Origin: Siphlonurus alternatus
Taxonomy: Eukaryota; Arthropoda; Insecta; Ephemeroptera; Siphlonuridae
Length of the DNA: 64,000 nt
Assembly: GCA_949825025.1 (NCBI GenBank)
Contig: OX463788.1
Location: forward strand, 28,600,340 to 28,664,339
Direction of reading: 5' to 3'
Shown: positions 1 to 64,000 of the stretch, in pieces
Layout of the letters: every line of letters starts with the position of its first letter
Position numbering within the stretch: the first letter of the stretch is position 1
The notes under the pieces: model-generated
Databases searched by the model: none
Told to the model about the DNA's origin: nothing
The model's input: only the letters and a program-made list of their open reading frames with translations
Translations under genes and position numbers: made by a program

Positions 1-492
1 TTCGTGTATGGTGACCAGCCGGCCGGCTCAGGGAGATGTGGTGCCAATATATCGTAGTGGCCCGTGCAGTCAGGAAGTAGTCCCCTAGGTCTGACCCTCG
101 TATGACGAACGCTCCTCATGGATGTTTTCGGTGAGGCAGCGGTCTGAATGGTGAGAGGCTTTCCAAACGGGTGGGTGAAGCAAAGCTAATATCCGAACAC
201 AACAGTGAACGGCGCTCGCGGAAGGGGATTGTGGGTCGGGGGAGAGGGTGCAAAGCTCGGTCGCGGTGGGGCTGATGGTCACTGCGGTGACACTATTCGT
301 ACGTCATGCTCGGGGTAATAGACCCGGGTCCTACGGGTGTGATTCCGTGGAGGCTGGGTAACACCGTGGCCGAAAGTCTGGCACTCCAAAGGGGCAATGT
401 TGGGCAAAAAACGAGGCACTGCTGGGTCTGTCCTATGACCAGGGCAATCTGGTGGTGTCTCACAAAAAAAATAATAATAATAATAATAATAA
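1..492 (+). mobile_element. TAA-tailed non-LTR retrotransposon 3' region (copy A)
   Basis: GC-rich block in an AT-rich background, ending in A-rich sequence and a (TAA)n tract at about 463-492. Its last 320 bp match 16500-16760 closely, sharing for example CGGGTGGGT, GTGAACGGCGCT, GCTGATGGTCACTGCGGTGA, GATTCCGTGGAGGCTGG and GTCTGGCACTCC. This is therefore a dispersed repeat and not a gene. The 5' end lies outside the window. The ORFs here are short and restart in every frame. Confidence 0.7.
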
Positions 493-536
493 TACCCCAA
501 CTTGATTGGGAGTTAAAAAAAAAATAATAATAATAA
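493..536 (+). mobile_element. Extreme 3' end of a TAA-tailed element (copy B)
   Basis: Only the terminal hairpin-like motif CCCCAACTTGATTGGGAGTT plus an A/TAA tail remains. The same motif ends the copies at 537-800 and 9319-9596. It sits directly between two TAA tracts, as expected for an extremely 5'-truncated insertion into the tail of copy A. Confidence 0.6.
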
Positions 537-800
537 AGGCATCCAGCACCCCGAGTGCTCGCGGAAATGTGTCCCACCGCGCCTAGGAGAGGACCTGCCC
601 GAAAGGCTGTGTGATGGGCTATTTGCGGGTGGACCCGGTAAGCCCTCATTGCCCGCAGCTGAGTAGGAGACGCTGCATCGTAACATCACCAACAGGATCA
701 GCGGGCGCCTTCACCTTGGCCCAATTGGGCCCGGTGCTAGCGCTAAACAACCCCAACTTGGTTGGGAGTTAAAAACAAAAAATAATAATAATAATATATA
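537..800 (+). mobile_element. TAA-tailed retrotransposon 3' end (copy C)
   Basis: Starts GGCATCCAGCACCC right after a TAA tract and ends CCCCAACTTGGTTGGGAGTT followed by an A-rich (TAA)n tail. It is nearly identical over its whole length to 9319-9596, including GTGTCCCACCGCGCCTAGGA and GGCTATTTGCGGGTGGACCC. I see no coding capacity; it is probably the 3' untranslated part of a LINE or a derived SINE. Confidence 0.7.
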
Positions 801-2126
801 ACGTAAAAAGAAGTCTTGTAATTCCAATTTGAAAATATTGGGAAGGGTACGTGTGCATCATTAAAGGAAGCATATTGGAAGCTTTTGCACATTAACTTAT
901 TGTGTATACCCCTATATTGGAATATATAATTGTAAACCTTACATTTTTACCTGAATATAGGTTCTATATATTATATTATATATATTGGTTTATTCCATAT
1001 ATATGAGAGACATGACTCAGCCAGCTATAGGATTAATATAGGATATATATTTAAGGGTAAGAGGAAGAACTATAAATAAAAAATCAGAATTCAATTCAAT
1101 ATGCAATATATAAATAAATTCAACGTTTTTCCTCCTAATGAGTAATAAAAAACAAAATGATAGTGTATAATGTCATTATTTTATATTTTGTTTTTGCGTA
1201 ATTATGGTTCATAATATTGTTAATATATACATATATGCACGATATATTATAATATACACGAACGTGAAATTAAGTACAATATATAAAATATATATAATTG
1301 TTCAAATATAAATATTTTTATTATGTACTATATTAAAATATAATATATAGTTGTTAAACTTAATCATTCAACCTTTTTTCCCTGGCATTTTAAGAAAATA
1401 ATGATAAATTTGTGCGTGCATGATACTGTTTGAAAACAAGGGAGAAAAGGTGTGAATGTTACAATTAAGTGAAGAGAGCGTAGATTTTATTAAAGAAGAG
1501 AGCACGACAGATTTTCCAGTTTTAGCGCGATTAGTTTCGTCGGATTGCGTTTTCACTGCCAGGTGGATTGAGCCTCATCTGTAAAATAACATTATGGAAA
1601 AGTGGGTAAAGAAAATGAAAACAAGTCAAAGCAAAGATAAAGCTGTCAAGTATATAGTCTGTCATTGGTCATTTTCATGTCTCCTACTATTTTAAAAATC
1701 CAACAAAATTTGCTTCAGGTATATTATGTATTTATTATATTGGTTATTAGTAATAAGCATTTTGACCTCATAGATCTCGGAATCAGCCCCCTTGAATTTA
1801 CTACAGTTAAACTTACAGAAAACTTAACGGACCGCCGCTTTGAATTTGCTCAAACCATAATATATAAGCGATTAAATTTTAGAGCACAATCAAATTTTTA
1901 AAGTTTATTTCATTCGATTCCGTCTGACAAAAATTTCCTCGACTCCGAAGTAACTGAGGTCAACATGTTTTTAATTTATAAATATTTTTCTATTCATTAT
2001 TATAATTATTAGCTACGAAAATACAAATTTTATCTTTGACAAAAACATTTTGTCATTTTACAATTTTATATGATATAATGCAATTACGCAAAGTATATTA
2101 TATTACTTACTATTGCAAAAATATTT

Positions 2127-2131
<5 letters not shown>
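801..2131. other. AT-rich non-coding sequence
   Basis: No ORF with protein-like composition and no splice-bounded exon seen. It includes one repeat described separately (about 1780-1965). Confidence 0.5.
1780..1965 (+). repeat. Dispersed repeat, copy 1
   Basis: The stretch containing GAATTTGCTCAAACCATAA, a GCGATTAAATTTTAGA segment, TTCATTCGATTC and CCGAAGTAACTGAG recurs in reverse orientation at 8515-8640, in the same order. Family unknown. The ORF crossing it is not convincing. Confidence 0.55.

Positions 2132-2190
<59 letters not shown>
2132..2190. repeat. (TA)n microsatellite
   Basis: Uninterrupted TA dinucleotide run. Similar runs occur at 3889-3935, 17195-17235, 17891-17955, 27048-27087, 31349-31414, 32308-32373, 38197-38263, 43361-43476 and 56053-56089. 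Confidence 0.95.
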
Positions 2191-3170
2191 CAGCTATATA
2201 TGACCGACTCTGGGCTCATCTATTCAGCATCTATATTTGTAAGCTAGCTTAATAAATTATAAAATAATTACAATTGTTACCATTAGCAGCTTTGCAATAT
2301 ACAGTATGCAACAATTTTATTTTATTATATATTATTTTAATTATATTGAAATTTTAATCATATGTAGAGGGCGAAGTCTATTTAGGCATTTTGTCTGTTG
2401 TGTGTATAGAGACTATATTTTGTTCTTGTTCAAGATATGTCCACTAATCTCGTGAAATCAATGAAAATAAGCGCATAAAAAATGTCTTGAAAGCCCCCTT
2501 TTTTTTAATCGCATTCTTTGCCTTTTTAGCTATAACATTTTGGATAACTTTTTTGGCTCATTTTTGGCTTAAAATTAACAAATAAAAATATATTAAATAA
2601 TATATATTTTTTTTAATTTCTCCTCGGAAGTTCTCGCAGAACACTTTCCCCAAAAAAATAAAAAAATAAAATAAATAAATAAAAAGAAAAGAATTAAAAA
2701 ACGTGTCAAATAAAAATATGTATATTTTCAACTGCATATGCTTTCAAATAAAGTTTTTACAGAAATTGATAGAGGGTGCAAAGTTGTGTTATGTTTTTTT
2801 TTTTTTTTTTTTTTTTTTTCATATTTTTTAGTTTAGGAAATTTATATTGTTGCCTATGCAGATATGGCTTATATTTTATATTTTACCCTTTTTTTTTTTT
2901 TTTTTCTTTCAAAAGCAGCCTTTTTTAGGCAGCCTTTCTCCAAATCATTGCGTTTTTCCGCCCTCAAATCATTTGCTTGTCAATGAGCCGTACAAGGTTG
3001 ACACATAATATATGCAATTATTGTAGTATATTTTAAACAAATATTTTAAATATTTGCACGTAATTTCTTAATCCAGTTATATAATATTAATCTTGTGTAT
3101 AAATTCTATCTATCAGCTAGCTGTATCGCAATTAAATATCTATAACAAATGTGATTGCATGCATATAATT
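2191..3170. other. AT-rich non-coding sequence with homopolymer tracts
   Basis: Contains long T runs near 2793-2819 and 2889-2905. No gene seen. Confidence 0.5.
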
Positions 3171-3324
3171 AGGCGCGGATCCAAGGGGGAGGGGGGGCGA
3201 TCCCCCCCCCAAATACATTGAAGGTGTTATCACCTCCCACCCGTCACCCCCCCCTTCCCACTCCAAATTTTAACATTGCGGGATAGCCCCCCCCCCCCAA
3301 AGCCGCGAGCTGGATCCGCACCTG
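3171..3324. mobile_element. Small hAT-like non-autonomous element
   Basis: The ends are inverted copies: AGGCGCGGATCCA at the left, and at the right TGGATCCGCACCTG, which reads CAGGTGCGGATCCA on the other strand. The interior is rich in G and C runs. The GGATCCA-type termini resemble hAT-related repeats such as the proven one at 31733-32814. No clear 8-bp duplication is visible here. Confidence 0.5.
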
Positions 3325-3885
3325 CAGATAATAAGTTATAATAACTCTTAATTACTTACAGGGCTTGGGTCTCAAATGACAAGCAAATAATGAAACTTAA
3401 TTGAAACTTCTAATATATAATCATGCTGTGTTGTATATAATACTGCAAGTGCATAACCATCAGTATATATTGCAAAAGCTGCCTAGCTGTAATTTTTATG
3501 TTGTTGTATAATAAATTATATAAATATTATGAAATTCCCAAAATAAAAAAAAAAAAGAAATTAAATATACTTATTAGACATGGTTATATTAACTTAAGTA
3601 ATGTATTAATTGATAATTTGTTTATGTACTATTTTACTAGGGGGGGGGGGGCATGCATGAATATAACAATTATAAAGAATAATAGAATTTTCAAAAAGAG
3701 GTCATAAGCAATTGAATTCAACATTCAACTGATTGCATCAACTGCTATCCTGTTTTAATTTTATTTAAAAAAAAAGAAGAATTCTATATTTTTTTAAAGT
3801 ATTAAATATGCCACATTTTTTCATATATAATATATAATAATATATAATATATATAATATTATATAATATAATATAATATAATATT

Positions 3886-3888
<3 letters not shown>

Positions 3889-3935
<47 letters not shown>
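3889..3935. repeat. (TA)n microsatellite
   Basis: TA dinucleotide run preceded by irregular ATATAAT repeats. Confidence 0.9.
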
Positions 3936-3938
<3 letters not shown>

Positions 3939-4039
3939 CCATAATAGTCAAGTAGTTTGAGTAGGAAGAGGAAGTTTTGAAGACTGCAGAAAAAAATGAA
4001 ATAAAAGTTTTATAAAGTGATTATTAGAGAGATTAGGAC

Positions 4040-4357
4040 ATGCAGTACGTATCATTGATGTTTACTCTCCAAAGCAAGATCTTCTATAGAGACGGTCTTG
4101 TCTTGTCCCGAATTATCTCACACAAAAAAAGAGTTGCTATATACAAGAAATTTGCAGAGCAAAAAATAGCTGCTGAAAGAGAAGTGAAATTTTTGAAGCA
4201 GAAATTCTTAGCAGGTCACACCATAGCTGAAACAAATAACTCTTCAGGTGTCAACAAGAAGGAAAATGCTGGAACAGAATATTATATACAGCACTTTATT
4301 TTGGTACTGTTTGCTTATTGCGTCGTCAGTTTGAAAGCGTCAAAGGATAGAAATTGA
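4040..4357 (+). CDS. Unrecognised ORF, 105 codons
   Basis: Longest open frame in the first 6 kb. The middle (about residues 28-55) is a charged, helix-like stretch rich in K, E and A; the C-terminus is hydrophobic. No domain is recognised. No partner exons, promoter or poly(A) context were found. It could equally be a chance ORF or a decayed repeat. Confidence 0.2.
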   Translation: MQYVSLMFTLQSKIFYRDGLVLSRIISHKKRVAIYKKFAEQKIAAEREVKFLKQKFLAGHTIAETNNSSGVNKKENAGTEYYIQHFILVLFAYCVVSLKASKDRN

Positions 4358-6180
4358 AGAATCGTTCGTAATTGTATAATGATTTACTCACCATGGTTAT
4401 TAACAATATTAAAATAAAAATAAAATTTATTTAAGTTGTCTTTTTTATTACACAAAATTTAAGTCGTTAATACAAAAAATTTTAATAAAAATAAACAATT
4501 AATTGATTCCATGTTACATATATATATTATATTGCTACTTAAATGTTAATTACTACATTTAAACTTTTGCTATATATTGAAACTATAATTATTTTATTCC
4601 ATGACCTTAAACCATAATTAGTTTAATATTCTGCTTTTCAGTGATATTTTCAAATTAGACCATAAAATATATTATATTTAACCATTATACACAAGTTTAT
4701 TTCCATGAACTTCTATCAACTATATTTCCATCGATTCGTAAATTAACTGTAATTAAGGAGATATAATAACGACAGTTAATATAAAAAAAGCATTAATCCA
4801 ATTTGGTACATTATACAATATATAATAATACAGTATATTCTTTTTATTCATTCAGTTAAGTGCCTAGTAAATATTTTACTTCTTCTTCTTCTTTTGATTT
4901 TTTTTTAAATCAATTAAAAAAAACAACAACATACAATTGAACAACCTAAGTTGTGTATGATTTTTTTTTAAGAAAAAACGAGCAATTATGAATCTTAATT
5001 TTTATCAAATACCATGCAAGTATTAGGAATTTTTAAGAGTAAACGTATGAATAAGGAAATGCAATCATAATTTTAACATTTTTATTACGTGAACTAAATT
5101 AAAATCCTAAGATCATATCGATAAGTGTCACAATGTACTGCCACAGAGGTATATTTACGGCAGTAAAATCCAGATTAATTAAGCGTTACAAGAGTATTAA
5201 TTAGTAGATCTGTTCGTAAACCCTGTCCAGAGCTCTTTCCCTCAATCATTGACCTCTAGCTTAATTATGCTTTTAGATATATATTATACAGTCGATTGGG
5301 TGCAGAAAGTGTACTCTGTGGGCAGAGTTTACGAACATGCAGATTGATTGAATAGGCGTGTAATGAGGTTTACTCGATCGCCTCAAGGCAAACACTACGA
5401 GCACCTTCGAAACGATTCCTATCTATATAAAAAATAATCATGTATAAATTTATATTATAATTATTATTTGTATAATTTGGACAAAATATATATTTTAGTG
5501 GTTTTAATAATGGCTGTAAAGTTGTAGCTATAGCTCGCCACTAAATCGGATTAATAATATCCAGGATTAATCAACACTAATTTCCTTTTTTAATGTGTAT
5601 ATGTGTATTCAATGTGTATATGTGTATTTAATTTTTAATACATGTGTATTTAAATGCAAATTATGCAGTAAGCATTTCTGATAGAATACATTATTTGAAA
5701 GTTATCTATTTTACTATTTCAAAACTCTGCATCATGGATGTGTGGTGATTCCTCCTTCTAATTTTTCCTAATGTTTAATATAAAAATTCTCATCTTAATA
5801 ACATCTGGTAATAAATTTTATTACTTGTGTTCATGCTAATATTATCAAATAAATTTAAGATGTCCCCAAAAAATTATCAGTTGTAATGGATGATATATTC
5901 ATGTGAATATTTTACATTCCGCGCAGTATCATGTGCTTCAGATATGGCTGCAATATTCAATGTTAAGGAAATTAATTGTTGTTAAGTTGTTTAGTCTTAT
6001 AAGCTTCGCATCTGTAGATGGGTGATAAAATGATAAATGGACTGCAGTACCTATATTCATTGTGTAATACAGTTTATAATAAAATGCAGGCGAACGGATA
6101 GGAAAAAGAGAGATCAAATGCGAGTAAAATTCAACACGCTAATAAAATAGAGACAAAAAAATAATAATAACAAGAGGGTA
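4358..6180. other. AT-rich non-coding sequence
   Basis: No gene seen. GTTCGTAAACCCTG (near 5211) and its approximate inverse CAGAGTTTACGAAC (near 5324) could be the ends of a decayed MITE of about 140 bp. There is a short tandem duplication of TGTGTATATGTGTATT at about 5595-5635. Confidence 0.45.
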
Positions 6181-6189
6181 CGAGAACTG

Positions 6190-6352
6190 AGAACGAGGCC
6201 AAGTTGGTGCAGCTCTCAAAGCAGTTGAACCACGGAGTCGGTGGTCGTGGCTTCACTGTCGTCATCCTTCACCAGACGTTTCTGTAGGCACAAGCAATTC
6301 GATCCATCACCCAAGCCCATGGTGCATCAGGCACTTGGAGCACCGCTACGAC
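6190..6352 (-). pseudogene. Possible terminal exon of an unknown gene, frame unclear
   Basis: GC-richer patch preceded on the minus strand by a pyrimidine/AG acceptor (TTGCACAG). One frame reads a Cys-rich start (C..C near the acceptor). A second frame, one base off, reads GDGSNCLCLQKRL followed by an acidic segment and ends in TGA at about 6223. Joining them needs a frameshift. The second frame also has a Kozak-like CACCATGGG start of its own (34 codons). It is about 820 bp downstream of the exon at 7171-7419 on the same strand and could be the next exon of that gene. Function unknown. Confidence 0.25.
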
Positions 6353-6554
6353 TGTGCAATTAAGTATACACTTATCACATCTAATATCAACAATATTCTA
6401 TTTTAGTCCAGAAAAACAAATTTAACATTGTTACTATTAATCATATTACATCGTCTTTAAATACGAAAATTTATTAATGGAATTACAAAAATGAACAATC
6501 TACATGATGTTTATTGCAGAAATGAATTGAGAGTAACAAAACAATGCTACTCTA

Positions 6555-6800
6555 TTTTTTATTTATTTATTTTTTTTTTACAGATTTTTCATAGTCTAGG
6601 AACTAGTTTTAATATTTTTTTTCAAACTGTGGCCCTGGAGGCGTTTTATTATTATAATAAAAGAACAGGGCCTAAACGCCGCGCCTCAAGGGAGGCAAGG
6701 GGGCGTGGCCGCACTTTCAATAACTTTTTAAAAATAGTTCCAGAATGCAGAAATTTAAAAAAAATATATATAATAGCATATTTTGGTACTCTCTATTTTA
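6555..6800. repeat. Diverged relative of the 310-bp foldback MITE family
   Basis: Contains CTTTCAATAACTTTTTAAAA followed by ATAGTTCC, and an approximate inverse (GGAACTAGTTTTAAT) about 130 bp earlier. These core arms are shared with the elements at 33297-33618 and 47267-47583. Termini are not recognisable. Confidence 0.35.
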
Positions 6801-7050
6801 TTCCTGAAATAAAAACAATTTCACATAAGTTGTATTGTATTTGCTTTTAAATTTGTTTCTCTATAATTTTATATGTATTTAAAACTAATTGAAATGTTAT
6901 TATGAAAATAGTGTTATACATAATCCACACCTTGTTTAAATATAATGAAATTCACTTATATATTATTTATTGTTATCATGTTATTATATTACACGCTCTA
7001 AATAACGTTTTGCACACAAATCACATATTGAATTAAAGTATTATCGATAA

Positions 7051-7093
<43 letters not shown>

Positions 7094-7170
7094 ATTAGAT
7101 ACTATAAATAAGATGTTTTAGATTTAACGTAATATTATACAGAAGATAGACTGTTATTACTAATATTTAC

Positions 7171-7419
7171 CATTATTCTTTTCTTTTCTTTGCAAGCATA
7201 CTCTGTCTCATCCACGTCATTGTAGCAGTCGCTTTTGTAATCCGCGAGTTTCGGACGTCCCTCGAGCTCGCACAGCTTGGCCAGAGGTCTAGCTGTCACC
7301 AACAACTTGTCCAAGCCCGTGGGCTTGTGCTGAGGGCAATAGAACACTTCGGGTGTCGCTTTATCAAACACGATGCTCTTGCGCATCATATCTTTTGCCC
7401 CTGCTACCGAGTACACCAT
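7171..7419 (-). CDS. Coding exon of an unrecognised gene (83 codons)
   Basis: On the minus strand a TTTGTTTCAG acceptor is followed by 249 open bases and a GTAAATATT donor. The exon is therefore phase 0 at both ends and begins with ATG GTG TAC. Its GC content and codon use stand out from the surrounding AT-rich DNA. The peptide has five Cys (in FYCPQHKP, LAKLCELEG, KSDCYND and EYACKE, among others), a Lys/Asp-rich middle and a basic end (KEKKRIM). I do not recognise the family; spacing of the Cys suggests a secreted or metal-binding domain, but that is a guess. No upstream exon was identified. The ATG at the acceptor need not be the start codon. Confidence 0.6.
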
Positions 7420-7732
7420 CTGAAACAAATAACTTTCAATAAAAAAAAGTTTTGATCACAGGGCGCTCGGTGTACACCTTGCCCCCAATTTCTTACACCA
7501 GCTCAGAGGGTGGGGTAGGGAGTAGGGAGTGAAGTTCAAATGACGTCACGATTTTTCTTCCTATAGGGTTTACGAAATACGAAGATACGTAAATAAATAT
7601 TATATTATAGCGCGTAAGCTAGTTGACTTTCATTTTACGATAATTGTATAATTATTTACTTCAGTAAAGGTATGTTAAGAACCTCAGTAAAGGTATGTTA
7701 AGAACCATTCTTGCAATTAGATTAAATTTATT

Positions 7733-7875
7733 AAGGGGCATTCACAAAGCCCTAAGGCCACATTTAGGGCTCGATAATTTAAAGCCCGATTTTAGGCATG
7801 CTTTTTAGACCGAAAATTTCTGGTCTTAAATTATCGAGCCCTAAATGTGGCCTTAAGACTTTTTGAATGCCCCTT
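7733..7875. mobile_element. 143-bp hairpin MITE
   Basis: Near-complete palindrome. Left arm AAGGGGCATTCACAAAG then CCACATTTAGGGCTCGATAA; right arm the inverse, ending TGAATGCCCCTT. It is flanked on both sides by ATT, consistent with a 3-bp target duplication, but the AT-rich context makes this ambiguous. Confidence 0.75.
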
Positions 7876-8146
7876 ATTATTTTTTATTAAAAACTAGTAC
7901 ATACAATTATAATTATGTAATTATTTGATCTCACGCCATTTTCAGTTTATTATGATTATGTAAATTCTATGCTCTGGGTTTAGTTGATAGTACTTTCTAG
8001 TCCTGAAAACGCCCTTTTTTATAAATAAAGTTGTCTATTATTATTATTATTTAAATATACTTATTAATTTTTAAGTCAGATTAGTCAGAAATTGCAACCA
8101 TTTGCCTTTTTGCCCCCCGATATTTCTATAAGAATTACTCTTTAAA

Positions 8147-8340
8147 CAGTGGCGTATCCAGGATTTGCTCAAAGGGGGTTCTCAAGATGAAGATCGAGAT
8201 CACTCCACTGGGGAGGGGGGAGGGGGGATGTAACCCCCCAATAGCCCGCTGAAGGCGCGATTTTTTTAAGGATACGCCCTTTTTTAGGGTGAAATTATGA
8301 AAAAATACTATTATAAAACATTAATAATCTCATATCAAAA
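8147..8340 (+). mobile_element. hAT-like element fragment, left end
   Basis: Begins CAGTGGCGTATCCAGGATTT and continues with G runs. It then has a segment (AAGGATACGCCC, TTTTTTAGGGTGAAATTATG) that matches the inverse of the interior of the complete element at 31733-32814. The opposite terminus is missing. Confidence 0.55.
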
Positions 8341-8514
8341 ACTTTTAATCTTTTTTATTCGTCATTTATTTGAAATTATTTAATAATTCTAGTTCAAGTC
8401 ATTATAATATGAAGTTTTTTTTTTTGTCAGACATCTTTTTCTGCTTCTCTTATTTTAGATATTTGTATTTTTGTTAATTTATTTTTATAATTCATACAAA
8501 TTATTATACCAATT

Positions 8515-8640
8515 AACGATTAATCTCAGTTACTTCGGAATCAAAGAATATTTCCTTGCAAACGAATCGAATAAAAAATAAATTTTAAAAAATCGAGAAT
8601 GTTCTAAAACTTAATCGCTTATGGTTTGAGCAAATTCAGT
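8515..8640 (-). repeat. Dispersed repeat, copy 2
   Basis: Reverse-orientation match to 1780-1965. Just upstream on the minus strand (about 8650-8850) a frame of about 40 codons is open (LNATRLAGDLELTINRWHTN, ending in TGA). It may be a remnant of the repeat's coding part; the family is unrecognised. Confidence 0.5.
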
Positions 8641-9109
8641 CTTGCAGTTTTCTTACAACAGCTCCATTTCCGGTTTTCGTCCATAAGGCCAATGTTAAAC
8701 TTCTACCTCAGTTTTCACAAAACTGATAAGACAGATTCGCTTCAAAATTTGTATGCCACCTATTGATGGTGAGTTCTAAGTCCCCTGCAAGTCTTGTTGC
8801 ATTCAGGCGGTACGATTGCGAGATATTAACCTACTGAGATTCATCCTCTGCATGAAATCAAAGATTTTAAAGAGTCACAGAAAAGCAGAATAAAAAATAT
8901 TGGCCCATAAAAAAATTGTTAATAGAAGTAGAAACTAAATTGCTGATGTCGTAAATTAGTCAGATCAAATAATATGTGCAATATTTTCATTATATAATAT
9001 TATATTAATATTATAACATTTTATGCTTAAATAATCATAATATTGCACGCATTTTTCAACTAATTAAAAACTATTTATATTTCGGAGATAAATTAAATAA
9101 TAATAATAA

Positions 9110-9596
9110 TGGGCATCCAGCTACGGGATGGGCGTAGGCTCTTCTCTGGCTCGCGGTACGTGTCCCCCCGCGCTCAGGAAGGACATACATGCGGGTTGGG
9201 GGTTGCCTTGCGAGTGTGACCTCTGGCCCGTAGCCTGTGGTTCTTGAACCACAGGGCGGCCAGGGCATTGGTTTGGGAAGCCCAAGATGCATCCCCACCT
9301 CTTAAGTCCCTGGTTAAAGGCATATCCAGCACCCAGAGTGCTAGCGGAAATGTGTCCCACCGCGCCTAGGAGAGGACCGACCTGCCCGAAAGGCTGTGTG
9401 ATGGGCTATTTGCGGGTGGACCCGGGAAGCCCTCACTGCCCGCAGCTGAGTAGGAGACGTTGGATCGTAACATCACCAACAGGATCAACGGGCGCCTTCA
9501 TCTTGGCCCAACTGGGCCCGGTGCTGGCGCTTAACCACCCCAACTAGGTTGGGAGTTAAAAACACCAATAATAATAATAATAATAATAATAAAGGG
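9110..9596 (+). mobile_element. Two stacked TAA-tailed LINE 3' ends (copies D1 and D2)
   Basis: D1 (9110-9318) starts GGGCATCCAGC just after a TAA tract. D2 (9319-9596) is nearly identical to 537-800 and ends CCCCAACTAGGTTGGGAGTT plus a long (TAA)n. Each unit begins immediately after a TAA or TTAAA tail of the previous one. Confidence 0.7.
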
Positions 9597-9765
9597 CAGC
9601 GCAAATCCTTGGGTTAGAGCTGGACTTGGCACAGCCGGATGCGGGGCCAGGCGAGAATCTCGCGGGGTTGCCTCGTGTTGTGGCTAAGAAGAGGGTGTGG
9701 GAGGCGGAGTACTTGAGCGGCATAATTCTGCATTGAGAGTGCTTTATTTCCACCTAAGGCACCAT
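9597..9765 (+). pseudogene. RLE-type LINE ORF, upstream part, interrupted at 9765
   Basis: Starts directly after the (TAA)n tail of copy D2. One frame is open for 46 codons to TGA near 9733. A shift of one base near 9698 gives a frame that continues to 9765, reading VLERHNSALRVLYFHLRHH. That frame runs on without a break at 14999 (FGIDETP...), once the intervening 5,225-bp element and one GGCACCAT copy are discounted. The frameshift shows this LINE copy is dead. Confidence 0.65.
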
Positions 9766-9774
9766 GAATCACGG

Positions 9775-10142
9775 ATAAAATACCCTTTGATAAAATACCC
9801 TCGGATATAATACCCAGACAAAATACCCTAGGACAAAATACCCTTGGACAAAATACCCTCGGACAATTAACCCTTGGACAAAATACCCTTAGACAATTAA
9901 CCCTTGGACAAAATACCCTTAGACAATTAACCCTTGGACAAAATACCTTCGGACAAAATACCCTGGGATAAAATACCCTTGGACAAAATACCCTTGGACA
10001 ATTTACCCACAGATAAAATACCCTTGGACAAAATACCCTTGGACAAAATACCCTCAGACAAAATACCCTTGGACGAAATACCCTTGGACAAAATACCCTT
10101 AGACGAAATACCCTTGGACAAAATACCCTCAGATAAAATACC
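9775..10142 (+). repeat. 15-bp minisatellite, left array
   Basis: About 24 units of GACAAAATACCCTTG with variants such as GACAATTAACCCTTG alternating near the left end. Because the unit is 15 bp and lacks stops in several frames, it yields repetitive ORFs on both strands (pentapeptides DKIPL and SKGIL). These are not proteins. Confidence 0.9.
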
Positions 10143-10173
10143 CATCACTTTGAGGTTGGGAAAAATTTCAGTT

Positions 10174-10377
10174 TCAATTCAGGGCGAAAAATTCACATTT
10201 TTGAAAATACTGGAATATTTCATTTGCAATACATTCATAAACTAGCTCATTCAAAGAATAATCATCGTTTTGAATAATATATAATAGATATATATGAATC
10301 TCAATTCCAAAACGCTTGGGTAAAAATGCATGTCCCCACTCGTGTTCAGTTCGTTCATATATAGCCGTCTCACTCAA
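10174..10377 (-). CDS. Unrecognised 67-codon ORF inside the 5.2-kb element
   Basis: Minus-strand ORF with ordinary amino-acid composition, in contrast to the neighbouring minisatellite. It has a central TEHEWGHAFLPKRFG and an acidic/aromatic second half (NDDYSLNELVYECIANEIF). The frame is also open a few codons upstream of the ATG. No family assigned. Given its position just inside the left end it could be a remnant of the element's own gene, but that is inference. Confidence 0.3.
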   Translation of the reverse strand: MSETAIYERTEHEWGHAFLPKRFGIEIHIYLLYIIQNDDYSLNELVYECIANEIFQYFQKCEFFALN

Positions 10378-10399
10378 ATATCTTTTAATATACTATACA

Positions 10400-11188
10400 C
10401 ATCAATGCTCGTTTTTTCCTAACGGGGCCGGCTCCGTAGTCTGGTCTTTTTGTCAAAATTATGTAACTAAAAGTTTGGTAAGAAAGAAGTATATGATTTT
10501 TTTCCCCGGTGTCTCAATATTTTTAAGTCACTAATATGCATTAAGAAGTTATAAAGGCTTTTTAACACAACTAAATACTTTTTAAGATAATTTTATTATG
10601 TACCATGTGTACATGTAATTCTATATCTTCAAAAATACAAAATTTCTTCTCATCATTCAAAATGTGAATTAAATATAATTTTTTCTGGTGAATAATGATT
10701 CTGTACAATAAAATAACAAATAAATATAACTGAAATAGCAATACGTATTTTACTATCATGCTTTGTGCTGGTTGTTACCCGTGACAACATAAATTTTAAA
10801 ACCATTATGAACATTTAATTTTATAGCTGGTTTCCATGAGTAAGTTTATAGAACATTCTACTGCAAAAAGCAATGTATCTCTTGTCGACCTTACAATGCA
10901 ACATTATGTTAATACGAAAAAAATTGGGTGGGGAAGCAATGTTTTCTTCTATTCATGAGGTGACGATTTTTTATTCTTACTTTTTGTTTTGTTTTTGCTC
11001 TTTATTAAAAAATAATAAAAAAAATGCATTCATACATTCATTGTAAAATAATTATACCATAGTAATTATGCGATGTTTTATTTAGTATCCCCTGTTCATT
11101 TACATTTACTTATTTCCCCCCCCCCCCCCAAAAGTCCTTTTTGCCTGGGTTGGCTCAAATATATTGCACCCAAATTAACCTACATTAA
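10400..11188. other. AT-rich non-coding sequence inside the 5.2-kb element
   Basis: No convincing ORF; a C run lies at about 11116-11130. Confidence 0.45.
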
Positions 11189-11574
11189 GGGTAAGATAAC
11201 ACGAACAATCGATTGTTGTTATAGTCCCATTTGATTAACATGTAAACCTTAGCAACCTCATAATGATTCTGAATGTTTTTTGAGAGGCAGTTCTTGGCAC
11301 CAAAAAAATATGGAAAATATTTCAAAACAATCGGACGATCCAATTTTTTTAAATTATTTTCTTAGTTTAGGTCTCCATGGGAAAGCCCTATACTAAAAAT
11401 TTAAAAAATTCGTTTAAAAAAATTGGATCGTCCGATTGTTTTGAAATTTTTTCCATATTTTTTTGGTGCCAAAAACTGTCTCTCAAAAAAAATTCAGAAT
11501 TATTATGAGGTTGCTAAGATTTACATGTTAATCAAATGGGACTACAACAATCGATTCTTCGTGTTATCTTACCC
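11189..11574. mobile_element. 386-bp palindromic MITE, TTAA-flanked (piggyBac-like), copy 1
   Basis: Ends are GGGTAAGATAACACGAA and its exact inverse, flanked by TTAA at 11185-11188 and 11575-11578. The arms are complementary over most of the length; the centre lies near TCTCCATGGGAAAGCCC. A second copy of exactly the same length is at 37590-37975. Confidence 0.88.
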
Positions 11575-11786
11575 TTAAAAAATAACATGATAAATAATAA
11601 AATAATTAAAAGGTGCTAAATATTTAATTATTATACTCTACAACTAAACGTATAAAAAAATTAATTATGCTGTGAAAGTATCATGCGCAGGATTCAGTGA
11701 AATTTATTTTACCTTTTTCATGGGCAATTCGCAATAACATATTATAAATTATAGAAAATATAATCATAAATTTATGATTATAATTA

Positions 11787-13808
11787 TTGGTACTGTTGAA
11801 ATCCGAAATATCATATATTTTTAATTTTGGTTGGTTGGTTGGTATTTTGGGGCAATTGACACATTATATTTTTAAATTTATTATATCAATAGGAAACTTT
11901 TTATGCAACATGAAAATTATTGTACCCTGTCCCTTTAATAATAATAATATTGTTAGTAGAGAAAAAAAAGGAAAATTAGGTAATAGGTTGCATACTGCTA
12001 AAAACAAAAGTAAAGAAGCATGGCTTATTTTTAATGAGGAAGCAGGAGTAAAAAGGGGTAAGGAAAAAAATATATCTCTCAAAATTGATAATAAGACTAT
12101 TGATGATCCTTTAGCGGTAGCGGAAATGTTTAGTTCCCACTTTGCGATATATAATAATACACCAAAAAGTGATAACTGCCCATGTGATTATTGTAATTCT
12201 TATAGAAATTATGACATTCCTAGTTTTTTTATTTCTCCAACAACTCCGATCGAAGTTGAGTCAGTTATACGTAAAGTTTGTAAGAAAAATTGCTGTGGTG
12301 TTGATGATATTCCTGGGAGAATACTCATCGATTGTGCATCTCTCATTTCTAAACCTTATTCCATAATCGCGAACTCTTCGTTTAGTCAAGGTATTTTCCC
12401 GGATGCGTTTAAGATAGCTAAAACCATTTGTGTACATAAAGATGGACCCTTAGAATGCATTGATAATCATAGAGGAGTAGCCATTCTGCCGGCGCCATCT
12501 AAAATATTAGAGTACTTAATGTTATCGAGACTAGAAAATTTTTTACAATATCATAATGTAATTTCTCCGAGACAGTATTGCTTTCAGAAAGGAAAATCGA
12601 CTAATTTGGCTCTATTTAATATAATATGTAAAATTATGGATACTATTGATTCCAATAGGGAATGCATTACACTGTCATATGACATGAGTAAGGCGTTTGA
12701 CACGATTGATCACGGACAAATATTAAAGAAACTTGAAGATTATGGTGTTAGGGGTGTGGCTTTAAGCTGGTTCCGCTCATACTTGACAGGTAGATCACAG
12801 TTGGTAGAAATACGACATACAGACGAACATGGTGTTAGTAATGTTCGCTCGTCTATAAAAAATATTACTAGTGGAGTTCCGCAGGGTTCAATTATGGGTG
12901 GTTTTCTTTATATAGTTGACTCCAACGACATCTTTAACATTTTTTCATTAGGCCAAGTAGACAAATATGCGGATGATACTTCGCACTCAATTCCTTTACA
13001 TAAACCTCATGACTTCTCTATAATTCCTGAAATACGTGATGAAGTAGGCAGAATGTCACACTGGTGCTCTAATAACACGCTAAAGTTAAATGTGAAGAAA
13101 ACAAAAATAATGGTATTTCATAGCCCAGGTATTGAGATTTTATTGTCACCGTTAATTTACTTAAACAACGCCAGCATAAATGTTGTTCAGGAGACGAAAT
13201 TCCTTGGTCTAATGTTAACGGACACGTTGAATTGGTCAGCTCATATAACATCACTTAGTTCTAAATTGGTCAAAGCATGTTTTTTAATTTTTAAATTAAG
13301 ACCAATTATGGATATCAAATCTCTCTGTACTTTGTATTATGCATATTTTCAATCTCTAATGTCATATGGGATTATTTTTTGGGGCGCGGCAACTCATGCA
13401 AAGCGTGTTTTTATCTTGCAGAAAAGGGTAATAAGGACTATGTGTTTTAAGCCCAGTCAATTCTCGTGTAAAACATTGTTCCCTAAATTAGATATATTAA
13501 CTTTGCCGTCTCTTTACATTTACGAATCTATTAAATTCATTCGCAAGCACCCGGATCTCTTTGTTATGAATCATGATAATCATAATTACAACCTTAGAAA
13601 CAAGAATGACATATCTATTGTGAGACATAATCACTCTTTCGCTGATAGCGATCCGCGATTTATGTGTGCATCACTGTTCAATAACTTACCAGGATCGTTG
13701 AAGAAAAAAACTGAACAGAGTAATTTTACACAATTATTGAAAAAATTTCTTGTTGAGAAATGCTACTATAATGTTAAAGATTATCGAAATGAAAGATTTA
13801 TCACGTAA
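11787..13808 (+). CDS. Non-LTR retrotransposon reverse transcriptase ORF (673 codons)
   Basis: Encodes the RT of a LINE, which copies its own RNA into DNA at the insertion site. RT blocks are in order: a helix-rich linker from about residue 60 (KNKSKEAWLIFNEEAG), KICVHK-like and HRGVAILPAPSKILEY blocks, YDMSKAFDTID at 298-308, SGVPQGS at 362-368, and catalytic YADD at 394-397. Thumb-like sequence and a C-terminal KKFLVEKCYYNVKDY follow. The first roughly 50 residues look non-homologous, so the listed ATG is probably not the native start. There is no upstream apurinic endonuclease domain, so the copy is 5'-truncated. The frame is uninterrupted. It is a Jockey/CR1-like group member by motif style, not assigned precisely. 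Confidence 0.9.
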   Translation: MVLLKSEISYIFNFGWLVGILGQLTHYIFKFIISIGNFLCNMKIIVPCPFNNNNIVSREKKGKLGNRLHTAKNKSKEAWLIFNEEAGVKRGKEKNISLKIDNKTIDDPLAVAEMFSSHFAIYNNTPKSDNCPCDYCNSYRNYDIPSFFISPTTPIEVESVIRKVCKKNCCGVDDIPGRILIDCASLISKPYSIIANSSFSQGIFPDAFKIAKTICVHKDGPLECIDNHRGVAILPAPSKILEYLMLSRLENFLQYHNVISPRQYCFQKGKSTNLALFNIICKIMDTIDSNRECITLSYDMSKAFDTIDHGQILKKLEDYGVRGVALSWFRSYLTGRSQLVEIRHTDEHGVSNVRSSIKNITSGVPQGSIMGGFLYIVDSNDIFNIFSLGQVDKYADDTSHSIPLHKPHDFSIIPEIRDEVGRMSHWCSNNTLKLNVKKTKIMVFHSPGIEILLSPLIYLNNASINVVQETKFLGLMLTDTLNWSAHITSLSSKLVKACFLIFKLRPIMDIKSLCTLYYAYFQSLMSYGIIFWGAATHAKRVFILQKRVIRTMCFKPSQFSCKTLFPKLDILTLPSLYIYESIKFIRKHPDLFVMNHDNHNYNLRNKNDISIVRHNHSFADSDPRFMCASLFNNLPGSLKKKTEQSNFTQLLKKFLVEKCYYNVKDYRNERFIT

Positions 13809-14436
13809 ATTAGTGCTATGGTATACTGCTTTGTAATGATTTTGTAACGATTCTTGACTTCCTTTCAGTTTAGAAATTTTATATAATTTTGAATTAGGGA
13901 TATATGTATTTGGATAATTTGTATTTTATTAAATTGGCTTGAGTTTGTATACTATGTTAATTTTAGGGTGATAATATAATTTATATTATATATTATATTT
14001 GTATCGAATTTGATCCTTTTCATGTATTGTTCATAAAGTTATGTAATTTTTGGTTAATGGAATGACTTATAAATTCATACATCTCATGTATTCACAACTT
14101 GTTGTTTTGAATATATTTATGCTACGAATTTGCTTTGTCATGATTGGTTCTTGCATCTGTACAATAAGCATTCAAATTTTAATTATTTACATAAAGAGCA
14201 TGAAATTCACGATATATGGTATCTTATTTGATCTGTAGTGGCAGGATTTACAAACTATTTTGTGATCTGTGATATGTATTTTATACTTTGTTGTGCAAAG
14301 TGATACAAGTTGTTATTTATGTATAATTATGGACGATCGACGTTATGTCTTGAGTTTAATATTATTGACTTGCTTATATTGTATAATCAATCGAAAAGCA
14401 ATAAAGATTATGAATTATGAATTATGAATGAATTAT
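13809..14436 (+). mobile_element. LINE 3' untranslated region
   Basis: AT-rich tail of the preceding LINE, ending with AATAAAGATTATG and short tandem GAATTAT repeats at about 14405-14436. Many Jockey/CR1-type elements finish in a short tandem repeat instead of poly(A). The 62-codon ORF inside it is not convincing. Confidence 0.55.
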
Positions 14437-14559
14437 TAATACTGTACTGTACAGTGTATATACAATACATGTGTGCAAAATGTTTGCATGATGTAGGTAT
14501 AATTTTTATCATTCTACGAAATACCTAAGATGCTGTTATATATTATAATATATTGTAAA

Positions 14560-14990
14560 TTGTCTGAGGGTATTCTGTCCAAGAGTGTTTCGTCCAAGGG
14601 TATTTTGTCCGAGGGTATTTCGTCCAAGGGTATTTTGTCCATGGGTATTTTGTCTGAGGGTATTTTATCTGAGGGTATTTTGTCCAAGGGTATTTTGTCC
14701 TAGGGTATTTTGTCCTAGGGTATTTTGTCCAAGGGTATTTTGTCCTAGGGTTAATTGTCCAAGGGTATTTTGTCCTAGGGTAAATTATCCAAGGGTATTT
14801 TGTCCTAGGGTATTTTGTCCAAGGGTATTTTGTCCAAGGGTATTTTGTCCTAGGGTTAATTGTCCAAGGGTATTTTGTCCTAGGGTAAATTATCCAAGGG
14901 TATTTTGTCCTAGGGTAAATTGTCTGAGGGTATTTTGTCCTAGGGTATTTTGTCTGGGTATTATATCTGAGGGTATTTTCTCCGTTTACC
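14560..14990 (-). repeat. 15-bp minisatellite, right array (inverted)
   Basis: About 28 units of GTCCAAGGGTATTTT, the inverse of the left array, with TAGGGTTAATT and TAGGGTAAATTATCC variants interspersed in a semi-regular order. It is open in frames on both strands (CPRVF, YPRTK and similar pentapeptides) and runs into the real LINE frame at 14991, producing a misleading 291-codon ORF. Confidence 0.9.
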
Positions 14991-15648
14991 GGCACCATTT
15001 TGGTATTGACGAAACGCCTGTCATACCATTCGCTCTGTGGGACGTAGAGGCAGTGGTAGAGAACGACCAGGTGAAGATCTTCTGGAATTACTCGTTTCCT
15101 ACCACTCGCCAGCTCCATGCTACCAAGCCAGACATTGTTCTGCTTGAGAAGCGCAAGAAGGTCATGACAGTGATTGAATTTTCTGCTCCTGCGGAGCACA
15201 ACATCACTGACAAGTACACAGAAAAGCGCGACAAGTATCGAGACCTTGTCATGGACTTGCGACAAAACTACCGGGGACATTCGGTGTCTCTTGTTGTCCT
15301 GTTGGTTGGCGTGATGGGCGGGGTGCCTGACACACTACTCTCTGGGCTTCGGCAAGTACCAGGTTGCCGTGGATCCGCTGAGCGGCTGGCGGATGCCATG
15401 CAGAAGGCAGTGTTGCTGGGCTCTCTTCGTCTCCTTCGCGCGCATGGGGAGGTTGGGTGAGGTGCACCCATAAAAATAGAAAAGGCAGCCCTGGAGTTTA
15501 CTGCACGAGAGTGCGGAGCGCCGGGGTCGAGTTTCTCTAGCTGTTGAAGTTGTTAGATGAGGAATACTCTGTTTTACATGGAGCCTGTACTTTCAACTTT
15601 GGCCTGCTGGGGGAAAAAAAAAAAAAAATAATAATAATAATAATAATA
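14991..15648 (+). pseudogene. RLE-type LINE: ORF C-terminus, 3' UTR and TAA tail
   Basis: The frame from RHHFGIDETP to TGA at 15458-15460 resembles the C-terminal region of LINEs with a restriction-like endonuclease, the enzyme that nicks target DNA in R2/R4-type elements. Visible are FWNYSFPTTRQ, then KPD with its Asp codon at 15131, then VIEFSAPAE with its Glu codon at 15176 (PD-X14-E spacing), then EKRDKYRDL and a conserved-looking LLSGLRQVPGC..MQKAVLLGSLRLLRAHGE tail. The 3' UTR runs to about 15613, followed by A plus (TAA)n. The family assignment rests on motif recognition, not a search. The upstream half is at 9597-9765. Confidence 0.7.
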
Positions 15649-16775
15649 CCCCCCACGTCAATCCCTGCATGTTTCTGCATGTGTCCTTTTCTCCTGGGCT
15701 GCATTCAAGAAGGGATCGGTGTCAGATGCTTTGCATGCTGCGCTGTGCCCCGGATTGGTGTTGCGGGGGATTTAGGGCGCCTGTGGTGCCATGTGGGGTG
15801 AGACAACCCTCTGTAGGTAGCATGTTGCATGTGTCTCTTTGTCCTACTGCGCGCGTAAGCAACCGGTGATTGGGGGAGATGCAAGCACTACAGGGGGATG
15901 TCTGAACCTTGCCGCGGTGTGGGTGCTGCTTGTGCCGTCGTATATGACTTGTCATATGCGGCGGTCCGAGCTCCAACAGACGAGCTTTTCAGTCTGGGAG
16001 GGATTTTACGATCCTTCTCAGCCCATATCAGGCACTGCCTGGTATGAAGAGTGGACGCTTGTGCCTGTCCCGGTTTCCACTTAGACAGGCAAATCCTGGC
16101 AATGCTGGGGACTCTCAGGGGTTTCCATCTGCCCCTGGGAGGATAAACGTAACGGTCCCTAGCGCAATTGTCGGAGGTTGCGTGAAGGAGTCCCCGGATT
16201 GCCGGCGTTGTTAGTTTGCCGGCTGCACCTAGTGGCGGGGAGGTCCGCGCGGGATCGGCCACCTTACCATCAGGGTGGTTTTGGAGGGAAGGAGGAGGCT
16301 GCACTCTTGGGGGGATGGTCATCGGTGCATCTGAACCCCGTTGGGTGGCGGCGGTGGGCCGACGGAACGGTGACTTACTTGACGCAAGTCAGGAGTCGCC
16401 GTGTCGGTGGGGGATGGGTAAATGTGGGTGGGGGGTGGGCGCGAGCGCTATGTGGCGTATTCACTGTGGGTGGGGAACTATTCAGTCTCCTGTCTGTCTC
16501 TCTTGAGAGCATACCGAACGGGTGGGTAAAGCACTAATGCCCGACCCCATTGCACAGTGAACGGCGCTTGCGGACGGGTCATGGGGACGGGGGAGAGGGT
16601 GCAAAGCTCGGTCATGGTGGGGCTGATGGTCACTGCGGTGACACTTTCCATTTGTTTAAGCCCGGGGGTATTGGATCCGGGGCGAATGGATGTGATTCCG
16701 TGGAGGCTGGATAACACCATGGTCGAAAGTCTGGCACTCCAAGGGGGAAAAAAAAATAAGAAGAAGAAGAAGAAA
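15649..16775 (+). mobile_element. TAA-tailed LINE 3' region (copy F)
   Basis: GC-rich block starting right at the (TAA)n of the previous element and ending in A plus (AAG)n. Its last 260 bp are shared with copy A (1-492). Overlapping ORFs of 60-144 codons occur in several frames on both strands with no consistent protein character, so I treat it as untranslated or decayed LINE sequence. Confidence 0.65.
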
Positions 16776-17187
16776 TTTTTTCATGAAATTGTATCTACAT
16801 TGTATCTGACGAGCATCATTTTTGATAGTTTTTTACTTTTTATTTATTTTTTTCCCCCTTTAGATTTACTAAGGTTCAGCTGACGCTGAAGCATGGTTGC
16901 TTGTAATAAAACCATTTAAAATTTTGAAAAAATAAAAGTAAGCCCGTACGTACTTGAATACTACTTTAATATAATAATATATATATATGTTCCTCCCCTA
17001 ATGACAGTTGATTTTTTTTTTTCACTTAAAAGTGTTTATGTATTTTATTTATAACATTTAATTATATAACATGCTGCATGATACTGTATTAACTAAATGT
17101 ACTTACCATGCAGAAACAAACTGCAAATAGTGACCACCGAACTGAAAAAAAAGATAAGAAAAAAATCATTCAAGCTTGTGATAAAAA

Positions 17188-17236
<49 letters not shown>

Positions 17237-17889
17237 TACAAAATAGTGTGAAATGTAATATATAAATATATGATACATATATAAATATATGATGCATATA
17301 TATAAAATAATATACTGCATTAAATTGTTTTATTAAATGTTTGTCGAATTAAATCATTGCTGTTTTCTATGTTATTTTAATTTTAACTATTTTTTAATGA
17401 AATTTATTTTATAGCTTTTGCTAATTAATAAGATTACATCATAAGTATGTGTATAAAATTTCAATTCATAAATAGTGACATACTTTTATGTTACATGAAA
17501 TAATAACTAGTAAAAAAAATGAAAATTATTACATCAGTTCTTACATACACATAATTACATAAATTTATTATATTTAATATCTTGGCTTTTGTATAAACTG
17601 TTCCTGCTAAATATAAACAAGCAATAATTTGAATTTATATTAGACTGGTTACCATGCAAAAATACAATTTTCACAAATGAAATACTGAGGAGCTAAAATA
17701 CACAATTTACAAACACACATACACATGCATTATGCGCAATATCTCTATTTTAATAATATATATTATAATATAATGATTCATAATTATTTATTGCTTTTCG
17801 ATTGTACAACAATATAAGCACTATTTTTCCCTCTTTAGCTAACCGCTATATGAACGAAACTATAGCTTTATCATTATATTTATTTTTCC

Positions 17890-17958
<69 letters not shown>

Positions 17959-18496
17959 GAGATGTAACACATTTTACACACCATGGGCCACACAAGCACC
18001 ACCTACATAATTTATTCAGACTTTTATACTGTATATTATTCGTGTGTTGTGGGTGAGTGAATGTGATGGTTTATATAATCCGCGCACCATGCAATCTTTT
18101 TTAACCTCTCTGACCAATGAACGCTACGTTCGGCTACCTTTCACTATTCTTGAAGTAGTATAATAGCCCTGAGCAATTTATGTTGTAATGGTAATCAAGC
18201 AATAATATGCTTTGCTCTAGTTGTTGTGCATAACATACTTACTTAACAATCTTAATACCATCTGTCATGATCTATCTGTTATATATGTAAGTGATACTTG
18301 ATGAAATTGGATTATTTCAGAACAAAAATTTTTATTTTTATTTCAAAATAAAAATAAATAAATAAAATAAATAAAAACAATGTTGCTGAACATGGCAGCT
18401 AGACATTATTAGCTTAAATGCAAATTAATTTAAAGAAATTTAATAATTATTACATACAGATATGACTTACATTGTTATTAATGAGCTGCACAGTGA
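16776..18496. other. AT-rich non-coding sequence
   Basis: Only (TA)n runs (17195-17235, 17891-17955) stand out. No gene seen. Confidence 0.5.
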
Positions 18497-18990
<494 letters not shown>

Positions 18991-19029
18991 TAGTTTTTAA
19001 TCAAACCCTATTGGGTACTTCTATTTACT

Positions 19030-19489
<460 letters not shown>

Positions 19490-19934
19490 TATTTTCCCCA
19501 GCTGATAAAAGCTTTAAACTATTAATGATTTAGCTGCAGTTCTGATAATGATGAATGAAAAAATGAAAATTAACAACATAATTGGTGTATTATAAATAAT
19601 TAATATACCTATTAATTCGCGCTCATGTCTTTTAGTCTTATTATATTATTATAACCGTAATAAAATTGTAATCAGAATTCTGAATCTTGAGAATTTTTAG
19701 GAATTTGCGAAACTAATTTTCAAGTGTATCATTTTAGCTTATAAAACATTATTAAATATTATATGTATTACGCGTAAATATAACTTTAAACTTTAAAACC
19801 CTTAACGAGCGCATCAACTTTATTTATATATATATAGGGTGTTATATATGTGCATGAAGAGAATAATATATTTCAGTGTATACAAATTTATTATATGTAT
19901 TAAAAGTCCAATATTTTGGATTTAACATGGGCAA

Positions 19935-20024
19935 TATAGGAATTTCCCCCACTTCAATTTTTTTGTTTTAACATTGGTCTTATATATGGAGACAGCCCCT
20001 CCCGAAATTTGGTTCTGGATCTGC
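19935..20024. mobile_element. hAT-like fragment, right end only
   Basis: Ends CTGGATCTGCGCCTG, the inverse of CAGGCGCAGATCCAG, matching the termini at 3171-3324. The left terminus was not found. Confidence 0.3.
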
Positions 20025-20131
20025 GCCTGGACTAGTGCGTTGCAATTTGCTTGATTTTGGTTCTCTGTTTAAAAAAATTTATATGTCATTTTTCTGTAAG
20101 TGTTTGTCTGGGAAGTAGTATGACTTAAAAT

Positions 20132-20352
20132 GTGTTTGGTGCGGAAAGAATCACAGTCAAATCACTTAGGGAGGGTCTGCGGGGTAGTAGTACTGTTCTC
20201 TCTACACCACGACGTGATTTCTCTATAATATATACGTTATTATACCTGACTTCGTACTTCCCACGTGTGGTCAAAGCTTTTACTTGTTACAACTCTCTGC
20301 CTGAAGAGTATAAATTTCCACTACCTATATATATTACTGTTTTGCCCACCTA
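20132..20352 (+). pseudogene. Possible LINE ORF C-terminal remnant
   Basis: Open frame with SLREGLRGSST and FTCYNSLPEEYKFPLP, the latter resembling the WNSLP-type motif near the C-terminus of many non-LTR reverse transcriptases. An AT-rich tail with AATAAA (near 20594) follows. Short, and not confirmed. Confidence 0.25.
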
Positions 20353-20359
20353 ATTTTAA

Positions 20360-22995
20360 AACGGTGATAATATATGTTATACTTCTTGTATTTATATTTT
20401 TTTTGTATTTTTTATTTATTGTATAATATATTTATAATGACGGACGAAGTAGCTATTTCTGACATATTGGTGGTTGATCACATTGTGTATGGACATTTGC
20501 CTTTTTTAATCCACCATTTGGGTTATTTATTCTTTTTTTTTCTTGTCTTTCCCTCATCCCATCCCCTCCCATTTTATGTAATTTTTTAACCCAATAAACA
20601 ATTATTATTATAATATTTTTCGTTGTCCTCTTTAACCTCTATGTTCCAAAATAAAAATCCAACCAATTCTTAAAATATCAAATTTATGGACTTCATTGTA
20701 CATAACTTCAACAGTACGTCACTGTTTGACTACATTTCTATAAACTTTAATATACTGCATACTTCCGTCAGAAGCCGACTTCTGGAATGACTCATACGTG
20801 ACTGGTATATCTCTCTGTATATGGTATCCAGTACCAGCTTATATGGTAACAACAACTTTATATATTAATATCATAGCTGTGGGCTGCCTCGATTCCAGAA
20901 TATGGAGTTAAAAGGTTTTGAAAATTTAATGTTCTGTTGCTTTTTGACACAAATTCATATATGTAATTCGATCGCCATTGCGCTAAGAATTAATGATAAA
21001 TATATTAATATCAATTTTACTTTCAAAAACATTAATTCAATACACAATTTTTACTTCCATTTTGCATGTGGATTTTAATTGTTAAATTAATCTCTGCATA
21101 AAAATATAAAATAAAAACTTTGGTGGTTGAAAGTGACAATTACTGCAATGGAATCAAGCTGTAAGAAAGAGCAAATGTAATATCCACCTTTCAGAAGTCG
21201 CAGGCTAGAACCTCCGGTTTAAATTTGTAAAATAGTATGGATAGTTGCAACTGGATAGCAGTTTTTGTGTCAGTCGATCACAGCTAGAGTTCTACCCAAT
21301 TTATATCGAGTAGAATTAATTAACTCTGTCAGTTTCTAAAGATTGTTTTTCCTATTAAATATATTTAACACATTTTTTTTAAAGTTAGAATGTACAATGA
21401 AAAAAATTAATTTAATTAACTAAGAAATTACAATTAGAAGTTTTGTAATGTTCACATATATAATATAGTCTATATATATATAATTATTTAGCTCGAATCT
21501 TCACTGAATATATTTATATAGTTATATACTCATGCAGCATAATTAGGAGATAATTAATATAAATAAAATATATATAATATATATACTTAATTATATATTT
21601 TTTTATATATTAAATAAATCTTCAGAAAAAATATATAAATGCGTACACGTATACACTAAAATTACAGAAATTTGATCTCTGTACGCAAAAATATTTGATT
21701 TATATTCTATATAAATAAATATATATGTATATATACATATATATAATTATAATTATATTATTATAATAATATTATTATATATATAACTGGGCGTCGAGAA
21801 ATATATTATATATATATAATATAAACAATATTATAAACACATGTCATGCAATGGCACCTATAAGATAGTCCTTTTTATTTAGCCTTTAAGATTAAATTTC
21901 AAGCAATTTAATAATCTCTTATATTCTCTTAATTATAGTTGAATATCATTTTGTATAACAATAATAAAAATATAGCCACTTGAAATTTTTTATTGGAAAC
22001 TGCAAATGAAGCCATGTATATAAAATATATTATTATAAATATATATAAACGGCAATATACATTACTGGCACTTACCCATAGTTTAGAGTTATATATCTTT
22101 ACTTGATTCTCGAAGTATTGCTTCGTTCAACTAGATTTGTGCAGCTGTGGTGGTAACTCAAACTCTGCAGCTACTTTGGAGAGTATGGAGGCTCAAGTAA
22201 GGTTATACTATGGGATGTAGCTCGGCTCTGATTTGAAGTGGGAGGGACATGTGGTAAAGCTTATTATTATAACTAAGCAGCACGCAATGTAAACCTTATG
22301 TCCAAACCTTGGTTTTACTCCTACCTCTTTACTCAAGTAACGGGTCTCGATCGTTTCTCTCTCCTCCATGCCAACCCACCTGTATATATCAGCAGCCAGC
22401 TCTCGGATCGCAGCCTTTTAACTAAGTGTGCTCTCGCGTTATGTACCGCCCTCTATTATGCTTCTACTCTGCATGAGTGCTATAAAAACATACACTTATT
22501 TTTTTCAATACTTCATGATTATAATGTACTAAAATATAGAGCTAAAATTCTAAAATAACTATCACACATATTGCATATAATTATAATATACTCGAGCGTA
22601 GCTCAATTAAGTAAATTATTTTCATGTAACAGCGGAGACAGCTAGGTGTTGATAAGGTTGCATATATATTAGGGTTGTGAAAATTTGCAAACTGCACGGT
22701 AATGAAAATAAGTGCATCAATGTTTATTGGGTATAAGAATAAAAAAATAAGATTTAATTTTTAAATACACACAGATAGTATAGATTATTGACAAATATTA
22801 CTGTAGTTTTCCTCAGCTCAGGGGTGGCGAGTAAAAAAGACCGACAGAACTCATAGAACTCCGCTATTATACATGCACCAAGTAATCGAACAATTCATAC
22901 ACCTCATAATTATTTACCCCAACTTATAAAAAAAATCAGAAAATAAAAACTACGTCGTTAAATAAGAAAAAATACATAATAGAGGAGGTATATCT
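20360..22995. other. AT-rich non-coding sequence
   Basis: No supported gene. The 86-codon plus-strand ORF at 22298-22558 has protein-like composition but no recognisable domain or neighbouring exon. Confidence 0.45.
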
Positions 22996-23380
22996 GGTAG
23001 TCAAGATTGGGCACCTTTAATTCCGAAGTCAGGCTACGTCGAGCGTGGTTTTAGTACTTGGATGGGTGACCCCGTTTCAAGTAAAAAATACGCTGCTCCC
23101 TCCCTGGGGTAAATTCGTCTCGCTTTCCACCCAGTGCAGTGATGCACTTGTGTGTGTGCTTTGGACATCGCTTTGGTCCATTGAGAAAAAGTAGAGGTGT
23201 CCGTCCTGACTGAGGTTTTCCACAGTTCCCTCAGTCTCACCTCAGTGAATGGTGTGGGACGCGTAACAGGCCGTGGCATCCGTTCCCTACCTTATCCCTA
23301 CCCATTACCCCGCCGCGAGCTGTAAGCTCTTAGGGGTGTATGCAATGCATATCCTTGTAAAAAAAAAAAAAAAAAAAAAT
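22996..23380 (+). mobile_element. 5S-rRNA-derived SINE, copy 2 (most complete)
   Basis: The head carries TTCCGAAGTCAGGCTACGTC and then TTTTAGTACTTGGATGGGTG (within 23047-23072), aligning with the A-box-to-C-box part of 5S rRNA. That is an internal RNA polymerase III promoter and the mark of SINE3-type elements. The body follows: GGGGTAAATTCGTCTC, CTTTGGACATCGCTTTGG, GTCCTGACTGAGG and CGTAACAGGCCGTGG. The 3' end is TAGGGGTGTAT..ATCCTTGT plus poly(A). No functional 5S gene is implied. Confidence 0.85.
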
Positions 23381-23669
23381 CCTTGCGGCAAAACTTGCAA
23401 GTTCGGGGGGGGGGGGGGGGGGGAGTGCTGCTCTTATGATTGTGTTTCAATTTTATTTTGAAACTGGAGATATTGAGTTGGAGCAAAACTTATTACGGCA
23501 CTCATTAGCACTAATCGAGCACTAATTATTGCACCCAAAATTGGAATTAGTGCTGCAAGTTGGGGGGCTTCCGTGAAGCGAGCCCCCCATGTGTTTTAAT
23601 TTTATTTTAATATATGAAGATATTGAGCTGGAGCAAAACTTTCTACGGCAATAATGAACAAAATTGCAT

Positions 23670-24057
23670 GACATTTTTTTATTGCAGAAATGGATAGAGG
23701 GTCCACCAGAGGGCTATGGAGGGTACCAAATTATGCTACTTTGAATTTTTTCAGATTTTTTTGAGAGCGGGAACTATTTTGAAAAAATTATTGAACGTCA
23801 GTTTTATGATATCACGGGCGTTTAGCGCCTATCCTAGCTTTTCTTAAGGACAGACTCCTCGTGACGTCATAAAATCGACTTTCAATAATTTCTTAAAAAT
23901 AGTTCCCGGTCTCTGAAAAAATTCAGAGTGGCATAACATTGCACCCTCTAAATCGACTTTCAATATTTTCTTAAAAATAGTTCCCGGTCTCTGAAAAAAT
24001 TCAGAGTGGCATAACATTGCACCCTCTATCCATTTCTGCAATAAAAAAATGTCATGC
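23670..24057. mobile_element. Foldback MITE family M3, copy a (right arm duplicated)
   Basis: Starts TTTTTTATTGCAGAAATGGA and ends with the inverse. The inner arms carry the ATAGTTCCCGG / CTTTCAATAATT core of the family. The right arm segment from ATCGACTTTCAAT to GCACCCTCTA (about 78 bp) is present twice in tandem (about 23875-24030). Confidence 0.7.
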
Positions 24058-24086
24058 AAATTGTCCATTAGCACTAATCTAGCAGT

Positions 24087-24379
24087 AATGGAGGCTTCAA
24101 GTGATGCGCTTTCGCTGCGCAAATGTTTGTCGCTAAGGTCCATCTTGCACTTGAAAATGAAGCAAAGTGTTTTTTTTTTTACTTTTTTCGGTTATAAATC
24201 AAGTAAAAAATCTAAATCTTGAATTATCTACTTTATTTTTCAGTTTGGACCAAAGTTCCGTAAAGGAATTATCCCTGAAAAATCTTATTCTTGGTGAAAA
24301 AACGAATTCTCGTTTTTTTTACATAGGTTTGGTATAGCGGGTGGGATCACCGAAAAATCAGCTGACTTGAAGCCTCCAT
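24087..24379. mobile_element. MITE family M5, copy a
   Basis: Bounded by TAATGGAGGCTTCAAGT and its exact inverse ACTTGAAGCCTCCATTA. The right half (CATAGGTTTGGTATAGCG, ATCAGCTGACTTGAAGCC) is shared with 59840-59920. Confidence 0.65.
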
Positions 24380-24799
24380 TATTGTACCCAAAATTGGAAT
24401 TAGTGCTGCAAGTGGGGGGGGGGGGGGGGCTGCCGTGAAGTGAGACCCCCCCCCATGTGTCCAATTTTATTTGAAAATGAAGATTATTGAGCTGGAGCAA
24501 AACTTCTTACGGCACTAATTAGCACTAATTGAGCACAAATTATTGCACCCAAAATTGGAATTAGTGCTGTAAGAGGGGGGCTGCCGTGAAGTGGGCCCCC
24601 CATCATTCAAATTTGATTTGAACATGCATGTGTTTGAAGGGGGGCTGATATGTGTCGTGTCATTCGGCACTATAATTAGCACTAATGATCAGCATGATTA
24701 CTGCACCTAATTTTAGAATTAGTGCTAAAAGTGGGGGGGCCTGCTTCACATACATTATTTCTTTTCGGTTCAATTCACGTGAAACTTTTGCAAAGTGAG

Positions 24800-25060
24800 G
24801 AAACGAATAGGGTAAGAAATAAATCGAAAAAGAAAATAAAACTACAGTTAATAAATCAAAGTTTTATAATATTTTCTTATATAGATAGCAAGAATATTTA
24901 TATTGAATGAATTATAAAAATTGTAAAAAGAATAGACAAGGAATTAAATTAATAAATCGAAAAACACAAATTATATTAAACATAATATATAAAAAGGTTT
25001 TTTTTTTAATACTTTCTTCATTAGCAAAAATATTTAAATTGAATGAAATTAATGGAAGAG
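24800..25060. repeat. Imperfect AT-rich tandem duplication
   Basis: AATAAATCGAAAAA near 24820 and 24950, and ATATTTATATTGAATGAATT near 24893 versus ATATTTAAATTGAATGAAAT near 25030, suggest two diverged units of about 135 bp leading into the palindromic element. Confidence 0.4.
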
Positions 25061-25187
25061 AAATGTATCGAAGGGGAAATGAACCGAAAATAGGTGAGCG
25101 ATGTTGCCAACAGCATTTTTATGGGCTGTGCCTTTTTGTTTGAGGTGCATGGAGCTCCACGACGATTTAAATTTCGATTCCCTATTG

Positions 25188-25490
25188 GAAATTTACAATT
25201 GTATTCAGCCAAATTACAATTGTAATTTGACTGATTACAATTGTAAAACTAAGATTGCAATTGTAAAACTTGGGTTACAATTGTAACATTTGGATTACAA
25301 TTGTAATGTTCATGATTACAATTGTATTATTTGAGATTACAATTGCTTTCAGGTTCTGATACAATTGTATTTGTTAGATTACAATTGTATTTCTTAGATT
25401 ACAATTGTAATTCTTAGATTACAATTGATTTTTGTGCTTACAATTGTAATTTTTACAATTGTAATTAGATTGCAATTGTATTTGGATTAC
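25188..25490. repeat. TTACAATTGTAA palindrome array, left
   Basis: Fifteen CAATTG cores in about 300 bp, most as GATTACAATTGTAA, spaced roughly 15-25 bp apart. Each core is itself self-complementary. Confidence 0.9.
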
Positions 25491-25699
25491 ATAATTACTA
25501 AAAAAAAATGGTGTTTTCATTGTTAATTTATATTACACGTACATTTTGTCAAATTCTTATTACTTCATTCAATTAATATTTTTTTATGCTAAGTACGTAA
25601 CTTGGCTGTAATATCTAATTAAGATACAAAGGTACTATATATATGAAGCTTTAATTGATATTATATATTTAAAATAAATAATTATTTTTGGAAAAAAAA

Positions 25700-26390
25700 C
25701 ATATGGATCGACCATCGACCCCTTATAGGGTCACAAAAAAAAGTCAGATCAAATCGATGCATGTTAACATATAAAGTGTAACAAAAAATATAAAAAAATT
25801 CAATTTTTTTGAATTAATGCTATATTTTAATGCATTAGGGGTCAACCCCTACTAGGCCATTGTGGTTGTATTATGTCATCAAAAGCACTTAACTATATAA
25901 TAGCTGCATGAACCTGTCTCGTAGTATAATATATATATCACTTTTTTTTTTAAATATGAATTTGAAAAAAATCAAGGGTCGACCCCTAAAAGGGTCACAT
26001 TGAAAAAGGTAAAAATATAATTCAGAGATGTATGTTAAATTATATAATATATATTATGAAAAAATGGTTAGAAAAAAAATTAATTTTTCAATCAAAAGTT
26101 AGGGGTCGACCCTTAAAGGGTCATTAAGATTAAAAAAACTCAATGTTGAACCTGTATGTAGTCCTCACATATTTTGTCAATTTTTTTATTAAAATTTGCA
26201 TACTTTTAAAAAAGACCCCCGCTAAACCCCAAGGGTCGACCCTTAAAATTAGTGAATTAGAGCTCTAGGTTATATTTTAAGTTGATTGCTAATTTCAGTT
26301 TTGCAATTTTTTAAGAAAAAAAAAATTCAGGGTCTTTTGACCCTGAAGGGTTGAAGGGTCGCAAATTTAAGGGTCACCATTAGAACCGCC
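25700..26390. repeat. About 125-bp tandem array centred on GGGTCGACCC
   Basis: Near-palindromic cores such as AGGGGTCGACCCTTAAAGGG occur near 25708, 25850, 25977, 26101, 26230 and 26330, with AT-rich spacers. Later units are more degraded. Confidence 0.75.
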
Positions 26391-26504
26391 ATCAAATTTT
26401 ACCCTAGGATCGAAATTTATATGACATTATATTGAAATGCCCCCTCGTCATTTCCCCATAACTTTTATTTATTTTATATACCTCAATATTCTTCATCCTA
26501 TTAA

Positions 26505-26598
26505 GAAAGCAGTAGCAGCGCAATGGTAAGAGTATGATCAACAGTGGTAACCGAAGTACAGCAACGCAGGTTTGGGTTAGTAGTTAGATTGGTGACCA
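26505..26598 (+). mobile_element. 5S-derived SINE head, truncated
   Basis: Reads ACCGAAGTACAGCAACGCAG then GGGTTAGTAGTTAGATTGGT and GACC, aligning in order with the A-to-C box region of 5S rRNA and with the head of the SINE at 19030-19320. No SINE body follows. GCAGCGCAATGGTAAGAG just upstream resembles a tRNA A box. Confidence 0.5.
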
Positions 26599-26614
26599 CT
26601 TTTTGTAAATTTTA

Positions 26615-26770
26615 CAATCGTAATTATTACAATTGTAATAAATGCAACTGTAGTTAAATACAATTGTATTAAGGCCTTTACAATTGTAAAAATTACCATT
26701 GTAAAAGGACCAAAACGCAATGGTATTTTTATGGAGCATACAATTGTGAATTTTACAATTGTAAATTTCC
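26615..26770. repeat. TTACAATTGTAA palindrome array, right
   Basis: Five exact CAATTG cores plus variants (CAATCG, CAACTG, CAATGG), mirroring the left array at the other end of the palindromic element. Confidence 0.85.
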
Positions 26771-27044
26771 AATAGGGTTCATTTTCTTTTTGGCTTAATT
26801 TCCTTTTCGGTTCATTTCCCTTTCGGTTTAAATTCAAATATTTTCGGTTCATTTCCCGGAACCCGTAAAAGACATTATATATTACACTTAAGAATTTTAA
26901 TTTTCAATATATATTTTAGAATTTTATTTTTCTTTTTACTTAATTAATTCCCAATTAATCAATACAAAATCTTAATTTCAATATTGAAGCAGTGAACTTA
27001 TTATGATAGTATGCAATTTTTTTAACATATGCATTTAACCATGC

Positions 27045-27089
<45 letters not shown>

Positions 27090-27230
27090 GATTACGAATA
27101 TTTTTCTATTTTTTCTTTTCGTCTCATATTAGGTATATTACTACTAAAAGGAAAAAAAAAAACATATGGAATTATGCCGAAAGGAATTCATAAATTCAAA
27201 ATTTTTCAATTTTTCAAACAACCATTTACT

Positions 27231-27637
27231 TTAAAAAAGAGATATTTTAATCCTACCGGACTGTTTCCACTCGTCGATTATGTTGTAGTATGTCGAGAAA
27301 CTTGAGCACTAAATTATAATGTTATTGTTTTTATTATTATCACTACACTTCAGGTGCACCTGTTTTCTTCATATGCTTTCGGAAATCTGTTCCCATCCTC
27401 GGATGAATCGAGACTATAATGATTTCAAAAATTATGTTCTCAACATAATTTTCATCCCGATTCATCCGAGGATAGGAACAGATGATTCCCGAAAGCTTAT
27501 GAAGAAAACAGGTGCACCTTTAGTGTAGTGATAATAATAAAAACAGCATTAACATTATAAGGTCAAGTTTCTCGACGAACTACAACATAATCGACGAGTG
27601 GAAACAGTCCGGTAATATTAAAATACCTCTATTTTAT
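27231..27637. mobile_element. Hairpin MITE of about 407 bp
   Basis: Left arm from TTAAAAAAGAGATATTTTAA through CCGGACTGTTTCCACTCGTC, CAGGTGCACCTGTTTTC and CATCCTCGGATGAATCG. The right arm is the inverse, from CGATTCATCCGAGGAT to CCGGTAATATTAAAATACC. The short centre lies near 27415-27450. No coding capacity. Confidence 0.85.
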
Positions 27638-27938
27638 AATGAACCCTCGTCAGAAAACCTTCTTTAATATGATCCATATTTATTTATCCAAGTAAAGTAA
27701 AAATAAAGTACAAGAAAAAGTTTCGAAGTTGCATAATTTTACCAGTTATATGTTCACCACTAGATAACATATTGGTAGTTTGTTAACTTCAGCCAAAAAG
27801 ATACAATAGTTTCATTCCTCCGAATAGCAGGTATTTTGGCCACATTTCAAAAATTATTTTTTAGTTAATTTATGGAATTCGAAAAAAAGAAATAAAAATA
27901 ATAACAATAACCTAAAAGTGAGATATATGTGAAAGATT

Positions 27939-29873
27939 ATGCATAATCATGTTTCATGTAAAATGATCATTCATAAGCAAAACATAGCTAATGCAAAATT
28001 TAAAAAAAATGATCTTGAACTGCAAAAAGCAAATAATAAAGTTAAAGCCACATGGAATATAATCAATAAAGCATGTAATACTAAAAAATTGTTGCACAAA
28101 AAAAATCATGAATTAAGTATTAATGATGAAATAATCACAGATCCTAATCAAATATGCAATATTTTCAATGTTTTTTTTGTTAAAACTGTTGAAGATTTAA
28201 TTTCGGATAAATTCCCACCCTCTTATTATTTTGAAAATAATATTATTCAAAATGATGAAAATGCCCCTATATTAAATTTTCAAATGATAGAGTCGACTTA
28301 TATATTAAATGTAATGAAATCATTGCCTAATAAATATGCGGCGGGACCAGATGAGATCCCTTATACAGTTGTTAAATACTGTGCCCATGTATTAGCTATA
28401 CCTCTAACAAACTTAATTAACCATTCAATATTTGAAGGTATTTTCCCTGATTGTTTAAAAACATCAAAAGTATATGCTACCCACAAAAAAGGCCCATTAA
28501 CAAACATTGATAATTATAGACAAATTTCAAATACTTCAGTTTTTGGTAAAATTCTTGAACATACTTTAGACGACCAACTCACTACTTATCGAGTTGAAAA
28601 TAATTTAATTACCCCCTGTCAGCATGGATTTTTAAAATTCCGATCTACAGATACTGCAATGTTCGATTTATTAAATCATATATATGCAGCGCTAGACCGT
28701 AAACAATATTGTATTGCAATATTTTTTGATTTATCGAAAGCCTTCGATAGTTTGGATAAAAATATTTTATTGCATAAGCTTGATAACATTGGTGTTGGAG
28801 TATCAAGTCGCAACTTGATAGATTCATATTTGACAAACCGTGAACAATATGTTGAAATTAACGCAATAATCAATGAGGAAAATCAAACTTATAAATCAGA
28901 AAAATTGCCCATAAAACTTGGTGTGCCTCAAGGAGGAAAAATTTCAGCTTCCCTTTTTAATACGGGAACAAATGATTTACCTGATTATATAAAAAATGCT
29001 AAATTGGTGGTATATGCTGATGATACAACGGCTGTAGTTACAGCCGATAGTGAAATTGAATTAATTCACAAAGTTAAACTTACTATAAATGAAGTGCACA
29101 TGTGGTGTACAAATAATAAACTTATGCTGAACACAGCAAAAACTGAATATATTCAATTTCACTCTCCCAGGCAAATTCCAACACATAGCTATTTACTACA
29201 ATTATCCGGAGAAATTATTAAAAGAGCCGAGTCGGTCAAATTTCTTGGATTGTACATCAATGAATGCTTGGATTGGACTACACATGTTAATATTTTATGT
29301 AAAAAGCTAAATTCAGCTAATTTTATGTTGTATTCAATTAGAAATTATGTTTCTCATGAAACATTGCTAACTATATATTATGCACATTTTTATTCACATT
29401 TAGCATATGGTATAATTAATTGGGGATGCAGATCTGAGCTATTAACTCGTTGTTTTATTTTACAAAAGAGAGCTCTTAGAACAATATTAAGGCTCCCAAA
29501 GGGACAGTCTTGTATTTCACACTTTAAAGCCAATAATATGTTAACTGTCCCTTGCATTTATATCTTAAATTGTGCCTCTTTTAAAAAAAATAATCCAAGT
29601 TTTTATGTTCAAAATGATTGTTTCCACAATTATAATACTAGACATAAATCGAATGTTGCTACTGAAAAACATAATTCCGAATTCTTCAAAAACTGTTCTC
29701 TGTACCGAACAGTTAAATTTTTCGAATTTTTACCTAATTGTCTTAAAGAAATAGAAATAAGTAATAAACTATTTCGAACTAAACTGAAAAAGGTATTGAT
29801 ATCCAAAGAGTTTTATTCCATTAACCCATTACAGCCCAGCCTTTTTTCTACTAAAATTTGGCCATTAAATTGA
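27939..29873 (+). CDS. Non-LTR retrotransposon reverse transcriptase ORF (644 codons)
   Basis: A second LINE RT, clearly different in sequence from the one at 11787-13808. In order: linker (KVKATWNIINKACNTKK), AAGPDEIPYTVVKYC near 127, YRQISNTSVFGKILEH, FFDLSKAFDSLD at 262-273, GVPQGGK at 328-334, and catalytic YADD at 359-362. LMLNTAKTEY, FLGLYINECLDWTTHV and a C-terminal KKVLISKEFYS follow. No endonuclease domain is present upstream, so it is 5'-truncated; an in-frame TGA lies three codons before the ATG. The last 17 residues or so (from NPLQPS) come from an inserted TIR element at 29822-30744, not from the LINE. Confidence 0.9.
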   Translation: MHNHVSCKMIIHKQNIANAKFKKNDLELQKANNKVKATWNIINKACNTKKLLHKKNHELSINDEIITDPNQICNIFNVFFVKTVEDLISDKFPPSYYFENNIIQNDENAPILNFQMIESTYILNVMKSLPNKYAAGPDEIPYTVVKYCAHVLAIPLTNLINHSIFEGIFPDCLKTSKVYATHKKGPLTNIDNYRQISNTSVFGKILEHTLDDQLTTYRVENNLITPCQHGFLKFRSTDTAMFDLLNHIYAALDRKQYCIAIFFDLSKAFDSLDKNILLHKLDNIGVGVSSRNLIDSYLTNREQYVEINAIINEENQTYKSEKLPIKLGVPQGGKISASLFNTGTNDLPDYIKNAKLVVYADDTTAVVTADSEIELIHKVKLTINEVHMWCTNNKLMLNTAKTEYIQFHSPRQIPTHSYLLQLSGEIIKRAESVKFLGLYINECLDWTTHVNILCKKLNSANFMLYSIRNYVSHETLLTIYYAHFYSHLAYGIINWGCRSELLTRCFILQKRALRTILRLPKGQSCISHFKANNMLTVPCIYILNCASFKKNNPSFYVQNDCFHNYNTRHKSNVATEKHNSEFFKNCSLYRTVKFFEFLPNCLKEIEISNKLFRTKLKKVLISKEFYSINPLQPSLFSTKIWPLN

Positions 29874-30744
29874 CTAACTTTGAAAAAATATTGTGGGCCT
29901 CTTTTTTGACCTAGAGCTTTCAAACTTGAACAGGGCATAGGACCAACCTTGTTCTTTAGGAATATTGTACCTGAAATGTCTCACACCCTTTTTCAGGGTC
30001 AGGAAGGGCTCCAGGGTGCAACGGTTTTCGGAGCAAAAAATGTCTAGAATTTTTTCAAAATTTTGGATATGGTTACTTCAATACACTTCAAAACCAAATA
30101 TGACTTTGAAAAGGTTGTGACCTTCCTCCTTGACCCTGAGTTGACCCTGAAATACTTTTAATGTGCTTTTAGAGCATTTATAACTTGAAAAATGAATTCA
30201 GAAGGGTCAAATTAGTATAGAAAGATGTATTACTCAATTTTCTATGATAGTACCAAGGTCAGGGTCTTCTTGACCCTGAAAAAGGGTCAAGTCCAAAATA
30301 ACACCACAGAGACATACTAAGTACCAAATCCTACTAAGTTGGACATTGCGAGTTCGAATTTGACATTTAAAATGCTCTATATTTTAAATTTAAAATGTTC
30401 AGGTTACATTCAGGGTCAAAGGTTGCTGGATACGACCTTTCAGTATCACCATTTTAAATTTCATATTTTTAATGGTCTAAATTATTTTTTTCAGATTTTT
30501 ATGTGATTGGCTTATACCTGTTCCCTCAGGGTACCCTGAGGACCCTGATATGCCCTCAGGATACATGCCTCATATATTTAGATGACCTGTATGTTTAACC
30601 AAGTACCCTGAAAATTTATTTGACAAATTTCGTTTATCATACCTTGAAAGGTCTAATGTCAGTACCCTGAGGAACTCCCATACCTCCAATTAGGGGTCGG
30701 CCCAAAATGTACCCATATGGGTACGCTGGGCTATAATGGGTTTC
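29822..30744. mobile_element. 923-bp TIR element inserted at the LINE 3' end
   Basis: Left end AACCCATTACAGCCCAGC and right end GCTGGGCTATAATGGGTT are inverted copies with one mismatch. The interior is rich in GGGTCA/TGACCC and CCCTGAGG motifs and includes AATTAGGGGTCGGCCC, like the units of the array at 25700-26390. Downstream of the right end a frame (RLSRVINYLREFCWNK then TAA, about 30745-30794) plausibly resumes the interrupted LINE ORF. No transposase. Confidence 0.7.
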
Positions 30745-31140
30745 AAGGCTTTCGAGAGTAATAAATTATCTGAGAGAATTCTGTTGGAATAAATAAACAA
30801 CAATCAGAAACTTAATCAATTCAAGTCTTGAATCATGATAAAATAAAAATTGTTGATAATAATTCGCAAAAAATAATGGATAGTGTTTTTAGCTGAAATT
30901 GAATTTGTTCTTCCCCCTAATTTTCTTTTTGTTATGTTAAAGATAAATAATTGTATTTGCTCATTATGTATGTTATGATATTGTGTGTGTTGTTTTGTAT
31001 TTATATTAAAACTTGACGTGAACATATGTTTGTCCTGCACAACCTGTAAAAGTTCAAAATGAATAAAAAAAAATAATAATAATATGAAACATATTATGGC
31101 AATATATATAAGCATCAAAATCGGTTGACCACCTCCATTT
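30745..31140 (+). mobile_element. 3' remainder of the second LINE
   Basis: Follows the inserted element; contains the likely displaced ORF end and an AT-rich 3' region. The exact 3' boundary is not visible. Confidence 0.4.
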
Positions 31141-31348
31141 TCTTACTGTCGTCGATTGGCTTAATTGGTTTTTACCTATACGTTGTTATTTTATAAAATT
31201 AACAAAATTAGCTCTTAATTATATTACGAAATTTACGAAATTGCATTCATGAGCTTTATAACTTTATTATTTTTTTACAAAATAAAATTAAGTGTAATAT
31301 TTTGACACTACGTATGCTGTTAAATTAGAAGCTTTATACATACATATA

Positions 31349-31349
31349 C

Positions 31350-31414
<65 letters not shown>
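31349..31414. repeat. (TA)n microsatellite
   Basis: Preceded by a few CATATA repeats. Confidence 0.9.
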
Positions 31415-31420
<6 letters not shown>

Positions 31421-31732
31421 TGATTATTATATTTTGAATTGAATTTTTGAAATTCCCATTATGAACCAATTTTAATACTCAAAATGTGCATAAAATTTGG
31501 GGCAAAAAGAAACAAAATATTTTTCTAATTTAATGATAACTATATATTATTGTAGTGTAGAAAATTACATTTTTATTGTTCTTTTTTAATAAAATATATT
31601 TTATTATATATTATTTTACATGTATAATATAATATAATATTTATTGATAATCATACATTATTGAAAGAGAGAATTGTTACAAATATCTTGGAACTATATT
31701 GATTCACATCTTAAATGGGATAAACATGTAGA

Positions 31733-32299
31733 CAGTGGCGTAGCCAAGGTTTAACCCCCCCCCCCCCATGAAGATCGAGTAATATAAGAATAAAAAAGGA
31801 AAAATATAGAAATTTGAAAAAAAAAAGTTAAATAAAAAATTGAAATTTAGGGGATATCAAGTAGTCTTTTCTTTAAAATAAACAATTTAGAAGTTAGTTT
31901 CTAATTTTATCAGGAAAAAGTGCGTCTCATAAATAAATGTTTTATTTCCCTTACAAACTGCATGCATATAACTACTATTGTATAAATTAAAACGCTCTCA
32001 CGTGTGCTGCACTTTCATTTAATTGGTTGCTCCACGCGGTGCAGATAAAATTTAACAAAAATAAGAGATGCAATTCTTTTTTTTTTTTTCATTTGTGTGT
32101 GGTTCCCCAGGCTTTGGACATCGCTTTGGTCCATTGAGAAAAAGTAGAGGTGTCTGTCCTGACTGAGGTTTTCCACGGTTCCCTCAGTCTCACCTCAGCG
32201 AATGCTGGGACGCGTAACAGGCCGTGGCATCCGTTCCCTACCTTATCCCTACCCATTACCCCGCCGCGAGCTGTAAGCTCTTAGGGGTGTATCCTTGTA

Positions 32300-32374
<75 letters not shown>

Positions 32375-32814
32375 TAATGATGTGAACTTGGATTATTAAA
32401 TAAATTTTAAAAATCAAATTCAATAAATTAAATGACACGTCATACACTGATTCTATAAAAATAATATAAAAGTCGTTACATATAATATGAATTAATACTT
32501 GATTTAATTAAAATGATTTACTCAAATACTCAAAGCTTTATTTATTACGCGCGTATTGAAAAGAAATTGAAAAATGGGGTGAAAAAGAAAATAAAATGGT
32601 AAAAAAAATTGCATCAGGCCATATATATATTTTTTTCTCAAATATAGTAGAATTTTTTCATGATTTTACCCTAAAAAAGGGGCGTGTCCTTAAAATAAAT
32701 CACGCCTGCGGCGGGCTGTAGTGGGGCTACGCCCCCCAAACCCCCCAGTGGGCTGTTCTCCATCTTTATCCTGAAGAACCCCCCCCCCTTGGGCAAATCC
32801 TGGCTACGCCACTG
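31733..32814. mobile_element. Non-autonomous hAT element with 8-bp target duplication
   Basis: Left end CAGTGGCGTAGCCAAGG; right end CCTGGCTACGCCACTG. The 8-bp CATGTAGA lies at 31725-31732 and again at 32815-32822. Since the broken RT frame (KHVD) rejoins across it, insertion is well supported. The interior holds C/G runs, a SINE (32093-32308) and a long (TA)n, but no transposase. The segment 32562-32720 recurs inverted just outside at 32885-33045. Confidence 0.9.
32093..32308 (+). mobile_element. 5S-derived SINE, copy 3 (head missing)
   Basis: Starts in the body (GTGTGTGGTTCCCCAGGCTT) and continues to TAGGGGTGTATCCTTGT plus A run. It is close to copy 2 and is nested inside the hAT element. 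Confidence 0.8.
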
Positions 32815-33296
32815 CATGTAGATGCTGTTATTCTGAAAAAAAAGACAAAAAAAAACTAGTTCTTGGGGTACTGTCTGTATATGCCGCAGGCGTGACTTTT
32901 TTTAAGGACACGCCCCTTTTTTAGGGTAAAATCATGAAAAAATACTATACTATATTTGAGAATAAAATATATATATGGCTTGATGCAATTTTTTTTACCA
33001 TTTTATATTCTTTTTCACCCCATTTTTCAAATTCTTTTCAATAAGAAAATATTAACTATAACTATAATGAAAAAATCTATCTACTTTTCTATTAATTTCA
33101 CATATTAATTATATATTATGCTTTCTCTGGGGTTATAGTTCTACAAAAAATGTTTTAGATTCTTTACGGATTCTCCAAAATAGAGAGCAGTTAAATTTAT
33201 TTTTAATATGCCAATTAGTCGACTAACTAGATGAACTGTGAATGCGTGTAAATACTTATACTAAGATATAATATACCCTGAAAATAAATTAACAAT

Positions 33297-33618
33297 GGAG
33301 TATATTGACCTCTAATTTTTTTATTGCAGAAATGGTAGAGCGTGCAATGTTATGCTTCCCTGATTTTTTTTTAGATTTTTTTGAGTCCAGGAACTATTTT
33401 TAAAAAATTATTGAAAGTCCTTTTTGTGACGTCACGCGGCGGCAATTAAGTCCTATCTTTTTGTTAAGGAGCGGCGTCTCGTGACGTCACAAAAAGAACT
33501 TTCAATAATTTTTTAAAAATAGTTCCCGGGCTCTAAAAAATCTGAAAAAAATCAGGGTAGCATAACTTTGCACGCTCAATCCATTTCTGCAATAAAAAAA
33601 TTTGAGGTCAATACTCTA
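33297..33618. mobile_element. Foldback MITE family M3, copy b
   Basis: Ends GGAGTATATTGACCTC and GAGGTCAATACTC. Arms carry TTTTTTATTGCAGAAATGG, AACTATTTTTAAAAAATTAT and GTGACGTCAC facing their inverses. The centre is GC-richer (GCGGCGGCAATTAAGTCC). Confidence 0.85.
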
Positions 33619-34009
33619 TTATTTCAAAGAGGTTGTAATATCATATATGGCATGTATTATAAAATATTGAACACAAATTAATAAAATCTAGTATTACTCT
33701 CAATTTGAATGATCATGATCTGCATGATCATTATTTTAGTACATCATTCTTTATTTACAAGGAATATATGCGAGGAATGTTCATTTACAGCAAACTAATT
33801 GTATAGAACTAGTGGTCAAGAGGCATTTTCTACAATAGAGGTGCAAAATTTTATAATTCTATTCCTGCTATTGAAACTATAAAAGCTAGTGCGAGAAGGA
33901 ATTTAAATTATATGTAATGAATTTATTGTATTCCTATATATTATACAATACTGATTTGAATTATACAGATAAATTTAAAATATAATTAACAGCATAAATT
34001 GATTTCTTA

Positions 34010-34063
34010 TTAATTAATTAATTAATTAATTAATTAATTAATTAATTAATTAATTAATAAGGA
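34010..34063. repeat. (TTAA)n microsatellite
   Basis: About thirteen TTAA units; note that TTAA is also the piggyBac target. Confidence 0.95.
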
Positions 34064-35049
34064 TGTATAATATCTCCATGTTATTAATATGTGACTAAAT
34101 ATTAAATGTGTTCTATAATCTATTGTAATTTTATAACGTGCATCTGACTACCATAATATATATTGTATATTTAATACTAAGCAAATTAATTAATGAATTG
34201 TTATTTTCATTTTTTTTTTTTTTTTCAATATGTGAAAACCTAAAAAAGTCCATTTTCACAATGAGGAATTTGCATGCGTGAATCTGATTGGCTTAATCGA
34301 AAGAGGGGGCTGAGAAATACATGTGTGAATTTATGCGAATTTTTTGAGCACTGCAAATATATGCTCAAATGCATATTTAAAAGATGCACTTTACCTGGAG
34401 GCGATGGCGCATCGCCAGTGACGTCATCGCTATGTCAGGTTCGGTTCACTATAGATATGCATACCTGTACGCACCTGCATAACAGGTAGCCAATCAAAAA
34501 CAATCTAGCCAAAATTCAAAATTTCAAATGCCTATATATATAGCCTACGAGTTTTAAAACTTAAAAAATGCACATTATTCCATATACGCGTACTGTAAAA
34601 ACACACTGGGAGATAAGTAATATTAAAAACATACCTTTCATCATATTTAAATAAAAGAAATTGTTTCGCAAATATATAGTTTCATTTAATTGAAGAGAAG
34701 ATGCAATCGATGCAATATCAAGTCCTGCCACCAACTTTTCTGTTTAAATTATTGGCGCGTCATGCAGCAATCAGCCAATAAAAATGTGTAAATTTATCAT
34801 ACTGGACTCCTTCCGTATCTGCTGATTATCTATTGAATTATTTCATTAAACCTAAAACTGAGCCTCTTTTCTTATCTACGAAGATAGTAGGATGCCGTAG
34901 GATTCAATATTTAACTTTATTAAGACCCTTGAATCATAATTTATCAATATGTCTTTTCAACCCCCTACTGTTTGCTGCTGCTGAAACCAGAAACGGAAGG
35001 ATTGAAAAATAAATATACAGTTTTAATTTCAACTTATATATCCAATACG

Positions 35050-35120
35050 CCTGTATGTGGTCGAGTGGAAAAGCACTCGCATTCCATGCAAGAGGTGAAG
35101 GGTTCAAATCTCCTCTGGAT
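35050..35120 (+). ncRNA. tRNA-like module, left arm of P1
   Basis: A box TGGTCGAGTGG (35057-35067) and B box GGTTCAAATCT (35101-35111) at tRNA spacing. If a 5-bp anticodon stem is assumed (CTCGC/GCAAG), the loop ATTCCAT reads TCC, as in tRNA-Gly. The acceptor strands do not pair, so it is not a functional tRNA gene; it may be a Pol III promoter or SINE head. Confidence 0.5.
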
Positions 35121-35400
35121 CAATTTACATTTTTAGTAGCACGAAGAATTAATTCAAACGTACGGGGTAAAATAATCTTATTTTTTCTTACAATATAATC
35201 ATGTTAAACTATTATAAGTCACACTTTTTCATATAAATACGCACTTACAAAAACTTTGCAAAAAAAAAAAAAAAAAAAAAAGCGTTTCATTCAATGATAG
35301 AAAAATTAATAAGAAATTATAAACAAAACTATTTTACCCCGTTTGAGTTAAAAATATGAAATAAACTTCTTCGCTTCTTCGTGCTACTAAAAATGTAAAA

Positions 35401-35470
35401 TGATCCAGGGGGGATTTGAACCCTTCACCTCTTTCATGGAAGGCGGGTGCTTTTCCACTCGACCACATGT
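35401..35470 (-). ncRNA. tRNA-like module, right arm of P1
   Basis: Inverted copy of the module at 35050-35120, with the A box inverse at 35455-35465 and the B box inverse at 35413-35423 (GGTTCAAATCC on the minus strand, closer to consensus than the left copy). Same TCC-type loop. Acceptor stem absent. Confidence 0.5.
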
Positions 35471-35561
35471 AAGCGTGTTGGAAAAGTTGAAATTAAAACT
35501 ATTTATTTTTCAATCCTTCCGTATACTATGGTTTCAGCAGCAGCAAACAGGGGGTTGAAAA

Positions 35562-36096
35562 TAGTGTTGTAAAATAACCGGTTATTTTAAAACGAAGTTA
35601 ATAACCGAGGTTATTAACAGGTTATTAACATTTTTTAGGTTATTTTGGGTTATTTTGCCTTTTTGAGGGCCCTGGTAACAAATTTTAAATGTAGCTTCAA
35701 GTGTGCTTTCAACCCTCTTTTTTCAATCAAACAACCAAAATACTTTTTTTTTTGAGTAAAAATAATTGATAGAAAAGATTTTACAGCGATTTTTAATAAT
35801 TTTGACTTTAACTACAGTGTTGCCACATTTCTCGGTTAATTAATTAAATGCTAAATAATTTATTTTGAATCCAAAAGATTATTCTCTGGATAGCATTTTG
35901 ATTTTACATGTATTTTTTTAGTAATTACACTATTCTTTTTATGTAGAATAACCTGGATATTAATTCTAACTGCTATGTTGCCAAATTTCCATAATAACCG
36001 AGGTTATGTTAGGTTATTTTGAATTGGGTTAATAACCGTTAATAACCGAGTTATTAACAAAATAACCAAATGGTTATTAACTTACTCACAACACTA
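35562..36096. mobile_element. 535-bp hAT-like element with 8-bp target duplication
   Basis: Ends TAGTGTTGTAAAATAACC and, inverted, TAGTGTTGTGAGTAAG. It is flanked by GTTGAAAA at 35554-35561 and 36097-36104. The matching sequence in the other arm of P1 (TCTTTTCAACCCCC) is the uninterrupted site. The interior is rich in GGTTATTAAC-type repeats. No ORF. Confidence 0.88.
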
Positions 36097-37257
36097 GTTG
36101 AAAAGACATATTGATAAATTATGATTCAATAAGGGTCTTAATAAATTTAAATATTGAATCCTACGGCATCCTATTATCTTCGTAGATAAGAAAAGAGGTT
36201 CAGTTTTAGGTTTAATAAAATAATTCAATAGATAATCAGCAGATACGGAAGGAGTCCAGTATGATAAATTTACACATTTTTATTGGCTGATTGCTGCATA
36301 TATGACGCGCCAATAATTTAAACAGAAAAGTTGGTGGCAGGACTTGATATTGCATCGATTGCATCTTCTCTTTAATTAAATGAAACTATTTGCGAAACAA
36401 TTTCTATTATTTAAATATGATGAAAGGTACGTACGTTTGTAATATTACTTATCTCCCAGTGTGTTTTTACAGTACGCGTATATGGAATAATGTGCATTTT
36501 TTAAGTTTTAAAACTCATAGGCAAGGCATTTGAAATTTTGAATTTTGGCTAGGTTGTTTTTGATTGGCTACATGTTATGCAGGTGCGTACAGGTATGCAT
36601 ATCTATAGTGAACCGAACCTGACATAGCGATGACGTCACTGGCGATGCGCCATCGCCTCCAGGTAAAGTGCATCTTTTAAATATGCATTTGAGCATACTT
36701 GCAGTGCTCAAAAAATTCGCATAAAATTCACACATGTATTTCTCAGCCCCCTCTTTCGATTAAGCCAATCAGATTCACGCATGCAAATTCCTCATTTGCT
36801 AATATTCTAATAAATATAATACTTGTAAAAACAAATTTTTGTCATCTTTGCCATCTTACCTAACATTATATAAAAACTGACGTTCCCCGTTTATTATAGC
36901 TCTATATTCATGCCCGTTTACGAGTTTTCCAAACTCTTTGTACATATAGGCTGTCATATATATAATATAATATATAGATGTTTTTTTCTGAAGAAACACA
37001 TTTAAAAAAAAAAATGACTCAAATTTCAAAATTTACAAAAAAACATTGTAGGATCGAGCTACGTACATGGGATACAAATTTCCCATAAGAAAATAATAGA
37101 CTCCACTGTAGAAAATTATAATCTGAGAATCGTAATACTTAGATCCTGCAATACTATCAGATATAAGACCTTTCATCCAGAATTTTTTTCAAAAAAATTA
37201 CACCCATGCGTGCAACGCGAAAAGTCAGGAATAAATGAACAGGGATTATGAACTAGG

Positions 37258-37520
37258 CTGGCAAGTTCTAGGACGGCCTATATAGGACGTCACATGGAAG
37301 AACCTTCCAATACTTAACAATTTTCGTTAACTTAAATTTCCAGAAATTCTGCCCAATAAGACACTCGCTCGAGTGGTCTGTTTATATAGCCCGACATCAA
37401 AGATTTGACAGAGCAGAGCTGTCGGATTAAGAACCTTTGTAGTTACCTTAGCCATGCAATCAAATGTGCTTTTAAAGGTCAGCGCTCGTCATGACGTAAT
37501 AAGGTTCCTACATGATGTCC
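37258..37520. repeat. Diverged relative of MITE family M4
   Basis: Shares order and motifs with 40375-40684 and 60283-60614: GGACGGCCTATATAGGACGT, GAACCTT, a CGCTCGAG stretch, TTTGACAG, and CAGCGCTCGTCATGACG with GGTTCCTACATG. The terminal inverted repeats are not recognisable. Confidence 0.5.
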
Positions 37521-37589
37521 ATTGCCCACTCCATATATAAATTAAGGGTTGTTATTGAATAAAGCACAAATATTATTTAGTCTCATTAA

Positions 37590-37975
37590 GGGTAAGATAA
37601 CACGAAACATAGATTGTTGTAGTCCCATTTGATTAACATGTAAACCTTTTAGCAACCTCATAATAATTCTGATTTTTTTTTTTAGAGACAGTTCTTAGCA
37701 CCAAAAAAATATAGCAAAAATTTCAAAACAATCGGACGATCCAATATTTTAAAATTAATTTCTTAGTTTAGGTCTCCATGGGAAAGCCCGGATACTGAAA
37801 ATTTAAAAAATTAATTTAAAAAAATTGGATCAACCGATTTTTTTGAAAATTTTTCTACATTTTTTTGGTGCCAAGGACTGTCTCTAAAAAAATTCAGAAT
37901 TATTTTGAGGTTGCTAAGGTTTACATGTTAATCATATGGGACTACTAAAAATCGATGTTTCGTGTTATCTTACCC
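37590..37975. mobile_element. 386-bp palindromic MITE, TTAA-flanked, copy 2
   Basis: Same termini (GGGTAAGATAACACGAA) and exactly the same length as 11189-11574, flanked by TTAA at 37586-37589 and 37976-37979. The interior differs by scattered substitutions, so neither copy is very recent. Confidence 0.88.
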
Positions 37976-38073
37976 TTAATGAAATATAATGGCCAAACCT
38001 AGTTTTGGTTAAACATGTGAAAAAGAAACCAAAAGCGAAAATAAAGCTCACATCGGGTTTTTTATTTTCTGAT

Positions 38074-38192
38074 TTAACCACAACTAGATGCGGTTAATTT
38101 TGTTTGACCAAAAACCAATTATGATGAGCTCTCTTTCTCAACGTATGTTATTTTTTATTTAACCACAATTAGATGCAGTTAATTTTGTTTGA

Positions 38193-38263
<71 letters not shown>
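38074..38263. repeat. Short tandem duplication plus (TA)n
   Basis: TTTAACCACAACTAGATGCG then GTTAATTTTGTTTGACCA occurs twice (about 38074 and 38158). The second copy runs directly into a 67-bp (TA)n. Confidence 0.7.
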
Positions 38264-38268
<5 letters not shown>

Positions 38269-40374
38269 TTGTGTGTATGTGTCTTAGAGCAAAATGCCAA
38301 ATTAAGACAATGTCAAAAAATAAATAAAAAATTATGGTTTTTGGTCATTTCAATTTGATCACAACTGGTTCTAATCGGATCATGAAAAACAAAACCCATT
38401 GAGAGAGAGAGGGAGAGCTCGTCGGCTTTTGGTTAAACAATATATATATATATTATATATATATAATTATATATATATATATCATATATATCCAGTACTT
38501 AGCAGTTTTCTTCCCCATACAATATATAAAGCCACCAAATCATGCAAACCAAGACACTATAGGAAAATGTTTCAAATTAGGAAGAAATATTGCCTTGTTT
38601 TGCATGTCAATATCTTGTATATATTGATCAACATTTTGATGTCAAAATTTGTACACAGAATGTAAGAAAGAGCTAAACGTAATTTGTCACTTGACTGTAC
38701 AGGTTTTGTTTAATGAAATACAAGTTGTAATGTGTAACTTCATACAAATATTTATTTTTAAAAATACATCGCGAGATAAAGCCATATATTATAGCATCAA
38801 AGATACTTTTCATAGCAATGGTGCCTTGACACATGATTCAGCTACGCTGAATAAGTAATATAATTTTTGGCTACCATCTTATAATTTCTCGCTTTTACTC
38901 TCGTGTAACAAGAACCACACGTCATTCATACATATCATATAACAAGGCACTAATACAACATGGATATGCAGTAAGCACAACATTGCAAAATATGCTCAAT
39001 TTATGTAAAATTAGAGGGAAGAGGAAGAGGAGGACGAGGGACGTTGGTATAATGAAAAAAAAAAAAGACACCATTTATTATATTACCTATTTTAGAACAA
39101 TATATAATGTTCTGCATTCATTATATCAAAGTTACAATTAATTAAGATATATCATTAAGAATAAGTGACTGAACATATCAGGAATAAGGGTTTTGGGCCG
39201 AGTGAAGTACAATATTTTGTAATAAACTGGACAATAACTGAATGTTATTGGCATCAGTACAATTAAGATACCATAATATATACAGTAAGTTATATGAAAC
39301 GAAAAGAGTGGAAAAACTGAAACTCCTAAAGTTCCTCCAAGACACAAGTGTCGTGATAATAAAATAAAAGAAAATGTTAATTTAATAATGTTTCGAGAAG
39401 ACATGCAATAAATTTCCCTTTATCCCAAAAACTCGCATCAAGTCTCAATTCCTTGCAAATAAAATTTAATTTGTCTTACTACTTTTTTCCTCTATATGAC
39501 CTTGCAATACTTTTATGGGAAACTTGAGGAAAAATAAAGGAGATCGAGATGTTAAATATTAAGTTTGGTATTATGAATGGATTTAAATAGCTTAGCACTT
39601 TTATGAAGGCATGAACACACTTGTATTTATTACTGCCCACAGCACTTTTTTATTTTTAATCGCCAGCAAAATAGCTAACTATGGTATTTTAAAAGAGTTA
39701 AAATTTATCAATTTCACTTAAATCAAATTGACAGTAAATGCACAAAATATAAAAATAATGATTAAATTTTACCAATTGTTTGGTTTGACACAAACTCATA
39801 AATTTAAACAAACATTTATTATTTATATCATAATAAAAAATTATTAGTTATTCTTATGCCATGCCATTTGTACAGAAAAATATTTACCTTTGTAGGTTGT
39901 TTTGTACTGAAATTTGAAGCTTTAATTCTCAGTGATAAAAATTCTTTTTGTTTTCTACATAGTCATCACATCAATCGACTAGATGTATTAACAAGTAATC
40001 CTTGGGATTTGTTGTGAACAAATAACTCAAAATACTTAAGAATTACTTCATCATAAGATGCTAATTTATTATTATAAAAACTGAAAGAAAATTATGCAAT
40101 AAATAGTTAACGCTAAACAAATATCAATGCTTATAACTTATAAAAAAAAATGTGAATGTGATAATAGCACTGGATAATGTAATTTATAGTCTACCAAAAG
40201 AGAAGATTTTCTTCCATCACTTGAAAATAAATAACTTCAATTGGCAAAATTGATAAAACTGTCAATGTAACCTTCCAAACGTTTATCCAATTTATAAACT
40301 TGTGGATTATTAAAATTGCTATATAAAAATGCATAATTTTTAAGTTTTCATAATGGGCTTATCATGGATTTTTA
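38264..40374. other. AT-rich non-coding sequence
   Basis: Mostly unique-looking. No supported exon or repeat. Short GA-rich and purine-rich stretches only. Confidence 0.45.
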
Positions 40375-40684
40375 AAGACTGTATACTGGGAGGACAGCTT
40401 AGGATGTCAAATTGAGGAACAGCAATACTCAACAATTTTCATCGACCTTCGGGAAATTCTACCAAACAAGCCACGCGCTCGAGGATGTAAAAAATTTGAC
40501 AATGTAACGTTAGCTTATAAAGTGGCACCTTTGACAGCGGAAATTTTGCGGTTTTGCTAGCCGAACAAATGTACTTTTAAAAGTCAGCGTCGTCATGACC
40601 AGCTAGGGTTCCTACATGGTGTTGCAATGGCGACAAAAGCGGACGATTTGAAAGTTAATCCGTCCTCTCAGTAAATAGTTCTTG
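40375..40684. mobile_element. MITE family M4, copy
   Basis: Ends AAGACTGTATACTGGGAGGA and GTCCTCTCAGTAAATAGTTCTT, near-inverses of each other. The interior matches 60283-60614 in order. Confidence 0.75.
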
Positions 40685-44859
<4,175 letters not shown>

Positions 44860-45345
44860 AGCAATGAGCAATTAGAAACAAAAAATTTTATTGGCTTAAT
44901 CGAAAGAAGGGGTAAAAATATGACGTTGTGAATTGTTTCAGATTTTTTTGTGACCTATAACTAATTTTAATTAATTAATTAAGTTGCATTATTTTGAGAG
45001 TGCCGCCTCTCGTGACGCCTCTGACGTCACACCATTCTTGTACTTTTGCACTATAGATGAGATTAGGTGAGAACATGCAGGTATGAAAATCAAAATGGCT
45101 GGCGCCACGTTTGAAATTCCCCGCTTCAAATTTTTGAAGTTTTAATGTGGGTTACGTTTGATCAATTTTAGCTTTATTTTGTTCGCATACCACTGAAAAA
45201 TATGGTTGAAATATGATTTAAAACTTCTATCGTGCTCTAATAATTGTTTAATACGTAAAAAGTAGAAAATTATGAGAGACTAACTTCTTACATCAAATTA
45301 GTTTGCTTTCTTCCTTTAAATAAAATAATTTACTGACATTTGGTG

Positions 45346-45425
45346 TGCTAGTGGGTTAGCCCAGTGGTATTCGCATCAGACTTCAAATCTCGTGGTTGCG
45401 GGTTCGATTCTTTCTTCCGGCGAGT
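45346..45425 (+). ncRNA. tRNA-like module, left arm of P2
   Basis: A box TAGCCCAGTGG (45357-45367) fits the consensus; B box GGTTCGATTCT (45401-45411) misses it by one base. The would-be anticodon loop is CTTCAAA (TCA), between TCAGA and TCTCG. Acceptor and T stems are poor, so not a functional tRNA. The TCA loop and CAGTGGT recall tRNA-Sec, but the long variable arm is missing. Confidence 0.55.
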
Positions 45426-45632
45426 TTTTATAAATACATTTTTTTTCTTTACTTTTAATATATTTGTGAATTCTAAATTTATAAAATGTGGTTAAAATAT
45501 GGTTTACAGCTACTATCAATCGTTATTGATAACTTTTTAATAGTAAAGAGAGGGAACAATATTAATAAAAAATTACTTCACTTTTTCGTGTTCCAATAAA
45601 ACATTTTTCACACTGTGTCCCAAAGCTTGGTG

Positions 45633-45705
45633 TGGCACAGTGGCGAATTTAAGACGCAGAGCTCGTACTCTTGTGGTGGAGAGTTTGATTCTCCACGTCG
45701 AAGGA
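45633..45705 (+). ncRNA. Second tRNA-like module at the centre of P2
   Basis: A box TGGCACAGTGG (45633-45643) and B-box-like GAGTTTGATTCTCC (45681-45694). The mirrored position in the right arm keeps only the A-box part (near 45768-45785), so the module is complete on one side only. Confidence 0.4.
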
Positions 45706-46004
45706 TTTTTTAAACTCGACACTTTTCTTTCCTTTAATTTAGTTTAATTTAATTAAAGAAAATTTCTCCGCCACTGTGCCACAGTGCCACACTAATTAAG
45801 CTTTGAGCCTCGGTAAGAAAAATGTTTTATTGGAACGCGAAAAAGTGAAGTAATTTTTTATTAATATTGTTCCCTCTCTTTACTATTAAAAAGTTATCAA
45901 TTACGATTGATAGTAGCTGTAAACCATATTTTAACCACATTTTATAAATTTAGAATTCATAAATATATTAAAATTAAAGAAAAAAAATGTATTTATAAAA
46001 ACTC

Positions 46005-46080
46005 GCCGGGAGAAAGAATCGAACCCGCAACCACTAAATTTGAAGTCTGATGCGTTTACCACTGGGCTAGCCCACTAGCA
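46005..46080 (-). ncRNA. tRNA-like module, right arm of P2
   Basis: Inverted copy of 45346-45425. The A box inverse is at 46059-46069 and GGTTCGATTC (inverted) at about 46015-46024. It keeps the CTTCAAA loop. Confidence 0.55.
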
Positions 46081-46569
46081 CATCAAGTATCAGTAAATTA
46101 TTTTATTTAAAGGAAGAAAGCAAACTAATTTGATGTAAGAAGTTAGTCTCTCATAATTTTCTACTTTTTACGTATTAAACAATATTAGAGCACGATAGAA
46201 GTTTTAAATCATATTTCAACCATATTTTTCAGTGGTATATATGCGAACAAAATAAAGCTAAAATTGATCAAACGTAACCCACATTAAAACTTCAAAAATT
46301 TGAAGCGGGGAATTTCAAACGTGGCGCCAGCCATTTTGATTTTCATACCTGCATGTTCTCACCTAATCTCATCTATAGTGCAAAAGTACAAGAATGGTGT
46401 GACGTCAGAGGCGTCACGAGAGGCGGCACTCTCAAAATAATGCAACTTAATTAATTAATTAAAATTAGTTATAGGTCACAAAAAAATCTGAAACAATTCA
46501 CAACGTCATATTTTTACCCCTTCTTTCGATTAAGCCAATAAAATTTTTCGTTTCTAATTGCTCATTGCT

Positions 46570-47207
46570 AAATATAAACCAACTACAATTTTTCATGCAG
46601 AAATTAAATCTGCTAATATTATGTATTGTGTTTAATTTTTTATCTTAAAAAATTTATGATTACTTTCCTTTCCAAAGTATGGACTCTCTATTTCATTGGA
46701 CATTAATAAAAATCATTCAGACCAATAAATAGTTTCCTACTGCCACCTCTGCTTAATTTAGTTTTGTTCTGCAAAAAAATAAAGGATAAACAAACATTTA
46801 GTTTTCATTTTCAACAGAACATGTTTTTGCATATCAACCAAAATAAGTTTTTGTTAAAAAGAACAATATAGTCTCATTATTACCAGTACAAAATTACTTA
46901 CATTTTTTGTGCTTATCTACAACTAAATGAAGGCTTGAAGATGAAAATGGACAGAAACTATTCTTGCTAATGATTAAAGATAAACTCGAAAACGATTGTT
47001 CACTTATTGTATTCATTGTTGTTTTACTGTTTATTTAATATTTTCCTTTGTCCAAACCATTTAACTAACCTAAACACATATTATCATTACTATGTATTTA
47101 TATAAAGAACCATTCTTACTTTTTAATGGTTTGTGTCCATTTTTAATAGTCAAGCCAAGTAATTTTCTTTGAATATATTGAACTTTAGTTAACCCAATAA
47201 TTTTATG

Positions 47208-47239
<32 letters not shown>

Positions 47240-47266
47240 GTGTGTGTACATTGATGGTGGTGCAGC
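46570..47266. other. AT-rich non-coding sequence
   Basis: Nothing supported beyond a short (TA)n(GT)n near 47220-47247. Confidence 0.45.
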
Positions 47267-47583
47267 AATGGAGTACCGACCTCAATTTTTTTTATTGCAG
47301 AAATGGATAGAGGGTGCAAAGTTACGCTACAGTACTCTGATTTTTTTTCAGATTTTTTAGAGCCCGGCAACTATTTTTTAAAAATTATTGAAAGTGCAGA
47401 AAATGTGCCGCCTCTCTTAATAAAAGATAGGACCCAAAAGGGACGTGGATTCGAACCCGACCTCACCAAAACTTTTTAGCAATACTTCCCGGTCCCTAAA
47501 AAATCTGAAAAAAATCAGAGTAATACAACTTTTCATTATCTATCCATTTCTGCTATAAAAAATTTTGAGGTCGATACTCCATT
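47267..47583. mobile_element. Foldback MITE family M3, copy c
   Basis: Ends AATGGAGTACCGACCTC and GAGGTCGATACTCCATT. The right half holds GTGGATTCGAACCC, the inverse of a tRNA B box (GGGTTCGAATCC), followed by GACCTCACC. Confidence 0.85.
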
Positions 47584-48427
47584 CTGACTCAACATGTTAT
47601 TACCACCTAATTAAAAAAGGAACTAGCTAGCATTCAATACAGTTGGGATATGAACATCTTTACTTTTCTGGAATTAGTAAAAATAGTCTTTTTCAGAAGT
47701 GTCAATCCAAATAACAAGTTGAAAGTGGTTGATATGACAAGAGTATTCAGTGATGAACTGCCTAGAAACAAAATCAGTTTATTCGTCGCTGCCAGCACGT
47801 TCCATGCAATTATCAGCATACGACACAAAGCAATGGGACTCAAGGCACCTTACAATTTGATGTATTAGAAAGGATTTACAAACAAACCATTTATTATCAA
47901 TACTTCACACTCTTTTCACATAAACAACTATTGATACATGCCTCTTGCTTTAATCAATATAATAATTGCTGCATAGATAGTTTAAGCATTTTTTCTGAAC
48001 AACTCAGGCGACTATGGTGATGAAAAGTGAGTTTATATTGGAGCTGAATGACAGCCTATCACTGACAGTGAGAGCAAATAATGTAAACACAACAAAAATA
48101 TATAGAGAGAAAACAGAGTAGGTAAAAATCCAAGTCTGAAATTTGTGACAACCAAAAAATTAAAATAAAATACTTTAATGAAATACATAAACTTTTTCTT
48201 CAAATTAATAATAATAAAATGGAGACGGATAGAGTGAGCGAGTGAGGAAAAAAAAAAAAATACTGTACAATGTTGAATTCAACTACATCACTGGCTTCAT
48301 ATTGTAAAATGAAGACATATATCGTTTCTCGCATGTTGCATAGAATCAAATGGATAATAAATAAATCAGTGGCTGGTCGGATTTTGTAAATAAATAATTA
48401 TACAAAATTATACACTTGCACACACAC

Positions 48428-48458
<31 letters not shown>

Positions 48459-49121
48459 TACCAATTTTTTCAAGATGGCTAGTTTGATCACATTTTTTTG
48501 TTTTATTTTTTTTGCGAGCTCTCATATATGAGAGAAAGTAAGTCACTTCAATAAATTTGTTATTACAAGGGCCTGCATTTCCAGCACCTGATCCAGTCTA
48601 ATTTTTTCCCAAAAACAGTTTCCAAATTTCCCAGGAAAAAAAAAAAAAAAAAAGTGGCAAAAATAGTTCACTTCTAGTTCAATAAAATTCGCTGAATAAA
48701 ACCATCAATGTTATGTCAAGATGGAGGAGGAAAAAATACTATGTACTGCGAATTTTTTTATTTAATTTTTATCACAATAAACATGCTTTATTAGACAAAA
48801 TTGTGAGTTTAAAAAAAAGGGCATTTTTGGCAATGAAACTTCAAGATTGATTATGATGACAGATTCAATGTAGCATACATATTTGCAAAACTTGTGAAAC
48901 TGGAGATCCAGGCCTTAATTACTACTCTTATTAGGTGATATAAATGACAAATATCAATCCTTGAGAGCGTATGCAGATTCACAAGATACAAGTATAATTT
49001 TTGCACGGTTACTACTGTTACTAGTCTGTCAATAAAAGCGCAAAACTTCTTTCCATAACAATGCCCATCAGACTTAAAATAAAGTATGGATTCATAAAAA
49101 ATTGGATAAGGAAACTTAATC
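47584..49121. other. AT-rich non-coding sequence
   Basis: Two opposed ORFs of about 70 codons overlap at 47634-47868; neither has a recognisable domain. Otherwise nothing seen. Confidence 0.4.
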
Positions 49122-49275
49122 AATCTCACAAATAAAGAGAGATCCTTGAGTGCAGTAACACTGTGAGGAAGATCTTTGCAGAAGTCCTCGCCTAGCTACG
49201 CTTTGTTACCAGAGAGTAGGGAGGTCTTCCTCACAGCAATTCTACACTCTAGAATCTTTTATTATTTGTGAGATT
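49122..49275. mobile_element. 154-bp hairpin MITE
   Basis: Left arm AATCTCACAAATAAAGAGAG ... CTGTGAGGAAGATC; right arm GGTCTTCCTCACAG ... TTATTATTTGTGAGATT. Centre near 49195-49215. Confidence 0.75.
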
Positions 49276-49700
49276 AGTAAAGTTTACATACCATGTTCCC
49301 AGCCAATGCTGATATAAATCTAGAAAATATGATAAACATTTTTATACATACTGCACTTATGATTCTGCATGTATATATTGGAAGTCTCTGCTAAAAATGT
49401 TGCAGAGGAACTGGTTTTGCAAATTTATTGGCAAACGGGTAACAGTGCAAAAATTATGCTTACCGCACATTCAATCAAGTCAATCTGAATTCTGTCTAGA
49501 GAGTTGAGGTATTTTTTGTCACTGTTTTCCACCTAATAACAAAGTTACTGGAGCAGTAGAGAGATGCCTTTCTGAAAAAAAAAAAAAAAAATACTAATGG
49601 TTCTTACTTTTTTTTCACATTTCTTATGACAGAGCTGCCAAGTTGTTAAATTAAGCCACCAGAGCTAAACAAAAGTTAGAATCAAACTAAAGATCCTGAG

Positions 49701-50012
49701 AATGAAGTATTGACCTCAAATTTTTTTATTGCAAAAATGGATAGAGTGCAAAGTTATGCCACTCTGATTTTCTCCAGAGATTTTTTAGAGACCGGGAAGT
49801 ATTGCTAAAAAAGTTTTGCCGAGGTCGGATTCAAACCCACGCCCCTTTTAGGTCCTATCCTTTTAGTCACTTTTTCTGTACTTTTTTAAAAAAAAAAATA
49901 GTCCCCCCCCCCCTTCCCCCAAGTCTAAAAAATCTGAAAAATATCAGAGTTGCATAACTTTGCACACTCTATCCAATTCTGCAACAAAAAATCTTGAGGT
50001 TGATACTACATT
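49701..50012. mobile_element. Foldback MITE family M3, copy d
   Basis: Ends AATGAAGTATTGACCTC and GAGGTTGATACTACATT. The left half carries GAGGTCGGATTCAAACCC then ACGCCCC, the same B-box-like module as copy c but in opposite orientation. Confidence 0.8.
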
Positions 50013-51150
50013 TGTAGGGTATTTTTATAATATTTCCCCAATCGACCACTAATGATGATACATTTTCGTCACATCAATTCTATGCAACAAGCAAGAAACT
50101 AGATACAGTCTTAGAATATTACATGAAACGATTGATGTACATTTAAAAAGTATTAAACACTTTTCCCACATGTAAAAAATCAGTTAATAATAATAATTTA
50201 TGAATATGATGAAAAATTAACTTTTAGTTGCCACAGCTTAGGAGATACGGAACATGTGCAGCATTGGCACAAAGTCATTACATAGAATGTAGAGCATTGT
50301 TAATTAAAACACCACATCCACCATGAAATGTGAAGTGATAACCTCTAAATCATAATAATGATTTATGATTTATAATTAGATTTTCCACTTGTATGGCTGT
50401 TGCCTAGACACAGGCATGAGAAATTGCAGCTTAAATAATTTATTATATTTATTCAGAAAACAGACTACAGGTTAGGTAATCCGATTATAAAGAATACAAT
50501 AGTTTGTAGGCATAATATATGCATGCCTACAAACACCTAAGAGTTTCTTTAAGTGGCAGCTGATTAATCGCTTATATTCTCCCTTCTCTAGTACAGAGGA
50601 TCCAGCTCTCAGTGACTTTTTGTGCCCAAAGCAACATTGAGGCTGTGCATTCACGCGACAAATAGCACATTAATAGGAGTGTATCAAGACAAAAACAGGG
50701 GGATACATCCATTAAAGGAGGCAACAGTTATATTAAAACCAATTCAACAACTTTTCACTGGATTTTTATTCTTGCTTTGCAATTAGCTATTGTCCTTTTT
50801 TTTTTCTTTTTTTTTTTTTATTTTACTACCGGTACCAATGCAACCATATACAGTACCTATAAATTTTGATTTCTGAAAATAAGACGCCAAGTATAAATAT
50901 TGTACCAAACTGTTTTGTCAATTATATTTTGTTATATTTTTGGACCCCCCCCCTTTATTTATATGCAGAGGAATGCCTTTTTTTTTAACAATTAAAATTA
51001 AAAATAAATACATATTATGCTTAGTAACAATGCCAGATCTTTGGTCCTGGTAACCAATTTAAAATGTTTTCCCTAAAAAAACAGCATACAATTAATAAAA
51101 ACGTTCCTAATAATTATAATATTAAACAAATAAAAAGCTGACATTAAACG
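50013..51150. other. Downstream region of MED26 (probable 3' UTR and flank)
   Basis: AT-rich, no ORF. On the minus strand the first AATAAA after the MED26 stop is at 50954-50959. Confidence 0.4.
50954..50959 (-). terminator. Candidate MED26 poly(A) signal
   Basis: AATAAA on the minus strand, 192 bp past the MED26 stop codon. Other AATAAA copies exist nearby, so this is only the nearest candidate. Confidence 0.25.
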
Positions 51151-52270
51151 TCAGTCTGTAATCACATATGGCCAAACAAGGAACGGTTGTCCATCATAAG
51201 ATTCTCTCCACACATGTTCGTGCCATTCTCTGAACTCTGTTCTACATTCACTCTCATTATCCCCATCACACACTTCAGTCTTAACACATTCCATATTACC
51301 AGTAACACCTTCAATTTTATTTCCTGATAATACAGATTCTAAAAGTTCTTCTGACACCTCTTTTACCACTTTTACTTGTTCTCTACAATGATCATCATTA
51401 TATGTTTCATCATTATCTACCTCAACTTCCTGGTCATCTTCGTGGTCAGACCACATAATAGTAGTAGGATCTAGCGGAGGTAGGGCAGATAGGATTTCAC
51501 GCACGTCTCTTGATGTGGGAGAACCTAATGGTGATGGAGAATAACACTTACTCTGCCTATCCTCTTCTGCTTGTGAACTCAGGAACTTTGCTAAATGTTC
51601 TGTTTTATTTCTCGACACTTCATCTGGGGATCTAGGCGCAAGGAGGGAATTAAGTGCACGATGTCTGGAACTTGGTTCTGGACCATCTTTATTCGGTATT
51701 GCAGAAACAGGAGGAGGGGACCCGCCCCTGGCTTTTAAATCGTCTAATAATTCTCGAGTTGTTTTTACTTTGGCAGATCGTCCAATTTGAGCCATTTTTG
51801 CTTTCACTATATCATTGTCACTGGAGACTAGTGTTTGAGGAGAAATACCTGAAGCACTACTTGGAGTAGTAGCAGTTGTAATAGTACTAGATTTACTGAT
51901 TTTTCCTATACAGTCTAAAGTAGGCACTACATTTGAGGCACTTTGAGCACTCTCTTCCAAACGGTCTTTCACATAAAATCCATTAGGAGTTGCTCTTCGT
52001 TTTGCTGGAAGTGGTCCATCCTTGTCTGGAGAATCTGCATCTTTTCTCAAACGTTTATTGTTAGCATGTGTTCGAGCTACCACCTCTGCATTAGGAGCAT
52101 GAGCAATGCGGGCAGGGGGCAGACGGGGGGAGGCTCGTAATGACAAGGAGCCTGTAGAACCTGGAGTGGGGCTAGGGGGAAGTGAAGGAACCTTTCGCAA
52201 TGACGTAAGCCCTGGGCTGGAGCTGCTTGCAGTCGACATTGCTGGGGAGGTCACTGCCGAGCGGCAACTT
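51151..52270 (-). CDS. MED26: MED26, last coding exon (372 codons plus stop)
   Basis: Mediator subunit 26 links the Mediator complex in the nucleus to TFIID and to elongation factors. The acceptor TATCTTGCAG precedes 52270; the first base completes a Lys codon begun in the previous exon. The exon codes a long, low-complexity linker rich in S, P and T, with two basic patches (NNKRLRKDADSPDKDG, PAKRRATPNG) that could serve nuclear import. A conserved-looking KAKMAQIGRSAKVKTTRELL block and an acidic stretch before the C-terminus follow. It ends FLVWPYVITD then TGA at 51151-51153, recalling the PYV-x-D ending of animal MED26, whose C-terminus anchors it to Mediator. The frame is intact. Confidence 0.85.
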
Positions 52271-53024
52271 CTGCAAGATACAAAATTCTTAGTTCTAGTT
52301 AGGCAGCCAAACCCCATTTAAAATATTTACTGTAAATGACAATGCTTAGTCACTATATATAATAATTGAATTGCTTGGTTATTATATAATTATTTATTTA
52401 TAATGGAAGTGGTTCTTAAATCACATCCTGGAAAGAAGTCTCCCGTGCTTACTTTCTCATTAGCATTTTCATTAGAAAATAAAATCCAGTCCGAGTCAAC
52501 ATGTAATTTAACAAAGAGCCTAATGGCAGAGACACCATGGCTATCTAAAAAAAAAAAGAAAAAAATACTAGCTAAAATATTTTAACATTATTGAGATAGT
52601 TAGCTCCACTTTAAGATGTTAGATATTTAACCTATACTATGTATAATTTTAAAGTAAAAATTTAAAAAAACTTGATATTCAAAATAATTTAAATAATTGC
52701 AACAAACTGACAAAAATCAGGAGCTATACAGTACCCTTTATGTATTAGCTGCACTCCTGATAACCGATAATTGTTTTTCATTTGCTGCATTGATTTCCTT
52801 TGGTAAAAATTTATGATTTTGTTATTAGTTGTTTTTTACTGAATATTAATTGACAACATACAGAAAAAGTAGTCAACATAAAAAAAGTAGTTTGAATATA
52901 AATCACAATGATAATAATAAAGATAAAATGAAAAGTAATACAACAAAACTACTGCTGAGAAGAATACCCGGTACTTTAGATTATTTGCTATGGATGTGAA
53001 AGTGTTTTAGATATATTTACGTAC
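52271..53024 (-). other. MED26 intron
   Basis: 754 bp, donor GTACGTAAAT and acceptor TTGCAG. AT-rich, no other feature. Confidence 0.8.
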
Positions 53025-53224
53025 TTTGTACCCCCTGGTCCAGGCCCAGTGATGCCACTGGAGCCATTCACCGTTGCAGGCTCAGATGGAGGTGTTGATG
53101 AGGCAGTACTTGTTGGCATTATCATGTCACGCCATCGCCGCACCAGATCCTTGGCCCGCTTTGCCAGTGCTTCATTGTCAGTCTTGCGGCGGAATTCGTT
53201 TATATGCTTACCAAGTCGCGTGGA
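53025..53224 (-). CDS. MED26: MED26, exon with the C-terminal half of the TFIIS-N domain
   Basis: 200 bp. The acceptor TTTTTTTCTAG precedes TCCACGCGACTTGG; the donor follows ACAAA (phase 2). It encodes TRLGKHINEFRRKTDNEALA then KRAKDLVRRWRDMIMP, the characteristic helices of the TFIIS N-terminal (LW) domain with the invariant Trp, followed by an S/T/P/G-rich stretch. In MED26 this domain docks elongation factors such as those of the super elongation complex. The strong match at this position separates it from TFIIS itself, since the downstream sequence lacks TFIIS domains II and III. Confidence 0.88.
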
Positions 53225-54570
53225 CTAGAAAAAAAAGTTGAAATCATCAGTTATTGTATTGCTGTACTTGTAACTAAAATAAAGTAACTTCAAATAATTT
53301 GGGATACAATGTACTGCAAAAATCCTAGCAACAGCAGATTTATTATTATGTTTGCTTTAATGAGAGCATTTTTGTCAAGTTATGCTGAGGTATGGTCGAT
53401 TTTCTACATTTGAGCATAGTAATTAGTATTAGTTTTAACTTCTTTATGTTATGCATATTTTAACAAAGTAGTTTAATTTTGAACTACAGTATCTCAGTTA
53501 ATAAATATTATTATTACTGTTCAATTAAGTTGTTTTTCTCTATATATTAAACTACAGAGGACATAAAGGACCAAGAGATGGCGCTGGCGTCTGAAAATTT
53601 TGCTCTTTGCATCGAGGATACGGCAATACTTATAGCATGGGGAGAATCGCAAAAATTATCAAATTTTTAGGAAAGAAATCACTTACGAAGTTGAAATATT
53701 TTTTTATATTTGTCAGAAGGTATTTGACAACTAATTATGGTGTTGTCATTTCTGTAAAATTATGCTGTGGCTGCTGACAAGAGCAGTTACATGATTAATT
53801 TTACATTGTTAATCATATACAGCAATCCTCGCCAGACGCACGTAGTTTCAGCAGTTACCACTAGGTTTGCACTAACTTTATGACGCCAATATAGTAAATT
53901 TATTCTTTTAAAAAGAACACATGTCAGGTAGTTTAGCCTTGGACTTCATACACTATGATGAAGTTCATACATTGAAAAGCCTATTAATATCAGTAATTTA
54001 GAAACTGCTTGCCATATTAATTATGGCAAATTAGAAATTAGATGCTATGGAATTTCTATGCCTTCTTCAAAATTTTAAAATAGCGTAATTATTACACAGT
54101 GTGTTATAAATAAAAAATATATTTTAAGAGTAGCTTTTTTTTAGCATGTTTTCTTCTATTTAAATCTGAATTTTTAGTTTTGGAAAATTATTTCAATCCA
54201 AGATATTATTATTATTTATTTATTTTTTTACTATTCGTTAACTAAAAACTAAATGGCTTTTGCATAAAAATAGCATGCAAAACAGTAAAAAGAAAGAAAA
54301 ATTCATGTCTCCGATCGAAAAAAATTCACACGTCTACAAAAGCTGATAACATATAACATGCAAGTACATAACAGGATCTAATAAAAACTAGATATAAATA
54401 AAAAAAAAAAATGTGTATATATTGAAACATCACAATTGATAATTTTGAGCATTAAGTTTGACCTTCACAAAATTTCAATGTCATTCACGTAAAAAAGTTG
54501 CACAATTTAATTGCTAGTAGGTTTTTAAGACTAAATCAAATAACATTTTTTTTATCATTTCAATATTTAC
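53225..54570 (-). other. MED26 intron
   Basis: 1,346 bp, donor GTAAATATTG. AT-rich, no other feature seen. Confidence 0.8.
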
Positions 54571-54645
54571 CTCCAGAGCTTCCTTTGTTATGGGAGTTTT
54601 TTCCAAAATTGATATTATATCCAAAACAGTGTCCATATCCACCAC
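54571..54645 (-). CDS. MED26: MED26, exon with the N-terminal half of the TFIIS-N domain
   Basis: 75 bp, exactly 25 codons, phase 0 at both ends. Acceptor TTGTTTCAG, donor GTAAATATTG. It encodes VVDMDTVLDIISILEKTPIT then KEALE, which joins in frame to STRLGK of the next exon to form the standard LW-domain core. The upstream coding exon, expected to supply roughly 15-40 residues, is not confidently found in the 9.3 kb upstream. Confidence 0.88.
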
Positions 54646-55279
54646 CTGAAACAACAAGAAAACAAATACATAATTAAACATACATTAAATACTAAAACTA
54701 AATAAACTACAGTATCAAATGGTTAGTATAAATGTACATAATCATATCTTCCATACATATTCAATTATATTCAAATACATACAATTACAATATTTATTAG
54801 CTGGTTGTCAACAAAAACCTTTTTTAATTTTGTCACTCTCCTCCCTAAAAATAGCCACTATTAGGAAAATTTCCTGATATGTATTTTGTAACTTTGTTTT
54901 ATTTAGCTCGGATTTTAAGCAAAATGTTATTATTTTTTTAGTTGTTGCATTATGGCAATATATTTTATTATATCTTAGCAATCATAAGATAAAAAACTTC
55001 AGAGAACAAAAAATTTTTACTCCTTTCACCTCCAGCTCTCAATTTATAAAAATATTTTGAAAGAAAATACAACTCTGCATGAGCGCGCATCAGGTAGTGT
55101 AGTTGAGAGCAAACAAAATAAACGGAGATAAAGACCATTTTCACTGCAGGTTGATGTTATAAGTGAAACGACATAATAAACCTGAAATGGCTTATCCTCG
55201 TTTCAAAGGCAATTATTTTCTACTTTGTCTTCTATATAATTTTAAAAGTATATTTTGATAATTCACTTAATTATATAGC
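54646..55279 (-). other. Start of the MED26 upstream intron
   Basis: AT-rich. No exon recognised. Confidence 0.5.
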
Positions 55280-55767
55280 TTACTGGAATATCATAAATGT
55301 ATACATAACATGATGCCACATGTCCCCTACAGCCAGCAGCATTATTACCTGGACCGTCCATAAATACACTAATAGACCTCCACAGCATACACAGTATAAT
55401 ATATACATACATACATACATAACATGACGCCATATCCCTTTACGGGGTAAGCCAGCAGCATTATTACCTCGGCCGTCTACAAATTGCCCTCCAAAGCACT
55501 CGATTCTTGCATACTCCACTTGCTTCAGAAATACTCATAACACTCTTTTGCCTTCTGCACTTTCTATTACACTGTGTAATTTTTACACTTCTGTTCTTCA
55601 AACATTCTGCAATCACATCCAACCAAACCTTTTTAGGTCTACCTAATCCTTTCATGCCTTGTACACTACCTTTAAACACCTGTTTTGCAATTCGTTCATC
55701 ACCCATTTTCTCAACATGTCCAAACCAACGTAGTGTACTTCGTTCATACTTGTCAATTACGCTACAG
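55280..55767 (-). pseudogene. LINE ORF C-terminus and 3' ends (two stacked copies)
   Basis: Minus-strand frame from 55767 reads YERSTLRWFGHVEKMGDERI, then GLGRPKKVWLD, and continues to an end near RVLWRAICRRPR. This is the classic C-terminal region of a non-LTR RT (RWFGHV..GRPKKRW.D). Downstream, GGTAATAATGCTGCTGGCTT and GGGATATGGCGTCATGTTAT lead into (ATGT)n. A second, shorter copy of that 3' end follows at about 55280-55360. Confidence 0.7.
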
Positions 55768-55799
55768 TGTTTTCAGTAGATAAATGTTATTAATATTTT

Positions 55800-56051
55800 T
55801 CTACAGTGTAATCAGTAGCACAGCATTGTTACCTCCTAGTCGGTAAAACACGGGCAACGCTAACTTAGCCCCTGAGGCAGTTCCTGCAGCAGGAATCCTG
55901 GCTCAGGGGAGTGGGTTAGCGGCTAAAGTCAATGCAAAAGTCTGGTCGGCAGGGCAGGCCGTTAGCAACTCCATCATTGTATGTCCTCGGTACGTGAGGT
56001 CTAGTAAGTCTCACTACTTAAAATTTCATCTCACTAAAAAGCAGTTAAAAG

Positions 56052-56092
<41 letters not shown>

Positions 56093-56775
56093 GCATGTCA
56101 TAAAATAATTCTGATGTATAATATTAGAATTATTTAATATTTAACTAATACATGGTCTCAGTAAAAAATTTAATGACAAATGGCCGATGCTATTCACATC
56201 TCAGCGGTGTGAATAAAATTTTCTAGTGTTACTTTTCACCACAGTTTTTTGTTGTAAACCTAGAAGAGTTTTTTACTAATCCAGAAGTTTACTATATAAA
56301 AATAGGCCAGAATGAGTTTTTGGTCCAGCGATACTCTTGATCGAGGTTCGAGGGTTCTTTTTTACAAGTGGTGTGTGGATTCCTCCCCCCCCCTCCCTCT
56401 TCATGATGTATAATATTCATAACATGATGCCATATCTCGTGCGGGGTAAGCCAGCAGCATTATTACCTCGGTTGTCGATGCCCAAGGCAATTTGTCTCTG
56501 CTTTTTAATAAGATATACAGTATAACATATATTATGTTATTTTAAGCAGTGAGGCTTACTAGACCCCACGTACCAAAGACATGTTGCTAACGGCTTGCCC
56601 TGCAGACCAGACTTTGGGATGGATTAATTTAGCCGCTGACCCACAGAGGCAATGTACTCATTCCCTTGAGCAAGGATCCATGCTGCAGGAACTGCATAAG
56701 GGCCAGGTCAGTGTTGCCCCTGTTCAACCACTAGGAAGTAATAATTCTGTGCTCTGATTACACTTTTGAAAACTA
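55800..56775. repeat. Inverted pair of diverged 230-bp repeats flanking LINE 3' ends
   Basis: Arms 55800-56035 and 56540-56775 are complementary at perhaps three quarters of positions (shared: AGTCTGGTC, CCGTTAGCAAC, GGTCTAGTAAG, GCAGTTCCTGCAGCA). Between them lie a (TA)n (56053-56089) and another LINE 3' end on the minus strand (56417-56480, ATGATGCCATATC and GCCAGCAGCATTATTACCTC). Confidence 0.65.
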
Positions 56776-56814
56776 TATGATGTATAACAGAGTTTAAAAA
56801 TAAATATAAAATAT

Positions 56815-56850
56815 AAAGGGATATGGCGTCATGTTATGAATGAATGAATT
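56815..56850 (+). mobile_element. LINE 3' tail, plus strand
   Basis: AAGGGATATGGCGTCATGTT followed by ATGAATGAATGAAT; same 3' end as the LINE at 55280-55767, in opposite orientation. Confidence 0.6.
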
Positions 56851-57859
56851 TAATTGCTGGGTCAACGACGGCTAAAAGCTCGAACTATCTCCCTTCTCAA
56901 CAAATCTTTTTCTTTTGTATGTGTTTCTATCTTTTTTTAAAGAAATAAATATTGCTTAGTTCGATTTTTTCAAATAATTAATGAATTTAACTGCAAAGTA
57001 TTAAAAAGTTTCTCCACCAGGAGTCAAACTATTAACCCAAAACATTCGTTGTGTTAATTTCATATTTTTGCTACATTTCAGCTATTGGAACATACTTAAA
57101 AAAATATATTAAGTTGCTTCTGTTGGGGATATAATGTTGTTTGTCCTTCCTATTTCAACATTTTAGTTATGCAAGAAGTGAAAGAAACTTATGAATTTAA
57201 AAGAAGAGACTAAAATAAAAAATTTATTTTTATGTACTTAATAATAATGATTTTGATAAATTTTTCAATAATATTTAATTTTTTATAATAATTTGAATGG
57301 GCTGTGATCTGTTACCTGAGACTTATTCTGAAGCGAAGTTAAGCTGCATTCAGTTCTCAAACTTCAGAACCAGGGTAAACTGATAAATGAGGTGAATTTA
57401 AAGAGAGAAAAACATCTTGTAACAGCATTTTTTATATATATATATATATATATAATATATATTGTACCACAAAAACGATCAATGGTATACTATAAACTTA
57501 CAAAGATGATTTAGCATCAAAATCCTGATTAATAAAAATTATCAGAGTTCTCAAAAAGGATCAATTGTATAATATATATAAAACTAGAAGTACGGGGAAA
57601 ACTGTAATAATAAACCATAAGTAAGCTTTATTGGAAAAAAAGCCTACTGTACCAATCTGCAAAGATTTACGATTTTTTTACCTGCTTGTATTAGAAATAT
57701 TAAGAGTGATAAATTGTTTAAAAAATAAGCTCAAAGATATACTTATCAGTTATGTATCAGTAAAGAATTCTATTTGGTCAAAATGTATTTTGCATTTTGA
57801 ACAATGTCTTTAAGATAGTTAGCAGGCTGCAACTGCTTATGTATATAGACATTTTATGA

Positions 57860-57948
<89 letters not shown>

Positions 57949-59737
57949 AAATGTACATTGAGTGAATTTTAATATGTTTGTGACGTTATCAATGTTGTTT
58001 TGTACAGCCAGTATCGAAATAAAGTCATTATTATTATTAATGTGTACGTTAGTCTATTTTGAAAGGCTGTGGTACTTTTGAGTTAGTCCTTTTTGAGAAA
58101 TCTGAAAACAAAAAATTGGTTTTGATGCTACACCATCAATATATTTACAATGGGAAAGAAAATTAAGTGACAATATTTCACCAAACCAGAAAGTGCTAGT
58201 CAGTGCTTGGTACAATTAAAAATTAAACAAAAAAAAAACACACAATGTTTATGCCACAAAAACACTTGACTGTAAAAATATACTTGCAATGATAAGGTAA
58301 AGGGGAAAATCTTAACCAGCCAGAAACTTAAGTTTCTTGCCTTTGAATTTTTTTCAGTCAAAACATTTATTTAGCAATTACAGTAGAAACAGAAGCTATC
58401 AAATTACGAGGTCAGGTACAAATATGAAAACTCCAGGTAAAATAGATCTGGTTATTCTGATTTCACCTTTAAAAAGGGGGAGAGCTTTAGCTCTTATATT
58501 TTTACTGTTTAAGAATGTCAAAATTAATTTTGCATCCCAAAATACACATGACTAATCTTCTCCTTTATGGAGTTCCAGCACCTAAATTTCGAACGTGGTA
58601 TCAATGATGTCAAGCTCAAGCCACAAGAAAAAGTTGGAAGTCTCAGCAAGCTGCGTAGTGTAAAAATATAAAAATGCTAAAGCTGATCCTTCCTTTAAAT
58701 ACCACTTTGTCTTTAATTAATAGCAAAATTTATTTTAAAAATCTCTAAATCTTTGTATATTTTTTCCTGTTGTAAGATAATAAAAAGCTGAACTAGGCCC
58801 AGACGTCAATTACCAAACAACAGGACCCTAATAGCAGCAATTTCTCTATTATCACAATTATTAAATTTGTCTGTTTTCTGAGCACTGCTAAGGCTACTAT
58901 AACCATCATCAAAATCTCAAAAGCAAAAACTCTGAAAGAGTTATATATTTATACTGACATTCTTTATTGATGATGTTTGCTCCAAAGGAATCGGTAGAGT
59001 TTAGCCATGAGGCAAGTGAACTTCATACACTATGCTGAAAACATTATTTATAGGTTGTGTTGCACTGTGCTGATAACATTTACTTGTGACCATCAGTCTG
59101 TTTTGTTCAAGCCTCTTTGCAGTGACCACAATCATATGCTGTTTGTTTGTTCTGCCAAGTTTGCTTCACTCTAGCAAACCAGTAGCTGCAGGCTTCTCTT
59201 TTTCTCTCATATAGCCAGGACCACTATTTAATTAAAGTATTATCATTTCTGCCTACAGAGCTATCTAGCGGGGTTTAATACACTTTATACTTTATACTTC
59301 CAATTCAGTATTTGACATAATTTACATAATAGTATGTGTTAGGTTTTTCAATTCAACTTTCAAATAGCAGCTTCAAGTCAGCAAGTCCGCTGATATCCTG
59401 ATATAACAGTAGTTCTTTTTGATATGTGTAATGGAAATTTAATAGTAGGTAACCAACGTTTATTTATATTTGCTCTAAAGCAGAAGTTTTGTGCTATACT
59501 TCATTAACTGACAATAAAGAGTAATGAATTATTTCATATTTCATGTAAATAATAATTTTTACGCTTTTATATTTGACATTAAAGTTACCTTTCTAAATAA
59601 ATTCCTTGCAACTTGTCCTAGATTCATCTTAACTCAAGCTACGGTCACCTTGCATATCACAGCTATGGCTGCAGTTCTTGGACCAGGCGGTGGGCAGGCT
59701 CTTCCCACTTGTTTAACTCAAAAGTATGATTGGTATG
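56851..59737. other. AT-rich sequence, probably MED26 intron
   Basis: No confident exon. Contains a (GT)n at about 57863-57945. A GC-richer patch at about 59580-59740 includes a short minus-strand ORF with a donor (see findings). Confidence 0.4.
57863..57945. repeat. (GT)n microsatellite
   Basis: About 83 bp of pure GT. Confidence 0.95.
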
Positions 59738-60183
59738 ATTGAAACATAACCTATCCCCCCATTTAGGGATCTTCTAATAATCAAGAACTCATTTTCCTCT
59801 GAAAAATTTCTTTAATGCCAAAAAAGCAATTTCGCGTTTTTTTTTTTTTTTACATAGCTTTGGATAGGACGGTGGGAACACCGCAAAATCAGCTGACTTG
59901 AAGCCTCCATTAGGGTTAGATATTTCACTAGTTGTGTTTTATGTGTACACTCCTCGCCTCTGAAAAGTTCCCGTCTGCAGCCTTGTTAATCACCATACCC
60001 CGTAAGAATAACACAGGGCATGGAGAAGGCTGCAGAAGGGAACTTTTCAGAGGCGAGGAGTATACACATAAAACACAACTAGTGAAATATCTAAACATAA
60101 TGGAGGCTTCAAGTCAGCTGATTTTGCGGTGTTCCTACCGTCCTATCCAAAGCTAAATGGGGGGGTAGGTGATGTTTCAAATT
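59738..60183. mobile_element. Palindromic MITE family M5, copy b
   Basis: Outer ends GAAACATAACCTATCCCCCC and the near-inverse GGGGGGTAGGTGATGTTTC. The inner arms share TAATGGAGGCTTCAAGTCAG and GAAAAGTTCCC with GAGGCGAGGAG and their inverses. The left arm carries about 95 bp (59770-59862) absent from the right arm. Confidence 0.75.
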
Positions 60184-60282
60184 AATAGCATTAATAGTTA
60201 CAGAGAAAAAATTCAAAGTTTCTAACACATGGTGGCTTAGGGAGAAACTTTTCCTGACGGGGAACACTTGAAGCTTCTATGT

Positions 60283-60614
60283 CAAAGACTGTTTACTGGA
60301 AGGACGGCCTAGGACGTCGAATAGAGGAACCTTGATACTCGACAATTATCGCCAACCTTTGGAAAAGTCAGAAAAATACGTCACTGCACGAGCGGTGTCT
60401 TTGGAGACATCAAGAATTTGACAGCTTGATAAGTTTGACAGATGGCTAATAAAGCAGCACCTTTGACAGCGGCACCTCTGTAGCTATGCTAGGCCACTCA
60501 AATGAGCTGTGAAAGTCAGCTTCAAGACGTAACAGGTTTCAAATATGACGTAGCGTTGGCGGAAAAAGCGGACGGTTTGAAAGCTAATCCGTCCTCCCAG
60601 TATACAGTTCTTGT
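60283..60614. mobile_element. MITE family M4, copy
   Basis: Ends AAAGACTGTTTACTGGAAGG and GTCCTCCCAGTATACAGTTCTT. The interior has GACGGCCTAGGACGTCGAAT and TTTGACAGCGGCACC, shared with 40375-40684. Confidence 0.78.
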
Positions 60615-60654
60615 CTATTTCGTCCCTCGTCCGGAATAATGAGCTATTTGCTTG

Positions 60655-60791
60655 CCACAATTTTGTTGTAATAATGAGCTATCTGCTATTTTAGGTGAGC
60701 GCAATTATGAGCTGTAAGTCAGTATAAAATAAAGCTTATTGTCGCACTCACCAAAAATAGCAGATAGCTCATTATTGCAACGAAATTATGG
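60655..60791. mobile_element. Hairpin MITE of about 137 bp
   Basis: Arms TTGTAATAATGAGCTATCTG then CTATTTTAGGTGAGCGCAAT, facing the inverse TTGTCGCACTCACCAAAAAT then AGCAGATAGCTCATTATTGC. Confidence 0.78.
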
Positions 60792-62937
60792 TAATTGACT
60801 GAACTGTGTTATACATGTGGTATTTTATTTTTATTCTTGTTACAAGTCATTTTGTTATGTTTTCCTTTTTTATTAATAATTGTTAAAAGGGACACTATGA
60901 GTAACTCACCCGTTGCGTTTTGTTCTCTATATAGGACTGTGCTAGTATCGCCTGCCAACTGTTCCATTATATAACTATCGGGAAATTTAATAAATAAATA
61001 AATAAATGAAATTAATAACTAATTTAATTACCAAGAAAAAATTCCGAGATTAAATTAATAAGTTTGAAAATTTAGAAATTTTTGTTTTCTTCCAATTTCG
61101 ATGCAACTTACAATTATTGTTAGTAGCAAAATCTTATCTTAATGGAGAAGAGTAGGGAATCTATTAAGACTATGTACACATAGATTATGTCTATGTGTCA
61201 CAGTCTATGTCTGTGTATTAAGTCAAGCCTTAGTTTACGTGCTTTCAATGCAAATCGAATCTCAATCGGAAACCGGGGATATTCTGCGAAAGTACATAGG
61301 GTAAATGTTTAAACGCCATGCATATATCACTTCTATTTAGGAAACAAACTATTTCTAGGGGAAAGGCTATATTCACCTTTAAAAAAAAATACAACATTAT
61401 CTTAAAGGACCCTTCCGGGGTTTCAATGACCTATTTTTGTTCTAAACTAATCAAGAAACTCAATAAAAACATTAAAATTTGCATGTGCGCACATTTTACG
61501 CTACTGAGAGAGAAAATAGTTATTTTGTTAGCTTGTACATAGTAGTTAACACGGCGATGCTGAGCCGTTTGAGTGTAGTAGTGGTGGGGCTGTTCACTAC
61601 TACACCACAGGGCTCACGACCAATCAGCATGCTATGGTTGAACTGGCGTTATTGCTGCGTTAATGTAAACATTTTTTTTTAAATTTTTTCATGATGAGAT
61701 AATTAAAGTAGAGTGAGCGAGTTCATTTTTTTCAATATTTTATTTTTTGAAAATAGTTTAAGCTGCCCTCTATAGAGAAATGAAAACCAAAAAATTCCAT
61801 CTCAAATAGTTTCACCACAAAAAATTCCCAAAGTTGGTGTTTCAGAGGCCTTTAACGTGCAGCCTTATGGAACATAAAACCGCGTTTTACTCCAACTTTT
61901 TCTGAACTATGGTACCATTTAAAAAATACTTACGTAATCTATGATGAATTCTTTAATGAATTTTTAAATAAAAAAAAAATTTACGGGGTCGTTTTCTTGG
62001 AAAAAAAATCATGAAAATCCTTATGGGAATATGAAAATCCTTATGGGAATTAACCCGCAAAAACTTAAAGATTTTTTTTTCCGAAAAATTAAATTTTCCT
62101 TAATATTATGCTGTGTAGAAGGTCCATTTGATTCTTGATTCATGAATAAATTATTTACAACATCTCAACAAGACATTTCAAAATTCCATCAAATTTTGCG
62201 ATACATAGAAGGTTTACTGTTTATTAGAACAGTATAATAAACAGTATAGTATGGCGCCACTGTCTTGCAAAAGTGACATGCACAAAACTGACCTATATAT
62301 TGTCGCTGGAAACATAGAACCTCCGAATATGGTAAATTTTTTGGCCATAAGATATAAAGGTTACTACTAGTCTCTGTTGTTTTTAATTTTGAGGCAACAA
62401 ATTACCAACAACAATTTATTAGGAGTTTTGACTATAAAATATTTAGATATAAAATTAATTTTCATTTGTTAAAAAAAAAAAAATGAAGCTTCACGCAGTT
62501 TACATGGCATGAACCCATATATGTACTGTGCAATGTGTATAATGTATATTGTATGTATACTCTATTCAAATTAAAATGTCCGAACCGGCTATGCTTCAAC
62601 ATAAATCCATGGCCAACAATGAAAAATTTAAATGTAAGCTTTGATAAATGTTAGCAGAGTATGAATGCTATTTTACAAGACATTGACGTGGAGCGTAGAG
62701 AATGGATTTTTTTCCCGGGGGTTCACCCCTTCCCTCTAAATTGGTTGTAGTATAAACCACACCAATAAATCACTTTTTACAACTGCAATATAGCATTTTC
62801 TCCAAAATAATAATTCTATAGTTCTGACATTCCTTAACATGTAATTCCTGAGGAGAAAAACTGTCGAGATTTAAGATGGCTAAGAAATAATGTACTATTT
62901 AACCAGGATTTAGTGTGAGCTGAATGTTGTCAGGTTA
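60792..62937. other. AT-rich sequence with no supported gene
   Basis: A GC-richer patch at about 61545-61650 includes TGTAGTAGTGGTGGGGCTGT facing its inverse CACTACTACA, and CCAATCAGCATGC. No exon could be defined. Confidence 0.4.
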
Positions 62938-63355
62938 CGATATTTGAGGTAAATTCGTCTCACTTTCCATTGCACCTTTCCACCCAGTGCAGCGATGCAC
63001 TTGCGTGTGGTTCTCCAGTCTTTGGACAACACTTTGGTCCATTAGTAAAAAGTAGAGGTGTCCGTCCTGACTGAGGCTTTCCACGGTTCCCACATGCAGT
63101 CTCACCTCAGCGAATGCTGCATTCAACGCTTAACAGGTCGTGGCCACCATCTGACCATCCTTTCCCTTCCTTACCCAGTAAACACAGGGTGTCAAAAATG
63201 TGTTGGACGGGCACTTAAGAGTGTTGGCACAGTATTGGTCCAACAGTCTCAGCACTGGACTGACACGAGTTGTGTTTACTGGGTATTACCCATTACCCCG
63301 CCTCAAGCAAAGCTCCAAGCTCATAGGGGTGTATGATATCCTTGTGAAAAAAAAA
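62938..63355 (+). mobile_element. 5S-derived SINE, copy 4 (head missing), with nested MITE
   Basis: Body motifs GTAAATTCGTCTCACTTTCC, CTTTGGACAACACTTTGG, GTCCTGACTGAGG and the 3' end TAGGGGTGTATGATATCCTT plus A run match copy 2. The SINE is split by a 110-bp insertion at 63174-63283. Confidence 0.82.
63174..63283. mobile_element. 110-bp MITE inserted in the SINE
   Basis: Ends CCCAGTAAACACA and TGTGTTTACTGGG, flanked by TA on both sides (63172-63173, 63284-63285). It is absent from the three other SINE copies at the equivalent position (CCTTA..CCCATTACCCC). TA duplication suggests a Tc1/mariner-type mover. Confidence 0.8.
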
Positions 63356-63590
63356 AGAAAATAAATAAAAATTCAGTATGATGTATAAAAATTATGTATA
63401 TTATATCATGTGTATGTATACAGTATGCATACAATAAATATTATATAATATACATATAGATTGAATATATTATAATGCATATTCAATACACTTTATTTTA
63501 TTACGTGTTATTTTGTAAGCTTTAAAAAAAATGCAACAAAATAATATAGTTTGACAAGAAACGTATAAAAAATAAGCTTCAAAATTTGGC
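63356..63590. other. AT-rich sequence, nothing seen
   Basis: No feature supported. Confidence 0.4.
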
Positions 63591-63599
63591 AGTCAAAAC

Positions 63600-63790
63600 A
63601 TTCAAGGTGTTAGATATCGAGAGATGAATGAGCACGCTGTACGAGGGGGTCTCGCAATATTTAGCACGGGTTCTACAAGCAATGTTCGCCCGTGTCGCTT
63701 CGCCACGGGACTGGCCGATTTGTGGCTCAGAGCGCACACGCATGCGCTGTGCAGCGTTTGAGAGGAGGGCGACCAAGAGTTAGCAGGCGA
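63600..63790 (-). promoter_or_regulatory. CpG-rich patch, possible promoter or 5' exon
   Basis: Many CpGs within an AT-rich region, and an NRF1-like core GCGCATGCG on the minus strand near 63740-63750. It lies about 9 kb upstream of the first recognised MED26 exon on the coding strand, so it could be the MED26 promoter/5' UTR or belong to a gene beyond the window. ORFs in all three minus frames are short and lack MED26 N-terminal features. Confidence 0.35.
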
Positions 63791-64000
63791 TTTCGTTGCT
63801 CTGTACATCACTTTTGAAGCTAAAATTATTTAGTATAAACGTGCTCACCACCGCTAATTTAACATCGTACGTAACACACACTTTCTACCCTACAAGTTGG
63901 TATGCATTTCAACTCTGAATAGTGCTTAGCTTTAGTGTAATAAGCACTAAAATTACACCTTGTCACGCCACTTTCACAACGTTTCGTTCAGTTAATGTAT
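63791..64000. other. Window edge, nothing supported
   Basis: AT-rich; no exon or repeat recognised. Confidence 0.4.

What the first reader, a model, noticed from the sequence alone, without database searches (positions are those of the whole stretch)
9758..14998. A 5.2-kb mobile element whose terminal inverted repeats are 15-bp minisatellite arrays, inserted exactly into a LINE ORF
Seen: GGCACCAT at both borders; the LINE frame (HLRHH / FGIDETP) is continuous when the 5,225 bp and one GGCACCAT are ignored. The tips are inverted (15 of 20 bases), and both lead into inverted arrays of a 15-bp unit with the same irregular short unit near each tip. This is stronger than a chance pair of satellites: the arrays behave as the ends of a transposed unit. 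Known: 8-bp duplications are made by hAT, Merlin-like and Zisupton-type transposases. Inference: this is a non-autonomous (or eroded autonomous) DNA transposon with minisatellite ends, possibly giving transposase many binding sites. I cannot assign it to a named superfamily.
Basis: partly seen in the sequence, partly recalled or inferred. Interest (0 to 1): 0.9.

Follow-up and report, generated by a model that had tools for sequence, protein, structure and literature searches.

The report
Mayfly jumping gene with repeat-array ends
The feature is one copy of a young, numerous family of DNA transposons in a mayfly that seem to carry no transposase of their own and whose two ends are long arrays of a 15-letter repeat; it is a well-preserved new example of a known kind of jumping gene rather than a new kind.

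Summary
Window 9766-14990 is an insertion flanked by GGCACCAT, with inverted 15-bp arrays of 25 and 28 units at its ends. Chromosome lengths identify the host as the mayfly Siphlonurus alternatus, X chromosome. The left tip (up to 2 mismatches) occurs 410 times genome-wide, the right tip 175 times. Of 30 copies read at both ends, 25 have exact target duplications: 18 of 8 bp, 7 of 9 bp. Most copies are about 2.7 kb; the window copy is 5.2 kb because a 2.48-kb LINE landed inside it. Copies differ from their consensus by 0.86% (24 copies), so the family is young. No transposase frame was seen in the copies checked. Each tip is an asymmetric 7-bp end, then GGA, then 15-bp repeats. This and the mixed 8/9-bp duplications match Mutator-like elements such as Tm1 (root-knot nematodes) and Muta5 (Aedes) better than hAT, Merlin or Zisupton. 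MULE transposase genes exist in this genome (28 matches), but none could be tied to these tips. Likely mechanism: a MULE transposase acting in trans, with the repeats as multiple docking sites; the outermost ~11 units are stable, inner ones vary in number. New member of a known kind.

The parts
9758..9765 (.). left target site duplication GGCACCAT
   Evidence: exact 8-bp match to 14991-14998
9766..9785 (+). left tip: 7-bp asymmetric end GAATCAC, then GGA and the rest of the first repeat unit
   Evidence: at least its first 16 bases in 30 of 30 loci; 410 places genome-wide with up to 2 mismatches, control 0
9773..10143 (+). left array, 25 units of GGACAAAATACCCTT type counting the tip unit, one 13-bp unit near the tip
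10144..11951 (+). element interior, no transposase frame seen, shared with other copies at about 95-99%
11185..11578 (.). near-perfect palindrome with TTAA at both ends, seen at least in part in 25 of 30 loci; the other 5 leave the element before it
11952..14433 (+). nested LINE, probably 5'-truncated (reverse transcriptase, TTATGAA-type tail), absent from the other copies aligned
14434..14559 (+). remaining element interior before the right array
14560..14983 (-). right array, 28 units counting the tip unit, inverted relative to the left array
14971..14990 (-). right tip: 7-bp asymmetric end GGTAAAC (read inward), then GGA and the rest of the first unit
   Evidence: 175 places genome-wide with up to 2 mismatches, control 1
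14991..14998 (.). right target site duplication GGCACCAT
14999..15460 (+). host: rest of the disrupted LINE ORF (C-terminal region)

Best explanation
This is one copy of a young, high-copy, non-autonomous DNA transposon family of the mayfly Siphlonurus alternatus, most likely a Mutator-like (MULE) derivative of the Phantom/Tm1/Muta kind. Shown: fixed tips, 8- or 9-bp target duplications, many dispersed copies, no transposase frame in the copies checked. Inferred: a MULE transposase encoded elsewhere binds the 15-bp repeats of both ends, brings the ends together, cuts at the asymmetric 7-bp tips and inserts with an 8- to 9-bp stagger. The outermost ~11 units look like the working end; the inner units expand and contract like an ordinary minisatellite. 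The window copy landed in a LINE ORF and later received another LINE inside it.
For: Copies: 410 left tips and 175 right tips, up to 2 mismatches. Of the 100 listed exact left tips, 69 have an exact right tip within 40 kb in the expected inverted orientation, 58 of them 2.49-3.33 kb away; 3 pairs lie in the wrong orientation. Target duplications exact in 25 of 30 copies, 18 of 8 bp and 7 of 9 bp; 0 of 3400 at shifted positions. In copy L048 no ORF free of the arrays exceeds 78 aa, and of six such ORFs none has a Pfam match over cut-off. MULE-specific: mixed 8/9-bp duplications as in Muta1 and Muta5; 7-bp asymmetric ends, GGA, then 13-15-bp repeats as in Tm1; MULE transposase genes present in the genome, 28 matches, seven of them in open frames of 554-569 aa.
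Against: No MULE gene was found near these tips. For the 12 MULE matches in the part of the genome with a complete exact left-tip list, the nearest left tip is 58 kb away; for 14 matches on C1-C7 the nearest exact right tip is 31 kb away. The 10 left tips with an unusual second unit are not near a MULE match either. The 450 bp behind the stop of one 569-aa MULE frame, and the whole 900 bp fetched there, hold no repeat unit with up to 2 mismatches. Of the 100 exact left tips, 31 have no exact right tip within 40 kb. Tandem-repeat ends also occur in P-superfamily Galileo, so anatomy alone does not fix the superfamily.
Confidence: 0.8

Rival explanations
1. The same kind of non-autonomous transposon, but mobilised by a P-superfamily (Galileo-like) transposase, whose long ends also hold tandem repeats with binding sites.
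For: Galileo long inverted ends contain tandem repeats with transposase binding sites.
Against: Recalled: P elements make 8-bp and Galileo 7-bp duplications; here 7 of 25 exact ones are 9 bp. Short asymmetric ends before GGA match Tm1. P transposases were not searched for in this genome.
Confidence: 0.08
2. hAT, Merlin, Zisupton or another superfamily with 8-bp duplications.
For: 18 of 25 exact duplications are 8 bp.
Against: 7 of 25 are 9 bp; the 40 left flanks show no strong target consensus, only a lack of G at -5 (0 of 40) and few A at -1 (2 of 40); subterminal 15-bp arrays are not known to me for these families (recalled). Their transposases were not searched for.
Confidence: 0.07
3. The family is an eroded autonomous element whose own coding region decayed, rather than a derivative without coding sequence.
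For: An interior of about 1.9 kb could once have held a gene.
Against: Copies differ by only 0.86% from their consensus, yet in L048 no ORF free of the arrays exceeds 78 aa and six of them have no Pfam match over cut-off: the amplified source was already non-coding.
Confidence: 0.04
4. Two unrelated minisatellites that happen to flank a stretch of DNA.
For: Both arrays are ordinary tandem repeats by themselves.
Against: Other copies have the same tips, order of outer units and interior, and 25 of 30 have an exact duplication.
Confidence: 0.005

Closest known systems
Tm1 (Mutator/Foldback, root-knot nematodes; PMC3169594, part 1 of the discussion and passages seen)
   Same: Asymmetric 7-bp ends, then GGA, then a variable number of 13-15-bp tandem repeats; target duplications 8-10 bp; mostly non-autonomous copies
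   Different: Different sequences of ends and repeats; Tm1 duplications are mostly 9 bp, here mostly 8; Tm1 has a known MULE gene; its authors call Tm1 inactive and decaying, while these copies are young
Muta1 and Muta5 (MULEs of Aedes aegypti; PMC5225508, abstract and passages seen)
   Same: 8- or 9-bp duplications; short terminal motif followed by 12-15-bp subterminal repeats; hundreds of derivatives, for Muta1 with varying repeat number
   Different: Muta5 has 9 copies of its 15-bp repeat, here mostly 24-30 per end (21 in L040); transposase-bearing copies known there, not here
Rehavkus (PMC6446971, passages seen)
   Same: Insects among the hosts, a minisatellite near an end, long inverted ends
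   Different: 9-bp duplications, minisatellite described before the 3' end only, PHD-finger transposase (not tested here)
TU elements of sea urchin (recalled; PMC4079207 passages only name the sea urchin among foldback hosts)
   Same: Recalled: inverted ends with a 15-bp tandem-repeat outer domain and 8-bp duplications
   Different: Sequence relation not tested; far host; original papers not seen
Tetris and Galileo foldback elements of Drosophila (PMC4079207, PMC3688188, passages seen)
   Same: Long inverted ends with internal tandem repeats; Tetris 8-10 bp duplications, no transposase found by its authors
   Different: Repeat units about 220 bp in Tetris; Galileo is P-superfamily

Membership tests
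Animal MULE of Tm1/Muta/Phantom kind | Target duplication 8-10 bp, varying within the family | tested here: met
   Of 30 copies, 18 have an exact 8-bp and 7 an exact 9-bp duplication, 5 no exact one
Animal MULE of Tm1/Muta/Phantom kind | Long inverted ends with short (9-15 bp) subterminal tandem repeats | tested here: met
   15-bp units, 24-29 in the right ends of 15 copies; left arrays 378 bp long in 31 of 40
Animal MULE of Tm1/Muta/Phantom kind | Short terminal motif outside the repeats, differing between the two ends, followed by GGA (Tm1) | tested here: met
   GAATCAC-GGA and GGTAAAC-GGA, compared with the passage
Animal MULE of Tm1/Muta/Phantom kind | MULE (DDE) transposase gene bounded by the same tips | tested here: inconclusive
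   28 MULE matches in the genome, none near listed tips; exact left tips listed only for C1-C5 and C6 to 8.9 Mb, exact right tips only to C8
Animal MULE of Tm1/Muta/Phantom kind | FLYWCH zinc finger in the transposase | not tested
   requests did not complete
hAT | Constant 8-bp duplication (recalled) | tested here: not met
   7 of 25 exact duplications are 9 bp
Rehavkus | 9-bp duplication and PHD-finger transposase | tested here: inconclusive
   18 of 25 exact duplications are 8 bp; PHD-finger transposase not searched for
P superfamily (Galileo) | THAP-domain P transposase | not tested
   no search for it was made
TU elements | Sequence relation to sea urchin TU repeats | not tested
   no TU sequence at hand; description recalled

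The most novel reading that the evidence does not exclude
The ends are a graded docking platform: about 11 outer repeat units per end form a fixed, selected transposase-binding scaffold, while the inner units are free to expand and shrink, so that the number of docking sites, not the tip sequence, sets how well a copy competes for transposase supplied by another element.
Probability: 0.3. Interest if true: 0.55.

Novelty: new member of a known kind. Interest (0 to 1): 0.36.

Why it matters
Whether the tandem repeats of Foldback/Phantom-type ends are transposase binding sites was called untested in 2013 (PMC3688188, passage seen). This family offers many near-identical natural copies with differing unit numbers in one chromosome-level genome, so the effect of unit number and position could be tested. 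It also adds a mayfly family, from an early-branching insect order (recalled), to the elements with repeat-array ends.

Tried and rejected
Exact scans of viral contigs and genome contigs for a two-unit pattern: 0 places each. Pfam on six interior ORFs of L048: only a DUF5963 match below its cut-off. Paper searches for sea urchin TU elements listed no paper that describes them (listings only, plus passages of PMC4079207). Idea that longer copies are autonomous: of 69 paired tips, 9 are over 3.5 kb apart, and by coordinates none holds a MULE match. Of these nine, L043 carries a 2.5-kb insertion with hAT-like ends, and in L003, L004, L009 and L017 the fetched part behind the break has no ORF above 136 aa (which also covered L014, not one of the nine); the other four were not read. 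One 900-bp piece at the end of a 569-aa MULE frame showed no array. Selection on the repeat core: in 24 of 31 equal-length left arrays (7 dropped for interior identity under 93%), 8 low-variation columns (GA, A, TACCC) hold 9 differences in 4416 against 38 expected from the interior rate; the columns were chosen after seeing the data and the copies were picked by similarity to the window array, so this is only suggestive.

Full report
What is there. Window 9766-14990 is bounded by GGCACCAT on both sides. It starts and ends in inverted arrays of a 15-bp unit, 25 and 28 units. The unit core (up to 1 mismatch) is found 41 times in the window, all in these arrays, against 0.43 expected. The left tip is GAATCAC-GGA-..., the right one, read inward, GGTAAAC-GGA-...; 15 of 20 bases agree.

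Host. The searched genome has 455,680,777 bases, and its eleven main contig lengths equal the chromosome lengths of Siphlonurus alternatus in PMC11069044 (passages with Table 2 seen); C11 is the X chromosome. A MED26-like gene in the window has its best match in the mayfly Ephemera danica, 61% identity.

Family. A search with the left end gave 41 matches; the tool scored only the best of 998 candidates: the window itself, 39 other near full-length ends at 93-98% identity, and one partial match at 83%. At least the first 16 bases of the tip are present in 30 of 30 fetched loci, and the 8 bases outside differ between them. Allowing 2 mismatches, the left tip has 410 places (control 0) and the right tip 175 (control 1). 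Within the stretch where both exact lists are complete (C1 to about 8.9 Mb of C6), 69 of 100 left tips have an inverted right tip within 40 kb, 58 of them 2.49-3.33 kb away; 2 are 1,712 bp and 9 exceed 3.5 kb; 31 left and 7 of 76 right tips have no such partner, and 3 pairs lie in the wrong orientation.

Target duplications. Of 19 ten-kb loci, 16 have a right tip in the stretch; 14 of these 16 have an exact duplication, 8 bp in 8 and 9 bp in 6. L040 and L043 have none; L034, L041 and L045 show no right tip (the L041 right array runs into masked or unknown bases). Of 13 further copies chosen for an intact interior, all 13 have the right tip and 10 have an exact duplication, nine of 8 bp and one of 9 bp; L007 has 7 of 8 matching, L011 a 10-bp match shifted by one base, L020 none clear. 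One of the ten (L006) lies in a GT repeat, so its length is ambiguous. With the window copy this is 25 of 30: 18 of 8 bp, 7 of 9 bp. At 3400 shifted positions there was no exact 8-bp match. L031-L039 are the same copies as L022-L030, so 40 distinct copies were seen in all, 30 of them at both ends.

The nested LINE. The other copies aligned run straight through where the window copy has 11952-14433, apart from L031, which has another insertion of about 0.6 kb near there. The stretch encodes a reverse transcriptase (Pfam RVT_1, E 7.9e-24, no other Pfam domain); many of its 120 listed relatives have endonuclease and RT domains, so it is probably a 5'-truncated LINE; it ends in TTATGAA repeats. 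The element itself landed in another LINE: the joined frame matches 38 proteins, the best seven of them across the junction.

Inside the arrays. In the right ends of 14 copies other than the window, each of units 1-12 is the same in 12 to 14 of 14 copies; from unit 13 on agreement falls, in part because gains and losses shift the count. Aligned by unit to copy L048, 0 of 10 copy-positions with a unit gain or loss in left arrays and 3 of 45 in right arrays fall in units 1-11, in 15 copies. Relatedness of copies is not corrected for (one change near unit 27 counts 10 times), and the copies were found by similarity to the window's left end, so the right ends are the fairer test. The window copy lacks the second right unit that the other 14 have. 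Interior divergence from consensus is 0.86% over 944 columns in 24 of 31 equal-length copies, 7 dropped for low interior identity: a recent burst.

What it works like. The mixed 8/9-bp duplications, short terminal motif and 12-15-bp subterminal repeats are those of Aedes MULEs: all 14 families have 8-9 bp duplications, 10 of 12 long-ended ones have 9-15-bp subterminal repeats, and Muta5 has an 8-bp terminal motif and 9 copies of a 15-bp repeat (PMC5225508, passages). The closest single match is Tm1: asymmetric 7-bp ends, GGA, 13-15-bp repeats, 8-10-bp duplications in 45 of 53 copies (PMC3169594, part of the discussion and passages). Galileo repeats bind their transposase, while those of Foldback and Phantom were called untested (PMC3688188, passages). 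So the best reading is a MULE-type element mobilised in trans, with repeats as docking sites; the last step is inference.

What is missing. No transposase frame was seen in the copies checked: L048 by ORF list and Pfam, the window copy (apart from array frames only the LINE frame), and L031, L034, L035, L040, L041, L043 and L045 by a list of frames of 150 aa or more only. MULE genes are there (28 matches, five of them in 569-aa frames; the control search rings in 3 of 14 genomes), but none of 12 in the listed range is within 58 kb of an exact left tip, none of 14 on C1-C7 within 31 kb of an exact right tip, none of 10 odd left tips is near a MULE match, and the 900 bp at the end of one 569-aa frame hold no repeat unit. 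Left tips beyond 8.9 Mb of C6, right tips beyond the start of C8, and inexact tips were not listed, apart from the copies fetched and the ten odd ones, so this is not proof of absence.

Verdict. Real, well explained, a new member of a known kind. The hope for something outside known superfamilies is not borne out; the stable outer and variable inner zone of the arrays is the part worth following.

Noticed in passing
window 25180-26777: A second element-like unit with repeat-array ends: a perfect 24-bp inverted end CCCTATTGGAAATTTACAATTGTA at 25180-25203 and 26754-26777, each leading into arrays of TTACAATTGTAA-type palindromic units; no shared word of 5 to 11 bp was found between its two flanking stretches.
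   Followed up: partly
window 11185-11578: A near-perfect palindrome with TTAA at both ends inside the element, seen at least in part in 25 of 30 loci; it may be an older inserted foldback MITE that was amplified with the family.
   Followed up: partly
L043 (C1:2276243-2286242): A 2.5-kb insertion inside a copy whose ends read CAGGCACGGACTGG and its inverse, hAT-like by recall.
   Followed up: no
G000:C4:7842032 and C4:7849407: Two same-strand copies, both 1,712 bp, 7,375 bp apart: possibly a segmental duplication of a shortened copy.
   Followed up: no
window 27933-29873: Another open frame of 646 aa that reads like a LINE reverse transcriptase; not searched.
   Followed up: no
window 51151-52317 (-): MED26-like host gene, best match Ephemera danica.
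   Followed up: partly
G000, five places: Five MULE transposase matches in frames of exactly 569 aa on C3, C4 and C11: a possibly recent autonomous MULE family of this mayfly.
   Followed up: partly
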